Under the pieces are notes generated by a model that was not told the origin of the DNA, ran no database searches, and saw only the letters and a list, made by a program, of their open reading frames with translations. 64,000 nt of DNA, taken from NCBI RefSeq assembly GCF_000429545.1, contig NZ_AUCB01000007.1, positions 1 through 64,000 on the forward strand, read 5' to 3'. Origin of the DNA: Arenibacter certesii DSM 19833. GTDB taxonomy: Bacteria > Bacteroidota > Bacteroidia > Flavobacteriales > Flavobacteriaceae. The position numbers were made by a program, and so were the translations under genes. Numbering within the stretch: the first letter of the stretch is position 1; each line of letters opens with the position of its first letter. Shown here one piece after another: positions 1-64,000 of the stretch.

Positions 1-196
1 AGATGCACCTTGGGCCCTTTTTGGCTTCCTTCAGACCAAGGGCCGCTACCAGTTCGTCCCAAGGGATGGCGATATAGATCTTGCCAAGATCGCTTTCGAG
101 AAACCGGGCGTAAAACGCATCGAACTCTTCGGTCTGGGAGGAAAATGTAAAACTGTGCTGGAAATCGTGGATTCTTCGTATCTTGGACATAGACAT
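1..196 (-). mobile_element. Transposase gene, 5' part only (cut by window edge)
   Basis: The minus strand is open from an ATG at 196 (or 190, two codons later) to the window edge, giving about 65 residues that begin MSKIRRIHDFQHSF and include DLGKIYIAIPWDEL. This resembles the N-terminus of IS5/IS1182-like transposases common in Bacteroidota; the family is assigned from memory and could be wrong. The fragment is visibly GC-richer than the neighbouring genes, as expected for an insertion sequence of foreign origin. The catalytic part lies outside the window, so integrity cannot be judged. Confidence 0.6.
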
Positions 197-203
197 TAAG
201 ATA

Positions 204-245
204 AAAACCCCGTTTTTTGAGCTAGAGACTCGTTTTCGGGGTTTT
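204..245. terminator. Inverted repeat upstream of the transposase gene
   Basis: AAAACCCCG (204-212) pairs perfectly with CGGGGTTTT (237-245) around a 24-nt loop. It lies just upstream of the transposase start. It may be a terminator that shields the element from outside transcription, or part of the element's end. The exact insertion boundary is not visible. Confidence 0.4.
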
Positions 246-320
246 ATTATATCTAAATATACGAATTAAATACCTGATAAACAAGCAGTTGCGTCAATTC
301 TGAATGCGCCGAATTAAAAA

Positions 321-350
321 GGGCATAACCGACATATAGTGGTTATGCCC
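321..350. terminator. Strong bidirectional rho-independent terminator
   Basis: A perfect 10-bp stem, GGGCATAACC (321-330) with GGTTATGCCC (341-350), has a 10-nt loop. It is flanked by AAAAA on the left and TTTT on the right, so it can terminate on both strands. On the minus strand it follows the stop of the susD-like gene and would end the susCD transcript. Confidence 0.85.
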
Positions 351-379
351 TTTTCATTTACTCAAAACGCCCCTATTCT

Positions 380-1744
380 CTAATACCCATCATTTTGAAC
401 TAAATTGGTATTGGCATCGGTTTCTCGTTGTGGAATAGGCAACACCAGATTATTAGCATTATGAGGAATAGATCCCACTTCATTCCCCAAGCGTTTAGCA
501 TCGAACAGTGCAAAACCCTCAAATGCAAGCTCGCGTTTTCTTTCCTTTAAAATTGTTTCTAAATCTATGGCAATAAGATAAGTAGCCGCCGAGGAGCGCA
601 TACGCAATGTGTTTATATCGCTTATAGGGGTGGTGCCAATAGAGGTAGAAAGCCTAAAATTACTTTCGGCACGAATTAAATACATTTCTGCCAATCTAAT
701 AAACGAAATATTGCCAAACTGGCTTTTCCATTTAGTAGTGGCCATTCCCCTAGCTTGGTAAAAGAAATTTGCTCTTTGATCATTAGGATCATCATAAATT
801 TCCAAATGCTGATCTTCTATAGAAACATCCGGATTCCCAGAGCGACCACCAAAATCCCTCCCTGCCCAGAAAGTATTATTATCATTAATACTAACATCTT
901 GGCTAGTTACCTGCCAAGCGAAGAGATTTTCAGAAGAATTGGAATCATTATTAAAAGCTCCTGCAAAATCACCTGTTAAACTGGCCCCGCTCTCACGTAT
1001 CACCTCATCTGCCATATCCCGTGCCTTATCATACATCCCCATATCCAGATACACTCTTGCCAAAAGTGCCGCTGCACTGTATTTATTGGCATAAAAAGAA
1101 TTAGAAGCAGGAAGTTTATTATAAGCGTCGGTTAAATCGGTTACCACCCTATTGAATACCTCGTCCAGGGTGTTTCTTGCCGGGGACTCTAGAGTATAAG
1201 GATCTATAACGGCGGCCAATGTTATAGGCACCGCCAATTGCGTATTGGGAGCACTCGCATTAAAGGGTTTGGAAAACAATCTTCCTAAATCGAAATAAAT
1301 TAACCCTCTAAGAAATTTTGCTTCTCCCTCCTTGGTGCTTTTCTCGTCCGGATCTGTATAGACCTCCAAATTTTCAATTACAATATTTGCTTGGTTGATA
1401 ACACTATATCCGTTCATCCAAATATCCTCCACAAAGCCATTATCGGGCAACATTGCTTTTTCATTAAATTCTGCAGGACCTACGTAGGTGCCGTTCCACG
1501 ATAGATCACCACCGTTTCCAATTAATTCTGAGGCTAAATTAATGCCCCCTCCATAACTAGAACTGGCTCTGGCAGTTCCGTAAGCATTATTAAGAATCTT
1601 ATTCAGATTCTCCGATGTGGAAATTACCTTCTCCGTGTTTAGGTATTGCTCCGGATCTATAGTGAGGTTGTCATTGCATCCCCAAAAGGATAGGGATAGC
1701 AGGACAATTACTGTTTGTATAGTTCTATAGTTGTTCATAATCAT
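380..1744 (-). CDS. RagB/SusD family nutrient-binding outer membrane lipoprotein
   Basis: SusD-type lipoproteins sit on the cell surface, capture a nutrient (usually a glycan or peptide) and act as a lid on the SusC channel. The 454-residue protein has a lipoprotein signal with a cysteine near residue 23 (LSFWGC). It then shows the usual SusD layout: an N-terminal SusD-like domain and a C-terminal part ending in the typical FDAKRLG and LVLPIPQRE stretches. It lies 3 bp after the SusC stop, so the two are surely co-transcribed. A second in-frame ATG at 1738 is an equally plausible start. No glycoside hydrolase is nearby, so the substrate cannot be told. Confidence 0.93.
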   Translation of the reverse strand: MIMNNYRTIQTVIVLLSLSFWGCNDNLTIDPEQYLNTEKVISTSENLNKILNNAYGTARASSSYGGGINLASELIGNGGDLSWNGTYVGPAEFNEKAMLPDNGFVEDIWMNGYSVINQANIVIENLEVYTDPDEKSTKEGEAKFLRGLIYFDLGRLFSKPFNASAPNTQLAVPITLAAVIDPYTLESPARNTLDEVFNRVVTDLTDAYNKLPASNSFYANKYSAAALLARVYLDMGMYDKARDMADEVIRESGASLTGDFAGAFNNDSNSSENLFAWQVTSQDVSINDNNTFWAGRDFGGRSGNPDVSIEDQHLEIYDDPNDQRANFFYQARGMATTKWKSQFGNISFIRLAEMYLIRAESNFRLSTSIGTTPISDINTLRMRSSAATYLIAIDLETILKERKRELAFEGFALFDAKRLGNEVGSIPHNANNLVLPIPQRETDANTNLVQNDGY

Positions 1745-1747
1745 TCG

Positions 1748-4700
1748 TTATAAGTCAATATTTAAACCAATCGTATATGTTTTTGCTGGCGGTGCTGAAT
1801 AGAAAGCAACCCCTTTCTGAATGTTGGAATTCCCATAATTATCATAGGTAGACTCTGGGTCGTACCCAGAATAATCTGTGAATGTCAGCAAATTAACGCC
1901 CGTGAAGTAGATCCTTACCCTATCTACGGAAAACTTTTGTGTGATATCTTTGGGCAGCGTATAGCCTAAACTTAAATTTCTTAATCTAACAAAATCAGAT
2001 TTTTCCAAATAGCGGGTAGAAGCTTGCTGTCCGTTGGTGCTGTACATCCTTGCTTGCGGAACCATGGTTATGTCCCCGGGATTTTGCCATCTATTCATCT
2101 GATCTAAGGTCTGATTATCTTCATATCTAGCATTCCCAGACTGAAACTTACCTCCCTCATTATAGATAGACGCCCCCCACTCTCCTTGAAAAGTAAATGA
2201 GAAATCAAAATTATATGCGGATATATTATTAGTAAAACCAGCCATAAAAGTTGGGTAGGGACTACCTGCAATAACACGTTCTGCTTGACTATAATCACTG
2301 GTTTTAGTCCTATCTCTATTTCCATTTGCATCTAGGGTGTTGGTATAAAACAAAGCATCTCCATTATCTGGGTCTACTCCTGCGTATTCTACCACATAAA
2401 AAGAAGAAATAGTTTCTCCTTCCCTAACCAAATTTCTTCCTGATATAATATCCCCTTTAGGAAGCGAGGTTACCTCATTTTTTAGGGTAGACAGGTTTAA
2501 GGAACTAGTCCAGCTTAGATTTTCCTGAACTATATTCTTGGTGTTTAACACAAACTCAAAACCGCTATTTTCCAGAGAACCCACGTTTCTTGTAATGGAA
2601 CTCCAACCAGAAGTGCCCGGTAACGGTTCATTTAACAAAAGGTCGTTAGTGTTTTTTATATAATAATCTATCTCCCCGGTTAGCTTATTATTAAAAAATC
2701 CAAAATCTAGCCCCACATCAAATTGCGTGGTACGCTCCCATTTTAGGTCTTTGTTAGGAAGCTGATACGGATTTAATGCGGATGTTTTGTTATATGCCGC
2801 ACCGCGGAACAATCCTAAGCTAGCAAAGTTATCTATGCCCGCATTACCTGTAACACCATAACTTGCACGAAATTTTAATAAGGATACCACTTCGGAAGCC
2901 TTTATAAACTCCTCTTCAGACATTATCCACCCTACCGATGCGGCAGGGAAGAGCCCGTATCTATTGGAAGCTCCAAACCTAGAGGAACCATCGTAACGAA
3001 TACTTCCTTTTAATAGATATTTATCCAATATAGAAAAGGTGGCCCTGCTAAAATAGGAGAGAAAGTTATATTTGGTCCTAGTGGTAGATCCCGCTGTAAT
3101 TTCAGAGGCACTATCTACCGTTTGCAAATCGTCCGAAGGATAGCCGGTACCTGCTACATATTGTGATTTTCTAGAACTCTCTTCAAAACTCATACCCGCT
3201 ACCACTTCTAAATCGTAGTTACCAATAAATTCCCTATTGTAAGTAAAGTAATTGTTTAAATTGTATTTGTCTGCCTGTACCGAAGTGGCGTCGGCATATC
3301 CATTAGTGGAGGCAGATTCCGTTAAACTACCTGCAAAATACTCGTCTAGCTGACTGTTATTGTCATACCCTATTTCGGACTTGAATCGCAGGCCAGGAAT
3401 AATCTCGTATTCAGCATAGGTATTCATTATGGCCCGGAATATATTTACATTCCAAGATCCATTGTATTGTTGCATCAAGAAATTATAATAGATCGTAGAC
3501 TCGTTGTTAGGCACTATTCCATCCGATAAATAAGGCGGTGATAAGGGTGATTGCGCAATGGCCTGCAATGGCGTAGAAAATGAATTATCGGTTCCCAGTC
3601 TTTTTACATGGGTTTTGCTTAAGCTACTATTTAATCCTACTCTAAATCTATCGGATACCCTATGATCTATATTGCCACGATACGAATAACGCTCCAAAGT
3701 GTTACCACGAACAATACCCTCGGTATTGTTGTATCCTCCTGAAATATAAAAAAGGGTTTTCTCATTTCCACCTGATACGGAAATACCATGGTCCTGAACG
3801 TAACCTTTTACCAGTGCAAGATCTTGCCAATCGGTGTCTACCTCCCCGGTTCTCCAATCTAAACCATTTGCCATGTCATCAAAATAACCCCCCTGCTCTG
3901 TGAGCCATAAATCATCTGCACCATAACTATTTGCCGAGGCTTCGGTAAACAATTCTACATATTGCTCAGCATTTAACCAATCTACCTTATTGGTCGCTTC
4001 ACTCCATCCCGTAGCGGTATTAACTGATATTTTAGTCTTGCCTAATTTACCTTGTTTGGTCGTAATCAAAACTACCCCATTAGTACCCCTAGCACCATAT
4101 ATTGCCGCAGATGAGGCATCCTTTAATATCTGTATGGATTCTATATCATTTGGATTTAAGGATATCAGCGGATTCATTGGTGCCTCTGAAACACTTTCAT
4201 CATCGTTGATCAAAGGCAATCCGTCAATCACATACAAAGGCTCTTGGGAAGAGGAAATGGTAGAAATCCCCCTGATTCTCATTTTTACCCCTCCTTCTAC
4301 CTTACCATTTATTTGTTGAATCTGCACTCCAGCCGCTTTACCTGTTAATGCTCCCTGCATGCTTGCTACTGGGATCTGGTTGATTTCATCGGAACTTATT
4401 GAAGCGATATTATCCGTTACCTTACGCTTAGATTGTTTACCAAACCCAAGAACTATAACTTCATCCAATTCATTGTCTACCGTCATGGTAACGTTAATAG
4501 TGGATTCTTGACCAACGGTGATTTTTCTGGGTTTGAAACCTACAAAAGAATATACCAGAACATTCCCAGGTGCCGCTTTTATAGAATAATTACCATCAAA
4601 ATCTGTTTGTGTACCAGACTGGGTATTCTCAATAATTATATTGACTCCTAAGAGGGGAATTCCCTCTCCATCCTTTACCACCCCAGAAATATCTTTTTCT

Positions 4701-4762
4701 TGTGCCATCGTCACCGACGAAAACAATATGGAGGTGAAAAGAAATAAAATATTGATTTTCAT
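1748..4762 (-). CDS. SusC/RagA family TonB-dependent outer membrane transporter
   Basis: This is the outer membrane beta-barrel partner of the SusD-like lipoprotein, importing a bound nutrient with energy from TonB. The 1004-residue protein has a signal peptide (about 1-20) and a carboxypeptidase-regulatory-like domain (about 24-100). A TonB-box-like VIVLGFGKQ precedes the plug (about 105-235, with the SusC signature YVIDGLPL), and a long C-terminal barrel ends in a hydrophobic strand. Length is normal for the family. It is the first gene of a two-gene operon closed by the terminator at 321-350. No sigma/anti-sigma pair or hybrid sensor lies beside it in this window. Confidence 0.95.
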   Translation of the reverse strand: MKINILFLFTSILFSSVTMAQEKDISGVVKDGEGIPLLGVNIIIENTQSGTQTDFDGNYSIKAAPGNVLVYSFVGFKPRKITVGQESTINVTMTVDNELDEVIVLGFGKQSKRKVTDNIASISSDEINQIPVASMQGALTGKAAGVQIQQINGKVEGGVKMRIRGISTISSSQEPLYVIDGLPLINDDESVSEAPMNPLISLNPNDIESIQILKDASSAAIYGARGTNGVVLITTKQGKLGKTKISVNTATGWSEATNKVDWLNAEQYVELFTEASANSYGADDLWLTEQGGYFDDMANGLDWRTGEVDTDWQDLALVKGYVQDHGISVSGGNEKTLFYISGGYNNTEGIVRGNTLERYSYRGNIDHRVSDRFRVGLNSSLSKTHVKRLGTDNSFSTPLQAIAQSPLSPPYLSDGIVPNNESTIYYNFLMQQYNGSWNVNIFRAIMNTYAEYEIIPGLRFKSEIGYDNNSQLDEYFAGSLTESASTNGYADATSVQADKYNLNNYFTYNREFIGNYDLEVVAGMSFEESSRKSQYVAGTGYPSDDLQTVDSASEITAGSTTRTKYNFLSYFSRATFSILDKYLLKGSIRYDGSSRFGASNRYGLFPAASVGWIMSEEEFIKASEVVSLLKFRASYGVTGNAGIDNFASLGLFRGAAYNKTSALNPYQLPNKDLKWERTTQFDVGLDFGFFNNKLTGEIDYYIKNTNDLLLNEPLPGTSGWSSITRNVGSLENSGFEFVLNTKNIVQENLSWTSSLNLSTLKNEVTSLPKGDIISGRNLVREGETISSFYVVEYAGVDPDNGDALFYTNTLDANGNRDRTKTSDYSQAERVIAGSPYPTFMAGFTNNISAYNFDFSFTFQGEWGASIYNEGGKFQSGNARYEDNQTLDQMNRWQNPGDITMVPQARMYSTNGQQASTRYLEKSDFVRLRNLSLGYTLPKDITQKFSVDRVRIYFTGVNLLTFTDYSGYDPESTYDNYGNSNIQKGVAFYSAPPAKTYTIGLNIDL

Positions 4763-4861
4763 ACAGTTATATTTTAGTTGATGTTATAATAAATTCCGTT
4801 GCTTTATATTATTTACGGCATAATTGTGGTGCGTTCCAGAATTAACAACGTTTAAAATTAC

Positions 4862-4884
4862 GTTAATTTTAAGTTAAAATTAAC
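4862..4884. repeat. AT-rich perfect inverted repeat between susC and the peptidase gene
   Basis: GTTAATTTT (4862-4870) and AAAATTAAC (4876-4884) form a perfect 9-bp stem with a 5-nt loop. It lies just beyond the stop of the S9 peptidase and about 100 bp upstream of susC. It could be a weak terminator for the peptidase or an operator for susC; the sequence alone does not decide. Confidence 0.4.
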
Positions 4885-4897
4885 TTTTGAAATATAT

Positions 4898-6886
4898 TTA
4901 TTTTAAATACTTTGAGAACCATTGTAGATAACGTTCATAGCGGTCCTTAATAAACGAGGGTTTTTGTATCCCATGAGATTCTCCTGGGTACACTACCAAT
5001 TGGGTCTCTCTACCCAATCTTTTCATTGCTTGGTACATTTGTTCTGAATTGAGGATTGGCACATTCCAGTCGTCACTACCTCCTATCCATAACGTTGGGG
5101 TAGTAATATTAGCGACGTCATTAAAGGGGGAAATTCTTTCCCAGGCTTCGGCATTTTCCCAAGGCAATCCCAATTCTATTTCCCAAGTCAGCTGATAGTG
5201 GTCGTGACCATAATTCGCCCTATATAGCGCTTCGCTTGCGCCTGAAATAGCAGCTTTAAAACGGTTACTCTTAGTAATTAAGTAATTAGTGAGAATACCT
5301 CCATAAGACCAGCCCCCTACCCCTAAGCGATTAGGATCTGTATAACCTTGCTCTATTATATAATCTAATCCTGCCAATACATCCTCCACATCCTTATTTC
5401 CCCAATCGGCAAAAAGCGCCTGAGAAAAAGCTTGTCCATAACCAGAAGACCCTCTGGGATTAATTAACAAGGTAACATATCCGTTAGCGGCAAAAAGTTG
5501 GGCGTTATTATTAAATTCAAATTCGTACTGACTTACTGGCCCTCCATGTAACCAAAGTATTAGCGGGTATTTTTTTTGGGCATCAAAACCTACTGGCTTC
5601 ACTACAAATCCTTCTATCGGGGTACCATCTTTACTCTTAAAGTTAATGTTCTCTACCCTTGGCATTTGAAGGTTTTCCAAATAGGCACCATTTACGGTTG
5701 TCAATTGTTTTAAATTATTTTTTTGATAGGTATAAATTTCATTGGGATGGTTCACTTTCCCCAGCAAAGGAACTACTAAGGATCCATTTACATCATAGTC
5801 CCCTATACTAAATTCGCCCTTAACAGTACGTTTAAATCCCTTTCCCGTTACATCAATGGACGCAATGATACTCGTACCCTGTTCTTCCAATAGGAAATAA
5901 ATTGATTTGCCATCCATTGAAAATTTCGGCTTACTAATATTCCTGTCTATTTCATCTCCCAGAACTCTAGCCTCTCTCCCAGATATTCCTACCATCGCTA
6001 ATTTTTGAGTGGCGTACCACATGGCACTCCCATCGGTAATTGTGGTAAAAGCAATAGTTTTTCCATCCGGACTCCACACTGGATTTTTATCGGCGTTAGG
6101 ATTAGTGGTTAACTGCTTTAAGGATGTATTTTTGGTTGGATTATCAGTAGAAACCAACCAAATATCTGTATTGGAGTTTCCATCCGGATTTTCCGTCCTA
6201 TTGCTTTCGAAGACTATGGTTTTACTATCCGGGTGCCATGCAGGGTTTACATCGTCATAATCACCAAATGTTATCTGCACAGCTGTGGAATCTCCTGGCA
6301 CATAAGTGTACAAATGTGTTCTTTCGTTATTTAAATACCCCACATAATCCCTTTTAAATTGCAGACGATCCACCACAATAGGTTTTGCCTTTTTATCATC
6401 TTCTTTGTCCTCCGTCAACTCTTCCGGACTAGGGTCCTTTAAACTTAACAATAACTTTTGCCCATTGGGTGCCCATTCGTAGCCTTTTACTCCCTGTTTA
6501 ATTTTGGTTAATTGTTGCGCATCACCACCCAATCTATTTAAAGCATATACTTGGGTCTTTTCCTCATGTTTTGTTCCCAAAAATGAAAGATATTTATTAT
6601 CGGGACTCCATCTAGGCTCCGATGCAGAATAGAACTCCTTGGATGTCATAGGGATTGCCTCTCCTCCAGCAGTTGGGACCATCCAAAGTTGACTTTGGGA
6701 TTTGTCTTTTTTTAGATTTAATTCAGACGTAACAAAAGCTACCCAATTCCCATCGGGACTAATTTGGGGATTGCTTACTGATTTTAGCTCCAACAACACC
6801 TCAATCTTGAGTTTTTTATCGGTATTTTGGGCAAATAACCCTGCAGCAATGGAAAAGCATAAAATGAATATGAGTTTTTTAATCAT
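4898..6886 (-). CDS. S9 family prolyl oligopeptidase-type peptidase, secreted
   Basis: This is a serine peptidase of the prolyl-oligopeptidase/acylaminoacyl-peptidase group, which cleaves short peptides. The 662-residue protein has a signal peptide ending near AGLFAQ. A beta-propeller of PD40/WD40-like repeats follows (SPDGNW, SPDNKY, SPDGKT; about 35-400), then an alpha/beta-hydrolase domain (about 420-662). The catalytic triad is visible: Ser527 in GGWSYGG, Asp605 or Asp606 in GGSDDWNVP, and His638 in GESHG. It is probably periplasmic. It is transcribed in the same direction as susCD, 135 bp upstream, so a link to peptide uptake is possible but not shown. Confidence 0.92.
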   Translation of the reverse strand: MIKKLIFILCFSIAAGLFAQNTDKKLKIEVLLELKSVSNPQISPDGNWVAFVTSELNLKKDKSQSQLWMVPTAGGEAIPMTSKEFYSASEPRWSPDNKYLSFLGTKHEEKTQVYALNRLGGDAQQLTKIKQGVKGYEWAPNGQKLLLSLKDPSPEELTEDKEDDKKAKPIVVDRLQFKRDYVGYLNNERTHLYTYVPGDSTAVQITFGDYDDVNPAWHPDSKTIVFESNRTENPDGNSNTDIWLVSTDNPTKNTSLKQLTTNPNADKNPVWSPDGKTIAFTTITDGSAMWYATQKLAMVGISGREARVLGDEIDRNISKPKFSMDGKSIYFLLEEQGTSIIASIDVTGKGFKRTVKGEFSIGDYDVNGSLVVPLLGKVNHPNEIYTYQKNNLKQLTTVNGAYLENLQMPRVENINFKSKDGTPIEGFVVKPVGFDAQKKYPLILWLHGGPVSQYEFEFNNNAQLFAANGYVTLLINPRGSSGYGQAFSQALFADWGNKDVEDVLAGLDYIIEQGYTDPNRLGVGGWSYGGILTNYLITKSNRFKAAISGASEALYRANYGHDHYQLTWEIELGLPWENAEAWERISPFNDVANITTPTLWIGGSDDWNVPILNSEQMYQAMKRLGRETQLVVYPGESHGIQKPSFIKDRYERYLQWFSKYLK

Positions 6887-7342
6887 AATAAAAGGTTTAT
6901 AAGTTGGCTATCTGGTAGTCTGTTAGGTTGTAGATAATATTTTTACCTATTTAACAACTTCTTAAAGTTATAATAAAAAATGGATTGCGATATGTATCTA
7001 TTTCTGATTTGTTACGAAATAATATCATTAAATCCAACTCACTCTTTTAAAGAGTATAATCACATAGCTATTGACAACATTTCAGAAAAAACTCAGGCCA
7101 GCAAAATAGGTACAACTGAAGGAGAGTATGAAGCCGTTTTCTATTGAAACATAGTAAGGAAATAGATATAAAAGGTGTTTGCAAAAATTGAATGACTCCA
7201 GTTTTCATAAAAAGAAAGGCTTTTATGAATCACAGCCCTGCCAATTGGGTCAATTCCAAATAAAAATGATATTTTTATCGATTGTAAAAATTGCTTTAGG
7301 CAAAGAAAGAATTAATATAAATTATAATTTACAACCTTATCC
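6887..7342. other. Divergent intergenic region, 456 bp
   Basis: This AT-rich region separates the divergently transcribed S9 peptidase and DUF1080 lipoprotein genes and must hold both promoters. I found no full TTG-N17/23-TAnnTTTG promoter, no hairpin and no convincing small gene in it. Confidence 0.5.
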
Positions 7343-8191
7343 ATGAAAAACAAATTTCACCATTCCGTTCCTGCACTTTCCTTAATTTTTGTGCTATCCC
7401 TCTTTCTACAAAGTTGCGGTACCTCCTCTAATTTAAAGTGGGAGCAAATGTACAACGGGAAGGATCTTAGCAATTGGAAGATTAAGATTAGAAACCATGA
7501 ATTAGGTGAAAATTTCGCCAATACCTTTAGAGTAGAAGAAGGTAACATACAGGTACGCTACGATGGTTACGATAACTATGATGAGCAATTTGGACATCTA
7601 TTTTATGAAAAACCATTTTCTTCTTACCTAATAGGGGTTGAATACCGTTTTGTTGGCGACCAAGTGAAGGGCGGTCCAGGATGGGCCTATAGAAATAGTG
7701 GCATAATGATTCACGGACAAGAGCCGGAAGAAATGACTGTAGACCAGGATTTCCCTAATTCTATTGAAGTACAACTTTTGGGCGGAAACGGTAAGAGCGA
7801 GCGCTCCAATGCTAACCTTTGTACTCCCGGAACTCAATATGAAAAGGACGGTAAGGTAATTAAACAGCACTGTACCAATTCTAATTCTAAAACCTTCCAC
7901 GGAGACCAATGGGTACGCGTAGAAGTTTTGGTTTTGAACGATTCCTTAATAATACATTACGCTAATGGCGAAGAGGTAATGCGCTACAACAAACCCCAAT
8001 TAGACCCTGTAGACGGGAATGAGAGAGGAACCTTTTTAACTGGTGGAACCATTTCTTTACAGAGTGAAAGTCATCCTATTGACTTCAGAAAAGTAGAAAT
8101 TGTTAATTTGGAAAAAGTTGCAGACGATCCAAAAAAGCTACAGCAAGCTATTGATAAGTTAATGGCTGAAAAACGCATGCCACAACAATAG
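7343..8191 (+). CDS. DUF1080 (3-keto-disaccharide hydrolase-like) lipoprotein
   Basis: The 282-residue protein begins with a lipoprotein signal (LSLFLQSC, cysteine near residue 25). It continues with the family's signature start, MYNGKDLSNWKIK, and a concanavalin-like fold containing SGIMIHG, SIEVQLLGG and ISLQSESHPIDFRKVEI. Pfam DUF1080 proteins are now described as 3-keto-disaccharide hydrolase-domain proteins and often act in sugar breakdown in Bacteroidota and Planctomycetes. The substrate here is unknown. The gene stands alone, with a hairpin downstream at 8272-8312. Confidence 0.85.
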   Translation: MKNKFHHSVPALSLIFVLSLFLQSCGTSSNLKWEQMYNGKDLSNWKIKIRNHELGENFANTFRVEEGNIQVRYDGYDNYDEQFGHLFYEKPFSSYLIGVEYRFVGDQVKGGPGWAYRNSGIMIHGQEPEEMTVDQDFPNSIEVQLLGGNGKSERSNANLCTPGTQYEKDGKVIKQHCTNSNSKTFHGDQWVRVEVLVLNDSLIIHYANGEEVMRYNKPQLDPVDGNERGTFLTGGTISLQSESHPIDFRKVEIVNLEKVADDPKKLQQAIDKLMAEKRMPQQ

Positions 8192-8271
8192 AAATTGCAT
8201 AAGGAACTATTACTAAGGTAACCATATTTGGTGATGTCATCATTTTATGATTACAATCAGGATAAAATCAT

Positions 8272-8312
8272 TTAGGGGTGTTGCGCTAAAAATCTTAGAC
8301 CAACACCCCTAA
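8272..8312. terminator. Hairpin terminator between convergent genes
   Basis: A perfect 12-bp stem, TTAGGGGTGTTG (8272-8283) with CAACACCCCTAA (8301-8312), has a 17-nt loop and is followed by CCTTTTAT on the plus strand. It lies between the convergent DUF1080 and lipoprotein genes and would best serve the plus-strand gene. Confidence 0.7.
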
Positions 8313-8332
8313 CCTTTTATCCATAATCCGTA

Positions 8333-8962
8333 TTAATTTCGAAAAATAAGTTCTTCTTTTTCCATCGCCTTTACCAATAACGTTATATAATCATTCATCG
8401 TCTTACTAATTTTCTTGGGATCCTTAATATCCAGCGCACCTCTCCATATTAACGATCGATCCTTATCTACGCAGATACAGTACAATGAGGTTTCTGCATG
8501 ATACACCTTGAATTGATTATAGTAATCCTGATCGTAATAGATATTTTGACTACCCAAATAATCATCCTTAAAGCCCCCATAAAATCTATTAAGTTCAGAC
8601 ATCGTTTTTCTAAAGGTTTGTTTGCTTTCAGAACCAGCTACCTTAGTAAATAATATCGCATCAAAATCCTTATCCAGAAGCTGCTCCTCCAATTCATCTA
8701 GCTCCTTTTCAGTTTTTTGGGTATTTGTAAAAGCAACGTCAAAGAGATCTATACTTCTCATGGCCTCCACTCCCCTTTTATCGAATTCTTTTTTAAGTCG
8801 GGTTTCAAAATCCTGCCTTACGTCACTATCATCTGTCATGCCAACAATAAGTACCTTATACGCATCAAACAATACGATGTCTGGATTCTTATAACTCTCC
8901 ACCATCTCTACGGAAGAACAACCCATTAAACCTAAGAATACAATTAATAGTAGCTTTTTCAC
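8333..8962 (-). CDS. Small lipoprotein of unknown function
   Basis: The 209-residue protein has a clear lipoprotein signal (VFLGLMGCSS, cysteine at 15). An alpha/beta-looking domain follows, with VLIVGMTDD near residue 37 and DAILFTKVAG near residue 107. Such proteins are widespread in Flavobacteriia and some carry an unreliable 'cardiolipin synthetase' label; I see no HKD motif, so that label should not be used. It lies downstream of the MBL-fold RNase on the same strand with a 103-bp gap, so it may be a separate unit. Function is not recognised. Confidence 0.8.
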   Translation of the reverse strand: MKKLLLIVFLGLMGCSSVEMVESYKNPDIVLFDAYKVLIVGMTDDSDVRQDFETRLKKEFDKRGVEAMRSIDLFDVAFTNTQKTEKELDELEEQLLDKDFDAILFTKVAGSESKQTFRKTMSELNRFYGGFKDDYLGSQNIYYDQDYYNQFKVYHAETSLYCICVDKDRSLIWRGALDIKDPKKISKTMNDYITLLVKAMEKEELIFRN

Positions 8963-9065
8963 GTTTTTTAATTTTAAATATTTTCAATTATACCCTATCT
9001 CCCCTTTTCAAATCCATTATAAAAATCTGAAATCAATAATCACTTAGGTTATTCTTATTCATCTT

Positions 9066-10436
9066 TTATATAGACAACTCAATCACTTCTTGTAGATGGG
9101 GAACATACACCTGCCATCCGAGAGTATCTTTAATTTTAACCCTAAAAGTATTCAATGCAGTAGGTTCTCCATGGATCAAAAAAGTCTTTTCAGGTATATT
9201 CTTAACCTCTTTCAGCCATAGTAATAATTCTCCTTGATCTGCATGCGCAGATAGACTTTCCAAATGATGAACTGTAGCTCTAACCGGTTTATAGGTTCCA
9301 AATAGTTTTATTTCATGGGCTCCTTCCAACAATTGTCGCCCTCTTGTGCCTTCGGCTTGATACCCTACCAATAGAACAGTAGTGGAAGACTTATCTACCA
9401 TCTGTTTAAGATAAGTAAGCACTCTTCCTCCAGTCACCATTCCGCTTCCAGCAATCACCACTTTTGGCCTAGGGTCGTCTATAGTCTTCCAAGTATCGCC
9501 ATAGGACGTTATAATATTGAAATGTTCACACATGGCATTGTATTCCTTTGACGAAAGTTTATGCCATTGCGGATGACTTTCAAATACGGACAGCACATTA
9601 TTCCCCATAGGACTATCGATAAAAATAGGAATATTGGGAATTTTATTTTCTTTAAACAGTTTCCATAGCAGATACATTAAGGATTGGAGTCGTTCTACGG
9701 CAAAAGAGGGAATTATTAAATTCCCCCTTTCATTGATAGTCTTACTTATTAAGTTTGATAAAATAGCTCCAACATTCTCTTCGGGGTGAAGTTTATTGCC
9801 ATAAGTACTTTCCAGGAATAAATAATCTGCCCATTCTGGTCGGTCTGGAGGATATAAAAGAAGATCCTCACTACGGCCGATGTCTCCAGAAAAAACAAAA
9901 ATCTTACCGAAGATATTCAATTCAATAAAGGTGGCTCCAATGATATGACCGTTATATTTAAATCTAAACCTTATGTTCTCCGATAGGGATAGCCACTCAT
10001 CCTTCTCCGCGTGTTTAAACAACCCAACCGTCTTTTCTACATCCTTCTCATCATAATAAGGCAGTGCTGGACGATGTTTACTATACCCCTCTTCATTGGC
10101 CTTTTTAGCTTCTTCTATATGGATTTTAGCACTATCCCTCATTATGATTGCGGCTATAGACAAGGTGGGAGAGGTACCTACTATTTCTCCCTTAAAACCT
10201 TCTTTAACAAGCCGCGGCAAATAGCCTGTATGGTCTAGATGACCGTGGGTAAGCAGTACGTAATCTACTTTAGAAACATCTATTGATAAGGGCTGCCAAT
10301 TAAGTTCCCTTAATTCTTTTTGACCTTGAAACATTCCACAATCGACCATAATATTTAAGTCAGGAGTTTCAAGGTAAAACTTAGACCCTGTAACTGTACC
10401 CGATGCACCCAAAAAGTGAATCTTAACCTTGTTCAT
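9066..10436 (-). CDS. MBL-fold beta-CASP RNase (YSH1/RNase J-like)
   Basis: The 456-residue protein belongs to the metallo-beta-lactamase, beta-CASP group that processes RNA (COG1236-like). The zinc-binding motif HGHLDH is at residues 64-69. A further metal ligand lies in SGDIGR, a beta-CASP insertion occupies roughly 200-360 (GSGMVTGGRVL at its end), and a C-terminal RMMBL segment contains SAHADQGELL. It probably cleaves or trims RNA in the cytoplasm. It follows the ATP-cone nuclease-like gene by 92 bp on the same strand. Orthologues often sit beside USP genes, which suggests a stress role; that part is inference. Confidence 0.88.
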   Translation of the reverse strand: MNKVKIHFLGASGTVTGSKFYLETPDLNIMVDCGMFQGQKELRELNWQPLSIDVSKVDYVLLTHGHLDHTGYLPRLVKEGFKGEIVGTSPTLSIAAIIMRDSAKIHIEEAKKANEEGYSKHRPALPYYDEKDVEKTVGLFKHAEKDEWLSLSENIRFRFKYNGHIIGATFIELNIFGKIFVFSGDIGRSEDLLLYPPDRPEWADYLFLESTYGNKLHPEENVGAILSNLISKTINERGNLIIPSFAVERLQSLMYLLWKLFKENKIPNIPIFIDSPMGNNVLSVFESHPQWHKLSSKEYNAMCEHFNIITSYGDTWKTIDDPRPKVVIAGSGMVTGGRVLTYLKQMVDKSSTTVLLVGYQAEGTRGRQLLEGAHEIKLFGTYKPVRATVHHLESLSAHADQGELLLWLKEVKNIPEKTFLIHGEPTALNTFRVKIKDTLGWQVYVPHLQEVIELSI

Positions 10437-10528
10437 GAATATTTTTATATAATAGGATTATAATAAAGCCCTTATGGACTTCCTCTATAAGTAAACAGCT
10501 ATATTATAGCGTCTATTCAGTAGAAAGA

Positions 10529-11380
10529 TCACTGTTTTCCATGATCACACAACTGGCTTATTTCTTTCATTATCTTTTGTTTCCTTGTCTCGGATACCCC
10601 TAAATGATCCAAGAAAAAATGATCTTTAATTAGTTGCCTACAGAGTACGACATCCCTGCTTAATAAGAATTGTTTTTCCCTATTGGTAAGCAGTTGGGAT
10701 ACGGTTATTGGATATAGTCCCAACCGATAGATACGATCTTTAAGCCCATTGTCTTTTGGGTAGTCCCAACTTAGCAGGTACAATCCCATACACTTACTGT
10801 ATTTAATGGCATCTTCCGTAAACCGGGTATTGGTTACTACCCCACCATTTACCAACAAATTAACTATATTCTTATCTTTTTCTAGCTGTTGTTTTACATC
10901 CTGAAATCGTGAATTAATATACAATGGAACCTTTACATTACAGTTACGCCCTTCTTCCCCATGGAATTTACATTCTAAAAGATATACATTGTCATTTTTC
11001 TGTGCATAAACGTCAATCTCATGAGTAACACATACTCCATGCATATGCTTCCCTACCAAAGTTTTATATCCGGAATATTCCAAGATTGCCGCAACTAATT
11101 TTTCAAAGGGAAACCCAGTAGGACCCAGTTCATATATCGCCTTTTTCACTTTATACTTCGCAGCAAAAATGGATTTCTTATTCTTTAATAAGGCAAATGC
11201 ACGGTTGTAAATTTCTTTACTCGTTATCCCGTCATATAGTTCTTCTCGCACTTGCCCCACTATCTGCTCCACTAATTGATCATCTGCTCCACTCTGTCTT
11301 AAAGAATTTTGCAACTGATCCGTAGAGAACCTAACCTTCTCACCTGAAGATTTAATGATATCTATAAGTGCATCTTCCAA
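10529..11380 (-). CDS. ATP-cone domain fused to a PD-(D/E)XK nuclease-like domain
   Basis: The 283-residue protein combines two domains. Residues about 5-85 form an ATP-cone, the nucleotide-sensing fold known from ribonucleotide reductases and NrdR. Residues about 90-215 look like an Mrr-type PD-(D/E)XK nuclease core: Glu93, then Asp123 in HEIDVY, then Glu136-Cys-Lys138 in LLECKFH. The C-terminal 60 residues are helical and may bind DNA. There is no ATG near the 5' end: the frame opens after a TAA, and the best start is TTG at 11380, with ATT at 11386 the alternative. Nuclease activity controlled by ATP or dATP is a domain-based inference. The neighbours are a USP and an RNase. Confidence 0.82.
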   Translation of the reverse strand: MEDALIDIIKSSGEKVRFSTDQLQNSLRQSGADDQLVEQIVGQVREELYDGITSKEIYNRAFALLKNKKSIFAAKYKVKKAIYELGPTGFPFEKLVAAILEYSGYKTLVGKHMHGVCVTHEIDVYAQKNDNVYLLECKFHGEEGRNCNVKVPLYINSRFQDVKQQLEKDKNIVNLLVNGGVVTNTRFTEDAIKYSKCMGLYLLSWDYPKDNGLKDRIYRLGLYPITVSQLLTNREKQFLLSRDVVLCRQLIKDHFFLDHLGVSETRKQKIMKEISQLCDHGKQ

Positions 11381-11558
11381 ATCAATTATTTTAAGTTAAT
11401 ACTAGCATCTAAAGCCTATACTAAGCTGTTTAGTGTGATTTCTCTAAATCTTCATAGCATCACTGGAATCCTAAATATCCACATCATCGGCATATTTAAA
11501 AGTTAGGGTTAGGTCCTAAAGACAAGCATATAATTAATATTGTCCAGTAGGAGTAGTT

Positions 11559-12407
11559 TTAGTCCATATCGTGCAATGCCAAAATAGGTACGTCCGAGCT
11601 ATAACTTACTTCCTTAATTAGCGGTTTGGTAAAAATAGTCTCTAGAAAACCATGTTTTCTATTAACAAAAGCAAGCATATTACTTCCTCTTCTAGTCATA
11701 AAACTTATGATTCCTGCCGGTATTTTATCTCCTTCTTCAAAACAGAAAGCATGTTCAACTTCTTTAAAGATAGTACTTAATAAGTTTTTATTCTCTAACT
11801 GCGTTTTATTCAATCCAGATTCCGATCCAATATGGAGAACCTGCACCACCGTACTGTGTAGTTTTACAATGTCTAGAAGATATTGCAACTCCCTACGTTT
11901 AAAACTGGTTTTAAATTCCGTAGGAAAAACTATTTCTTTTGGTGCAATAAACTTAACTTTTTCTGGTACTGCTATTACAGGACACAAGGTTGTCTTCTCC
12001 ATTACCTCAACCGTATTAGATCCGAAAAGGGCCCTAGCAGCACCGCTCTTGCCTTTAGTCCCCATCACCACAATATCTAAATCCTTTTTATCTATTGCCT
12101 GTTTAACGCCCTCTAAAAGGGAATTAAAAATAGAGATAATATGAAAAGTATGGGCTATATTCTCAGATGCTCTTTGGAAATGTTGTTGCAATTTATGGAG
12201 TCCCTCTTCTGATTTCTCCTTAGCTGCCTCATAGGCCAATTCACCTGGCTCGGGAACCATCATTTTATCCAGGCTATAGCCACTAATTCCAAAAACATTT
12301 AATAAATAAAAATCGCAAGGTTGATCCTTATAAAGTTGAACGGCATAATTAATCGCGTTTAATGCGTTTTGGGAAAAATCCGTAGGTAATAAAACGTGTA
12401 TTGGCAT
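11559..12407 (-). CDS. Universal stress protein, two-domain (USP 1)
   Basis: The 282-residue protein has tandem UspA-like domains. It begins LLPTDFSQNALNA, and the first domain carries the full ATP-binding motif G-2x-G-9x-G(S/T): GTKG, then nine residues, then GS. The second half (about 150-282) keeps the fold but lacks the motif and ends in VPILALHD. USPs bind ATP or other adenine nucleotides and support survival under starvation or oxygen limitation. It has its own operator plus -7 promoter at 12433-12475. It is the last of four consecutive paralogues on this strand. Confidence 0.93.
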   Translation of the reverse strand: MPIHVLLPTDFSQNALNAINYAVQLYKDQPCDFYLLNVFGISGYSLDKMMVPEPGELAYEAAKEKSEEGLHKLQQHFQRASENIAHTFHIISIFNSLLEGVKQAIDKKDLDIVVMGTKGKSGAARALFGSNTVEVMEKTTLCPVIAVPEKVKFIAPKEIVFPTEFKTSFKRRELQYLLDIVKLHSTVVQVLHIGSESGLNKTQLENKNLLSTIFKEVEHAFCFEEGDKIPAGIISFMTRRGSNMLAFVNRKHGFLETIFTKPLIKEVSYSSDVPILALHDMD

Positions 12408-12432
12408 ATTTATAACAATTATTTTGACACTA

Positions 12433-12475
12433 CTAAATTAACCGACAAATTCTGGTCTACGTATGACAAAGATCA
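12433..12475 (-). promoter_or_regulatory. CRP/FNR-like operator plus -7 box before usp 1
   Basis: On the minus strand the operator TGATCTTTGTCA (12475-12464) is followed after 23 bp by TAATTTAG (12440-12433), one mismatch from the Bacteroidota -7 consensus TAnnTTTG. The start codon is 25 nt further on. No -33 TTG is present at the normal distance, which fits activator-dependent initiation. The same layout recurs at three other genes. Confidence 0.7.
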
Positions 12476-12622
12476 GTTATGCCCAATAATTTAAGGAAGC
12501 AATAGTCCTATATAATACGTGTCGCTTTATACGAAACCATCACCGTATTTAAAACGAGTAGAAGAAAAAGATGAGAAATTATAGATAGCTGATAGCTTGG
12601 GTTAATTAAAATAAAATAACAG

Positions 12623-13459
12623 TTACCCTGGGATTACCATAAAGGGTATACGTACATATAGTCCCACATTCTTAATAACTGGCTCAATAAAGAGTCGTTC
12701 CAAAAAAGTATGTTTGTTTTGGATCATAACCAAGAGGTTGATTTTTCTATCTACTTGAAAATTATTTATGCCTTCAATTACTCCCTGATTTGGTAAATTG
12801 TGGAACAAATGGTTGGTATTCTTCAGTAATTCCTCCAGTATCCCTTTATTCATTTGTTGTATTTCAGATATTTCATAGCTTGTGGAAATATGCAATACCC
12901 TTATCTGGGACAAATGGTTTGACTGTAATTGCAACAACATTTTAAACTGATCCTTGCGATAGGAAACCTCATAATCTGTTGGAAACAAAATTTCTTTGGG
13001 TGCCGTATATTCGTATTCGGAGGGTACCGCAATTATGGGAAAGCTAGCTCTTTTTATTAATTGAATAGTATTGGTACCCAAAAGTATTTCCTGTGCTCCT
13101 GTTGCGCCTTGGGTTCCCATAATTACAAGGTCTATATTCTCCTTAGATACCGTCTGCACTATTTCATCTACCAGCATACTATAAGCAGAGTGAATTACAA
13201 AACGGTGATTGGTATTAGTAAACTCGCTTTCTAGTTGTTTCTTCAACTTTTCTAAACCAGTCATAGACCTCATCTGATACTTATCTCCCAGCCCAATCTG
13301 CCCTGGGCTATAAAGTAAATATTCCGCCTTATAAACTGCTGGAGAATAAGTGTTTAACAAATAAAACGTACACTCTTTATTTTTAAACAATTGCAGGGCA
13401 TACATTATGGCATTATATGCATTTTCCGAAAAATCAGTAGGTAATAAAATACGTTTCAT
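12623..13459 (-). CDS. Universal stress protein, two-domain (USP 2)
   Basis: The 278-residue tandem UspA protein begins MKRILLPTDFSENAYNA. The first domain has an intact ATP motif (GTQG, nine residues, GT); the second (about 150-278) is degenerate. It starts only 15 bp after the stop of USP 3, so the two are one transcript. A 215-bp gap with its own promoter separates it from USP 1 downstream. It is a cytoplasmic stress protein; the ligand is inferred from the motif. Confidence 0.92.
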   Translation of the reverse strand: MKRILLPTDFSENAYNAIMYALQLFKNKECTFYLLNTYSPAVYKAEYLLYSPGQIGLGDKYQMRSMTGLEKLKKQLESEFTNTNHRFVIHSAYSMLVDEIVQTVSKENIDLVIMGTQGATGAQEILLGTNTIQLIKRASFPIIAVPSEYEYTAPKEILFPTDYEVSYRKDQFKMLLQLQSNHLSQIRVLHISTSYEISEIQQMNKGILEELLKNTNHLFHNLPNQGVIEGINNFQVDRKINLLVMIQNKHTFLERLFIEPVIKNVGLYVRIPFMVIPG

Positions 13460-13474
13460 TGTTGCCCCTTTAAA

Positions 13475-14320
13475 TTATCTGGATACATTTTGAAGTACCA
13501 TAAATGGAATTTTAATATGTAGCCCTAACCTATCTATTGTAGATTGATATAACATATCTTCCATAAAGGAATGCCTAGAATTAACCAAAACTAACATATT
13601 AATAGCGTGATGCTCTATGTGTTTAGTGATGGCGAGCGTTTTGTCCTTCTCCAAAGTGGTCCCAAAGGTAAGCTTGGGCTTGCGCAAGCAATTCTTTAAG
13701 AACTCCTTATTATCTTGCTGCCTCCAAGATAGGTTGGTAATAGGATCTATATATAGTAAATGCATGGTAGAGCGAAAAGATCCCGTCATATCACAGAGCA
13801 GTTTTAATTCTCTTCTTTTGTTTGGAACCATATAATTTGTAGGAAAGAGAATTTCTTTTGGAGGATGGTATTCATACCCCTCCGGAATAGCAAGTACTGG
13901 GCAATGAACATATTTTAAAAGATGCAGGGTGTTGCTCCCAAATGTAAGCTCCCTATCATTGGTAGCCCCTCTTGTACCCATAACCACGATATCAATATTC
14001 TCCTGATTTACCAGATCGTTCACTTCATCTACCAAGTCGCCAAAAACTGCAATCGATTTTACCTTGTGATTCGGATTAGGGGAAAAATCCTTTAAATTTT
14101 TCAGCACTTTTTTTAGTGATTTCTGTGTTTTCTGCAAGACAACTTCTCTTAACTCTTCTACGTGGGCAGAGTCCATCTCTGCAGCTTGCCTATACACCTC
14201 ATCACCATAGGCATGTACAATTAAAAAATCACTTTTTTCATACTTAAATACCTGACATGCATATTTTAATGCGTTATAAGCATTATCTGAAAAATCTGTG
14301 GGCACCAAAACTTTTCTCAT
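13475..14320 (-). CDS. Universal stress protein, two-domain (USP 3)
   Basis: The 281-residue tandem UspA protein starts MRKVLVPTDFSDNAYNA, with a complete ATP-binding motif (GTRG, nine residues, GS) near residue 115. The C-terminal half lacks the motif. It is co-transcribed with USP 2. I found no copy of the shared operator in the 101 bp upstream, so it is either read through from USP 4 or regulated differently. Confidence 0.92.
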   Translation of the reverse strand: MRKVLVPTDFSDNAYNALKYACQVFKYEKSDFLIVHAYGDEVYRQAAEMDSAHVEELREVVLQKTQKSLKKVLKNLKDFSPNPNHKVKSIAVFGDLVDEVNDLVNQENIDIVVMGTRGATNDRELTFGSNTLHLLKYVHCPVLAIPEGYEYHPPKEILFPTNYMVPNKRRELKLLCDMTGSFRSTMHLLYIDPITNLSWRQQDNKEFLKNCLRKPKLTFGTTLEKDKTLAITKHIEHHAINMLVLVNSRHSFMEDMLYQSTIDRLGLHIKIPFMVLQNVSR

Positions 14321-14421
14321 AGGAATTATAGATTATCTTTTATTATACGTTCTCTGCTATCAGCATGAAACTACTGTAGTAAGGAACTTTTCTTTTAATT
14401 GCACCACTAACCCATTCTACT

Positions 14422-15324
14422 TTAATGTGCTAATTGGGATGGCCTACTTAACGCTGGCCAGCGCATATTGGAGGGCAGCTTTTCATGAAGCACCAGGAAG
14501 GGGAGTTTTATATGATAACTTATCTCTTCAACCGCTGGCTTAAATAAAATTCTTTGAAGGAAATTTAAATTCTTTGCCACCATGGCAATCATATCAATCT
14601 CCTTTGTCTCTGCAAAAGATTCTATTGCCGTTTCTAATTTAGAACCAGTAAGATAGTAAAAATCATGCTCTAAATCTTTAAAGTAGTCGGCTAGAAACTC
14701 TTTATTGGTCAATTGCTCCTCGCTTAATGGGTCTTTATTTTTTGAGAAATTCACTATGCGCAAGGCAGACTTGTTAATTTGTGCTATTCCTAATAAGTTT
14801 TCCAACACGTTTATCTCATAACCTAGATGGTAATCGGTTGGAAAGGCAATTTCTTTTAGCGTACTGTAGCATGCCTTTTCGGGAACCGCCAACAGGGAAC
14901 ATTTTACCTTTGTAATAACATCACTAGTATTGGTCCCTATAGCCACCTCATTTATTCCCGTAATTCCTTTGCACCCCATAACAATAAGGTCTATATTCCT
15001 ATTTATCACCTCTCGTTTAATTGCATCCACAAAATAATCGTGAATCGCAATGGGCACATAGGTATGATTCCTATTGGGAAACATCGCCCCTATTTTTTTT
15101 ACTAGGCTCCTTAATTGTTCACGACTATCCTCTAATGCCCCCTCATTTGCACGGGTTTCGGAAGGTATCTTTGAAGTTTTATTAACCGTATTTGTATAGG
15201 TAGACAAAGGATTAACATGTAGAATATAAAAGGTACATCTGAACTCTTGAAACAGCTTAACACTATATTTCAACGCATTAAAGCAATTTTCGGAAAAATC
15301 CGTTGCTACTAAAATGTTCTTCAT
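14422..15324 (-). CDS. Universal stress protein, two-domain (USP 4)
   Basis: The 300-residue tandem UspA protein begins MKNILVATDFSENCFNA and has an ATP motif GCKG, nine residues, GT. The C-terminus carries about 18 extra residues after the usual LPFLVLHE end, with no recognisable function. It is the first USP after the response regulator gene and has its own composite promoter at 15350-15392, including a perfect -7 box. It probably heads the transcript running into USP 3 and USP 2. Confidence 0.92.
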   Translation of the reverse strand: MKNILVATDFSENCFNALKYSVKLFQEFRCTFYILHVNPLSTYTNTVNKTSKIPSETRANEGALEDSREQLRSLVKKIGAMFPNRNHTYVPIAIHDYFVDAIKREVINRNIDLIVMGCKGITGINEVAIGTNTSDVITKVKCSLLAVPEKACYSTLKEIAFPTDYHLGYEINVLENLLGIAQINKSALRIVNFSKNKDPLSEEQLTNKEFLADYFKDLEHDFYYLTGSKLETAIESFAETKEIDMIAMVAKNLNFLQRILFKPAVEEISYHIKLPFLVLHEKLPSNMRWPALSRPSQLAH

Positions 15325-15349
15325 TTCTATTTGATTTTGCTATACTTTT

Positions 15350-15392
15350 CAAAAGTAAGTTGCAAATACCGCAAACTAAATGATTAAAGTCA
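15350..15392 (-). promoter_or_regulatory. CRP/FNR-like operator plus perfect -7 box before usp 4
   Basis: The operator core TGATTAAAGTCA, extended to ATGATTAAAGTCAT (15380-15393, plus-strand reading), lies 23 bp from TACTTTTG (15357-15350 on the minus strand), a perfect TAnnTTTG box. The start codon is 25 nt downstream, the same distance as at usp 1. The operator centre falls about 40 bp before the predicted start of transcription, where a class II activator would bind. Confidence 0.75.
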
Positions 15393-15459
15393 TGTACTAA
15401 GTTTAAACCGCGGTAAAATAAAAACATTTTAGAATTGAAAACCCATCAACCGAAAGCAG

Positions 15460-16512
15460 TTAATAGACTCTACTTAGCCCTTCCATATCCAAGATCTGGA
15501 TATTTCTATCCTCTATTTGGATCAACCCTTCTTTTTTAAAGCTAGACAAGGTCCTGATTAGAGTCTCCGTTGCCATGCCAGCAACACTAGCTAGATCGCT
15601 ACGTAGAATATGCAATCTCCCTTGAGGATCTTTTTCCAGTTTGCTGGCAAATCGTAGAATGGTTGTTGCAGTCTTTCTTCTAACGGACCCGTATGCCATT
15701 TCTAATAATTGTTCATTGGTCTCAGTAAGGTTTTCATTTAATAACGCCAGCAGCTCCATTACCAATTCTGGATTTTCTTGGAGCACCTCTTTAAATTTTT
15801 CCTTGGCTATCCCAATTAATCTTACCTCTTCCATAGCAGTAGCAGATTCTTGATAAGGAAGATTTTTGGTAAAGCAGGAAAAGCCAAAAAAATCATCGGC
15901 CTTATAAATTGCCGTGATCAATTCCTTACCCCACTCATCAAGTTTATGGGTCTTTACTACCCCGCTACCTACTAAATATATTAGATTGGAATTACTACCT
16001 TCATTATATATCACTTCTCCTAGCCTAAATTCATATAATCGACCTTGCTTCGCAATATAGCTTTTAAGTTGATCTATAGTTCGTATCCCAAGACCAGTAT
16101 TAGTTGGCTTTGAATTAGTAAGGGCCCTACTCTCTTTTAAAATTGTCATTCTTGCGAGTCTACTTTTAATAGCTCCAAGGAGCTCAGCCTCCGTAAAGGG
16201 TTTAGCAATATAATCATCGGCTCCGAGTTCCATACCCTTGCGTATATCCTCTTTTTCTGTCTTAGCAGATAAAAATATAAACGGTATCTGATTGGTCACC
16301 TTCTCTTGGGATAATGATTCTAGCACTCCATAACCGTCTAGTTCTGGCATCATAATATCACAAATGATAATATCGGGCAAGTGTTTCTTCGCTAGCCGAA
16401 CCCCACTATTTCCATTGGATGCAGTACATACTTGGAAATCGGCCAACTCTAAAATTTCGGCTGTATTCTCCCGCAATATAGGATCGTCTTCTATAATCAA
16501 CACTTGTTTCAT
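15460..16512 (-). CDS. Response regulator fused to a CRP/FNR-type transcription factor
   Basis: The 350-residue protein combines three domains. A receiver domain (1-120) has Asp52 as phospho-acceptor and Lys104 in YIAKPF. A cyclic-nucleotide-binding-type beta-barrel follows (about 145-255), then a CRP-type winged helix (about 260-345, RSDLASVAGMATETLIRTL). The recognition helix keeps the Glu and Arg that read the TGA core in CRP and FNR (ETxxR pattern). No cysteine cluster for an FNR-type iron-sulfur centre is seen. It lies 63 bp after the PAS kinase gene, so the two are a likely two-component pair. It is the best candidate to bind the four TGAT-N4-GTCA sites of this island. Confidence 0.9.
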   Translation of the reverse strand: MKQVLIIEDDPILRENTAEILELADFQVCTASNGNSGVRLAKKHLPDIIICDIMMPELDGYGVLESLSQEKVTNQIPFIFLSAKTEKEDIRKGMELGADDYIAKPFTEAELLGAIKSRLARMTILKESRALTNSKPTNTGLGIRTIDQLKSYIAKQGRLYEFRLGEVIYNEGSNSNLIYLVGSGVVKTHKLDEWGKELITAIYKADDFFGFSCFTKNLPYQESATAMEEVRLIGIAKEKFKEVLQENPELVMELLALLNENLTETNEQLLEMAYGSVRRKTATTILRFASKLEKDPQGRLHILRSDLASVAGMATETLIRTLSSFKKEGLIQIEDRNIQILDMEGLSRVY

Positions 16513-16575
16513 ATGTAGTAGTATTTAGATTAGCAAAAGTTATTTGTGGAACACTTGGTTTAGACATTTTATCCT

Positions 16576-17802
16576 TTATAAGGTACCAAAAGGCAGCACC
16601 ACAGAAAAAACACTCCCTTTCCCTATAATGCTGGAAAAGGATATATTTCCCCCAACATTCTCTACATGTTCTTTTACAATATTCAATCCAATTCCAGAAC
16701 CTTGGATGAGCAATGCGTTTTCTGCTCTAAAATACCGTTTAAAAATATGCTTCCTGCTCTTTTCTGGTATACCGATCCCTTGATCAATTATATGAAAGCC
16801 AATCTCATCTGCCCTCAATTCCACCTTAATATCTATATCCGTATTTTCTGATGAATACTTTATAGCATTGTGTAATAAATTGGTAAGCACCAAAGAAAGT
16901 ATTCTTTCATCTTGAATAATTTCTACCTCATCAATGTTTTCAGGGTAATTTATTTTCTGCCCATCCTTTAATTGCATATTGGCATTATAAACCACCTCAT
17001 TAACCACCTTACTTAGCGAGAATTTAGTATAACTATATACTTCTTTCCCCTTTTCCAAACGCTCCAAGGATAAAAAATCATTTAAAATTCCAGTAAGTAA
17101 ATGAACTCCCCCAATTATGGTATTGAGATGTTTCTCTCTTTTTTCTTGCTGATTTTCAAATTTATACTTTCCAACTAAAGTTGCCGAGGTAAGTATACCG
17201 CTCAAAGGAGTTTTAAACTCATGGGAAACTAAAGATAGAAATTCTGTTTTAAGTTCATTCAATTCTCGCTCCTTTTGTAAAGCGCTCTTTATTTTAGACT
17301 CCGCAACTTCCCGCAACTTTATCTCCTTGGTAAGTTTGGCTACCGTTTGCTCCAGTTCTTGGGTACGCGTTTCTATCTTTTGCTGCAGTTGGGCATTTAG
17401 TTCCTTTATCTGTCTTTCTTGTTCCTTTTTTCCGGTAACATCTATAATAAGAGCCATTACATAAGATTCCCCATCTATGCTAAAAGGATTTAAACCTACC
17501 TCAATAGGAAACTGCTCCCCGCTCTTCCGCTTCCCATACAGCGTTCTTCCATGGGCCATCCTTCGTTGGCCGCTACTTTTGCTGAAACTTTCTACATATT
17601 CATTATGAACTTTGTGAAAGCTGTCCGGAATTAATAAATTTAAGTTATTCCCATTAATATCCTTGTCCTCGTATCCGAACATTTCATTGGTGCGATGATT
17701 GGTTGCCATAATTATTCGTTCCTGGTTTATCACCAAAATTCCTTCGGATACCGCTTCGGACAACAGGTTAAAAATTTTCTTGTTTTTTTCAAATCCTCGC
17801 AT
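16576..17802 (-). CDS. PAS-domain sensor histidine kinase
   Basis: The 408-residue protein has no transmembrane segment, so it is a cytoplasmic sensor. It has a PAS domain with PAC tail (about 10-125, ending VMALIIDVTGKK), a coiled coil (125-185) and a HisKA domain with His194 in SHEFKTPL. The HATPase domain shows the N box Asn312 (HNAIKYSS), G1 (DQGIGIP) and G2 (GSGIGLNIV). It resembles FixL-type kinases in layout, but no haem-binding histidine can be confirmed by eye. It is upstream of and probably co-transcribed with the response regulator-CRP gene, its likely phosphotransfer partner. Confidence 0.92.
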   Translation of the reverse strand: MRGFEKNKKIFNLLSEAVSEGILVINQERIIMATNHRTNEMFGYEDKDINGNNLNLLIPDSFHKVHNEYVESFSKSSGQRRMAHGRTLYGKRKSGEQFPIEVGLNPFSIDGESYVMALIIDVTGKKEQERQIKELNAQLQQKIETRTQELEQTVAKLTKEIKLREVAESKIKSALQKERELNELKTEFLSLVSHEFKTPLSGILTSATLVGKYKFENQQEKREKHLNTIIGGVHLLTGILNDFLSLERLEKGKEVYSYTKFSLSKVVNEVVYNANMQLKDGQKINYPENIDEVEIIQDERILSLVLTNLLHNAIKYSSENTDIDIKVELRADEIGFHIIDQGIGIPEKSRKHIFKRYFRAENALLIQGSGIGLNIVKEHVENVGGNISFSSIIGKGSVFSVVLPFGTL

Positions 17803-18151
17803 TTTATAAAGTTACATTAATTTCTTTATTTTTTTAGGGTTACAGCTGCTGTTACAAGTGCTATTCCTAATAATCAGTAGCTTTCGTGGTTTTGACCTTC
17901 CTTTAAAAAACAAAGCCTATTTTATAATCTAAAACGGGGAATATGAATACAATGCACAGATAATTGGAATCATTTTGTATTTTTAAAAGAGATCGGACAA
18001 TCTTCCAAGGCATATAGTGCCTCTATTAGAGAAGTGCAAAGAATTAGACCGTATTAGCGGTTTGCCAATTTGGGAAGTCATCTTACGTAATAAAAAAGTC
18101 AATTTAGGCTTTACGTTAATTATTTAATAAAACATTCTCTAAACTCAAACT
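17803..18151. other. Divergent intergenic region, 349 bp
   Basis: This lies between the PAS kinase (minus) and the TerB-like gene (plus). A TAAAGTTA element at 17807-17814 (minus strand TAACTTTA, one mismatch from TAnnTTTG) lies only a few bases before the kinase ATG and would give a nearly leaderless mRNA. I found no copy of the island operator and no convincing small gene here. Confidence 0.4.
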
Positions 18152-18553
18152 ATGTTACATAACAAGGAAAAAGCAAAGGAGTTTTACCAATGTTTAGGCA
18201 AACTATTCTATTCTATTGCCATGGCCGACAAAAAAGTGATGCCAAAGGAAATAGCCTCATTAAGAAAGGACGTTAAAAAATATTGGTTATCCTCGGATCA
18301 CGAGGTGGACGAGTATGGTACCGATGCCGCTTTTCAAATAGAAATTGTATTTGACTGGTTACATGAACAGGAAGCTGAGGGAGACAAATTTTTTAAAGAA
18401 TTCACAGATTTTTACGATGCACACTCCTCTTTATTTAGTCCTCAAATAAAAAAGCGCATATGGAAAACGGCAGATGATATTGCGTTTTCCTATGCGCATA
18501 AAAACAAATCTGAATTGATCCTTTTAAATAAGCTCAAACTTATGCTCACCTAA
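18152..18553 (+). CDS. TerB-like small helical protein
   Basis: The 133-residue, all-helical soluble protein includes FYSIAMADKKVMPKEIASL near residues 22-40. This matches the DGxV/E pattern seen in TerB and DjlA N-terminal domains, which are thought to bind metal or act as scaffolds in stress responses. It is a single gene, opposite in direction to the neighbouring kinase and USP genes. The family call is by pattern only. Confidence 0.7.
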   Translation: MLHNKEKAKEFYQCLGKLFYSIAMADKKVMPKEIASLRKDVKKYWLSSDHEVDEYGTDAAFQIEIVFDWLHEQEAEGDKFFKEFTDFYDAHSSLFSPQIKKRIWKTADDIAFSYAHKNKSELILLNKLKLMLT

Positions 18554-18596
18554 ATGTAGACCAGAACAGCACCTACCATAAATTAGGAGGAATTTA

Positions 18597-19478
18597 TTAG
18601 ACCTTGTTTGTTGTACTTTCCTGGTCAGCGTAAAGTTTAACTTCGTTATAACTCATTAAGGGTATGGAGATATGTGATTCCATTTTTTTAACTAAACTCT
18701 TATGGAATATGCGTTGAAAGAATCCTTTTTTCTCTTTTCTTTCCAATAAAACCAAAATATCTGCATTAATCTCTTCCGTCAGCTTCCTTAGTTTAGCTTC
18801 GATATCATCAGAAAAAATAAGCTTGAAATCTATGTTTTCATAATCAACTTTCTGTCTCAACATTTCCTTAAACCACTCTAATTGCTGTTCCCCTGCGTAT
18901 TCTTTTTCTGTAGATATATGCACAATTTCTATTTTAGCCTTTAGCAATTGTGCCATAGAAGCCAAGTCTTGAAGGGCTATTATATCGGCTTCCTCAAAAT
19001 CGGTAGCATATAATATGGTATTAATAGATGCTTTTTCCTTACTATTTGGAGCAATCAATAATGGGCAAGTAACCTTGTCCTGAAGATCCTTACCAATATC
19101 CCCTACAAATAACCCTCGTTCCGAATGTTTATCCTTTCTTCCGATTACAATCAGGTCTGCCTTATGCTCTTTGGACTTCTCTAAAATTGCTTTGGTAATA
19201 GAATCAGCCTCAACAACCTCAAAAATAATATTTTTGGGATCAAATTTGGCCCCAATATGTTCCCTACAATAGGCTTCAAGAATTTCCTTTTGTTCTTGGA
19301 TTACATGATACTCTATTTGTTGGATTGGACGGCTAACCGAAACCCTTAAAGGCTCCATACTATGCACGTAAAAAATTACGAGTTTGGCCCCTAATTCAAC
19401 ACTGAGATTATAGACATTTTTTAAAACAGGAACTTCACGCTCCGATCTATCGGTAGCGTAAAAGATAGTATTCATCAT
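18597..19478 (-). CDS. Universal stress protein, two-domain, divergent type (USP 5)
   Basis: The 293-residue tandem UspA protein starts MMNTIFYATDRSEREVPVL. It differs from its five paralogues in that the ATP motif is altered: GRKD replaces G-2x-G, and GD replaces the final G(S/T). It may bind another ligand or none. The C-terminal half is highly charged (LERKEKKGFF) and the gene belongs to a different USP subgroup. Even so, it has the same composite promoter (19498-19540) as USP 1, USP 4 and deoC, so it belongs to the same predicted regulon. Confidence 0.9.
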   Translation of the reverse strand: MMNTIFYATDRSEREVPVLKNVYNLSVELGAKLVIFYVHSMEPLRVSVSRPIQQIEYHVIQEQKEILEAYCREHIGAKFDPKNIIFEVVEADSITKAILEKSKEHKADLIVIGRKDKHSERGLFVGDIGKDLQDKVTCPLLIAPNSKEKASINTILYATDFEEADIIALQDLASMAQLLKAKIEIVHISTEKEYAGEQQLEWFKEMLRQKVDYENIDFKLIFSDDIEAKLRKLTEEINADILVLLERKEKKGFFQRIFHKSLVKKMESHISIPLMSYNEVKLYADQESTTNKV

Positions 19479-19497
19479 AACTATAGTGTTTAATCCT

Positions 19498-19540
19498 TAA
19501 ATATATTGGATTAATATTTAGCGAACAATGATTTTGGTCA
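19498..19540 (-). promoter_or_regulatory. CRP/FNR-like operator plus -7 box before usp 5
   Basis: The operator, extended form ATGATTTTGGTCAT (19528-19541, plus-strand reading), lies 23 bp from TATATTTA (19505-19498 on the minus strand), one mismatch from TAnnTTTG. The start codon of usp 5 is 19 nt further. The plus-strand small gene at 19662 begins 121 bp on the other side and shows no matching -7 box. Confidence 0.65.
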
Positions 19541-19661
19541 TAAAGCATTAAACCAATGTAGTATTAGTTACTTATTAGTGCACTCTATTGTGGAGAAACA
19601 ATTAAAAATATCCTTAATATTTCCAACCAATATATCATAAAAATTCATTAGATTCAGTGCC

Positions 19662-19931
19662 ATGAAAGCAATAGCACAACTTAAAAATCCCTTATCTTCT
19701 TTGGAAGGGGAGACCATTAAAAACGTATTAAGTCCCATTTTTAATATCCAGATATTAGACATCGATCTGGAAAAAGGAAAACTCCTATTTATGTATAACA
19801 GCCGTATGGATTTGGTAACTACAGAAAAAATACTATTGGAAGCAGGTCTTCCTATAATATCTTATTCCATTCCCAATCGCATCCCTATAAACCATAGTGG
19901 GACTGACCCAGACAAAACCAGATTAGCCTAA
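19662..19931 (+). CDS. Small protein resembling an HMA fold without the metal cysteines
   Basis: The 89-residue protein contains IKNVLSPIFNIQILDIDLEKGKLLF, followed by a helix and LPIISYSI, in a beta-alpha-beta order like heavy-metal-associated domains. There is no CxxC, so classical copper binding is unlikely. It is transcribed opposite to its neighbours USP 5 and USP 6 and ends 8 bp before the convergent USP 6 stop. The coding potential looks real because the composition is protein-like and it fills the gap neatly. Function is unknown. Confidence 0.6.
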   Translation: MKAIAQLKNPLSSLEGETIKNVLSPIFNIQILDIDLEKGKLLFMYNSRMDLVTTEKILLEAGLPIISYSIPNRIPINHSGTDPDKTRLA

Positions 19932-19939
19932 GTATATCG

Positions 19940-20785
19940 CTATCGCTCAGTTAATACCAAAAGTGGGATATTGGTATGGAAGCCCATCCTTTTTACTACC
20001 GCCTCTCGGGTAAGTTTTTCGAAAAAACTATGGCTATAATGGATCAACGCAATTATATCAGCTGCGTTGGTTTCAGCGAAATCGGAAATGGTATCAGCTA
20101 CATTGCCTTTAAATTCAACCTTGTGAAAACTATGATCAATTGCCGAAAAATATTTTTCCAGTAGCAACGTATTTGTGGCTTGTAAATCATTGAAGATAAA
20201 TTCCGTTCCAACCTGAAAAATATAAGTTTCCGCTTTCCATATCCTCACCAGTTCCAGCATTGGATTTAATTCTGAAGCCTCAAAATAATTGAGGAAATTA
20301 GTTGGAAAAGCAACACGTTTTAGACGCTGCAGGCTATACTCTTTAGGAACAACGATTATGGGTCTATTCCTTATGGACATTACTACTTTAACCGAATTGC
20401 TACCTACAAACACTTCTTTGGCCCCTGTTGCTCCCGTTGCCCCCATTATAATACATTCTATATGATGGGTGTGGATAGTATCTTTAATGGCATTTAAAAG
20501 ATTATTTGCGATAGAAATTTTTTCGAAAGTATGATTTGGGTTCTTGTGATTTTTCCTTAGATAATCTATGATTTTATCCAGTTTCACCTGCAATTGTTTA
20601 CTCATGGATTCATAGATCACCCCTATCCTTTGTTTACCATTACCCTCAAGTAGATTAGCTATATTTGGTTCATAAGAGTTTAAAACAATAAAATGACAGG
20701 AAAAATCGGCATACAGCTTTAATGCAGTGAACATTGCATTCCAGGCACTTTCTGAAAAATCTGTGGGCAAAAGAATTATTTTCAT
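19940..20785 (-). CDS. Universal stress protein, two-domain (USP 6)
   Basis: The 281-residue tandem UspA protein starts MKIILLPTDFSESAWNA. Its ATP motif is intact (GATG, nine residues, GS), and the second half is degenerate (LIHYSHSFFEKL). It is divergent from deoC. The 285 bp between them hold the deoC composite promoter, but no matching operator is placed for this gene, so its regulation is open. Confidence 0.92.
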   Translation of the reverse strand: MKIILLPTDFSESAWNAMFTALKLYADFSCHFIVLNSYEPNIANLLEGNGKQRIGVIYESMSKQLQVKLDKIIDYLRKNHKNPNHTFEKISIANNLLNAIKDTIHTHHIECIIMGATGATGAKEVFVGSNSVKVVMSIRNRPIIVVPKEYSLQRLKRVAFPTNFLNYFEASELNPMLELVRIWKAETYIFQVGTEFIFNDLQATNTLLLEKYFSAIDHSFHKVEFKGNVADTISDFAETNAADIIALIHYSHSFFEKLTREAVVKRMGFHTNIPLLVLTER

Positions 20786-20992
20786 CGTTTTATTTTTTAT
20801 GGGTTAAACCCCCTAACTTTAAGTGACATTCAAATGGGGTTTAGCATAATTCTGAGTTCCCTTACACCTCAATTATCTACCAGATCAATGTTATATGGAA
20901 TTAAAAAAATCGTCCATTTATTCATTACAAAATAGCTTATTACCACGTTAAAGTTCATGATATTGACCAGTCCTAAATTTCAGATAGATGGT

Positions 20993-21035
20993 TGACTTAT
21001 ATCATATAAATAGATGAAGGAAACACTTAGATTTG
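20993..21035 (+). promoter_or_regulatory. CRP/FNR-like operator plus perfect -7 box before deoC
   Basis: TGACTTATATCA (20993-21004; reverse reading TGATATAAGTCA) is followed after 23 bp by TAGATTTG (21028-21035), a perfect TAnnTTTG. Transcription should begin near 21042, leaving a leader of about 30 nt before the ATG at 21071. This argues against the longer reading frame starting at 21014. Confidence 0.75.
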
Positions 21036-21070
21036 AAAGCAATAAAAAGAGTAACAACCAAAGAAATCAA

Positions 21071-21715
21071 ATGCAACTCCAAAAATATATTGACCACACA
21101 CTTTTAAAGGCGACAGCTATCGAGGAAGATATTCTAAAGTTATGCGATGATGCGCTGAAGTTTAATTTCATTGCCGTCTGCATAAATGGTGCTCATATTC
21201 CGTTGGTAAAATCCAAATTAGGTAATTCCTCAATTAAAATAGCTACAGTGATAGGATTTCCTTTAGGGGCTATGTCTACCAAGGCGAAAGTTTTGGAAGC
21301 AACAGATTATATAAATCATGGTGCCGATGAAATAGATATGGTTATTAATATCGGCTGGTTAAAATCAGGAAAATTATTGGAGGTAAGGAACGACATTTTC
21401 GAAGTAAAATCTGCCATAGGCACTAAGATATTAAAGGTAATTATAGAGACCTGCTATTTAACGAAAGAGGAAAAAAAAATAGCTTGCAGATTAGCCGTAG
21501 AAGCCAAGGCCGACTTTGTAAAGACCTCCACTGGTTTTGGTCCTGGCGGGGCTACTTTTGAGGATGTTATTTTATTTAAAAAAACGGTTGAGGATGCTAT
21601 TAAGATAAAAGCTTCTGGAGGCATTAAGGATAAGGCCACAGCTCTAAAATATATTGAACTGGGTGCCTCCAGAATAGGAACCTCCTCTGGGATTACTATG
21701 ATGGCGACTAAATAA
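21071..21715 (+). CDS. deoC: Deoxyribose-phosphate aldolase
   Basis: DeoC splits 2-deoxyribose-5-phosphate into glyceraldehyde-3-phosphate and acetaldehyde, the last step of deoxynucleoside catabolism. From the chosen start the protein has 214 residues and opens MQLQKYIDHTLLK, as is usual for the family. Key residues are Asp89 in EIDMVINIG, the Schiff-base Lys151 in VKTSTGFG and Lys180 in IKASGGIKD. An upstream in-frame ATG at 21014 would add 19 atypical residues and would place the -7 box inside the gene, so it is rejected. deoD follows after 11 bp. Confidence 0.95.
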   Translation: MQLQKYIDHTLLKATAIEEDILKLCDDALKFNFIAVCINGAHIPLVKSKLGNSSIKIATVIGFPLGAMSTKAKVLEATDYINHGADEIDMVINIGWLKSGKLLEVRNDIFEVKSAIGTKILKVIIETCYLTKEEKKIACRLAVEAKADFVKTSTGFGPGGATFEDVILFKKTVEDAIKIKASGGIKDKATALKYIELGASRIGTSSGITMMATK

Positions 21716-21726
21716 AACAAAAAAGA

Positions 21727-22425
21727 ATGAGTTTACACATACATGCAGCGGATGGAGAAATTGCAGAAACAGTATTATTACCAGGAGATCCATTACGCGC
21801 CAAATGGATTGACGAAACCTTTTTAGAAAATCCTTCCTGCTACAATAATATTAGGGGTATGCTTGGATATACAGGCACCTACAAAGGAAAACTCATTTCG
21901 GTTCAGGGAAGGGGTATGGGAGTCCCTTCAGCTATGATCTATTACTATGAATTGATTCACTACTACGGGGCTAAAAATTTAATTAGAGTTGGGACGGCCG
22001 GTGCGCTACAGAAGAAATTACAACTAGGGGATATAGTTTTAGCCATGGCGGCATCCACTATTTCAGCTTTCAATAATAAGATTTTTGCACATTCCCATTT
22101 TGCCCCAATAGCCAGTTTCCAATTGCTACAAAAAGCGGCCAATTACGCGGAAAAAATGAAATTACCTTATCTGGCAGGAAATATACTTACTTCGGATATT
22201 TTCTATAACGACGATCCTGAAGAATACAGAATATGGGCTAAATATGGCGTCCTTTGTGTTGAGATGGAAGCAGCAATCCTATATAGTTTGGCAGCAAAAC
22301 ATCAAATTAATGCGCTGGCCATTCTTACCATATCCGATTCTTTGGTAACTGGTGAAAAATCTACCAGTAAGGAACGGGAATCTACTTTTGCTAATATGAT
22401 AGCGCTAGCCCTTAATATTACTTAA
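21727..22425 (+). CDS. deoD: Purine-nucleoside phosphorylase, DeoD type
   Basis: This enzyme converts purine (deoxy)nucleosides and phosphate to the base and (deoxy)ribose-1-phosphate. The 232-residue protein matches the hexameric bacterial type: the phosphate-binding LLPGDPLRAKW at the start, RVGTAGAL in the middle, EMEAAILYSLA for nucleoside binding and TISDS near the end. It is co-transcribed with deoC. Phosphopentomutase, needed to join the two steps, is not in this window. Linkage to stress genes suggests salvage for carbon and energy. Confidence 0.95.
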   Translation: MSLHIHAADGEIAETVLLPGDPLRAKWIDETFLENPSCYNNIRGMLGYTGTYKGKLISVQGRGMGVPSAMIYYYELIHYYGAKNLIRVGTAGALQKKLQLGDIVLAMAASTISAFNNKIFAHSHFAPIASFQLLQKAANYAEKMKLPYLAGNILTSDIFYNDDPEEYRIWAKYGVLCVEMEAAILYSLAAKHQINALAILTISDSLVTGEKSTSKERESTFANMIALALNIT

Positions 22426-22529
22426 AAATCAGTTCTTTATATCCTAGATTATGCTTTTCATTATTTTTTGAATCCTCATCGACAATCTCCACCATTTCCA
22501 AACATAATACTTACCTTTAAAAATGATTT

Positions 22530-23174
22530 ATGGGAAGAATGTGGAAAAAAATTGGCTATGCCCTTCTTACTTTAGTAAGCTGCTTTTGTCTTGTTTTAAT
22601 TGTATGCAACATTATCATTGAGATAGCCGGTAATGGGAAGACTTATGAAAATGTGAACGACATTCCGAAAAATAAAGTAGGATTAGTTCTTGGCACTTCC
22701 AGCAAGATTATTGGCGGCTCACCTAACCCTTATTACACCAATAGAATAAAGGCCACTATTGCCTTGTTTAAAGCAGGAAAAATAGATTATATTTTAGTGA
22801 GTGGTGATAATGGCACTCCCTATTACAATGAACCACTAGTCTTTAAAAAAGATCTTATGAAAGGAGGAATTCCTGAGGAATGCATCGTTTTGGACTACGC
22901 GGGATTTAGAACTTTGGATTCCATGATGCGCGCCAAAATAGTATTTGGTTTAGATAAGGTAACTGTGATATCACAAAAATTCCATAATAAACGAGCCATT
23001 TATTTGGCTGAGAAAAAAGGATTACATGCTATTGCATACAATGCGGGAAATCTTCCTTTAAAATATGGTTTTAAAGTTCAGGCTAGAGAGTATCTGGCGA
23101 GAGTCAAGGTTTTTATAGATCTGGCCCTAAATACCCAACCTAAATTTATTGGCAATAAGATTTTGATAGAATAA
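22530..23174 (+). CDS. SanA/YdcF-like (DUF218) membrane-anchored protein
   Basis: The 214-residue protein has one N-terminal membrane anchor (about 8-30) and a periplasmic DUF218 domain. Visible motifs are VGLVLGTSSKI, YYTNRIKATIALFKAGK and ILVSGDNG, plus a conserved acidic LDYAGFRTLDSMMRA. SanA proteins affect envelope permeability to antibiotics such as vancomycin in enterobacteria; the biochemical activity is unclear. The 104-bp gap after deoD leaves its operon membership open. Confidence 0.85.
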   Translation: MGRMWKKIGYALLTLVSCFCLVLIVCNIIIEIAGNGKTYENVNDIPKNKVGLVLGTSSKIIGGSPNPYYTNRIKATIALFKAGKIDYILVSGDNGTPYYNEPLVFKKDLMKGGIPEECIVLDYAGFRTLDSMMRAKIVFGLDKVTVISQKFHNKRAIYLAEKKGLHAIAYNAGNLPLKYGFKVQAREYLARVKVFIDLALNTQPKFIGNKILIE

Positions 23175-23279
23175 ATGGCAGAAAAATTAATCTTTAACAT
23201 CCTTTTCTGTAATCTAAAAATCATCCAGCGGTAGGTACCATCTAAGATTTATTTATATTTACCTATAGAAAAGCCAAGC

Positions 23280-24530
23280 ATGTCTGCCGTTAAAAAGTTA
23301 ATTAAAAATCTTGGTCCTGGGCTCCTTTTTGCAAGTATGGCCATAGGGACTTCCCATCTAGTGTTATCTACCAAGGCCGGGGCACAATATGGCTGGATTA
23401 TGATTATCCCGATTATGCTGGCAAACGTACTTAAATATCCATTTTTCGAATTTGGGGTGCGTTACACAAATATTACAGAAAAAACACTAATAGAGGGATA
23501 CTTAAATAGAGGAAAGGAATATCTCATATTTTATTCCATTATCACGTTTATTACCACTTTCACCATTTTAGCAGCCTTATATGTGGTCACTGCAGGTTTA
23601 CTAGTCAATTTACTTAAATTATCCCCAGATACTGTAAGTCTGGCCGCAGGCGGACTCTTTGTGCTTATATCCCTCTTGCTTATACTAGGACGCTATCGCC
23701 TACTAGAAACTTCCCTTAAATTTGTGGTAACTATTTTATTTGTTGCATTGATTGCCACAACTACTATGGTTATAATAAATGGGAAAGTCGCTAACAACAT
23801 CAATTTTGCACCTCTACCGATATTTAATGAAGTAGGAATCTTGTTTTTAATAGGACTCATGGGATGGATGCCTACCACGGTAGAAGCTTCTAGCTGGGTT
23901 AGCTTATGGACCGTGGAAAAATTTAAAACCTCCAAACAAAAGCCCAGTTTAAAAGATGCTCTATCCGAATTTAGGTTTGGGTATTTTATAACTTCTATAC
24001 TTGCAGTATTCTTTCTTATAATAGGATGGTTTACCCTTTATGGAACAAATACTGAACTAAGTGGAAATGCAGTTATTTTTGCAGACCAGTTGGTACAAAT
24101 TTTCACTAACAGTATTGGGATTTGGGCCTATATATTTATTGCTATAGCCGCCTTTGCTACCATGTTCAGCACCTGCCTAACTGCGCACGACGCCATTGCT
24201 AGGGTAAGCGTGGATGCCCTAAGCCTTTTGCTTCCCGGCGCAAGGAACATTAAAAAAAGGGGATTGCCCATTGCCATAATTCTGTTAGCAATAATAAATT
24301 TTTTAGTGATCACTGTATTGGCAGCCAATATGGGATTGCTGCTCTCCATTGCAACTTTTATATCCTTTGTTGTGGCACCAATAATTGGTTATATGAATTT
24401 AAAAAATGTAATGAGCCAGGAAATTCCCGAGAAATATCGACCAAAGAAAGGTCTACAACTATTAACATATTCGGGTATCCTATTTCTAAGCTTATTTTCT
24501 CTCTATTATTGCTGGATGGTGCTGTTCTAA
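23280..24530 (+). CDS. Nramp-superfamily transporter with atypical metal site
   Basis: The 416-residue protein has about 11 transmembrane segments and the Nramp fold. Helix 1 reads GPGLLFASMAIGTSHLVLS where classical Nramps have the DPGN motif, and helix 6 reads GWMPTTVEASSW where they have MPH. The metal-coordinating Asp and Asn are therefore missing, although a Met-Pro remains. This matches a widespread bacterial clade (helix 1 pattern AIGxSHLVxSTRAGA) usually labelled 'Nramp family' although its substrate is not established. Mn/Fe import should not be assumed. It is monocistronic in appearance. Confidence 0.85.
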   Translation: MSAVKKLIKNLGPGLLFASMAIGTSHLVLSTKAGAQYGWIMIIPIMLANVLKYPFFEFGVRYTNITEKTLIEGYLNRGKEYLIFYSIITFITTFTILAALYVVTAGLLVNLLKLSPDTVSLAAGGLFVLISLLLILGRYRLLETSLKFVVTILFVALIATTTMVIINGKVANNINFAPLPIFNEVGILFLIGLMGWMPTTVEASSWVSLWTVEKFKTSKQKPSLKDALSEFRFGYFITSILAVFFLIIGWFTLYGTNTELSGNAVIFADQLVQIFTNSIGIWAYIFIAIAAFATMFSTCLTAHDAIARVSVDALSLLLPGARNIKKRGLPIAIILLAIINFLVITVLAANMGLLLSIATFISFVVAPIIGYMNLKNVMSQEIPEKYRPKKGLQLLTYSGILFLSLFSLYYCWMVLF

Positions 24531-24716
24531 TAAAATCTCCTGTCACTACTATTTAGTTAGATTGGCCTTACCTCAATTATAACATAAGTAATATCCACCC
24601 AACAATCAACTGATTATCAATGCAGTTAAATTTATTTTAACACATCATTAACATCATAGATTTGTAATTGGCAACTGTATCCCTAATCTTTGCCCTCAAT
24701 GCAAAGGACTATAACC

Positions 24717-24911
24717 ATGAAATTGATTACAGTAACCAGAAATACCAAGCAAGAAAAAAGATTTACTCAAAAGATGGGTATGCTATATACCAATGTAACT
24801 TATATTAAAAAAGCTATTTTTGGTATTATACCTATTACCACCATCCACAAATACAGAGAGACCTACTACGGTAAGGTAAAAGATTGCGACCAATGTGTCT
24901 TGAGCAAATAA
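24717..24911 (+). CDS. Small basic protein with C-terminal CxxC
   Basis: The protein of about 64 residues begins MKLITVTRNTKQEKRF and ends YYGKVKDCDQCVLSK, with a CxxC pair near the C-terminus and a short hydrophobic stretch (AIFGIIPITTI). A longer in-frame start at 24690 is possible but adds unlikely residues. It fills an otherwise empty 450-bp gap between the Nramp-like and OmpA-like genes. Function is not recognised; reality as a gene is moderately supported. Confidence 0.5.
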   Translation: MKLITVTRNTKQEKRFTQKMGMLYTNVTYIKKAIFGIIPITTIHKYRETYYGKVKDCDQCVLSK

Positions 24912-24979
24912 TTTATTGGTAGTTTTTCTGAATACTGTTTTCACCTAAGAAAATATAAGCGACATTCCTTTTCTGTAGT

Positions 24980-26920
24980 TTACTTTAGACCAAACAGTTC
25001 GTTGTAATTTAGGATTATTATATTGGTTCTTTCATTTCTGTTATGCAACATTTCTAAACAAAACACCCCATTTTTACAATTGTTCAACAATTGCTCTTCC
25101 CCATATCCTACTGATTCTATAATGTTATTTTCAGGAACTCCTTCTTGCATCAAATAATCTTTAATGGCATCGGATCTCCTATTTGAAAGATTAATATTGT
25201 AGCGATTACTTCCCCTACTGTCTGTATGCGACTCTATTTTTAATTGTAGTTCTGGAAAACTATTTATAGCAGCAACAACTTTATCCAATTCTCTGCTTAT
25301 TTCTGGTGTTACATTATATTTACCTTTATTAAAGAAGAACTTATTAAGTTTTATCACATTTTGTTCTTCATGCTCGGTAACGATATCATCAATAGAGACC
25401 ATTTCTAAATTGAACTTGGCTGTATCGACAGTGTCTAATGAAGCAGCATCAAACTGCTGTTTATACGTAGAATACCGCTCTTTTATTGCTTTAAGGATAA
25501 CATTATCTCTCCATGGTATTTCCAATTCATAATTTCCATCCCTATCTGCAATTACTTCTTTAATAATAGTCCCCTCATTATCCAATAAGCTAATTACAGC
25601 TCCATCAATTCCAACGCCATCATTGGGTTTTTTAATCGCTCCCTTTAATGCCAACGTCTTTAGACCAGGTTTTTCATCCATATGAAATCCGTAGATATCA
25701 TCATTCCCTTTTCCCCCAGATCTATTTGAGGCAAAATACCCCACGAATCCTTTAGATTCATCCAATTTTATAATCATACCAAAATCGTCTTCAGCAGAAT
25801 TTATTGCAGACCCCAGATTCACGGGAATACTAAAGTTGTCGTTTTCCTGTAAATTCGACCTATATATGTCCATCCCCCCTAAACCATAAAATACATCCGA
25901 CGCAAAATAGAGCGTATTATCAAAAATAAAAGGTGCAATTTCATTTCCAGGAGTATTAATCCTTGGTCCTAAATTTACAGGAGAAGACATAATTATTCCA
26001 TTATTAGTGTGTACATAATAAAGATCGGTTCCCCCGTAGCTATCGTCAAAATTAGCCGCAAAAAAGAGTCTACCTGTAGCCCCCTCATAAAAAGGATAAT
26101 GAAAAGAAGTATCTAAATCCCTAAGAATATATGTGTGTGAATCTACTCCACTACTCATACCGATGGACATGGCATTTTTTCCTTTATCACTAAAAAGTAA
26201 TTGCTCGCCATCTGCATTGGATAGACTGTAAAAAATACGATCTAATTCCGCAGCGTAATAAGGGGTAGACTTATGAAATGGAGAGTCCATTAGTCCTTCA
26301 AATTCCTTAACGGCGTTCAAATCCCCTTTAGAATCCACCTCAGCTTCATATATATTAAAAAAAGCCTCTCCAGATGGGTTGTATACCTTCTTGGAGCCTC
26401 GTGGCCGCCCACTGGAGAACAATACCTTATCATAAAAAAAAGCGGGGGAGAAATCGCCCTGACTACTATTAGCGCTTACATTGAAAAGCCCATAATTAGG
26501 TGCTGGTTTTGATTTGGATTGAAGAAGTTCATAATTAAACTCTGCATTTTCCAAAAGCTCCCCTGAAAACACGCTATTATTATCACTCAAAAACGTTTTC
26601 ACCTCCTCCATGCCCGAAGTTTTGGCGATGGATTGCAGCAACCTATTAAAATGACTTGGGGACATAATGGTGTCCTTCTTAAAAATATCCACATAGATCT
26701 TAGCAGCATTTTTATAATTGCTCATCCTTAAATAAGAATCTGCCAGATTTAGGTACTGTTGATTGGTAAGTGCTCCTTTTATCTGTTCCTTTTGATATTC
26801 TTCTATGGCAGTCCTATAGGAATACTCAAAAAATGCAATATCACCCTTAGAACGCTTTTGCTGAGCAAAGCATAGGGAAGGAATAAATAATAACAGTAGA
26901 TATAAGTTACTGAATCTCAT
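24980..26920 (-). CDS. OmpA-family protein with TPR and PD40 repeats (T9SS-associated)
   Basis: The 646-residue protein has a signal peptide (about 1-19), N-terminal TPR-like helices (about 25-130) and a PD40/WD40-like propeller (about 150-420). A carboxypeptidase-regulatory-like domain follows (about 425-500), then a C-terminal OmpA peptidoglycan-binding domain (about 530-646, HTDSRGSNRYNINLSNRRS). This is the architecture of PorE-like proteins that anchor type IX secretion partners to the cell wall. It starts 19 bp after the PorP/SprF gene and is the third gene of the adhesin operon. Confidence 0.92.
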   Translation of the reverse strand: MRFSNLYLLLLFIPSLCFAQQKRSKGDIAFFEYSYRTAIEEYQKEQIKGALTNQQYLNLADSYLRMSNYKNAAKIYVDIFKKDTIMSPSHFNRLLQSIAKTSGMEEVKTFLSDNNSVFSGELLENAEFNYELLQSKSKPAPNYGLFNVSANSSQGDFSPAFFYDKVLFSSGRPRGSKKVYNPSGEAFFNIYEAEVDSKGDLNAVKEFEGLMDSPFHKSTPYYAAELDRIFYSLSNADGEQLLFSDKGKNAMSIGMSSGVDSHTYILRDLDTSFHYPFYEGATGRLFFAANFDDSYGGTDLYYVHTNNGIIMSSPVNLGPRINTPGNEIAPFIFDNTLYFASDVFYGLGGMDIYRSNLQENDNFSIPVNLGSAINSAEDDFGMIIKLDESKGFVGYFASNRSGGKGNDDIYGFHMDEKPGLKTLALKGAIKKPNDGVGIDGAVISLLDNEGTIIKEVIADRDGNYELEIPWRDNVILKAIKERYSTYKQQFDAASLDTVDTAKFNLEMVSIDDIVTEHEEQNVIKLNKFFFNKGKYNVTPEISRELDKVVAAINSFPELQLKIESHTDSRGSNRYNINLSNRRSDAIKDYLMQEGVPENNIIESVGYGEEQLLNNCKNGVFCLEMLHNRNERTNIIILNYNELFGLK

Positions 26921-26939
26921 GACACTATATTATATAATT

Positions 26940-27941
26940 TTAGAAAAACCTTGGACTATCAATCTGCTTTGGCTTTCCTTTTGATTTATTATCCTCATCT
27001 TCCTCGGAATTTAAGCTACTTTTACCAATATAAAATTTCAAGATTACCTCGTGCGAGCCTTGACTGTATTCCCCTAAATTAGTGGTATTATAATCATAGG
27101 AATAACCTAAGAAGATAGTGTTGGATATTTGTAGTCCAGCAAGTCCGCTTAATGCATTGTCCCATCTGTAAGAGGCCCCCACGGTAACTATATCACTAAT
27201 TAAAAAATTGGTAGAGAGATTTACGTTCAAGGGAGCACCTTTTAAATGATTGATTAAAAATGCCGGTTTAAATTTTAAATTTTCGGAGAGGTCAAAAACA
27301 TAACCTCCAATGAAATTAAATTGCACCTTATCTTCCACTATATTAGCAACTTCATCAGCATAGATACCTTCCGTAAGGAAATTAGGTATAGACCAACCCA
27401 GATACCAGTTTTGTTGATACATGAACATACCTGCTCCAATGGTTGGATAAAATTTATTAAACGTATCTTGTCCATTCAAAAGGGGTTCGTTAGGGTTTTG
27501 AAAGTTTCCTTTACTATAGTCAACATCTAACAGAGATCCCCCAGCATCTATTCCAAAAGACAGTTTAGTATTCTCTGAGAGTTTTACCTGAAATGAATAG
27601 GCTAAATCTATATAGGTTTGGGAAGTTGGCCCTAGTTGATCGCTTACTACATTAAACCCTAATCCTTGTTTTTTATTAGCAAAAGGAAGGTTTGCCCCTA
27701 GCCTGAGCGTTTTTGGAGACCCTGGAATCCCGGTCCACTGCACCCTATATAGTCCCGAAATGTCTGGCCTTTCCACCGTGCCAACATAAGCGGGGTTAAA
27801 ACTTCCAATATTGTACATATATTGAGTGTACTGGGGCTCTTTCTGCCCGTATGCCATTAGCGTTGCCAACAACAAAAACACAGCGCACAATCGCTTACAA
27901 TTTCTTAAATTATAAAATCTGTAATGCATAGTCTTTTTCAT
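26940..27941 (-). CDS. PorP/SprF family outer membrane protein
   Basis: The 333-residue protein opens with a signal peptide ending MAYGQKEPQ and the family hallmark YTQYMYNIGSFNPAYVG, followed by an outer membrane barrel. PorP/SprF proteins help the type IX secretion system deliver and anchor a dedicated large adhesin. Its ATG overlaps the TGA of the adhesin gene (ATGA at 27941-27938), so translation is probably coupled and the two proteins very likely work as a pair. A flexible acidic/basic tail (EEDEDNKSKGKPK) ends the protein. Confidence 0.94.
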   Translation of the reverse strand: MKKTMHYRFYNLRNCKRLCAVFLLLATLMAYGQKEPQYTQYMYNIGSFNPAYVGTVERPDISGLYRVQWTGIPGSPKTLRLGANLPFANKKQGLGFNVVSDQLGPTSQTYIDLAYSFQVKLSENTKLSFGIDAGGSLLDVDYSKGNFQNPNEPLLNGQDTFNKFYPTIGAGMFMYQQNWYLGWSIPNFLTEGIYADEVANIVEDKVQFNFIGGYVFDLSENLKFKPAFLINHLKGAPLNVNLSTNFLISDIVTVGASYRWDNALSGLAGLQISNTIFLGYSYDYNTTNLGEYSQGSHEVILKFYIGKSSLNSEEDEDNKSKGKPKQIDSPRFF

Positions 27942-30900
27942 CTAATGATTTGGATCCAACCTTTTTTAATAGCTGTTCCATCACCTAGGTCGAGGATATA
28001 AAAATAAGTTCCTTTTGGCAAATCTCCCTTTTTCCCTGTTCCCCTCCAATTATTTCTATATCTACTTGTCGCAAAAACTTCATTACCATAACGATCAAAG
28101 ATCTGAAGCCTATTTTTGGGATAATCTTCAATACAATTTATATGAAGGTGGTCATTATTCCCGTCTCCATTAGGGGATATTAAATTGAAAAGAAATCCGC
28201 AGTCTTCGGGAGTCACCTCTCCTACGGCAACCGTAACGGCAGCAGAATTATTTTTAGGATTTCCGTCCTCCGGAAAACTATCTACGAGGGTGGCTACATT
28301 TGTAAACCTACCCTCCTGTGGTACAGCTACGACAATCGTGAGGGTCTGCACCTCTTTTTCCATCATCTCTTCCAATTCCCAGAGGCCACTTAGTTCATCA
28401 TACACTCCTGCAGATGTAGTACTACTTATGTACTGAAAGCCATGGCTAGAATCTATAAGATCATTAACCTGTATATCCGTTACCATAATAGTACTTAAGT
28501 TGGTTAGGGTTATGGTAAAAGTGATTTCATCCCCTATACCTGGGTTTTTCCGATTCACCTTCTTCTTTATTTCTAGGTCTACAATACAGTTTGCAGCATC
28601 TATATTAGGATAACATGCATCCAAGGCATCTATAATTCCATCGCCATTGGTATCTATGGGATTGTTTAGATCTGGACCAACCTCCTCTCCGTCTGGAATG
28701 CCATCTCCATCCGTATCTGGGTTAAAGGGATCTGTTCCCAGGACATTTTCGTCTCTGTCAAAAATACCGTCCCCATCACTATCTACAAAGCAATTGCCTA
28801 CTGAAATAGTTACTTCCACACTTACCTCCTCACAAGGTGCAACCGCTGTATCAGTAGTAAATTTAAAGGTATATTCTCCTATGGAGGCGCCTTCAAAATT
28901 CACCTTATTATCTGCACCTATAGTGACCGCTCCGGGAGGAGTCCCTACTATGCTCCACTGTCCAGTTGCTACTCCACTTATCCGAGTGTCGTCTAAATCT
29001 ACAACAGTTGCTCCCTCCCCTATTATATTACAGGCAACCGTATTCTCTGTAGTACCCACCTTAACAGGTTCTTGCACGGTAACTGTTACCGGAACGCGGT
29101 CTGTGGTACATCCGTTGCCAGTAGCTTCTACGTAATATACTGTTGTAGTATCATTACGAGGAGTGGTAAAGCTACTCCCTTCTCCAATTGGATCTATGGC
29201 TGTTTCTGAAGCATACCAAAAAAGACTACCGTTATCGGAGGCAGAGGCCGTAATAGTTGCTCGACCCCGACCGCAAATGGACGTACCTTCAGTATCCAAA
29301 ATTTCTGGAGGAATATTCCTTACGAGCGTGACTTCTAAGGGCGGACTTACGCAACCTGTTCCCTTATTGTAAAGATAACCATAAAACGAAGCTGCAAAAT
29401 CTACAATACTACTTTTTCTCCTCGCCCCTACATTGGAAAAGTCATCGCTACTACTCCACACTAATTCATAACCCGCTGGAATGGGAGTAGTTGTATACTC
29501 ATTTAAATCCTGATTAAAATCGGAACAGAAAATAGTAGATACATCGGTATTTATCAATGGGGCCTCTATACAGTTATCGTTATCTGTTATGGTCCCTTGC
29601 CCGCGATTTTTTATAATTTTGGCAAGGCCTGTAGCATTCACTAAATTAACGTAAAACGTTTTGGTTCCTTCGGCTACATCATCATCTATTATAGGAATAT
29701 TAATAATTTTCTCCTCCCCCTTAAACCCTACAAAAACAAGGTTTCCGGATCTACTTAGGTAATCGCTTCCTGCAATTGCAGTGTTGTCCGAAGTGGTGTA
29801 AGTGACAATGGTCCCCAATAACACGGCAGCATTTAGGGTTACGGTAAATTTTGCTACCCCAGCACTTTCTTCAACCACTACATCGTTTATAGAAACTCCA
29901 GCAACATCATCATTGGCAATATTTACAGTGGCTTTATTGGGAAACCCAACACTATATCCCGCATCCGGTAGAAGGGTAACTTCTACAGTTTCGAAATCCG
30001 CTTCTACTAAGTCATCATTAATTGGTGTTACGGTTATAGTACTTTCAAATTCGTTATTGGGTATAGAAACAGTTCTAGAAAGGGCAATATAATCGTCTCC
30101 TTCCGTAGCCGTACCTTTTACATCATAGTTTATAACGATAGGTCCTCCAGAAGTGTTTGTCGTATTTAAAGAAACTGTAAAAGTTCCCGATTTTAAAGGG
30201 TTTTCTGACGCATCTTCATCTGTTGCAAGAATAGTTGCGATATAACTATCATCGTTTAGTATGGTCCCAATGGACTTGTCTTTGCCGTCTTCAAAAACAT
30301 AATTTAAAGGGGGAGCAGTGAGCGTTAATGTAAAAGTCTCATCTTTTTCTACTGTAAAGTCACCTTGGACCTCTATTGTTATAATTGCCGTTTGAGAGCC
30401 CGCAGGAAATGTAACTACACCATTAGGAAAAAAGCCTCCAACAAAATCGGCACCATTAACCGGATTCTTACCACTTGGCGAAACACTATAACTTATATCC
30501 ACTTCATCATTGGCATTCCCAGTACGAGTTACTGTAAAATTAAATTCAGTTACTTCTTCATCGCCTTCTTCAAGGCTTACACTTTTCACTATAGATATTA
30601 CATTAACATCATCATTCTGAATAGTTCCCTGTGCTGTGGTTTTTGCACCCAGCTCATATCCTGTACTAGGATCACTAAGGGTTACAATAAAAGTTTCATT
30701 GGGCTCCACATCGGCATCTCCCTTAACCTCAATTTCAATTGTTGCACTAGAAGAACCGGCTGGAAAATTCACATTCCCCGCTGGGAGGGAGTTTCCAACG
30801 AAATCTGCCTTAGTAGCAGGGTTAGTCCCTGTACCGGTTACCTTATATTTTGCAGTAGCAGCAGCAGTATTATCTCCAGTTCGGTTTGCGGTAAACGCAA

Positions 30901-32815
30901 AAACCGAAGTCCCGGAATTACCCTCTGGAAGAACCACATTCGCTGCCATGGTCATCTTTTCCAAATCATCGTTTACGATAGTACCCTGAGCAGTGGCCTT
31001 ACCTAACACATAACCACTACTAAGCCCACTTAGAGTCACGTTAAAATTTTCATCTGGCTCCACATCCGTATCACCCTTCACGTTTATCGTAAAGGTAGTA
31101 GTAGCAGCCCCAGGCGCAAAATTTACTGGTCCTGTAGGAAATGTGTTATTAGGAAAATCCGCCGTATGGGCAGAATTGGTAGATCCGGCAGATACGGTAT
31201 AGGTAGCACTTGCCCCAGAACTAGCATCCCCTGTGCGGCTTGCGGTAAAAGTAAAAGTGGTTGTTCCAGAATCCCCTTCCTCCGATACAACATTATCACC
31301 TATGCTGATTGTATTGCTATCATCGTTCAGAATTGTTCCAACCGCGGTAGTTGTTCCAATACTAGTATTCTTAGGATCAGAAAGGGTAAGCAGAAAAGTC
31401 TCATCAGGTTCGGCATCAAGGTCCCCTTTTACATTTATTGTGATTAACACCTCAGGAACCGCTACCTCAAACTCAACTGCCTCCTCAGGGAACCCTCCTC
31501 CTTCAAAATCCGCCGCATTGGCCGGATTGCTCCCAGTACCTGTTACCTTATATTTTGCACTGGCTAGCTCAGAGAGATCTCCAATTCGGTTAACCTTAAA
31601 CTGAAATGAAGTTAGCCCTGTATTCCCCTCATTTAAAGACACATCGGAAGCAAGTGAAATTTCACTATCATCATTTTCTATGGTTCCAATAGCTGTACCT
31701 ATTTCTATATTTGCATTTTCGGAATCGCTAAGATTTACCACAAAAGTTTCGTTGGCTTCATAATCTAAATCTCCTTTGACTTTTATGGTGATTGTCTTTT
31801 CTAGTTCATTCTTTTTAAAATCTACTTCCCCCTTCGGAAAAGTATCACCCTCAAAGTCCGCCTCATTAGCCTCATCCGTCCCACTGCCTATCACAGCATA
31901 TTTCACTTTTGCCTTATCAGAGACATCGCCTTTACGGTTAACTATAAACTTAAAATCCGATGTACCCGAATCACCCTCTAATTGGGAAACATTTCCGCCT
32001 AATGAGATCTCAGTATCATCATTTAAAATAGTATAGGTGGTGGAATTAGGAGTTATAATGGAATTGACATTCCCACTTATAGCGCCAATGTTCAATATGA
32101 TTTCTTCCGCATCTTCCACCGCATTATCATTAAGGATTGTGAGATCTAGCGGAAACGGCTCATTAACATAAGCGCCTGGAGGAATTGTAATTAGTTTATT
32201 ATTAAAGGAAAAATCGACGTCTTCCGTTGCAGTACTATTGCCATCTACTTCTATTGTAACGGAGGTAGAGACATCCACAACATCACCATTTACTATCAAA
32301 CCTGGCAAATTACCACCCACATTTTCAAAGTCTTCACTACTCACCGTTGAAAAGGCTACGGAAGCATCGTTGTCTTGGATCGTTATCGTTGTTGTATCTT
32401 GAATAAGACTTATGAACCCCTCATTAGCATTATCTACCTGAATAACTATTGTTTCAGGGCCTTCCACCAGTAAATCATCCTTTATTGTGATATCTACATT
32501 AACAAACGAATTTATTCCTGCTGTTAGTTCTACGGTAGCACCAAAATCTTCATAATCGTCTCCTAGTGTTGCGGTAGAGGAAGGTAATATTTTTAAGTCC
32601 ACCGTAGAATCCCCCACAAGAACACCTAAGCAGGAAACTCTAAATCGAGCAGGAGTCGGTCCATCCTCTGAACCATCGTTTACAGCAGAGATAGAAATAA
32701 TTTGCGCCTGTGCCAACGCTCCAAATAGTAATAAAGATATAAGCAAAGACCACATAGATAGGCCTTTAATCATTTTAGGAAGGAAAGTTGCTCTCAATAG
32801 GGTATCCATTTTCAT
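27938..32815 (-). CDS. Giant Calx-beta adhesin with type B T9SS sorting domain
   Basis: From the preferred start the protein has about 1625 residues. A long signal peptide ends LLLFGALAQAQ. About nine Calx-beta-like repeats follow (many with the pattern LEGDSGTSxFxF and a terminal GTIxNDD), then Ig/PKD-like regions and a thrombospondin type 3 calcium-binding stretch (DSDGDGIFDRDE). A DUF11 domain precedes the C-terminal gliding-motility CHU_C domain (LISPNGDGNND to KKGWIQIIR). It is probably a calcium-dependent surface adhesin exported by the type IX system. A TTG at 32878 would extend it by 21 residues that do not look like a signal peptide; ATG at 32815 or 32809 is better. Confidence 0.92.
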   Translation of the reverse strand: MKMDTLLRATFLPKMIKGLSMWSLLISLLLFGALAQAQIISISAVNDGSEDGPTPARFRVSCLGVLVGDSTVDLKILPSSTATLGDDYEDFGATVELTAGINSFVNVDITIKDDLLVEGPETIVIQVDNANEGFISLIQDTTTITIQDNDASVAFSTVSSEDFENVGGNLPGLIVNGDVVDVSTSVTIEVDGNSTATEDVDFSFNNKLITIPPGAYVNEPFPLDLTILNDNAVEDAEEIILNIGAISGNVNSIITPNSTTYTILNDDTEISLGGNVSQLEGDSGTSDFKFIVNRKGDVSDKAKVKYAVIGSGTDEANEADFEGDTFPKGEVDFKKNELEKTITIKVKGDLDYEANETFVVNLSDSENANIEIGTAIGTIENDDSEISLASDVSLNEGNTGLTSFQFKVNRIGDLSELASAKYKVTGTGSNPANAADFEGGGFPEEAVEFEVAVPEVLITINVKGDLDAEPDETFLLTLSDPKNTSIGTTTAVGTILNDDSNTISIGDNVVSEEGDSGTTTFTFTASRTGDASSGASATYTVSAGSTNSAHTADFPNNTFPTGPVNFAPGAATTTFTINVKGDTDVEPDENFNVTLSGLSSGYVLGKATAQGTIVNDDLEKMTMAANVVLPEGNSGTSVFAFTANRTGDNTAAATAKYKVTGTGTNPATKADFVGNSLPAGNVNFPAGSSSATIEIEVKGDADVEPNETFIVTLSDPSTGYELGAKTTAQGTIQNDDVNVISIVKSVSLEEGDEEVTEFNFTVTRTGNANDEVDISYSVSPSGKNPVNGADFVGGFFPNGVVTFPAGSQTAIITIEVQGDFTVEKDETFTLTLTAPPLNYVFEDGKDKSIGTILNDDSYIATILATDEDASENPLKSGTFTVSLNTTNTSGGPIVINYDVKGTATEGDDYIALSRTVSIPNNEFESTITVTPINDDLVEADFETVEVTLLPDAGYSVGFPNKATVNIANDDVAGVSINDVVVEESAGVAKFTVTLNAAVLLGTIVTYTTSDNTAIAGSDYLSRSGNLVFVGFKGEEKIINIPIIDDDVAEGTKTFYVNLVNATGLAKIIKNRGQGTITDNDNCIEAPLINTDVSTIFCSDFNQDLNEYTTTPIPAGYELVWSSSDDFSNVGARRKSSIVDFAASFYGYLYNKGTGCVSPPLEVTLVRNIPPEILDTEGTSICGRGRATITASASDNGSLFWYASETAIDPIGEGSSFTTPRNDTTTVYYVEATGNGCTTDRVPVTVTVQEPVKVGTTENTVACNIIGEGATVVDLDDTRISGVATGQWSIVGTPPGAVTIGADNKVNFEGASIGEYTFKFTTDTAVAPCEEVSVEVTISVGNCFVDSDGDGIFDRDENVLGTDPFNPDTDGDGIPDGEEVGPDLNNPIDTNGDGIIDALDACYPNIDAANCIVDLEIKKKVNRKNPGIGDEITFTITLTNLSTIMVTDIQVNDLIDSSHGFQYISSTTSAGVYDELSGLWELEEMMEKEVQTLTIVVAVPQEGRFTNVATLVDSFPEDGNPKNNSAAVTVAVGEVTPEDCGFLFNLISPNGDGNNDHLHINCIEDYPKNRLQIFDRYGNEVFATSRYRNNWRGTGKKGDLPKGTYFYILDLGDGTAIKKGWIQIIR

Positions 32816-32983
32816 AATTGATAATCTCTGTAAACAAATCCGAACATGATTGGTAATATCGCAGAAAGGGACTGTCAATATTACTAAAAAATAGCCCTCC
32901 CCCCTAACAAACTAGGGTTAAATAAGAAATTATCAGATGAACGGTAAATTACGGTTAGCTGTGGTCGTTCAAGCTTTTAATTA

Positions 32984-33039
32984 TAAGAGGCAAAGACAGA
33001 CCCATTAACTATATAGTAGTCGTCCATTCTTGCCTCTTA
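32984..33039. repeat. Perfect 10-bp inverted repeat enclosing a palindrome
   Basis: TAAGAGGCAA (32984-32993) and TTGCCTCTTA (33030-33039) are perfect inverted copies 36 nt apart, and the spacer holds the palindrome ACTATATAGT (33008-33017). It lies between the fabD stop and the adhesin start. It may terminate fabD transcription or bind a regulator of the adhesin operon. Confidence 0.45.
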
Positions 33040-33062
33040 GAATTATTATACTCAGTAAATTA

Positions 33063-33950
33063 TTATCCTTCTACATTGGCGGATTCTGTATGTGCATCAG
33101 GGTGAATTTTCTTAACCAATCCCTGCAAAACTTTACCTGGTCCAATTTCCGTAAACAGGGTTGCACCGTCGGCCACCATTTGTTGCACACTCTGCGTCCA
33201 TTTTACCGGAGCCGTAAGCTGCGCAATAAGGTTTTCTTTAATTTCTTGGGGATCCGTCACTCCCGTTGTGGTCACATTCTGATACACTGGGCAACTAGGT
33301 GTATTAAAAGTTGTGTTTTTTATAGCTTCAGCTAATTCTTCTCTTGCAGGCTCCATCAAAGGCGAATGAAAAGCACCTCCAACGGGAAGTACCAATGCTC
33401 TTTTTGCACCGGCTTCCTTCAATTTTTCACAAGCCTCTTCTACAGCGGCAAGTTCCCCAGAAATTACTAGTTGACCAGGGCAATTATAATTTGCAGGTAC
33501 TACAATACCGTCTATTTCCGAACAAATTTTCTCTACAACAGCATCTTCCAATCCTAGTACTGCAGCCATAGTACTTGGTTGCAATTCACACGCTTTTTGC
33601 ATTGCCAACGCTCGCTGTGACACCAATTTCAAGCCATCTTCAAAACTCAAGGTGCCGTTGGCCACCAAGGCTGAAAACTCACCCAAGGAATGGCCCGCGA
33701 CCATATCTGGCGCAAAACTATCCCCCATTATCTTACCTAAAATAACAGAATGTAAAAAAATGGCTGGTTGCGTCACCTTAGTTTCTTTTAAATCCTCTGG
33801 TGTTCCTTCGAACATCAAATCCGTAATGGAGAAACCTAAAATAGCGTTAGCCTTTTCGAACATCTCTTGTGCCAAGGGATAATTTTCGTAAAGATCCAAT
33901 CCCATACCTACAAATTGGGCTCCCTGCCCCGGAAATATATATGCTTTCAT
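33063..33950 (-). CDS. fabD: Malonyl-CoA:ACP transacylase
   Basis: FabD transfers malonyl groups from CoA to acyl carrier protein, supplying fatty acid synthesis. The 295-residue protein shows the start FPGQGAQFVGMG, nucleophile Ser88 in GHSLGEFSAL, His195 in GGAFHSPLM and the family end TEIGPGKVLQGL. It stands alone here, away from other fab genes. The last residues (HTESANVEG) form a short flexible tail. Confidence 0.96.
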   Translation of the reverse strand: MKAYIFPGQGAQFVGMGLDLYENYPLAQEMFEKANAILGFSITDLMFEGTPEDLKETKVTQPAIFLHSVILGKIMGDSFAPDMVAGHSLGEFSALVANGTLSFEDGLKLVSQRALAMQKACELQPSTMAAVLGLEDAVVEKICSEIDGIVVPANYNCPGQLVISGELAAVEEACEKLKEAGAKRALVLPVGGAFHSPLMEPAREELAEAIKNTTFNTPSCPVYQNVTTTGVTDPQEIKENLIAQLTAPVKWTQSVQQMVADGATLFTEIGPGKVLQGLVKKIHPDAHTESANVEG

Positions 33951-34182
33951 ATTCTAGTAATTTTAAATTTATATTATTAAAGTAAGTGCATCATTTAAAT
34001 GAGAACAACACCTACTCTATTTCAAATTTTAAGATGCAAAAATAAGATTATTTGACTTATTGTCCTTACCGATGGACTCTCAGTTAATGTAGGGTGGGTT
34101 TAAAAATGCCTATTAGCTTAGGGTAATCCCATGAGGCTAAGGAGGAACACTACCCGTATTTTTTACAGACCCAATTATAAAG

Positions 34183-34692
34183 CTACTCCTTAAACCAGTT
34201 AGAGTACTTCACATAACTATCGGCAATCCTATTAACCTCTCCTTCGCTTAATTCTATGCTAATATCTTTAATCTTTTTCGCTGGCATCCCCGCAAAAACG
34301 GTCCCCGATGGCACACGGGTTCCTTTTGTAACCACCGCTCCCGCTGCTATAATACTATTGCTTTCAACAACGCAATCATCCATTACAATACTCCCCATTC
34401 CAATTAACACATTGTCGTGAATCGTACAGCCGTGAACAATGGCGTTATGCCCTATGGAAACGTTGTCTCCTATTGTGGTAGGCGATTTAAGATATGTACC
34501 ATGGATTACCGCACCATCCTGCACATTAACCTTATTGCCCAGCTTTATATAATGTACATCTCCGCGGATTACTGCATTAAACCATACACTACATTGTTTT
34601 CCCATTGTAACATCGCCAACTATTGTGGCATTCTCGGCTATATAACAATCCTCTCCAATTTGTGGAGATTTCCCATTAACTGCTTTAATCAT
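34183..34692 (-). CDS. Gamma-class carbonic anhydrase family protein
   Basis: This is a left-handed beta-helix of hexapeptide repeats, trimeric in the family, with zinc bound between subunits. The three ligand histidines appear as DGAVIHG, then SIGHNAIVHG. From the chosen ATG at 34692 the protein has 169 residues and begins MIKAVNGKSPQIG, the typical start; the upstream frame to 34734 adds unlikely residues. Many members are active carbonic anhydrases, others have different roles, so activity is not certain. It is a single gene. Confidence 0.9.
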   Translation of the reverse strand: MIKAVNGKSPQIGEDCYIAENATIVGDVTMGKQCSVWFNAVIRGDVHYIKLGNKVNVQDGAVIHGTYLKSPTTIGDNVSIGHNAIVHGCTIHDNVLIGMGSIVMDDCVVESNSIIAAGAVVTKGTRVPSGTVFAGMPAKKIKDISIELSEGEVNRIADSYVKYSNWFKE

Positions 34693-34886
34693 ATTAGTTT
34701 TTTTAGTATCTCGATTTCCATCAGAAAAATTCAATTATAAATCTGCAGCTACACGCTAAAGCGATGGTATACCTCAGCCTTCCATACTATTTTTGATAGT
34801 ACAAAACTATTCAAAATAAGCTGTAGTTTTCTGTAGAGGGCGAAGAAAACCAAAATCCACAAAAAAGAGAAATGATAATAACGGTA

Positions 34887-35879
34887 CTAATAGTTGACCG
34901 CAGGACACTTACAATCGTATCGTTTTTCTTTTTGACCAAAATCGTAACCTAGAGTTAGCTGATGAAATCCTCCGTCATGGAATCTTAAATCGCCCATCTG
35001 ATAGGAATAGTTGTAAGAAACCAAGAATTGCTTATAATTGACCCCCACAATGGGAGTAATTAACTGCAAATGCTGATTCCCCACATATATTTCGGTTTGG
35101 TATTGTGTCCCTTCTAAACTTCGGCGATAGGAAACACCGCCCCAAACCGTTCCAAAATCCACCCGTTTATAGGACTTTAAGTTTATATCAATCATTTTCT
35201 CCTTTGTAAATTCAGTGTACTGGAATAGGGTAGAAGGCTCAATCTGCCAATCTCCTTTTCCAAAAACATAACCCAAAGAAATTAGATATTTTCTTAAGTT
35301 ATTAGCCTCTACTGCAGAGTAAAGGTCCCTTCCCCTCCCCAATAGATTGTGCACAGCAGCATGGGCATAGAATTCCAGAAAATTATAAGATATTCCCAAA
35401 TCCATATTAATATAGCCCACACTATTCCTAGAGCCTGTGACCAAAGGGTCCGGAACCACAGAAACAAAGGCTGTTTCATCCAAGTTACTTTGCTGCATTC
35501 CAGCACTAAGTCCAAAGGACAATTGATTAAGGCTACGAAAATCTGAACCCAATTGTAAATGGTGGGCATAAGTGAGTTCAAGACCGGTTTGTGAGTGATA
35601 CCCATTGGCATCATTAAAAAACAGCACTCCTAAACCAGAACGATCCCCAACCTTAAAATGCGCATTAAGAGTTTGCAAATTTGGAGCTTCATCTACATTA
35701 AACCATTGTTTCCTTAAAGTGGCCCTAATTTTTCCACCTTCGCCTATTCCGGCCATAGAAGGATATATTAGATAATAGTTGTCGGACAGATAATCAGAAT
35801 AAACTGGAATGCCTTCTTGACTATAAGATGGGAAACCCATAGTAACAAGAATAATGGTGATCAGTATGTAATGTTTCAT
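34887..35879 (-). CDS. PorP/SprF family outer membrane protein, stand-alone
   Basis: The 330-residue protein has a signal peptide ending FPSYSQEG and a beta-barrel with family-like segments (YLIYPSMAG, QWFNVDEAPNLQTLNAHF, GLGVLFFNDANGYHSQTG). Unlike the copy at 26940-27941 it has no adhesin gene beside it. Its client may lie elsewhere, as with SprF-type proteins serving SprB-like adhesins. It ends in YDCKCPAVNY, with two cysteines close to the C-terminus. Confidence 0.88.
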   Translation of the reverse strand: MKHYILITIILVTMGFPSYSQEGIPVYSDYLSDNYYLIYPSMAGIGEGGKIRATLRKQWFNVDEAPNLQTLNAHFKVGDRSGLGVLFFNDANGYHSQTGLELTYAHHLQLGSDFRSLNQLSFGLSAGMQQSNLDETAFVSVVPDPLVTGSRNSVGYINMDLGISYNFLEFYAHAAVHNLLGRGRDLYSAVEANNLRKYLISLGYVFGKGDWQIEPSTLFQYTEFTKEKMIDINLKSYKRVDFGTVWGGVSYRRSLEGTQYQTEIYVGNQHLQLITPIVGVNYKQFLVSYNYSYQMGDLRFHDGGFHQLTLGYDFGQKEKRYDCKCPAVNY

Positions 35880-35974
35880 TTAAAATGTAGAGTAGATTAG
35901 CTGCATTGTGTAAATATGGATTGTATGATTTAAAGACTACTTTGATATATGAGCTATTACTTAGAAATCCTTTG

Positions 35975-35982
35975 TACTTTTG
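35975..35982 (+). promoter_or_regulatory. Candidate -7 element for the Nfu gene
   Basis: TACTTTTG matches TAnnTTTG exactly and ends 15 bp before the ATG at 35998. I see no TTG 17-23 bp upstream, so the promoter is only half supported. Confidence 0.35.
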
Positions 35983-35997
35983 TCAAAAATATTCATT

Positions 35998-36903
35998 ATG
36001 AAGGAGTTTATAATTACGGTTGTACCCACAAACAATCCGGCGATTTTAAAATTTGAAACTAATCATTTTCTCACAAAGAATCAGAATTACGAATTTAAAA
36101 ATATAGACGACGCTAAAAATTCACCTTTAGCGCAGCAATTATTTCACTTGCCTTTTATAAAGACAGTATATATAGCTGGTAATTTTATTGGTTTGGAACG
36201 TTTTAATATTGTGGAATGGGATGATGTAAAAGATAGCGTGGCCCAACAATTGACCGACTATTTAAATGCAGGAGAAGTTGTTGTAAAAGAGGAGGAAGAC
36301 AATAAGAAGAAAGTAGCAGTAACCGTTTATGCGGAAGTTACCCCCAATCCTTCGGCCATGAAATTTGTTACCAACAAAAGAATAGTTCCTACTTCGTTCG
36401 AATTCAAAAATATTGATGAGGCAAAGGATTCAAAATTGGCAAAACATTTGTTTACCCTGCCTTTCGTAAAAGAAGTTTTCTTTGATGAGAATTACGTATC
36501 TATAAACAAATACGATGTGGTAGAATGGGACGAAGTCACATCTTCCCTACGCGAGATAATTCGAGACTTTCTTGCTGAGGGCAATGAAGTAGTATCTGCA
36601 AGCAGCATACAAAAACAACGTACAGAATCTCCCGCCTCAAAAATGGAAGACGCTAACCTAGACGATACCTCTAAGCAAATTATCGATATTTTGGAGGAAT
36701 ATGTGAAACCAGCTGTTGCGTCCGATGGCGGAAACATTATGTTTAAATCATATGAGGAAGATACTAAAACCGTAAATGTAATTTTACAAGGGGCATGTAG
36801 TGGCTGCCCATCCTCTACCTTTACCTTAAAAAATGGAATAGAAACCATGCTAAAAAACATGATGGGCGATAAAATAAATGAAGTAGTCGCCATAAACGGC
36901 TGA
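35998..36903 (+). CDS. Nfu/NifU-type iron-sulfur scaffold with doubled N-terminal domain
   Basis: The 301-residue protein contains two tandem Nfu N-terminal domains (about 1-95 and 110-200), recognisable by the repeated PTNNPAILKFETN / TPNPSAMKFVTN and WDDVKDS / WDEVTSS stretches. A C-terminal NifU domain follows, with the cluster-binding CxxC at about 267-270 in GACSGCPSS. It carries or delivers Fe-S clusters. The duplicated N-domain is common in Bacteroidota. The start is the ATG at 35998; an upstream TTG at 35980 overlaps the -7 box and is unlikely. Confidence 0.93.
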   Translation: MKEFIITVVPTNNPAILKFETNHFLTKNQNYEFKNIDDAKNSPLAQQLFHLPFIKTVYIAGNFIGLERFNIVEWDDVKDSVAQQLTDYLNAGEVVVKEEEDNKKKVAVTVYAEVTPNPSAMKFVTNKRIVPTSFEFKNIDEAKDSKLAKHLFTLPFVKEVFFDENYVSINKYDVVEWDEVTSSLREIIRDFLAEGNEVVSASSIQKQRTESPASKMEDANLDDTSKQIIDILEEYVKPAVASDGGNIMFKSYEEDTKTVNVILQGACSGCPSSTFTLKNGIETMLKNMMGDKINEVVAING

Positions 36904-36973
36904 TTTTCTTACCACTTTAAGGTTTTCCCCTTTTTATTTGCTAACTTTAAGAAAATCCAAAAATTTATATAAT

Positions 36974-37174
36974 ATGGCAATTTTAAAAATTATCGAAGTT
37001 CTAGCAAGTTCTAAAGAGGGATGGGAAGATGCAACGAAAAATGCAGTGGAGCAAGCTTCCAAAACCGTTAAGAATATTCGCTCTGTATACGTTAAGGAAC
37101 AAAGTGCAACGGTAAGCGATGGAAAAATAAAGGAATATCGCGTAAATGTTAAGATTACATTTGAAGTGCAATAA
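36974..37174 (+). CDS. Dodecin family flavin-binding protein
   Basis: This 66-residue protein begins MAILKIIEVLASS and continues with WEDATKNAVEQASKTVKNI and the strand YRVNVKITFEV. Dodecins form hollow dodecamers that bind flavins and buffer free riboflavin or FMN. The ATG at 36974 is chosen because it gives the family start. It follows the Nfu gene after 70 bp and is closed by a strong terminator. Confidence 0.93.
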   Translation: MAILKIIEVLASSKEGWEDATKNAVEQASKTVKNIRSVYVKEQSATVSDGKIKEYRVNVKITFEVQ

Positions 37175-37197
37175 TCCTATAAGTTTTACAGAAAAAA

Positions 37198-37216
37198 AGC
37201 GCCATTTACGGGCGCT
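37198..37216. terminator. Rho-independent terminator after dodecin
   Basis: AGCGCC (37198-37203) pairs with GGCGCT (37211-37216) around a 7-nt loop. A-rich sequence lies before the stem and a run of seven Ts from 37216 follows it, so the stem can extend by A-T pairs. It can act in both directions but serves the dodecin gene. Confidence 0.85.
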
Positions 37217-37345
37217 TTTTTTATGAAGTGATTTATTGGAAATGTTATTAAAATTTGTACCAATGAGCAACATTAACAATTGTTTGGAGCACAATACTTG
37301 GCCTCCTAAGGGATTTTTATTTGTTTTGTAAAAAAATTAAGATTT

Positions 37346-38170
37346 ATGGATATTATTACAAATTACGAAGAACACTGGGATAAAGCAGTCGATTTTATGT
37401 GGGAGGCTCTTCCCAGCCTCGCCATGGCCATTATTATTTATTTCTTAGGAAGTTGGGCCATAAAATTAATCAACCGATTGGTCCGTAAGTTTTTTGATAA
37501 GGCAGACTATGACCCTTCGTTAGAATCTTTCTTGCAAAGCTTTATAAGCATAGGCCTTAAAATTATGCTATTCGTAATTGTTATCACCCAATTGGGAGTA
37601 GAAAGCACTTCCCTTGTAGCAATTATTGGTGCGGCCGGACTTGCAGTAGGTTTAGCATTACAAGGATCTTTGGCCAACTTTGCCGGTGGCGTTCTATTAT
37701 TACTGTTTAAACCTTTTAAGGTAGGTGATTTTATATCTGCCCAAGGGGTAGACGGTACCGTTAAGGAGATCTCTATATTTACTACTAAGCTTACTACATT
37801 TGGAAATCAAGTTGCCATTATACCAAACGGACAACTATCAAATAACAATATTATTAATTACAATGCCCAAAATACAAGAAGGGATAATATTATTGTGGGT
37901 ATAGGCTACGATTCCAATATAAAACAAGCTAAAGAAATCCTATTACAGATTTGTGCTGAAGATGAAAACATCCTAAAAGATCCAGAACCACAAGTATTTG
38001 TAGCAGAATTAGGAGATAGTTCCGTGAATCTTTCCTTGCGTTTTTGGGCAGATACCAGCGTATTCTGGGCTGCACATTTCCACGTAATGGAAGAGTTAAA
38101 ACTTAGGTTTGATGAAGCAGGAATAGAAATACCTTTCCCACAGAGAGTTATGCACAATGCAAAGGCTTAA
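37346..38170 (+). CDS. Small-conductance mechanosensitive channel MscS family
   Basis: The 274-residue inner membrane protein has three N-terminal transmembrane helices and the MscS pore signature (GAAGLAVGLALQGSLANFAGG) followed by LFKPFKVGDFI. The beta and alpha/beta cytoplasmic domains complete it. It opens under membrane tension to release solutes on osmotic down-shock. Its stop codon overlaps the convergent tsaB stop (38167-38170). Confidence 0.94.
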   Translation: MDIITNYEEHWDKAVDFMWEALPSLAMAIIIYFLGSWAIKLINRLVRKFFDKADYDPSLESFLQSFISIGLKIMLFVIVITQLGVESTSLVAIIGAAGLAVGLALQGSLANFAGGVLLLLFKPFKVGDFISAQGVDGTVKEISIFTTKLTTFGNQVAIIPNGQLSNNNIINYNAQNTRRDNIIVGIGYDSNIKQAKEILLQICAEDENILKDPEPQVFVAELGDSSVNLSLRFWADTSVFWAAHFHVMEELKLRFDEAGIEIPFPQRVMHNAKA

Positions 38171-38838
38171 GACTTTTTACTCTGTAAAATAAAATCTTTT
38201 AAATAATAAGGTTCAAAGTAGGCGACATCTTCAAAGTCACCTACTTTGAACTTTTTATTTGATAGTTCGCCCATTTCTAGTGCTGTTGGTAAAGCAGCTC
38301 TAAAAGTAAAGTTTGGGTGATTTAACATATCTTTACATTTTTCCGCACCATCACCTATTAAAAGCACAGCACCTTGTTCTGCATACTCCTTAAAATGGCC
38401 TTCTTCAACAATCTCGGCTTTAGTTTCCCTTATTTGTTCTCTCTTGGAATTGAATACCGCCGAATACACTTCCATCCTTCTAGCATCTAACAAGGGAATA
38501 ACATATTTGTAGGTGTTTTGAATAGCTTGATTCGCTAAACTCTCCAATGTAGGAATGGAAATTAAAGGGATATCCAACGAGAAACATAATCCTTTGGCAG
38601 CAGACACCCCTATTCGCAATCCTGTGTAGGATCCAGGACCTTTACTTACTGCTATAGCGGAAAGATCATTAAAAGACAAGGAAGCCTCTTGCAAAGCTTC
38701 CTGTATAAAAATATGTAGCTTTTCTGAATGTGAATAATTGGGGCTGTTATCCTCCTTTAGAAGAATCAGCTTTCCATTCTTGGCGATGCTCACCGAACAA
38801 TTGGTGGTTGCCGTTTCCAAATTTAAAATTATTGCCAT
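38167..38838 (-). CDS. tsaB: tRNA threonylcarbamoyladenosine synthesis protein TsaB
   Basis: TsaB is the TsaD partner needed for the t6A37 modification of ANN-decoding tRNAs. The 223-residue protein has the ASKHA-type start ILNLETATTNCSVSI and the diagnostic VSKGPGSYTGLRIGVSAAKGL near residues 65-85. It follows the TolC-like gene by 18 bp and may be read from the exporter operon, an odd pairing with no functional sense beyond convenience. Confidence 0.95.
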   Translation of the reverse strand: MAIILNLETATTNCSVSIAKNGKLILLKEDNSPNYSHSEKLHIFIQEALQEASLSFNDLSAIAVSKGPGSYTGLRIGVSAAKGLCFSLDIPLISIPTLESLANQAIQNTYKYVIPLLDARRMEVYSAVFNSKREQIRETKAEIVEEGHFKEYAEQGAVLLIGDGAEKCKDMLNHPNFTFRAALPTALEMGELSNKKFKVGDFEDVAYFEPYYLKDFILQSKKS

Positions 38839-38856
38839 ATAGGCTACAAATATAAC

Positions 38857-40197
38857 CTAATCCAAGGTTATTGGTAATCCAAAATAAAACTCAAGCACTT
38901 TTAATCTAAAAATATAATCGTATTTGGTCCTGATAAGCTCGGCCTCTGCGTTATCTACACGAGATTGCGCCTGACTATAGTCGAAAGAGTTCATTAAACC
39001 TACATCAAATCGGTCTTTAGAGTATTCGTACGCTAAACGTCTTGCTTCCAAGGTCTTTTCTGCTGCCTCATAGGCCTTGGCAAAACTAGTGACGTCCACA
39101 TAAGCCTGATTGATATTGGTCTCTAGATCCAATTCATTTTGCTTATGCTGCAATCTAAACCTCTCCACATTAATTTTGGCTCGCTGCACTCCATTTCTGG
39201 TACTAAAACCATTAAACACGGGGATGTTTACTTGTAATCCGTATGAAATTCCATCGGTTAGATACAACTGATCCCCAAAAGGAATGCGCTCCCCTGTGGA
39301 AGGGTTTCTAAATTCACTTGAGTATTGGGTTCCATAATTAATAAAGGCACCTACGGTAGGATATACAGCTCCTTTGGCAATCTGAAGGTCCTTTAAAGCC
39401 AATTCTACATTAGATAAAGAAAACTTTATATCGTTCCTAAAAGTTAATGCTTTTTCGAATATGGATTTTGGAGTATTATCCAAAATATTTGAAGGTGGAA
39501 TGTCAAATTCTTCCTTCGAAATATCAAAATTCTCATAGTCGGTAATTTGTAAAAGCTGCGCTAGATTAATGCGGGAAATCAGGACCATGTTTTCACCATT
39601 TACAATCTGCTGCTCCTGGTTAGCCAAGGTAGCCTCAATTTCTAACAAATCTCCCTGTGGAACCACACCGGCCGCCACCAATTCTTTAGATCTTTCTAGA
39701 TCCTTCAGAGTTTCGGCATATTGTACACGAAATACTTTTAACGATTCCTTATTGGACAAAATTTGAAGGTAGGCATTGGCCACGGCCAACATTATATCTT
39801 CCTTCAAATCATCTAATCGATACTGGTTTGCCAAGGCATTCAATTTCGCCCTATTTAATCTATGGATGTTCCTTAGCCCATCAAAAAGGGTTACAGAAGA
39901 GCCAAATCCACCCGATGCCGTAGTAATTGTTCCGGTTACCTGCTGGTTTCTAGATTGATCCAAAACCAAACCGGAATTACCAGATATACGGCCGTTAACA
40001 TTAAAGTTGGGCAACATATCACCTATGGCATCCGACCTATCTATTAAAGCGTTATCTAAATCTAGCTCATATTGCTCTATTGTTAGGTTATTGTCTACGG
40101 CATAAGTAACACATTCTTCCAAAGTCCAATTCTTCTTCTGAGCACTCATTGTCGCAAAGCAGAAAAGGAATATCCCTATAATACCATTAATTCTCAT
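38857..40197 (-). CDS. TolC family outer membrane efflux protein
   Basis: The 446-residue protein has a signal peptide (ending FATMSAQ) and two TolC/OEP repeats rich in long helices, for example DLETNINQAYVDV and VDNAEAELIRTKYDYIFRLKVL. It forms the outer membrane duct of a tripartite pump. It is the last exporter gene, 37 bp after the adaptor gene. Confidence 0.93.
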   Translation of the reverse strand: MRINGIIGIFLFCFATMSAQKKNWTLEECVTYAVDNNLTIEQYELDLDNALIDRSDAIGDMLPNFNVNGRISGNSGLVLDQSRNQQVTGTITTASGGFGSSVTLFDGLRNIHRLNRAKLNALANQYRLDDLKEDIMLAVANAYLQILSNKESLKVFRVQYAETLKDLERSKELVAAGVVPQGDLLEIEATLANQEQQIVNGENMVLISRINLAQLLQITDYENFDISKEEFDIPPSNILDNTPKSIFEKALTFRNDIKFSLSNVELALKDLQIAKGAVYPTVGAFINYGTQYSSEFRNPSTGERIPFGDQLYLTDGISYGLQVNIPVFNGFSTRNGVQRAKINVERFRLQHKQNELDLETNINQAYVDVTSFAKAYEAAEKTLEARRLAYEYSKDRFDVGLMNSFDYSQAQSRVDNAEAELIRTKYDYIFRLKVLEFYFGLPITLD

Positions 40198-40234
40198 CTA
40201 TACTAATTTTTTGGATTGATATTGCCAATTGGTC

Positions 40235-41374
40235 TTATTTGGTTTCTTCATCTTCTTCCTTACCTATTTTAATAGGCTCCGTCTTATTCCATATTTTCAC
40301 CCTATCTTCCTCATTGATTCCAGATAAAATTTCCACGTTAACTCCATCGGAGATACCGATCTCAACATCACGTCTTTCAAATTTTTGCTCCTCAATTGGC
40401 CCCATGGCAATTTCCACAAAAGGTTTGTCCGTTGTTTTATCAAATTGCAATAGCGCTTCTGGAATAGCCATAACATCTTCTTTTCTTTCCAAAACCAAGG
40501 AGGCATTGGCACTATATCCTGCACGGATCAAGAAATCATCCTCAACGGTGACGTCACCTTCAATCTTAAACTGTACAGCTCCTGCTTCTTCAACCCCTTT
40601 TGGCGCTATAAATCTAAGTTTGGCATCAAATTTTTTATCGTTGATCGCTCCCAAGTTTATCTCTAATGGCATCCCCAATTTCAATTTACCAACTTCCCCC
40701 TCATCTACCTTACCTTCAAAGATCATAACACTCAAATCTGCAATTGTAGCAATGGTGGTCCCTTCATTAAAGTTATTGCTCTGGATTACCTGATCTCCTT
40801 TTTTAACTGGAATTTCCAAGACTGTTCCAGAAACAGTAGCTCTGATATTGGTGTTGGCAAGAGAGGAGCCCCCAGCAGAACCCACACGAATAATCTGGTA
40901 ATCTGAGCGTGCATTTTCCAATTCCAAAACAGCCTGGTCATACCTTAATTTTTGAGTATTGTAATCTTGGCTCGAAATTACCCCTTTATCAAATAAGGTT
41001 TTATTTCTGTCGTATTCTATCTTAACATTATTTAAGGCTATTTCTGCATTTCTAACTCTTCCTTTTGCCTGATTAAGAGATTGCTCGTTAGGCACCACCT
41101 TAATTTTCGCAATAAGATCCCCAGCGGCTACTTTAACGCCCTCATTAAGAAATATCTCATCTATTATTCCAGAAATTTGTGGTTTAATCTCTACCTCGTC
41201 TTCCGGAATTACTTTCCCGGTGGCAACTGTTTTCTTTTCTATACTAGTGGTTATCGGGGTTTTCACCTCGTAGGATATGGCAGATTTGCTATTGGATTTT
41301 ATAAAGAAGGCAGCCGCCCATAACGCTCCAAGTACCAAAACCCCTATTAGCACATATTTTACAATCTTATTCAT
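40235..41374 (-). CDS. Periplasmic adaptor (HlyD/MacA-like membrane fusion protein)
   Basis: The 379-residue protein has one N-terminal membrane anchor (about 8-27) and a barrel-sandwich/lipoyl domain (VIPEDEVEIKPQISGIIDEI). A helical hairpin (about 95-165), a beta-barrel and a membrane-proximal domain follow. It joins the ABC permeases to the TolC-like protein. It ends with a charged tail (KIGKEEDEETK). It lies 31 bp after the second permease gene. Confidence 0.93.
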   Translation of the reverse strand: MNKIVKYVLIGVLVLGALWAAAFFIKSNSKSAISYEVKTPITTSIEKKTVATGKVIPEDEVEIKPQISGIIDEIFLNEGVKVAAGDLIAKIKVVPNEQSLNQAKGRVRNAEIALNNVKIEYDRNKTLFDKGVISSQDYNTQKLRYDQAVLELENARSDYQIIRVGSAGGSSLANTNIRATVSGTVLEIPVKKGDQVIQSNNFNEGTTIATIADLSVMIFEGKVDEGEVGKLKLGMPLEINLGAINDKKFDAKLRFIAPKGVEEAGAVQFKIEGDVTVEDDFLIRAGYSANASLVLERKEDVMAIPEALLQFDKTTDKPFVEIAMGPIEEQKFERRDVEIGISDGVNVEILSGINEEDRVKIWNKTEPIKIGKEEDEETK

Positions 41375-41405
41375 TTCTATATCTATTTATTTGAATTGGT
41401 TTAGT

Positions 41406-42668
41406 TTATTCTTCTCTTAACGCGTCTATTGGTTTTATACTTACTGCTCTTTGGGCAGGAATTAACCCTATTAAAGTCCCTAGGATAACCATAATAGCCA
41501 AAGCGCCTATAACATAAGGTATGGGCACGGTAGGATTGGAATAAGGAAAGTCTAGGTCTTGGGTGGCATTATTAATAATAGTAAGCACTACTGCACCCAA
41601 AATAATCCCCATAATCCCTGCTGTCACGGTAAGAAATACAGATTCTAAAATGATTTGAGCGCGCACCTCACGTGGCGTAGCCCCCAAAGCCCTACGTACC
41701 CCTATTTCCTTGGTTCTTTCTTTTACTGAAATCAATAAGATATTTCCAATCCCTATCACCCCTGCTAAAATGGTAGCAATACCCACCACTAGCGATAAAA
41801 AAGTGAGCCCCTTGGCAAAACCACTAACACGACCAAAGATCTCTCCTAAGTTAAAAGATCCAAAGGCCCGTTCATCTTCCGGATTTACCCGATGGATAGA
41901 CTTCAACAGCGTTTTAACGCTTTCTTCCACTTTCAGCACATCTGCATCATCATAGGCTGCAATAGAAAACCATCCCACATTATTCCCGCTGTTATATAAT
42001 TTCCTGTAGGTAGAAAAAGGAATAAAAATATCGCCATCGCTATCAAATCCTCCTCCTTGAGAAAACTTATGCACGCCAACAACTTGGAAGAATACATTGT
42101 CTATCCGTATAAATTTCCCAATAGGCATCTCTCCCTTTTCAAACAATTCCTTTTCGGTACGTTCCCCAATAACGCATACTTTTCTTGCTTGTTCTATATC
42201 TGCATCATTGATAAATCTACCGCCATCATATATTTTTTTTGTAGTAATTTTGGTAAATACTGGAAAGTCCCCATAAACGTTATAACTACCAAATTTCTGC
42301 CCTCTTACTATTGTCCCTGGCGCATCTCCAAACACGCCTCTTACATTCCTAGGTGCTATATATTGTATTTCCGGAATCCTATTCTTTATACTAGTAGCAT
42401 CCTCTAACTTCAACTGTATAGGCCTTCCCGTTCTAAACCCCTCATAGGGCATACTAGTATTTTGCGCCCATACGAACATACTGTTCTTGGCAACGTTCTC
42501 AAATACCTCTTCAAACCCATTATCCATTCCTTTTGCGGCACCGGAAAGGGCTATATAAATAAAAATCCCCCACAATACCCCTATTACGGTAATTATGGTC
42601 CTAGTCCTATTTTTCCCAATAGAACCAAATATCTCCTGCCATGTATTAGTGTCAAATATAAATCGCAT
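41406..42668 (-). CDS. MacB-like ABC transporter permease (second)
   Basis: The 420-residue protein has one N-terminal transmembrane helix, a large MacB periplasmic domain and three C-terminal helices of the FtsX type. The conserved KERTKEIGVRRALGATPREV loop and the end PIDALREE are present. There is no ATPase domain, unlike E. coli MacB. It starts 1 bp after the first permease ends, which suggests a heterodimer. Confidence 0.93.
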   Translation of the reverse strand: MRFIFDTNTWQEIFGSIGKNRTRTIITVIGVLWGIFIYIALSGAAKGMDNGFEEVFENVAKNSMFVWAQNTSMPYEGFRTGRPIQLKLEDATSIKNRIPEIQYIAPRNVRGVFGDAPGTIVRGQKFGSYNVYGDFPVFTKITTKKIYDGGRFINDADIEQARKVCVIGERTEKELFEKGEMPIGKFIRIDNVFFQVVGVHKFSQGGGFDSDGDIFIPFSTYRKLYNSGNNVGWFSIAAYDDADVLKVEESVKTLLKSIHRVNPEDERAFGSFNLGEIFGRVSGFAKGLTFLSLVVGIATILAGVIGIGNILLISVKERTKEIGVRRALGATPREVRAQIILESVFLTVTAGIMGIILGAVVLTIINNATQDLDFPYSNPTVPIPYVIGALAIMVILGTLIGLIPAQRAVSIKPIDALREE

Positions 42669-42669
42669 A

Positions 42670-43899
42670 TTATTCGTCTCTTAAGGCTACAATTGGTTTG
42701 ATATCAGCTGCTCGTTTTGCTGGAATATAGCCCGCAATGGCACCGAATATGATTAAAAGTACCGTAGCGCTAATGGCCATCGTGATATCAATAAAGGGAT
42801 TGGTTATAAAATAATCCTTAAGCTTATCACCCATAAAGTTTAGTACGGCAATTCCAAGGATCATCCCAATAAATCCGGAAATAGTAGTAATAAATACGGA
42901 TTCCAATAGTATAGAGCTAATTACGGATTTTGGTGTTGCTCCCAAGGCTTTTCTAATTCCCAATTCCTTGGTACGTTCTTTAACCACAAATACCATGATA
43001 TTACTAATTCCTATAATTCCCGCTATAATGGTTCCAAAGGCAACAAAGGCAACAATAATTTGTAGCACTCTGGCAAATTGCTGGTTTTGCTTCAATTGGT
43101 CCGCCACGTTTCTTATAAAGAAACCGTTTTGATCTTCTGGGCTTATGTGTTTCTTTTCTCTAATGAACCTACCTAAACTCTTGTCTAGCGCCATAGCTCC
43201 CACGTACCCAATCTCTGGCTTAAACCCGACTATAAACTGATCTATTTTATCTGTGTTTTTTTCAATGAGCTGCCGAGTGGTATAGGGCATATAGATTAAT
43301 CGTTCTTCGTTGTCGCCCCCTTCATCCTGAAACACTCCAATAACCCTAAAGGCTATACCGGCCACATCAATATATTCACCAATTGAATTCTTTGTGCCAA
43401 AGAGGTCCTGCTCTACCAACCTACCGATGACCACATATTTGGTTCTGTTCTTAATATCCTCACTATTTAGGTAACGCCCCTTCATCATTATTGTCTTTTC
43501 TGCATATTGATGCGCCGGTCCCACTGCCCGTGTAGTATAGTTATTGGATTCGCTTTTATACTTTACCAATCCCCCTCTGGTAATCCTAGGAGTAGTGTAC
43601 TCCACGAACATAGCAAGATTTTTTTCTATATCGACCAGGTCGGAGTTATCAAACTCAATTGTCCTATTGGATTTGTACCCTTTATATGGAATAGTAGTAC
43701 GTCCTGGGAACACATAAAGAACATTGGTAGCATCGTCACCAAAAAAGTCATCAAAGGTATTGATAAGGCCATTCCCCATACCAAACAAGACCACAAAGAT
43801 TAAGATCCCCAAAGCCACGGTAAATCCCGATAGGAATGTTCGAAGCTTATTCTTTTGAATAGTATCGAAAATCTCCTTCCAATTATCACTACTGAACAT
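42670..43899 (-). CDS. MacB-like ABC transporter permease (first)
   Basis: The 409-residue paralogue of the next gene has the same MacB periplasmic domain and FtsX layout (KERTKELGIRKALGATPKSV, end PIVALRDE). Its start overlaps the end of the ATPase gene by 11 bp. The two permeases are clearly homologous but distinct in sequence, so they arose by an old duplication. Confidence 0.93.
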   Translation of the reverse strand: MFSSDNWKEIFDTIQKNKLRTFLSGFTVALGILIFVVLFGMGNGLINTFDDFFGDDATNVLYVFPGRTTIPYKGYKSNRTIEFDNSDLVDIEKNLAMFVEYTTPRITRGGLVKYKSESNNYTTRAVGPAHQYAEKTIMMKGRYLNSEDIKNRTKYVVIGRLVEQDLFGTKNSIGEYIDVAGIAFRVIGVFQDEGGDNEERLIYMPYTTRQLIEKNTDKIDQFIVGFKPEIGYVGAMALDKSLGRFIREKKHISPEDQNGFFIRNVADQLKQNQQFARVLQIIVAFVAFGTIIAGIIGISNIMVFVVKERTKELGIRKALGATPKSVISSILLESVFITTISGFIGMILGIAVLNFMGDKLKDYFITNPFIDITMAISATVLLIIFGAIAGYIPAKRAADIKPIVALRDE

Positions 43900-44593
43900 A
43901 TTGTGACGCTCTTACCTGGGTTATTTTTTCGTCCTCTATAATAACACCATCCTTTAAGTGAACAATTCTTTTACACATTTTAGCAATATCTGGCTCATGG
44001 GTAACGATTAGAATAGTATTCCCCGCATCGTTAATTTTTTGGATCAGGTCCATCACCTCATAGGAAGTCTTACTATCTAGTGCCCCTGTTGGCTCATCGG
44101 CCAGCAACACTTTTGGCTCTGCTGCCATGGCCCTAGCGATAGCAACCCGTTGTTTTTGTCCACCGGACAATTCACTTGGCAAATGGCCCGCCCATTCCTT
44201 AAGACCTACTTGTTCCAAATACTTTAAAGCTTTCTCTTGGCGTTCCCTTCTACCCACCTTTTGGTAGTACAAAGGAAGCGATACATTTTCAGCTGCTGTT
44301 TTGTAATTGATTAAGTTGAACGATTGAAAAACAAACCCCAAAAACTTGTTTCTATACTGGGCAGCCTTGGTTTCATTCATGTTCTTAATAGGCACTCCAT
44401 CTAAGGTATAAGATCCCTCGTCCAGCACATCCAGCATTCCTAAAATATTGAGAAGAGTAGATTTTCCAGAACCTGAAGAACCCATAATTGCTACCAATTC
44501 ACCATCTTCCACAGAAAAATTAATTCCTTTTAACACATGGAGGGTATTACTCCCCATTTTATAAGATTTATGCAGATCTTTTATTTCAATCAT
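43889..44593 (-). CDS. MacB/LolD-type ABC transporter ATPase
   Basis: The 234-residue ATPase has Walker A GSSGSGKST, signature LSGGQKQRVAIARAMA, Walker B VLLADEPTGALD and the H-loop in VTHEPDIA. It is the first gene of a five-gene exporter operon (ATPase, permease, permease, adaptor, TolC) that ends with tsaB. The substrate is unknown; candidates are peptides, lipoproteins or toxic compounds. Confidence 0.95.
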   Translation of the reverse strand: MIEIKDLHKSYKMGSNTLHVLKGINFSVEDGELVAIMGSSGSGKSTLLNILGMLDVLDEGSYTLDGVPIKNMNETKAAQYRNKFLGFVFQSFNLINYKTAAENVSLPLYYQKVGRRERQEKALKYLEQVGLKEWAGHLPSELSGGQKQRVAIARAMAAEPKVLLADEPTGALDSKTSYEVMDLIQKINDAGNTILIVTHEPDIAKMCKRIVHLKDGVIIEDEKITQVRASQYVQ

Positions 44594-45111
44594 GTTTTTT
44601 AATGAATTAGCTGGTTTTGGTTGCTACAAGTATAAGACTAAGCATCCTTTTAAATGTTACATAAATATTCGAAAATTATGATAAATTACCAATAAACTAT
44701 TGATAAAGAGAAGATTAAATTATAAAATAAATTTAACATCTATGCTTTAACATATACCACAACCGACAATCTTTCCCTGCGCCGATTAATTTTCGGATTC
44801 TTATCTATTATGAATTACGTCTTGCCTTACTCGTAAAAATACGAATAAGATCTTGACACCGAAATGATTTCTCTCACCTATCCCACTATTCATTACCAAT
44901 TTACATAAGGTGAAGATATCCAATGAATAAAGTAATTCAATAATTCCACCCAACTACAAGAAATATTAAATGGAATCTAATTTGTTTTTGATTTAAGAAA
45001 GGTAAGTTAAATTGAAGAAGACTATAGAAGGCGTTCACTATTACAATAGTTAAAAGTTTGGAACGCTTTAACCCGTAAGATTATTTAAAAAAAGATGGTA
45101 AGTAGGAAAAT
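44594..45111. other. Intergenic region, 518 bp, upstream of the exporter operon
   Basis: This AT-rich region must hold the exporter promoter. A near-match -7 element (TATACTTG on the minus strand) lies about 25 bp upstream of the ATPase start. An imperfect hairpin, GCGTTC (45031-45036) with GAACGC (45061-45066) enclosing ACTAT/ATAGT, follows the end of the cytochrome oxidase assembly genes and may be a weak terminator. I found no credible gene. Confidence 0.4.
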
Positions 45112-45324
45112 CTAAGATTTCATTTTCCTATAGACAAAGAAGAATAGGCCACCAACCAATAAATAAGGAACGGCCATTAGATATACAATCCCATTATTAA
45201 TTCCTTCGGCAACTGCATTATCGCCGCCAGTTTCCAATACCGCCCTACACATTGCACATTGCGCAACTGCAGACTGCGGAAATATCATTATAACGAATAA
45301 TAGGGAAAGCACTAGATTTCTCAT
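45112..45324 (-). CDS. Small membrane protein with CxxC, cytochrome oxidase cluster
   Basis: From the chosen ATG at 45324 the protein has 70 residues. It has a signal peptide ending SAVAQ, then CAMC, a loop, and one transmembrane helix (VYLMAVPYLLVGGLFFFVY). A longer frame from 45372 would overlap the DUF420 stop by 11 bp but buries the signal peptide. Placed after Sco and DUF420 genes, the periplasmic CxxC suggests copper or redox chaperoning in oxidase assembly; that is inference. Confidence 0.7.
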   Translation of the reverse strand: MRNLVLSLLFVIMIFPQSAVAQCAMCRAVLETGGDNAVAEGINNGIVYLMAVPYLLVGGLFFFVYRKMKS

Positions 45325-45361
45325 CTTAGTACCACCAAATTTATTAAAGAGTACATTAACT

Positions 45362-45895
45362 TTAGTTTCCATAATAAGGAGATATCATTAAATAAACCAC
45401 CACACCGCTTACTGCTACATATAGCCAAATAGGAAAAGTAAACTTAGCAAGTCTTCTATGAGCTTCAAATTGCTGTAAATAAGCCTTAGCAAAGGTACGC
45501 AACACCATTGGCACAATTACTATGGACAAAATAATATGTGTTATTAAAATAAAGTAATACACGTACTTTATAGGCCCCTCGCCACCAAATGTAGTAGAGT
45601 CTGACGTCATATGATAAGCCACATACATGACTAAAAAAGCCAGAGATAGTGCAATGCAGCCAGTCATTATTTTTTTATGAAGCTCTAGCTTACCTTGTTT
45701 CACCGCAATCACTGCAACAACCAGTAATATCGCCGTAAGTCCGTTTACAGAGGCATATATAGGCGGCAAGAAGCGCAAGGGCTCTACGTTGGGCAATTTA
45801 ACACCAAATAGGAGGGCTACCACCAGCGGAATCACCACAGACACCACATTAATAAGTTTATTAAACTTCTTTTCTTTAGCTAAATCTACCTTCAT
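45362..45895 (-). CDS. DUF420 membrane protein (CtaM-like)
   Basis: The 177-residue protein has four or five transmembrane helices with conserved histidines (AYHMTSD, ITHIILSIVIVPMVL, FEAHRRLAKFTFPIWLYVAVSGVVVY). DUF420 proteins such as CtaM of Gram-positive bacteria are needed to assemble aa3-type cytochrome oxidase. It starts 1 bp after the Sco gene ends. Confidence 0.9.
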   Translation of the reverse strand: MKVDLAKEKKFNKLINVVSVVIPLVVALLFGVKLPNVEPLRFLPPIYASVNGLTAILLVVAVIAVKQGKLELHKKIMTGCIALSLAFLVMYVAYHMTSDSTTFGGEGPIKYVYYFILITHIILSIVIVPMVLRTFAKAYLQQFEAHRRLAKFTFPIWLYVAVSGVVVYLMISPYYGN

Positions 45896-45896
45896 G

Positions 45897-46625
45897 CTAC
45901 TCTTCCAATAATTTTCTTATATCACGTTTAAGTATCGAAATCTGCTCTTCTTCGCCATGGTCGTTTACCTTTTCGGATTCTGTTATTGCCCCTCTATAAT
46001 AGATAATGGGATTGCCAAATTTATCTGTTCGCGAACGAATAAATCCATTTTTATCGATTAGAGCAAATAAGCCAGCATGTTCAAATCCGCCAGCGGCTTC
46101 AGGCATTTGGGCTGCAAAAATACTAAACCCCGTATTGGCAAGTTCATAAATATCCTTCATATCGCCGGTCAAAAAATGCCAATCCATATTGGTAACCCCA
46201 TAATCCTCTGCATACGCCTTCAGTACAGAAGGAGTATCATTTTCTGGGTCAATGGTAAATGAAGCCACTCCAAAGTCGTCAAACTCCTTAAATTCATCTT
46301 GCAGCTCTACCAAGTTCCTGTTCATAATAGGACAGATAGTTGGACAAGAGGTGAAGAAAAATTCTACGATATATACTTTCCCATCAAAATCCCTATTGGT
46401 AATCATAAGACTATCCTGGTTCACAAAGGCAAAGGAAGGTACTTTTCGCTTTTTCCCGTTCATTTCCACAAAGGCTAGTCTTTCATTATCACCTTTAAGG
46501 TTCATTCTATCATTTTGAACCACGGTCCCCTCTTGAAGGCGATCTATAATTCTAGGAATAAAAATAATTCCGAAAACCAAAACTACCAAGGAGACCCAGA
46601 CGTAGGTGTATTTATTTTTTTGCAT
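45897..46625 (-). CDS. SCO1/SenC family copper chaperone
   Basis: The 242-residue protein has one N-terminal anchor (about 8-24) and a thioredoxin-like domain. The copper-binding residues Cys94 and Cys98 (SCPTICPIM) and His183 (FEHAGLF) are present. Sco proteins deliver copper to the CuA site of cytochrome oxidase subunit II. Its ATG overlaps the TAA of the preceding gene (TAATG), implying coupled translation with the cysteine-free relative upstream. Confidence 0.94.
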   Translation of the reverse strand: MQKNKYTYVWVSLVVLVFGIIFIPRIIDRLQEGTVVQNDRMNLKGDNERLAFVEMNGKKRKVPSFAFVNQDSLMITNRDFDGKVYIVEFFFTSCPTICPIMNRNLVELQDEFKEFDDFGVASFTIDPENDTPSVLKAYAEDYGVTNMDWHFLTGDMKDIYELANTGFSIFAAQMPEAAGGFEHAGLFALIDKNGFIRSRTDKFGNPIIYYRGAITESEKVNDHGEEEQISILKRDIRKLLEE

Positions 46626-47257
46626 TATATCTCTCTATCGGCTTTATATTTCTTTAGGGCCATACGGTATTCGGCCAAAACGATTTTAATATCATCGATC
46701 ATCTTATTATTAAGCTCAGCTACCTCCAAGGCATTAAACCCATATTTAACCCCTTCATCCTCATCATCGTCTCTTCCCCTTAGCGTTCTTTCCTTATCTA
46801 TTATAAACACATGGGGAGTTCCAAGATCATCTCCTAAGACAATATTGGTACCTAAACTATTAAACTGATCTCTTATATCTTGTTCTTCCCCAAAAACAAA
46901 GTGCCATTTTGAAACATCAGCCAATTGCCCCAGCTCCAACTTAAGGGATTCCACAGCTGTCTCTGTGCCTTTTGGCATAACCATCACAAACTGAAAATCT
47001 TGAAATTCATAAAATCTTTTATATATTTTCTGATTCAAGTTAAAAGCCTGTGCTTGCTGATATTGGATATTTTTCCCTAAGAAACCTAAAACAGTTATCT
47101 TGCCCTGAAGCGATACATCCTCTTGATTAAATCCTATTTCCGAGACGTTTTCTGTCAGTTTGGACAACTTTCCAAAGTTAGTGACCCCTGAAGCGAAAAA
47201 CAGATAAATTACAATTGGAAGGACAAACAAGACAACAAGGACAAATGTTTTTTTCAT
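46625..47257 (-). CDS. Sco-like membrane protein lacking all cysteines
   Basis: The 210-residue protein has an N-terminal membrane helix and a domain that parallels Sco. FVMVMPKGTE and TPHVFIIDKERTLRGR match the late thioredoxin-fold strands, but GFLGKNIQYQQ stands where Sco has CxxxC. The protein contains no cysteine at all, so it cannot bind copper the Sco way. A structural or regulatory role in oxidase assembly is plausible. It is translationally coupled to the true Sco gene. Confidence 0.78.
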   Translation of the reverse strand: MKKTFVLVVLFVLPIVIYLFFASGVTNFGKLSKLTENVSEIGFNQEDVSLQGKITVLGFLGKNIQYQQAQAFNLNQKIYKRFYEFQDFQFVMVMPKGTETAVESLKLELGQLADVSKWHFVFGEEQDIRDQFNSLGTNIVLGDDLGTPHVFIIDKERTLRGRDDDEDEGVKYGFNALEVAELNNKMIDDIKIVLAEYRMALKKYKADREI

Positions 47258-47332
47258 CTGTTAAAAATTACAAGGACCATAAAGCAAAAAGAGGCAATAA
47301 GCCTCCTCCCAATATGGCCTGTACAAAAATAA

Positions 47333-47358
47333 AAAAGACGGTCGTTAAACCGTCTTTT
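47333..47358 (-). terminator. Terminator inside the cytochrome oxidase cluster
   Basis: AAAAGACGG (47333-47341) and CCGTCTTTT (47350-47358) form a perfect 9-bp stem with an 8-nt loop; on the minus strand it ends in a run of six Ts. It lies 18 bp after the subunit IV stop, dividing the structural genes from the Sco/DUF420 genes. Confidence 0.8.
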
Positions 47359-47375
47359 AAGTTGTTAATTATTCG

Positions 47376-47759
47376 TTAGAAGTTCCAGGCTATAAAACTA
47401 TCCTTCAAAATGTTGTAGATATAATCTGCCTCGAACAACATTATGAAGATGATGTAAGAGATCAAAAATACAGGAGTCCAAACGATAATTCTCCTTAGAG
47501 ATGTTTTTTCATCCCGTAAGTGCATAAAGTCCCATGCAATATAATAGGCTTTCACCAAGGTTAAGATGATAAAGATCCAGTTTAGCAATTTCATCCCAAG
47601 GAAATGGGAATGCACCAAACTAGAAGGCTTTATAATTCCTAAAACCACTTCAACCGCTGTGATAAGGCTAAGCAATATAAGTACTCCCCATATTTTTTGA
47701 ATATTGGACTTAAATTTCCAACGTCCCCTAAAGATTGCAAGCTTGTGTTCTTGTGCCAT
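47376..47759 (-). CDS. Cytochrome c oxidase subunit IV family protein
   Basis: The 127-residue protein has three transmembrane helices (about 23-42, 53-75, 90-115) and a conserved motif, YIAWDFMHLRDE, typical of small prokaryotic subunit IV proteins. It supports assembly of the haem-copper oxidase. It lies 52 bp after the larger subunit III gene and is followed by the terminator at 47333. Confidence 0.88.
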   Translation of the reverse strand: MAQEHKLAIFRGRWKFKSNIQKIWGVLILLSLITAVEVVLGIIKPSSLVHSHFLGMKLLNWIFIILTLVKAYYIAWDFMHLRDEKTSLRRIIVWTPVFLISYIIFIMLFEADYIYNILKDSFIAWNF

Positions 47760-47811
47760 TTTAAATATATTTTTTACGTCTTATGACAGATAATAAGATT
47801 TCGTTAATTAA

Positions 47812-48789
47812 TTACACCAAGTAGAAGAAGGTAAATACGAATACCCATACCAAATCCACAAAGTGCCAGTAGAGTCCAACTTTTTCTACCATTTCATAAT
47901 GACCACGCTTTTCGTAGGTTCCTAGCAGGACATTAAAGAATACAATAATATTCAACATAATCCCCATACTAACGTGAAAACCGTGGAAACCGGTAATAAA
48001 GAAAAACAGATCAGCAAACAGCCTATTCCCATATTCGTTGTGTATTAGGTTTGCACCTTCTACCACCATTACTGCTTCATCTAATTTCTTAAGACTATCT
48101 TCCCTAGAGAGCACTGTTTTTTCTCCTTTTTCTGTTAATTGCTCAACACGAACAACAACATTAGGATCTGCTTTTGCACCTTCTATCACTTCATTCAGAG
48201 AATAGCTTGGAAGTGCTTTTTCTTCGTAATACCAAATTCCATTTTTACGTTCGTGATCTACTCGCTCCCCTGGAATAGCTTTAGCAAAGTCTTTAAGCGC
48301 CAATCTCTCTCCAGAATCAGCAGCCTGAAACTGAATAATACGACCACCCTTGGTCTCTAAAGCACCATAATCCCCTTTAATAAAGGTTGCCCACTCCCAA
48401 GCTTGCGAACCAATAAATACAAGTCCACCAAGAACGGTTAAGAACATATACCAGGTTGTTTTCTTCTTATCCATACGATGTCCCGCATCCACTGCCAACA
48501 CCATTGTTACGGAAGAAATAATGAGGACAAAAGTCATAAAAGCTACATAATACATAGGATAGCTCCCATGAAAAAATGGAACGTGGGTAAATACCTCATC
48601 TGCAATAATCCAAGAATCAGCAAACTTAAACCTTGCAAAACCGTATGCCACCAGAAAACCCGCAAAGGTTAATGAATCAGAAACAATAAAGAACCAAATC
48701 ATCATTTTGCCATAACTGGCACCTAATGGTTTGTTATTCCCTCCGCCCCAAACGTTCTCCTCTGCAACCGTAGTAACCGTAGAATCCAT
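47812..48789 (-). CDS. Cytochrome c oxidase subunit III with large insertion
   Basis: The 325-residue protein has the subunit III helices (MIWFFIVSDSLTFAGFLVAYG, ITGFHGFHVSMGIML, YWHFVDLVWVFVFTFFYLV) in the usual order. A hydrophilic insertion of about 100 residues (roughly 140-245) separates two helices and contains no known motif. It has its own promoter at 48820-48848. Confidence 0.92.
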   Translation of the reverse strand: MDSTVTTVAEENVWGGGNNKPLGASYGKMMIWFFIVSDSLTFAGFLVAYGFARFKFADSWIIADEVFTHVPFFHGSYPMYYVAFMTFVLIISSVTMVLAVDAGHRMDKKKTTWYMFLTVLGGLVFIGSQAWEWATFIKGDYGALETKGGRIIQFQAADSGERLALKDFAKAIPGERVDHERKNGIWYYEEKALPSYSLNEVIEGAKADPNVVVRVEQLTEKGEKTVLSREDSLKKLDEAVMVVEGANLIHNEYGNRLFADLFFFITGFHGFHVSMGIMLNIIVFFNVLLGTYEKRGHYEMVEKVGLYWHFVDLVWVFVFTFFYLV

Positions 48790-48819
48790 ATAAAAGTTAT
48801 CGTGTTAATAAAATTTTCA

Positions 48820-48848
48820 CAAATTTACATTTTTTTCGGCTAAACCAA
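48820..48848 (-). promoter_or_regulatory. Bacteroidota promoter of the larger cox subunit III gene
   Basis: On the minus strand TTG (48848-48846), an 18-bp spacer and TAAATTTG (48827-48820) match the -33/-7 consensus. The start codon lies 30 nt downstream. Confidence 0.65.
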
Positions 48849-48937
48849 ATTTTTGCCATTCAAAAATGGTTAAAAAAATACATTCTAAATAAGGGCTCAT
48901 CCAATATAGCCTATCAAACTAAAAATAAAGCAAATAC

Positions 48938-49519
48938 CTACTTAACGAAATACATAAATAGAATCAAATATACCCAAAGAATATCTAGAAAATGCCAAAA
49001 AGTTGCTCCTAATTCCAATCCCAGCATATTCTCTGAAGAGTATTTTTTCTTAAAATGATTAACGACCACCACCAAAAGACTAATAATACCCGCCACCACA
49101 TGCACAACGTGCACTGCTGCGATCAAAAACACATAAGACATTTTTATACTACTGGTAGGTCCTGTGAAATAATACCCTTGAGCATTCATTTGAGAAAAAC
49201 CATTGAATTGAAATACTATAAAGGCAATCCCAAGTCCCAAGGTAAGCAATAGCCAATTGCCGCATTGCTTATGATTATCCTTTGCTATTGCCCTTTTAGC
49301 CAACCAATAGGTAAAGCTACTTAAAATAATCACTATAGTACTAAACAAAAATGCTGAAGGAAGCGCAATATCATCTAACCAATCCTCTCTGGAACTACTA
49401 ACAATGTAGGCGCTAGTCCAGCCTGCAAACCCCATTATAAGGCTTACAATCCCAAACCAAAGCATCATCTTTTTAGCCCTCTCGTTCTTTACTTTTTTAG
49501 TCCCTTGAGTTAAGTCCAT
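48938..49519 (-). CDS. Cytochrome c oxidase subunit III family protein (short form)
   Basis: The 193-residue protein has five transmembrane helices and subunit III motifs (MLWFGIVSLIMGFAGWTSAYI, VLIAAVHVVHVVAGI-like region, ATFWHFLDILWVYLILFMYF). It starts 5 bp after ctaB ends, so the two are co-transcribed. Together with the longer form it provides two subunit III-type proteins; subunits I and II are not in this window. Confidence 0.92.
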   Translation of the reverse strand: MDLTQGTKKVKNERAKKMMLWFGIVSLIMGFAGWTSAYIVSSSREDWLDDIALPSAFLFSTIVIILSSFTYWLAKRAIAKDNHKQCGNWLLLTLGLGIAFIVFQFNGFSQMNAQGYYFTGPTSSIKMSYVFLIAAVHVVHVVAGIISLLVVVVNHFKKKYSSENMLGLELGATFWHFLDILWVYLILFMYFVK

Positions 49520-49524
49520 CTGTA

Positions 49525-50424
49525 TTAAATAAATTTATCGATTACATATACCACCTGCATTAAAGTGATATAACTAACACTGGCCAGCATTAATTTGCGC
49601 GCCGATGCATTGTCCCTTTTTTCATATAAACGAAATGCAAAAAAGAGCATACCTAGGCCCATTAGGAAAATGATGATAGCAGCAACAACAGACAACGTTA
49701 ACCTTCCTGTAAATCCAAATACAGGTATAATGGAGATCACAATCATCCAAAGGGTATACATAATAATCTGCAAGGCAGTACCTCTATCTTTTTTCCCAGT
49801 TGGCAACATTTTAAAACCACCTCTTTTATAATCATCGTCCAACATCCATCCCAACGCCCAAAAATGTGGAAATTGCCAAAAAAATTGGATCATAAACAAG
49901 GTGCCCGGCTCTATTCCAAAATTATCTGTGGCCGCAACCCATCCTAACATAAAGGGTATTGCACCAGGAAAAGCCCCCACAAATACGGACAAAGGTGTTT
50001 TTGTCTTTAACGGAGTATATACACTGGTATAAAGAAATATGGAAATTGCGCCAAACATGGCGGTTTTAGGATTCAAAAAATAAAGGGTAACAATCCCAAG
50101 AATAGTAAGCGTAATTGCTATGGTCATTGCCGTGACAACAGACATCCTGCCAGCTGGGATAGGCCTATTCATGGTCCGCTTCATTAAAGCATCTAGGTCT
50201 CTTTCGATTACCTGATTAAATGCATTGGAAGCACCCACCATGCAGTATCCACCAAACGCTAACAACAAAACGGACATATAATTTACCTCAACGGCACCTA
50301 ACAAATATCCAGCAATGGAAGAAAAGACCACACTAACAGCAAGTCTTACCTTTGTAATCTCTTTAAAATCAGAAAAATACATTGCGAATGAATCGCTTTT
50401 CACTGAACCAACTGCCGTTTTCAT
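49525..50424 (-). CDS. ctaB: Protohaem IX farnesyltransferase (haem o synthase)
   Basis: This enzyme adds a farnesyl tail to haem b, making haem o for the oxidase. The 299-residue UbiA-family protein has about nine transmembrane helices and the prenyl-diphosphate motif NAFNQVIERDLDALMKRT, plus the second loop motif near DDDYKRGGFKMLP. It heads the oxidase gene cluster and has a well-formed promoter. Confidence 0.95.
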   Translation of the reverse strand: MKTAVGSVKSDSFAMYFSDFKEITKVRLAVSVVFSSIAGYLLGAVEVNYMSVLLLAFGGYCMVGASNAFNQVIERDLDALMKRTMNRPIPAGRMSVVTAMTIAITLTILGIVTLYFLNPKTAMFGAISIFLYTSVYTPLKTKTPLSVFVGAFPGAIPFMLGWVAATDNFGIEPGTLFMIQFFWQFPHFWALGWMLDDDYKRGGFKMLPTGKKDRGTALQIIMYTLWMIVISIIPVFGFTGRLTLSVVAAIIIFLMGLGMLFFAFRLYEKRDNASARKLMLASVSYITLMQVVYVIDKFI

Positions 50425-50445
50425 CCCCTTTTTTTAATAAGAGCG

Positions 50446-50476
50446 CAAAGATACATTGCCTTACATATTTTTGCAA
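50446..50476 (-). promoter_or_regulatory. Bacteroidota promoter of ctaB
   Basis: On the minus strand TTG (50476-50474), a 20-bp spacer and TATCTTTG (50453-50446) match the -33/-7 consensus. The ATG is 21 nt downstream. Confidence 0.7.
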
Positions 50477-50596
50477 CCAATTGATGATGTTTATTATTAC
50501 CGGGAAGACTATTTAACAAAAAGCATTGCACTAAAATGCAATCAGTGATTTACTATCAGCGAAAAGATTGGGGTTGATGGTTGACAGAAACAAAAA

Positions 50597-50618
50597 ATCC
50601 CGGACCTAAGCCCGGGAT
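50597..50618 (-). terminator. Rho-independent terminator after tonB
   Basis: On the minus strand ATCCCGG (50618-50612) pairs with CCGGGAT (50603-50597) around an 8-nt loop, followed by five further Ts. It ends the tonB-like transcript 24 bp after the stop. Confidence 0.85.
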
Positions 50619-50641
50619 CATAAATATATTCTTACTTTCTA

Positions 50642-51346
50642 CTATTGCAACTTAAAGGTGATCGGAATACTAAATGGTACACGAACCGCTCTACCTCTTT
50701 GCTTACCTGGAGTCATCTTAGGCAACTTTTCAATAATACGTGCTGCTTCTGCTTCAAGATTCTTATCTGGACCCCTCATCCTAACATTTCCAATACTTCC
50801 GTCCTTTTGAATAACGAACATTATATTCACTCTACCTTGAACACCCATTTCTTGAGCAATTTCGGGGTAACGGAAGTTTTTACTAATATGCTTTTGCATC
50901 ATTTCGTTAAAACATGCTCTCTTATCCTTTTCGTTTTCACAACCTGGAAAAATTGGCACATCTTCAATAACCGCGAAAGGAATATCTAGATCTTCTTCTA
51001 CTTCTTCTACTTCCACATCTGCAACTTCTATCACCTCTTCCTCCTGGCTAGTTTCGGTAGATTCAATAACTGTTTCCTCTACCTCTTCCTCATCCTCTAC
51101 AATTTCAATTATTTCGGGTGCTGCTGGTGGCGGTGGTGGCGGTGGAGTTTTTATTTGTTCAGTCATAGGAACTTCTTCATCCAAAGTATCCTCCACATTC
51201 ATAGTATAGTCAAAATTGTTATCGTCATCATAGGTCTTCCATTCAAAAGCCACCCATGTTAACGCTAACACCGCAACCAAACCAATAACGAAATAAAGTC
51301 CGCTATTTCTTGTTAAATCCGCCTTAGGATTCTTTTTAAGTTCCAT
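50642..51346 (-). CDS. TonB family energy transducer
   Basis: The 234-residue protein has one N-terminal transmembrane helix (about 17-35), a proline-rich segment of seven prolines, a long acidic linker (Glu/Val repeats, about 75-115) and a C-terminal TonB domain (about 135-234, RYPEIAQEMGVQGRVNIMF). It would energise TonB-dependent transporters such as the SusC here. ExbB and ExbD are not adjacent. It is monocistronic. Confidence 0.92.
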   Translation of the reverse strand: MELKKNPKADLTRNSGLYFVIGLVAVLALTWVAFEWKTYDDDNNFDYTMNVEDTLDEEVPMTEQIKTPPPPPPPAAPEIIEIVEDEEEVEETVIESTETSQEEEVIEVADVEVEEVEEDLDIPFAVIEDVPIFPGCENEKDKRACFNEMMQKHISKNFRYPEIAQEMGVQGRVNIMFVIQKDGSIGNVRMRGPDKNLEAEAARIIEKLPKMTPGKQRGRAVRVPFSIPITFKLQ

Positions 51347-51582
51347 AGTTTATAAGTTTAATGTTCGCTAATTTATATATTTATTTCATCTGTTTAAAAT
51401 TTTTTCCAAAAAATAGGAGAAAAAATTTCAAATACCCTCTCGGGAGCACCAAGTTTACCTTTTAACAACCTTCTAACATTTATAAAAGTAGGATGAGCTT
51501 TATATTTATACTATTACATCTTCCATAACTGTCAAGGCATCCTTAGCTTTTCAGAAACCGTTGACAAGATATTGAAAAAAAA

Positions 51583-51987
51583 CTAATTTCTCCACTTCAA
51601 GGGGGTATTCCCCGAAAAAAACCACTTCACTACCAACCCGGCCAACAAAGCTCCAGCACTATTAGCCAAAACATCCAAAATATCCCCCTGGCGATAGGAA
51701 GTAAACCACGCTTGTAACACTTCAATAATTATGCCATAAGTGATGGCGAATCCTACTACCCAAAATATTGTTTTACGGAGGGAAAATCTGCCTTTTGTTC
51801 TTTCCCATACACACATAGTTCCTAAAATTGTTGCACCAAAATAAAAGGAGAAGTGAACAAACTTGTCAAAATGTGGGATTTTAATATTGGGAAGCGCATT
51901 ATTCCCACTAAAAGAAAATAAGCTGAGTAGTGTTACTAACACTATCCAGCTTATAAATGCAGTAGTAAAAAGGTATTTTCTATGCAC
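51583..51987 (-). CDS. VanZ family membrane protein
   Basis: The 134-residue protein has four transmembrane helices and the VanZ-type core ([47 protein letters not shown]). VanZ gives teicoplanin resistance in enterococci, but most relatives have unknown roles. Its ATG overlaps the gcvH stop by 8 bp, so it is in the gcvH operon, an order often seen in Flavobacteriia. Confidence 0.9.
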
Positions 51988-52360
51988 CCACTAACTCTTT
52001 GTAATCAGCGTCTGCCATTAGAGCTTCTATCTCAGAAGCGTCACTGATCTTTATCTTAATAATCCAACCTTCCCCATAAGGATCACTGTTCACCTTTTCT
52101 GGCTCATCCTCCAAAGACTCATTAAAAGCAATAATCTCTCCACTTAAAGGTAGAAATAGATCAGAAACAGTTTTCACTGCTTCTACGGATCCAAAAACCT
52201 CGTCTTTATCTAGGGTCTCATCCAAGGTCTCCACCTCAACATATACGATATCGCCAAGTTCTCCTTGTGCGAAATCAGTAATTCCTACTGTAGCAATATC
52301 ACCATCTACTTTTACCCACTCGTGGTCTTTGGTGTATTTTAAATCTGAAGGTATATTCAT
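51980..52360 (-). CDS. gcvH: Glycine cleavage system H protein
   Basis: GcvH carries the aminomethyl group on a lipoyl arm between the P, T and L proteins. The 126-residue protein shows [30 protein letters not shown] and the lipoyl-lysine Lys63 in [12 protein letters not shown]. It has its own promoter (52382-52412), so it is not read only from sprA. Confidence 0.96.
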
Positions 52361-52381
52361 TGTTTCTATTTATTAAAAAAA

Positions 52382-52412
52382 CAAATGTAAAAGATTATCC
52401 GTAGCAAATCAA
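52382..52412 (-). promoter_or_regulatory. Bacteroidota promoter of gcvH
   Basis: On the minus strand TTG (52412-52410), a 20-bp spacer and TACATTTG (52389-52382) match the consensus. The ATG is 21 nt downstream. Confidence 0.68.
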
Positions 52413-52493
52413 TATTACGCATTTAAACTTTTCGAATATTCTGAGTAAATATATGGAAAGCAATTATTCCACCCCTAGTATTAATACGAAAGC

Positions 52494-55400
52494 TTAATTT
52501 CCGAAATTATATACCAAGGTAAACCCGGTATTGATAGAGGTTTGGGGGAAGGCGGTAGAAACGGCAAATTTAGAAAAGGAATGGTCGTAAAAGAAGAGTG
52601 CATTTAAACTTTTGCTTAACGCATAATCTGCCCTAAATTTTAACGACATAATATTTTTACCAGAGGTTATCTGATTATTATCTATATCTAAATTCCTTAT
52701 TATAGTAACATCGTCCCTAAGGGTTACATCTGCCTTAAGATTTAAGTCACCCTTTAACCGCTGCTGATCGCCACCAATGTTGGTTACAAATTTTACATCT
52801 TTAAATCTATATCCCAAACCTACGGTATACTCCTTCCCATTGATTTCTGTCATTAAATTATTATCAAAACTTAAGGACAAGGCCCTATCCGTTCTAATTT
52901 CAGCTAAGACACTCATGGAATTCCGCATTTCAAAATCGACTTTTACCAAAGGATTAAACTGATCGGTTAACACTACGTTATTCATTATAGTCTCTGGCAG
53001 AAAATCCTGATTTTCCATGTTTACTGGCTCAAGACCTTCATTTACCATCTGGGTACGCTCCAAGTTGGTCTGAAAAGAGTTGATGCTATAAGCAGAACGA
53101 TACCCATGGGTTAAAGAAAAACGATTAAACTTCTCCTTAAACCAGGCATTTCGCATAAGGCCAGTATATTTAATGTTCCAGTTAGGAATTGGAATATTCC
53201 TTAAAGCACCTAGATTCACCTTGTCCGCATCTTGCCCAGTATAGGCCGCAAAAAATGCTGGCAGCAGTACATCTTGACTAGTTTTCCCATATCGCTCAGG
53301 GAATCCATCACCGTCCACTACGCCTGTATCCTGATTTCGCTCTTCCACAATTCTATTTGCCACTGTAAGGCGGTTTTGCTTAAAAGTGTCAAAATTAGTG
53401 GACCCAAACTCGTTGCTCTTATTGAACACCGTGCTGATCATCATGGTAGAAATACTGAAATTTCCAAAATTGTTTCCTAGGAGATTTACGTATTCAAAGG
53501 CATTGTTCCCTAAATCTGCAACATTAAAACTTTCTTTATAGCTTTCTGAGAATTGTCTATCGGCCACCAAATCAATAGTAAGATCCCGCGTTGGCTGTGC
53601 CGTTGCTGTTATATTCAATTGCCTATTGGTGTTTTCCATGTATTGTTGACTAAACTCTGGAAAGGTAGTTAACCAACCATTCTTAGCCGCCTCGAAACGC
53701 ACATCTGCCTGACTACCGAATACGAAACCTATGGTTGGTTTTACCGTACCAATAAACCCGACCGATTTAGTATAACCTGGAAGTACTTTTCCATTATTCT
53801 CACTATAAGTTACATTAACCCTTTTTACCATGGTAAGCACATCTATAAGAGCATTATACCCAGCATCCGACGATTGTTCAACATCATTATTCTCATTGTT
53901 TTGGGCATTGGCAGCCCTAGCCAAAGCAGTCTGCCCCCTAACAGGTGTCCTAGCATTTCTTCTTCCCAATCCGATGGCATCATAGAACTTCTGCATACTA
54001 AGTGAGGTAGTCAAGTTATGCGTATTGGCATTTTGCACCGTATTCACATCCTCTCCTGCCACCTCACGGATAGCATCTCCACCACGTTGCCAGTCAAAAT
54101 TACTGGTATAGGTATATTGGGCATTTATAAAATCGAGAAAAGGGATTTTATCAAACGGGAGTTCATAGTTCAATTGTAATTCTTGTGAGTGTCTATTGGG
54201 TTCGCCAATATCAAAGAATCCATCCCAAAGACCCAATGCAGGATCTATTCCGGAATCTGGGTTTCCATCATCAGCAAAATAGTTTCTTACAATATTGTTG
54301 TTAGAGGCGGTTAGGTTTAAACGTAAGGACTTCGTTAAACTATAATTGATAGCATACTGCCAATTAAAAAGATAATTTCGTTGTTGTAGAAAAGGCAGCT
54401 CTAGTTTTTCTACCCCCGGCTCAAATACATCTCTAAATTTCTGCTGATTAAACGCCCTGTTAAAATTGGATTGCAGCGAGACACTTGCTGGTAACACATT
54501 AATATTTAAATCTTTTAGCCATTTCCAATACCTACTCGTAAATAAGGAGTCCTTTTTCGCAAAAGGTTCAACTGAAAGGGGGTCAAAATTATGATTGTAA
54601 ACAAAGCCTGTCACTACATTTTGATCGTGCAGTTCTGCAATTTCAAAGTCCCGGTGATTAACTTCATTATAAGAATAATTAAAGGTGAAATTCTCCACAT
54701 CGTAAAAACGGGCCTGGGAATCTGCAGCCTTGTCCTTTCTAACTCCTATGAAATTGATGCTTGTTCGCTTGGTGTAATCTTCTCCCTGTTGCCTAACAGC
54801 TTCTGCATCCTCGGCAGTTTGTGCGGCGGCAATCCGATCATTTAGTTTTAAATCATCATATACTGGATCAAACTCGGGAGTAATCACCTGTTCCGAAATA
54901 CCATAATTAAAAGGCAATTGAAGTCCCCATTGTTTTGGGAAAAGTTGACCAAAATTAACATTGGTGACCATATCATAGGAAATAGCATCCTCCCTAGCAC
55001 GTTCATTGGGCATTTGATCTATAGAACCAAATCCGGAGGTACTCTTACTACCTGTCGCGGAAAGGGTAGCAAAATCTGCCATATTCATATCTACCGCTGC
55101 AATAGCTGCCCATCCTCCATTGTTATCCAATCCAGCCAGACGCAGCTCATTAAACCAAACCTCTCCTCTTGCTGGAAGATCATCATCGTTCTTTATCCCC
55201 ACCATCATACTACGGATACTCCCTAAAGAAGGATTACCACGGATACCGATCCTAACTTTCCCTAATGTCCTAGGGTCAAATTCATTTACTTGTACTGCTA
55301 CCCCATCTACTATCTCATAATAATTCACGGTATTAAGACTCTGAGAGGCAATTCCCGCCGATTTAACTTTTGAAAGATCATCTAAAGCCAAATCCAATTG

Positions 55401-58400
55401 GTTAACATTTGGCCATATTTCAGTAGCCGAAGTAGCTCCAAAAGAGGTGAATTGCAATGGCAATTCTATTTGGTAGTAATTCTGTGAGAAATCGGTTCCT
55501 ATCCTTAAAAATCCGACCAAGGGATATTCATCATCAGCATAGTCCGATTCTACTTTCTCTTCTGCATGCATAAACATTTTTAATCGTTTATACTGTCGTA
55601 TATCTACATTAATATTTTTAAAAACACCCCTAGAATCCTTTGGCTCCAAATTATCTACCTTAAAGGACATAGACTGTTCATTTTGCCTGATTATAGTGTT
55701 GTTATTATTTAAGCGTTCTCTCTCGACACCTGGAGGCAAAACATAGGGAATGGGACTTCTATTGGCATTCTCTTCAATATTAACGGCATTTACATCTACT
55801 AAAGTCCCATCGTCCGATGGATCAGAATCTACATCTGGCTGTAGGGATCTAGTGTAGGTTCGCCAATCGCCACGTACAAGATCTAAAGTAGCGAAACGTA
55901 AAATTACATCACTAGAGAATCCGGTAAGGAACATTCGCATAAAGCTAATGGACCTAAAGTCGCTAATCCCACCCTTAGCATCCGTAAAATCACTCAGAGG
56001 TATTTTGTATTGTATCCAACGTTCGTTTAAGTTATCGCCATTAGGCAACGTACGGGTAACTCCTTCCTTAACATCTGTTACATACTTGTCATTAATAGAA
56101 GTTCCGGGTTTAATTTTGATACGATATTCAAAATAGCTATTTACCGTATTCATGGTACCATCCCTATTTATATCCTCCACATCTGGTAAGGTAGTGGACC
56201 CCCTGCTCTTATTACTGACCGTCACTGGAGAATTCCCTTGAGGGTTATTATAATTTAAATAGCGTTGTGGGATACTCCCCTCCCTATCCAAAAAATATTC
56301 ATAATTATCCAACGCCGGATCTTCTGGAGGGCCATTATAGGAAATGCCACCGGCAAAAACATAGGTCGCTTCCTCTTCATCGTCTAGGCCGTCAAAACCC
56401 ACATCTTGTTTCTTTCTGTTATTCTCATCCGCATCAAAAGCGTATACCAAAGATTGGGTCGCAGGCACTTTTCCCCATACTGTTTTATAAGTAAGATCAT
56501 TGGAATCGGGATTCACAGGCAATCCATTTTCGTATTGCTTTCTCCCATCTGGTAGAATATCCTCAGAGATATTTCCAAAGTTTATCACTAGATCCCCTGC
56601 ACTGGAAGCAATTCCATCTACATAGGGGTCCAATACCCAAAACTGAAGATATTCCACATTAGACTGCTCAAAATTGGTACTGTTCAGCGATCGCATTATC
56701 CCTCCCCACTTATCTTCTGGACGTTCTACGTCAAAATTTGGACTTGCGTTATATGGTCCTTTCAATTGGGGATAATAGGCAAGATCCAGGGTGTTTTGCG
56801 CCAAGGTCTGCCCTTGCGGAACATCTTGGTTAAAAACATCTTGGATATATATTCGCCTAGTTTCGTTAGTAGAAATATCATCATCCCTTATAGCGGATGG
56901 TCTTTGGTTTGAGTAGAAAATAGGATCAATTGTATACCATGCCAATTTTGCTCTACCATATCCAGACTCCATGCTATTATCTTCTGCCAAAAACTCTACT
57001 GGCGGACTAGCCAATGACCAACCTAAGAAAGAACGAATATCAATTAAAGACTGGGCCCCTTCAAAATCGTCTAAATAAGTTGTAGTCTCTCCTTGAAAAT
57101 TGGCATTCTTGGGAGAGCTGGGCTTTAAAAAAGCCACTTCCCCACGTACAGATAAATTAGAAGCAACGTCCGTATCAATATTTGGAAGTTTATTAACCAA
57201 ACGCGTTAAGAAGGGAACCTCTGTAGAGAAGTTACTATTTAATCCGAAAATGGTATTGTTCACGGGCTCTACCCCATAATTGGATTTCTGTGTCAACGGT
57301 CTTTCGTTTAGGTTTAACAAGGTACCGCCTAACACAAAATTTTTATTAAACTGATGTTCCACATTAACCCCAGCAAAACGTCTTGTCTGCTGACCGAAAA
57401 CAGCGTTGTTCTCTACAGAAATATTTATTGGGGTATTGGAAGCTTCCAAACTAGGGTCTAGAATTTGTACCGTACCAGCTTGATAATTTACCGTATAATC
57501 TATGCCTTCTTGTAATTGTCGGCCACCTGCAGTTACCCTTACAGATCCATGAGGCACGTTAAAGGCACCTATTGGAATACCACTTGCTCCTTGCGACTTA
57601 TATCTTCCCTTTAGGATAAACTTATTTTTATCGGCATCTTGTTGTGCAGCGGCCGAAGGTAGCGCATACATATTTCTAAATACGTATTTCTTTTGGTTGG
57701 CATTATACCCTTGATCATTATCCACCTTATAGGTACCGCCTCCAAGCAGATCAAACAAAAATTCACCAAACGGCTCTACTTTTGTAAAGATGATGTTACC
57801 CGTTTGGGTGTCTATGGTTATTCCGGGAACAAAGTCAAAAAATCCATCTCCACCAGGTTGAATATCATTGTAATTATTTAACCGGTCTAGATTGAAAACA
57901 TCTAGCAATATTCGCTCTTCCAGCGCCTTAGGCGTGGCAGGCCAACCACTTCCAGGGCCCGACTCTACAGGAGTAATATAATTCCTAGGTGTTGTTTCGT
58001 TATAAAGAATATTAAATTTAAAGTCATCCTGACTCAATTGATATGCACCAGTGGCATAAATATTTTTCATCATAAGGTCCCAGATAGGGTCTACCACATT
58101 GGTAATGTTACTTTTCAGCAACTTTAGGATCAGGGTGTTATTATTCACAGGGATTTCCGCCCCTGGGGACACTGTAGTAGCATCTAATCCACCATTGGCA
58201 AATTCACCTACCTGATATACTTCCCCGTTATAGGTATACTGAAAAGCCACCCCCAGCACTTCATCATTACTTAAACGTTGATTTAGGGAAATATATCCCA
58301 ACTGCGCATTATAATTAAAATCCCTTCCCGGCTCTAGCTTTCTTGCATTTTCCAAAATAGCGTAATCAAAACCCTGATTTACCGAATATCCAGGAACAAC

Positions 58401-59672
58401 AAATCCACTCTTTACGGTAGCAATGTCCCTAATATTACTATTTAATGCCCCACCATTCCCAATGAGTGCTGGATTATAATCGTTTGCAGCATTCCTTGGC
58501 AGATTGCCTGCAGCTGAAGGATTGAAAAAACCGGCAGGAGCACCATTATTTTGTCCGATCCTTGTTCTATCGTTTACTGCCTCCCCTAAATCCTGAATGG
58601 CCACTACATTCCTAATGTTTAAGGTCTGCTGACTTCTATTGGTTACCCAAACTTCTAATCTTGTTATTTGGACCTGACTACGGATATATGGATAATTTTC
58701 CAGGGCCTCATCATAATTATCCCTGAAATAATGTGCTAGAAAAAAGTGTTTATCGGCATCGTAATCTTGAGCTCTGAGCTCAAAATCATTAACTGCACCA
58801 CCACCTTGCGCAACTACTGTATTACTTTGTGAACGTTGTTCGGAAAACACTCCGGTAACAGTGGTTTTTCCAAATTGTAGTTGGGTCTTTACCCCGAACA
58901 AACTCTGTGCCCCAGAAATTAAGGAGCTGTTTAGGGGCATACTCACATTCCCCACCTCGATCTTCTGAAGTATATCATCCTCAGAAGGGGTATAGTCCAA
59001 CTTTACAAGATTTTGAAAATCAAAAGTGGCCTCTGTATCGTAATTAGCGGTCACCTGCAATCTTTCTCCGATCTTGCCCAACATACTTAGGCTAATCCGT
59101 TGATCAAAATCAAAGGATAGATTGGTACGGTTTCGTGGAGAAAGGGAGGGGTTGTCATTTTTCTGCCAAATTACACCCAGATCCATAGCTACGGAACCCT
59201 GAGGGATTACTTCAATAGTATTGCCCCCAAAAACACTTTCAAAAAAATTGTTGTTAACGTAAAAATTGGGAAGTAAATTTTTCCTTGCTGCTTCACTACC
59301 CTCCTTTTTTCCGGAATAGGCATCAATTTTCTCCTTGAAATAGGCCTTCATTCCTTCTCTACGGGCCAATTCCATATACTCCTCTGGAGTTAGAATAATG
59401 GGGTAACTAATATCAAAATCACCTACAGTTACCGAATAAATATAACGGTCCATTTGAGGATCATAGGTATATTTTGAAACGATGCTTTCGGGATTCTCCA
59501 TTACCATCTTCCCCAAGGCAAACCCGGTCTTTACCGAGTCTATCTCTTGGGAAGTATTTTCTTCATCGTCTATATCTTGCGCCAAGACATTGAAGCCCGC
59601 TCCCAAAAAAAACACGAATAGAAAAAAACCCTTAAGTAAGGATGTAAGATTAAATTTAGCCCCCTTTTTCAA
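52494..59672 (-). CDS. sprA: Type IX secretion translocon / gliding motility protein SprA
   Basis: SprA is the very large outer membrane barrel through which type IX secretion clients pass; it is needed for gliding and surface adhesin export. The 2392-residue protein is full length for the family. It has a signal peptide (ending GFNVLAQ), repeated SprA N-terminal modules (about 60-250 and again in the middle) and an extensive C-terminal barrel ending GFTLVYNFGN. It begins 5 bp after ruvA ends, the conserved flavobacterial order. It would export the giant adhesin encoded at 27938-32815. Confidence 0.97.
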   Translation of the reverse strand: MKKGAKFNLTSLLKGFFLFVFFLGAGFNVLAQDIDDEENTSQEIDSVKTGFALGKMVMENPESIVSKYTYDPQMDRYIYSVTVGDFDISYPIILTPEEYMELARREGMKAYFKEKIDAYSGKKEGSEAARKNLLPNFYVNNNFFESVFGGNTIEVIPQGSVAMDLGVIWQKNDNPSLSPRNRTNLSFDFDQRISLSMLGKIGERLQVTANYDTEATFDFQNLVKLDYTPSEDDILQKIEVGNVSMPLNSSLISGAQSLFGVKTQLQFGKTTVTGVFSEQRSQSNTVVAQGGGAVNDFELRAQDYDADKHFFLAHYFRDNYDEALENYPYIRSQVQITRLEVWVTNRSQQTLNIRNVVAIQDLGEAVNDRTRIGQNNGAPAGFFNPSAAGNLPRNAANDYNPALIGNGGALNSNIRDIATVKSGFVVPGYSVNQGFDYAILENARKLEPGRDFNYNAQLGYISLNQRLSNDEVLGVAFQYTYNGEVYQVGEFANGGLDATTVSPGAEIPVNNNTLILKLLKSNITNVVDPIWDLMMKNIYATGAYQLSQDDFKFNILYNETTPRNYITPVESGPGSGWPATPKALEERILLDVFNLDRLNNYNDIQPGGDGFFDFVPGITIDTQTGNIIFTKVEPFGEFLFDLLGGGTYKVDNDQGYNANQKKYVFRNMYALPSAAAQQDADKNKFILKGRYKSQGASGIPIGAFNVPHGSVRVTAGGRQLQEGIDYTVNYQAGTVQILDPSLEASNTPINISVENNAVFGQQTRRFAGVNVEHQFNKNFVLGGTLLNLNERPLTQKSNYGVEPVNNTIFGLNSNFSTEVPFLTRLVNKLPNIDTDVASNLSVRGEVAFLKPSSPKNANFQGETTTYLDDFEGAQSLIDIRSFLGWSLASPPVEFLAEDNSMESGYGRAKLAWYTIDPIFYSNQRPSAIRDDDISTNETRRIYIQDVFNQDVPQGQTLAQNTLDLAYYPQLKGPYNASPNFDVERPEDKWGGIMRSLNSTNFEQSNVEYLQFWVLDPYVDGIASSAGDLVINFGNISEDILPDGRKQYENGLPVNPDSNDLTYKTVWGKVPATQSLVYAFDADENNRKKQDVGFDGLDDEEEATYVFAGGISYNGPPEDPALDNYEYFLDREGSIPQRYLNYNNPQGNSPVTVSNKSRGSTTLPDVEDINRDGTMNTVNSYFEYRIKIKPGTSINDKYVTDVKEGVTRTLPNGDNLNERWIQYKIPLSDFTDAKGGISDFRSISFMRMFLTGFSSDVILRFATLDLVRGDWRTYTRSLQPDVDSDPSDDGTLVDVNAVNIEENANRSPIPYVLPPGVERERLNNNNTIIRQNEQSMSFKVDNLEPKDSRGVFKNINVDIRQYKRLKMFMHAEEKVESDYADDEYPLVGFLRIGTDFSQNYYQIELPLQFTSFGATSATEIWPNVNQLDLALDDLSKVKSAGIASQSLNTVNYYEIVDGVAVQVNEFDPRTLGKVRIGIRGNPSLGSIRSMMVGIKNDDDLPARGEVWFNELRLAGLDNNGGWAAIAAVDMNMADFATLSATGSKSTSGFGSIDQMPNERAREDAISYDMVTNVNFGQLFPKQWGLQLPFNYGISEQVITPEFDPVYDDLKLNDRIAAAQTAEDAEAVRQQGEDYTKRTSINFIGVRKDKAADSQARFYDVENFTFNYSYNEVNHRDFEIAELHDQNVVTGFVYNHNFDPLSVEPFAKKDSLFTSRYWKWLKDLNINVLPASVSLQSNFNRAFNQQKFRDVFEPGVEKLELPFLQQRNYLFNWQYAINYSLTKSLRLNLTASNNNIVRNYFADDGNPDSGIDPALGLWDGFFDIGEPNRHSQELQLNYELPFDKIPFLDFINAQYTYTSNFDWQRGGDAIREVAGEDVNTVQNANTHNLTTSLSMQKFYDAIGLGRRNARTPVRGQTALARAANAQNNENNDVEQSSDAGYNALIDVLTMVKRVNVTYSENNGKVLPGYTKSVGFIGTVKPTIGFVFGSQADVRFEAAKNGWLTTFPEFSQQYMENTNRQLNITATAQPTRDLTIDLVADRQFSESYKESFNVADLGNNAFEYVNLLGNNFGNFSISTMMISTVFNKSNEFGSTNFDTFKQNRLTVANRIVEERNQDTGVVDGDGFPERYGKTSQDVLLPAFFAAYTGQDADKVNLGALRNIPIPNWNIKYTGLMRNAWFKEKFNRFSLTHGYRSAYSINSFQTNLERTQMVNEGLEPVNMENQDFLPETIMNNVVLTDQFNPLVKVDFEMRNSMSVLAEIRTDRALSLSFDNNLMTEINGKEYTVGLGYRFKDVKFVTNIGGDQQRLKGDLNLKADVTLRDDVTIIRNLDIDNNQITSGKNIMSLKFRADYALSKSLNALFFYDHSFSKFAVSTAFPQTSINTGFTLVYNFGN

Positions 59673-59677
59673 ATTTG

Positions 59678-60259
59678 TTATAAATTTTTAAGCGCAAATT
59701 TTATGATATCTTCAACGCTTAGTCCGGAATCTTGTGCAATAGCCTTGTCCACCACTTTTTCAGCTTGCTTGCGAACAAATCCAAGAACCTCTAATGCTGA
59801 TAACGCTTCATCTTTATTTGTATTGCTTGGTGGTACGGAAAGTTCATCAATATCATAAATTTTCAGAATCTTGTCTTTTAAGTCTAAAATAACCCTTTGC
59901 GATGTTTTGGCACCAATCCCCTTTACTCCTTGTATTGTCTTGGCATCTCCAACAGCAATGGCATCTCTGATCTGAGACGGACTTAAAGAAGACAACATAG
60001 TTCTGGCCGTAGCGGCGCCAATACCCGAAACAGTCAATAGCAATCTAAAAATCTCACGTTCCGATTTTTCCCAAAAACCAAACAAGCTATGAGAATCTTC
60101 CTTCACTTGCAGATGGGTATACACCTGAACATTTTCAGAATCCCCAATCTTGGAAAACGTATGTAGTGAAATATTAACAAAATAGCCTACTCCTCCACAA
60201 TCTATAACGATATAGGTCGGATTTTTTTCTACTAATTTTCCTCGTAAATGGGTAATCAT
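59678..60259 (-). CDS. ruvA: Holliday junction branch migration protein RuvA
   Basis: RuvA binds four-way DNA junctions and loads the RuvB motor. The 193-residue protein starts MITHLRGKLVEKNPTYIVID, has the helix-hairpin-helix pair (LLTVSGIGAATARTML, IQGVKGIGAKTSQRVI) and a C-terminal RuvB-binding domain (EALSALEVLGFVRKQAEK). It is the first gene of the ruvA-sprA pair, with 142 bp upstream to the malic enzyme gene. Confidence 0.97.
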   Translation of the reverse strand: MITHLRGKLVEKNPTYIVIDCGGVGYFVNISLHTFSKIGDSENVQVYTHLQVKEDSHSLFGFWEKSEREIFRLLLTVSGIGAATARTMLSSLSPSQIRDAIAVGDAKTIQGVKGIGAKTSQRVILDLKDKILKIYDIDELSVPPSNTNKDEALSALEVLGFVRKQAEKVVDKAIAQDSGLSVEDIIKFALKNL

Positions 60260-60401
60260 TGATCAGTTATTGGTTTAATATTAATTTTTAAACAAGATGC
60301 CATTATCAATAAGGCTCTTTAAAAAAATGTACCAAAAAGAGGCTGTTCCCTTTTAGATACATTTATTTTAGAATAGGAAGTTGCGATCAATCAAATTGAA
60401 A

Positions 60402-62699
60402 TTATCTTTTGGCTCCCCTTGCAATTCTTCTTTTCTCCCTTTCTTGTGCGTCTATTACCGCTACTGCGGTCATATTCACCATCTCCTCTACACTTGCACC
60501 TAATTGCAGAATGTGTATAGACCGTCTTAGGCCAACCATAATTGGTCCTATGGAATCTGCCTGATTTAATTCTTTCAACAGTTTATACGTAATATTCGCC
60601 GATTCCAAATTAGGGAATATTAGCGTATTTACCTTTTTACCGGATATTTTGGAGAATGGAAATTTCTCTTGATGTAATTCCTTGTTCAAGGCAAAATCTG
60701 TTTGAATTTCTCCATCTACTTGTAGTTCTGGATATTTTTCGTGCAATATTTTTACAGCTTCCCTAACTTTTAAGGCATGTGGATGCGAAGAAGACCCAAA
60801 ATTAGCATAGGACAACAAGGCCATAACGGGGGTAAAACCAAAAGTACTGGCCACATTAGCCGTCATCTTCGCAATTTCTGCAATTTCTTCGGCATTGGGA
60901 TCTATATTAATAGAGGTATCTGCCAAGAACATAGGCCCTCTTTCGGTAATCATAATATTTACCGTGGATACCTTCTTCACATTTGCCGCCCTTCCTATCA
61001 CTTCAAAAACCGGCTTTACTACAGTGGGATAGGCACGGGAATATCCAGAAATCATACCGTCTCCATCACCCTCCAGCACCATCATGGAACCGAAATAATT
61101 TCGCTCCCTCATTTTCCTTTTAGCGCCATAGAGGCTCACCCCACTACGTTTTCTATTTTCAAAAAATCTTTCAGCATAGCGATTTCTTTGTTCAGCGGTC
61201 TCATCGGACTGCGTATCAATAATTTCTATTTCAGCATCAAATTCAAGCTCCTTCATCAGTTCCTCAATCACCTTTCTATTCCCTAATAATATCGGGATCG
61301 CTATTCCATCATCATAAGCGATTTGGGCAGCTTTTAGAACATCTATATGGTCTGCTTCCGCAAAGACAATTTTCTTGGGATCCATTTTGGCGCGATCGTG
61401 CAGCAATCGGACCACTTTATTATCATTCCCTGAGCGTTGCCATAATTCTTCCCTATACTTGTCCCAATCTTCAATAGGCACCTTTGCTACCCCGCTATCC
61501 ATAGCAGCTTTTGCCACTGCTGGCGGAATTTCCAAAATCAGTCTAGGATCAAAGGGTTTTGGAATTATGTAATCCCTACCAAATGTAAGTCGGGTTAAAC
61601 CGTAGGTAATATTCACCTGCTCTGGCACCGTTTCTTCGGTGAGTTCGGCCAAGGCTTTTACTGCTGCCATTTTCATGGCTTCATTTATCTTTGTCGCCCT
61701 CACATCCAAAGCACCCCTAAATATAAATGGGAATCCTAGAACATTGTTTACTTGGTTGGGATGGTCAGATCTACCAGTAGCCATAATAATATCTTTCCTA
61801 GTATTTATGGCCAGGTTATAATCAATTTCCGGATTTGGATTAGACATGGCAAACACAATAGGATCCTTCGCCATGGATAATAGCATTTCCGGGCTAAGTA
61901 TATCTGCTTTGGAGAGCCCAATAAACACTTCTGCATCTATCATAGCCTCTTCCAAAGTATCTATTTGTCTGTCTGTAGCAAATTCTAATTTTTCACCACT
62001 AAGGTCAGGTCTATCTCTACGGATAACCCCCTTACTATCTAACATAACTATATTTTCATCTCTTGCACCAAACGCTTTGTACAATCGGGTACATGAAACT
62101 GCAGCTGCTCCGGCACCACTCACTACAATACGCACCTCTTCCATCTTTTTGCCGGTGAGCTTTAGCGCATTTAGCAAGGCCGCTGCAGAGATAATTGCGG
62201 TTCCGTGCTGATCGTCATGCATTACGGGAATATCCAATTCTTCTTTTAGCCGTCTCTCTATTTCGAATGCTTCTGGGGCTTTAATATCCTCTAAGTTTAT
62301 TCCACCAAAGGTTGGTGATATAATTTTCACTGTTTCTATAAATTTCTCTACATCCGTAGTATCCATTTCAATATCGATACTATCTATATCCGCGAAAATT
62401 TTGAACAATAGGCTCTTCCCTTCCATTACGGGCTTGGAAGCCTCAGGGCCAATATCACCTAGGCCCAATACGGCAGTTCCGTTAGATATTACCGCTACAA
62501 GGTTTCCCTTAGCGGTATACTTATATACATTGTCCTTGTCTTTTGCAATTTCCAAACAGGGTTCCGCAACCCCGGGAGAATATGCGAGACCTAGATCACG
62601 CTGTGTAGAATAGGGCTTTGTAGGGACTATTTTAATTTTTCCTGGTTGGGGTTTTGCATGATAAACTAAAGCTTCACGCCTGGTCCTTTGCTTACTCAT
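60402..62699 (-). CDS. maeB: NADP-dependent malic enzyme, MaeB type
   Basis: This enzyme oxidatively decarboxylates malate to pyruvate with NADP. The 765-residue protein joins an N-terminal malic domain (YSTQRDLGLAYSPGVAEPCL, HDDQHGTAI), a NAD(P)-binding domain (VVSGAGAAAVSCTRL) and a C-terminal phosphotransacetylase-like domain (about 430-765) that usually regulates activity and lacks acetyltransferase function in known cases. Length is normal for MaeB. Confidence 0.95.
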   Translation of the reverse strand: MSKQRTRREALVYHAKPQPGKIKIVPTKPYSTQRDLGLAYSPGVAEPCLEIAKDKDNVYKYTAKGNLVAVISNGTAVLGLGDIGPEASKPVMEGKSLLFKIFADIDSIDIEMDTTDVEKFIETVKIISPTFGGINLEDIKAPEAFEIERRLKEELDIPVMHDDQHGTAIISAAALLNALKLTGKKMEEVRIVVSGAGAAAVSCTRLYKAFGARDENIVMLDSKGVIRRDRPDLSGEKLEFATDRQIDTLEEAMIDAEVFIGLSKADILSPEMLLSMAKDPIVFAMSNPNPEIDYNLAINTRKDIIMATGRSDHPNQVNNVLGFPFIFRGALDVRATKINEAMKMAAVKALAELTEETVPEQVNITYGLTRLTFGRDYIIPKPFDPRLILEIPPAVAKAAMDSGVAKVPIEDWDKYREELWQRSGNDNKVVRLLHDRAKMDPKKIVFAEADHIDVLKAAQIAYDDGIAIPILLGNRKVIEELMKELEFDAEIEIIDTQSDETAEQRNRYAERFFENRKRSGVSLYGAKRKMRERNYFGSMMVLEGDGDGMISGYSRAYPTVVKPVFEVIGRAANVKKVSTVNIMITERGPMFLADTSINIDPNAEEIAEIAKMTANVASTFGFTPVMALLSYANFGSSSHPHALKVREAVKILHEKYPELQVDGEIQTDFALNKELHQEKFPFSKISGKKVNTLIFPNLESANITYKLLKELNQADSIGPIMVGLRRSIHILQLGASVEEMVNMTAVAVIDAQEREKRRIARGAKR

Positions 62700-62718
62700 A
62701 AGGTTTTGTTTTGAAAAA

Positions 62719-62726
62719 CAAAGTTA
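62719..62726 (-). promoter_or_regulatory. Candidate -7 element of the malic enzyme gene
   Basis: The minus strand reads TAACTTTG, a perfect TAnnTTTG, 19 bp before the ATG. No TTG lies at the proper distance upstream. Confidence 0.4.
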
Positions 62727-62951
62727 ACAGTATTCTTTAAACTATAAAGATTAAAAAATGATAAGCTATCGGATCCGTGTACTAATTTAAGAAAGAAGCA
62801 TGGTAAGCAGTATTGAATTTATATATGCCCAAGCTTATACAAGAAGCAATTCGTGCCCCCTAAATTTATAGTGATCCAAACTGATGTTAGCTTAAGTTCT
62901 GTTCTCGGGCCTCACCGCGGGAGGGACACACTACGCTATACTTTTCTTATT

Positions 62952-63875
62952 TTACTTCTTAAGAAAGTCAATATTCCTGGTAAGTCCAGAAAATTTGGTT
63001 CGTTTTACGGCAGACTTTTGGAATACTTTTCTAAAAACCTCCTCTGTAATTTCTTCCCAATCCTTTTTTGTCATGGAGAGCAATTCCGGTTTAGGGTCAA
63101 ATAAAGGTTCTTGATGGGGTTTGGAGAAGCGGTTCCACGGGCATACGTCTTGGCATACATCACAACCAAACATCCAATCATCAAATTTTCCATGAAATTC
63201 TGCTGGAAGCTCATTTTTTAATTCGATGGTAAAATAGGAAATACATTTACTACCGTCCACCACATATGGGGCTACAATAGCCTTGGTTGGACAGGCATCC
63301 AAACAAGCAGTACAGGTACCGCAGTGATCTGTAACCCGGGAATCGTACTCCAGTTCCAGATCTATAATCAATTCGGCAATAAAATAAAACGAACCCACTT
63401 GTTGGGTCAATAAATTACTGTGCTTTCCAATCCACCCTAGGCCGCTTTTAGCTGCCCAGGCTTTATCCAATACTGGAGCGGAATCTACAAAAGCCCTTCC
63501 GTTAACCTCGCCTATTTCTTCAGAAATAAATTCTTGCAGCTGCTTGAGTTTCGTTTTTATTACATAGTGATAATCCTGCCCATAAGCGTATTTGGAAATC
63601 TTATAAGTACCATCCAACTGTTTTTCCTCAGGGTAATAATTGAGCAATAAAGAGATGACAGATTTTGACCCTTCAACTAGTTTAGTAGGATCTAAACGTT
63701 TGTCAAAATTATTTTCCATATACTGCATTTCCCCATTCATATTGTTTCGAAGCCATTTTTCCAATCTAGGAGCTTCCTCCTCCAGAAATTCAGCTTTAGA
63801 AATTCCGCAGGACAAAAAACCGAGGCGTTTTGCTTCGGTTTTTATAAGTTCGGTATTCTTTTGATGGGCAGACAT
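62952..63875 (-). CDS. queG: Epoxyqueuosine reductase
   Basis: QueG reduces epoxyqueuosine to queuosine in tRNA, using cobalamin and two 4Fe-4S clusters. The 307-residue protein has the N-terminal cobalamin domain ([47 protein letters not shown]). It also has both ferredoxin-type cysteine sets: [16 protein letters not shown], and [13 protein letters not shown] with a preceding Cys in MFGC. It is a single gene after a 252-bp gap from the malic enzyme gene. Confidence 0.96.
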
Positions 63876-64000
63876 AGTACTATCGCTTTTCTATCCCCAC
63901 TATATATAACTTTTTAAAAGCGGGAAAAAAGATTGGGTTGCTAAGGTACAATTCTCATTTGAAATTCTATATTACCACCCCACACTTCTTATTAAAACAA

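Follow-up and report, generated by a model that had tools for sequence, protein, structure and literature searches.

In the 64,000-nucleotide stretch of Arenibacter certesii DSM 19833 analysed here (contig NZ_AUCB01000007.1, positions 1 to 64,000; hereafter the window), we identified four Crp/Fnr-like operators, each paired with a Bacteroidota -7 box resembling TAnnTTTG and each pair lying 19-35 bp upstream of a start codon. On the reverse strand, operator 1 (12464..12475; TGATCTTTGTCA) and its box (12433..12440; TAATTTAG; 5/6 match, 23 bp past the operator) precede a usp gene at 11559..12407. Operators 2 (15381..15392; TGACTTTAATCA in gene direction) and 3 (19529..19540; TGACCAAAATCA in gene direction), with a perfect box at 15350..15357 (TACTTTTG) and a 5/6 match at 19498..19505 (TATATTTA), respectively, precede further reverse-strand usp genes at 14422..15324 and 18597..19478. 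All three genes match Pfam Usp (PF00582). On the forward strand, operator 4 (20993..21004; TGACTTATATCA) and its perfect box (21028..21035; TAGATTTG) precede deoC (21071..21715; TIGR00126), whose start was taken at 21071 because the ATG listed at 21014 precedes the -7 box; deoC is followed by a deoD-like gene of purine-nucleoside phosphorylase type (21727..22425, forward strand; PF01048, PNP_UDP_1). All four pairs were recovered where the initial annotation had placed them and ahead of the genes it had named, with a gap of exactly 23 bp read towards the gene at 4/4 sites, two perfect boxes and two with one mismatch. Two more usp genes, detected with a profile built from the window usp genes, occupy 13475-14320 and 12623-13459 on the reverse strand (span 12623..14320); no composite of their own was found, and judging from spacing and strand they are probably co-transcribed from the site 2 promoter.

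The sequence TGAT-N4-GTCA falls on the reverse strand at 12464-12475 and 20993-21004, and on the forward strand at 15381-15392 and 19529-19540; in gene direction, site 1 reads TGAT..GTCA and sites 2-4 read TGAC..ATCA. Given this mixed orientation, the fair motif is TGAY-N4-RTCA. The stricter form occurs six times in the window against 1.32 expected (six being reached by 0/100 shuffles), and the looser form eight times against 3.51 (reached by 3/100). Composites whose box matches at 5/6 or better number five, compared with a mean of 0.04 and a maximum of 1 in 200 first-order Markov sequences; the fifth, at 2286 inside a 692-aa frame, was taken as a chance match. Chance might also be invoked for the set as a whole, as AT-rich operator-like and -7-like words among which the sequence reader picked out a 23-bp coincidence. 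Consistent with this, allowing two free mismatches anywhere leaves only a modest window excess (7 against 2.66, with 7 reached by 1/100 shuffles), and matches with at most two mismatches across the whole genome remain near the control (226 against 192). Gap lengths tell against it: histograms of the operator-to-box gap peak at 23 in each of five tabulated genomes, and the same peak appears at usp and hemN promoters picked by gene rather than by motif. On these histograms we rejected chance, to which we assign a negligible probability.

With gaps of 8-38 bp allowed, exactly 23 bp separated 12/25 operator-box pairs in the A. certesii genome and 85/153 pairs over five family genomes, for a binomial probability of about 5e-84 against 31 equal gaps. 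This tabulation covered A. certesii, G103, G134, G198 and G182, which are five of the seven genomes read with an open gap (G271 and G306 were left out). If the -7 box T is numbered -12, a 23-bp gap centres the operator at -41.5, the position of a class II activator. The annotated centre near -41 is thus borne out by the computed value and by the sharply preferred spacing, and the prediction that the four sites are activator-dependent class II promoters is supported. A logo was derived from 230 sites at available loci, many of which had been retrieved with the gap-23 pattern itself, and only its flanking positions were used; because of that selection, the tally of 230 sites at gap 23, compared with 23 spread over 14 other gaps, cannot count as independent evidence on spacing. 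The outer operator base is asymmetric in this logo, being A/C at -48 and T at -35, the latter in 90% of sites. The initial annotation had also noted the absence of a -33 TTG, which holds at the four window sites; across the 230 sites, T is still frequent at -33 and -32 (68% and 71%).

The exact composite was found in all 41 sampled family genomes, with 346 matches against 8 for a reversed control, and in 162/395 genomes of the phylum sample. Matches across the Flavobacteriaceae precede usp, cytochrome and hemN genes, and at usp and hemN promoters the sites are conserved rather than scattered at random. Among 60 perfect-composite loci from ten genomes, eight operators overlap a frame of at least 100 aa, and three loci have no script-found downstream frame of at least 50 aa, although a short frame is visible by eye at one of these (L219). 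A small RNA was considered for the site at C25:38324 and dismissed, since by eye this site precedes a short frame.

When targets were picked by gene, in 30 chosen genomes each for hemN and deoC, a perfect composite lay upstream of hemN in 23/28 genomes and no composite was found at the remaining 5/28 hemN genes examined. For deoC, 13 loci were read, two of which (L311 and L315) represent the same gene, and only 1/12 other deoC genes carried a composite. The deoC site is therefore seldom conserved, and deoC-deoD was ruled out as a core member. Perfect sites were also found ahead of genes for CcoS (TIGR00847), NirK (TIGR02376; G206 and G029), Pta (PRK05632; G202), HPF (G103), and Hsp20 and two usp products (G234), and in A. 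certesii ahead of a cytochrome gene leading into nosZ. The description of a small stress regulon consequently gives way to a broader one, with the same code standing before hemN, ccoS, nirK, the nosZ operon, pta, hpf, hsp20 and many usp genes. These targets, not all of which occur in each genome, point to a low-oxygen regulon.

A different reading of the same sites is catabolite control, in which they would be read by CRP or by a MalR-like protein sensing cAMP or carbon. The E. coli deoC-deoD genes are a classic CRP-cAMP operon, and in G130 and G304 perfect composites are found at the genes for PEP carboxykinase and pyruvate-phosphate dikinase. In addition, a metagenome study hypothesises MalR-like, carbon-sensing roles for Crp/Fnr homologues of Flavobacteriales and Saprospiraceae bins (PMC8510549). 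However, genes for respiration, anaerobic life or survival make up most of the identified targets, and deoC is poorly conserved as a regulon member. Carbon control was rejected on this target list, and we regard it as highly improbable.

Turning to candidate regulators of the low-oxygen code, a response-regulator receiver fused to a Crp/Fnr protein (RR-CRP; 15460..16512, reverse strand; Response_reg, cNMP_binding and HTH_Crp_2) lies between the usp genes of sites 2 and 3, next to a PAS histidine kinase (16576..17802, reverse strand). PAS residues His66 and Arg86 of this kinase align with the His and Arg by which FixL binds heme and oxygen, and this FixL-like heme-PAS signature suggests oxygen, and not general stress, as the signal. 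The kinase scores 89.4 bits against the curated NCBIfam FixL model (cut-off 850) and is accordingly termed FixL-like and not classed as FixL. FixJ combines a receiver with a LuxR-type output, in place of which RR-CRP carries the cNMP_binding and HTH_Crp_2 domains. Among 80 named RR-CRP loci, which are mutually related and include some species twice, a usp gene lies directly downstream in 75 and a kinase is adjacent in 71. Both FixL-type residues are present in 44/71 adjacent kinases; the other 27 lack one or both, with Arg missing or unaligned in 26 and His in 9. The kinase-regulator operon has its own composite in 4/71 loci. Leaving out ORFs running past locus ends, usp genes near RR-CRP carry a gap-23 composite whose box matches at 5/6 or better in 127/242 cases (64 perfect), compared with 157/990 (38 perfect) for other ORFs in these loci. 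RR-CRP is most likely the activator of the usp sites in the window, for which it is the leading candidate.

Regulator searches covered 60 of the 395 genomes: every one of the 41 family and 8 order genomes, plus a non-random selection of 11 more. No RR-CRP match at E 1e-40 was found in 18 of the 41 family genomes (in 17 of which 34 of 42-112 candidates were scored), and these 18 hold 113 composites. In G029, G202, G206, G257 and G304, where all candidates were scored, none of the frames with a PF13545 match exceeds 277 aa, indicating that no protein of RR-CRP size is present there. Composites kept in genomes without an RR-CRP match mean that RR-CRP is not needed for the whole code. RR-CRP is probably not the only regulator, and its role as sole regulator was dismissed, an FNR-like protein matching in all 18 genomes without an RR-CRP match.

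In A. certesii this FNR-like protein is encoded at C12:61653-62342, and its best NCBIfam match is Fnr, at 107.9 bits (curated cut-off 228). E. coli FNR has four cysteine ligands, the third N-terminal one of which is missing from the FNR-like protein; its CxxC and central VCF-type Cys are conserved, and an extra GVFC-type Cys occurs in 10/10 aligned sequences. In the recognition helix of Crp/Fnr proteins, Glu and Arg four residues apart read TGA. A helix of the form E-x-x-I-R is common to the A. certesii FNR-like protein and both of its RR-CRPs, and is absent from its C4 and C7 Crp proteins. Helix Glu and Arg were found in 10/10 FNR-like and 22/22 RR-CRP sequences aligned, with Ile before Arg throughout except for Ser in two RR-CRPs. 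Given these shared helix residues, and given that composites persist in genomes that lack either one of the regulators, the FNR-like protein probably shares the code.

This raises the alternative that the FNR-like protein alone drives all composites, including those at the window usp genes, and that RR-CRP reads something else. By hand tally, 34/41 family genomes contain an FNR-like match (E 1e-60 or better), among them all 18 without an RR-CRP match; the FNR-like gene itself carries the composite, in perfect form in G182 (L087) and with a gap of 22 in A. certesii, and hemN-type genes are classic FNR targets. Against this, the site is enriched at usp genes beside RR-CRP, and genomes G130 and G234, in which neither the FNR-like protein (E 1e-25) nor hemN (E 1e-90) has a match, retain three and seven perfect composites, respectively (one of those in G234 within a coding frame). 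Of the four PF13545 matches (E 1e-6) in each of these two genomes, RR-CRP alone has the E-x-x-I-R helix. They are the only strict RR-CRP-only cases and belong to one genus. A third Crp/Fnr protein with a VETVIR helix occurs in G053, G355, G257 and G367, and the wider RR-CRP-only group is mixed because G053, G355 and G367 hold such further proteins with helix Glu and Arg. The first gene was usp at six loci in the RR-CRP-only group and at two in the FNR-only group (30 loci read in each, of 32 and 42), too few to claim a split of targets between the regulators. We consider control by the FNR-like protein alone to be possible, with perhaps one chance in a few.

Our preferred interpretation, which we hold to be very probable, is that all four sites act as activator-dependent class II promoters within a low-oxygen regulon found throughout the family, with RR-CRP acting on the usp genes and the FNR-like protein using the same code. 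A Crp/Fnr-type dimer would bind (A/C)TGAY-N4-RTCAT centred at -41.5 and recruit RNA polymerase to a TAnnTTTG -7 box having a weak -33 element of its own. Loss of oxygen from the putative heme of the FixL-like PAS kinase would lead it to phosphorylate the RR-CRP receiver, allowing the fused Crp/Fnr part to bind the window usp sites. The FNR-like protein would read the same sites and probably carries the respiratory half, i.e. hemN, cbb3 oxidase and denitrification genes. Most likely, oxygen depletion would in this manner induce, through the code, genes for survival and for respiration at low oxygen.

Individual features of this arrangement have counterparts in known systems. Class II promoters of E. 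coli FNR and CRP have the same TGA..TCA operator type centred at -41.5 relative to the -12 T; here, by contrast, TAnnTTTG replaces the -10 element and the outer operator base is asymmetric. The rhizobial FixL-FixJ-FixK cascade shares the FixL-like PAS His and distal Arg, a Crp/Fnr output, and a likeness in the presence of ccoS and hemN among the targets. It differs in having a separate FixJ-to-FixK transcription step, which the fusion of receiver and Crp/Fnr protein dispenses with, and the main neighbouring targets here are usp genes. The mycobacterial DosR/DosS hypoxia (dormancy) regulon likewise combines a heme-type kinase with many usp, Hsp20, HPF-like and CBS-domain proteins, although its DNA-binding domain and operator are unrelated and the likeness is in gene content only. 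In Pseudomonas aeruginosa, the FNR-type regulator Anr similarly drives usp genes under low oxygen, but Anr has no fused receiver and the promoter type differs. It is an even call whether the system represents a one-step Fix cascade, in which a FixL-like kinase would act through RR-CRP on a DosR-like dormancy set of many usp, HPF and Hsp20 genes, as well as on fermentation genes, by way of one rigid code shared with an FNR-like protein serving the respiratory half.

In the open PubMed Central literature covered here, with subscription journals lying outside it, we found no Flavobacteriaceae regulon of this kind described. Oxygen control in the family appears poorly mapped in the texts found, of which the nearest hypothesises carbon sensing (PMC8510549). 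A 43-bp pattern with a reversed-control rate of about 2% makes a low-oxygen regulon, including denitrification genes, readable largely from sequence across a large group of marine bacteria, and an operator read by two regulator types would offer a clean case for asking how two sensors share a promoter. Should the one-step Fix reading prove true, the promoter code would be readable from sequence family-wide.

All four window copies of the composite promoter (operator TGAY-N4-RTCA, 23-bp gap, -7 box TAnnTTTG), preceding three usp genes and deoC, have their operators and boxes exactly where the initial annotation placed them, and 23 separates the last operator base from the box T at each. Boxes and start codons are 25, 25, 19 and 35 bases apart, the deoC start being set at 21071, since the box lies downstream of the ATG at 21014. 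Taking the box T as -12 puts the operator at -47 to -36, with its centre at -41.5. Five window composites were identified with a box match of at least 5/6 (one, at 2286, within a long reading frame), versus 0.04 in simulated sequence. T at -35, a position not fixed by the search, is present in 4/4 window sites and in 90% of a logo set of 230 deduplicated perfect sites, which is biased to gap 23, many loci having been retrieved by that pattern. Of the same 230 sites, 65% have A at -50, and position -48 is A or C with equal frequency (43% each). The initially proposed absence of a -33 TTG holds for the TTG itself, but a T-rich stretch is retained (T 68% at -33 and 71% at -32 across the 230 sites).

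Scanning the Arenibacter certesii genome (4.99 Mb, 83 contigs) with gaps of 8 to 38 permitted yielded 25 matches, 12 with gap 23 and at most two at every other gap. Four other Flavobacteriaceae genomes gave 20/37, 16/33, 18/26 and 19/32 at gap 23, for 85/153 over the five genomes combined; this gap preference is a stronger test against chance than the window composite count. Zero-mismatch composites were found in 41/41 sampled Flavobacteriaceae (346 matches versus 8 for the backwards pattern), 7/8 genomes in the order Flavobacteriales (36 matches; control 0), 40/49 genomes in the remainder of the class Bacteroidia (138 matches; control 9) and 162/395 genomes across the whole sample, the controls for order and class being hand tallies. 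Permitting two mismatches swamped the signal (226 in A. certesii versus 192 for the control).

Genes preceded by the 12 perfect sites in the A. certesii genome include a cytochrome c gene running into nosZ, hemN, deoC, two usp genes, an MlaE permease gene, a thioredoxin-family gene and a TolC-like gene (by eye). Another perfect site, at C25:38324, precedes a short frame near position 38000 of contig C25 (L021) that by eye resembles the window gene at 19662-19931 (+), which encodes a small protein of 89 aa without a Pfam match. One-mismatch sites add further usp genes (identified with the usp profile or visually), pta, a Dps-like gene scoring under its model cut-offs, and an alternate F1F0-ATPase beta subunit gene (composite C25:27686-27728; gene L045:1241-2656, on C25; TIGR03305 above cut-off), and one lies between the gene for an FNR-like protein (C12:61653-62342) and a P-type ATPase gene. 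No composite of its own was found for the usp gene at 19940-20785 (-) in the window usp cluster.

Among ten other Flavobacteriaceae genomes, loci were available for 60 of 74 perfect matches, and the first downstream genes include ccoS, nirK, pta, usp, hsp20 and hemN, as well as RIC/ScdA, CBS, thioredoxin-family, PEP carboxykinase and pyruvate-phosphate dikinase genes; selected members were profile-checked and the remainder named by eye. A NorC model did not confirm a NorC-like cytochrome c at L204. Perfect sites also precede pyruvate formate-lyase (partial frame) and HPF genes in genome G103, and a ferritin-like gene (Dps-like by eye) in G198. Operators overlapped a frame of at least 100 aa at 8/60 loci. 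When hemN was picked by gene rather than by motif, a perfect composite was found in 23/28 genomes, with any other gap occurring at most twice. The gene set is that expected for an FNR/FixK-type low-oxygen regulon.

The window also encodes a response regulator, RR-CRP (15460-16512, -), in which a receiver is joined to a cNMP-binding domain and a helix-turn-helix of the Crp type, and a PAS histidine kinase (16576-17802, -). In a PDB comparison at E 1e-3, residues 1-140 of the kinase matched 14 distinct sequences, 13 of them DosP, FixL or their kin (best E about 2e-13) and one a multi-sensor kinase; in sequence alignment, both the FixL His and Arg are present. Both residues also occur in a second kinase/RR-CRP pair on contig C21, where a FixL-like kinase, RR-CRP and usp cassette (3998-7498 of L058, C21:44500-55000) has one-mismatch operator-box sites nearby. 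Across 80 named RR-CRP loci (51-76% identity, the best from Arenibacter amylolyticus), a kinase adjoins RR-CRP in 71, with both FixL residues in 44/71, and usp lies within 400 bp downstream in 75/80; in at least three (L231, L270, L298) of the nine loci without an adjacent kinase, the RR-CRP gene starts within 500 bp of the locus end. Gap-23 composites (box at least 5/6) precede 127/242 usp genes in these loci, 64 perfectly, with 129 at gap 23 and at most five at any other gap; for non-usp ORFs, composites precede 157/990 (38 perfect), with 157 at gap 23 and at most 16 elsewhere. The largest non-usp composite-bearing cluster comprises 32 homologues (representative 48% identical) of the window gene at 18152-18553 (+), whose 133-aa product matches no Pfam family; upstream of this window copy itself, no composite was found. 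Further clusters correspond to HPF/S30AE (21), WG-repeat (12), YceI (9), hemN (6, by eye), P-type ATPase (5, by eye) and Hsp20 (4).

Five A. certesii proteins match PF13545 above cut-off, and a recognition-helix E-x-x-I-R is common to three, the C12 FNR-like protein and the two RR-CRPs; those on C4 and C7 lack it. RR-CRP was matched at E 1e-40 in 23 of 41 Flavobacteriaceae genomes, with mean composites of 10.1 with RR-CRP versus 6.3 without (Mann-Whitney p 0.004, uncorrected for relatedness). Absence was judged on 34 of the 42-112 candidates per genome in 17 of the 18 genomes without a match; in 5/18, with all candidates scored, no frame longer than 277 aa matched PF13545. The FNR-like protein was matched at 1e-60 or better in 34/41, and each of the 41 possesses at least one of the two regulators (hand tally). 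Genomes G130 and G234 match neither the FNR-like protein (at E 1e-25) nor hemN (at E 1e-90), and RR-CRP is the sole E-x-x-I-R protein among four PF13545 matches in each. Perfect composites in G234 precede two usp genes, hsp20, pta (partial frame) and others, with 1/7 inside a coding frame; those in G130 precede PEP carboxykinase, DJ-1/PfpI and a 92-aa gene, and one-mismatch composites precede usp genes in its RR-CRP locus. Since both belong to one genus, this pattern perhaps reflects a single event.

The FNR-like protein (L046:5654-6346; orthologues L133-L141) possesses a CxxC and two other conserved cysteines. The third of the N-terminal cysteines in E. coli FNR is missing from it, and its iron-sulphur ligand set may be a different one. 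G271 and G306, from another class of the Bacteroidota (family f47), hold the sample maximum of 28 and 30 perfect composites; both possess an FNR-like protein (41-42% identity), and a search at E 1e-40 found no RR-CRP match in either. An NrfH-like cytochrome gene (by eye) lies downstream of one composite in this set. A third Crp/Fnr protein, with recognition helix VETVIR, was observed in G053, G355, G257 and G367 (L341, L333, L343, L352), and from its sequence is a possible extra reader of the composite operator.

Class II geometry, FNR-type targets and FixL sensing are each already known elsewhere; in searches of an open-access library, we found no description of a fused receiver-Crp/Fnr output beside a FixL-like kinase, of a usp-centred survival set, or of a rigid 23-bp code across Flavobacteriaceae. 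The sequence components are directly observed, and a full oxygen-to-promoter scheme is the most likely reading, with heme binding, oxygen response, phosphotransfer and activation predicted by analogy to known families. Low oxygen would empty the heme of the PAS kinase, which would then phosphorylate the receiver of RR-CRP, and the fused Crp/Fnr part would bind at -41.5, bringing polymerase to the TAnnTTTG box. In parallel, the FNR-like protein would act at the same type of site, mainly for respiration.
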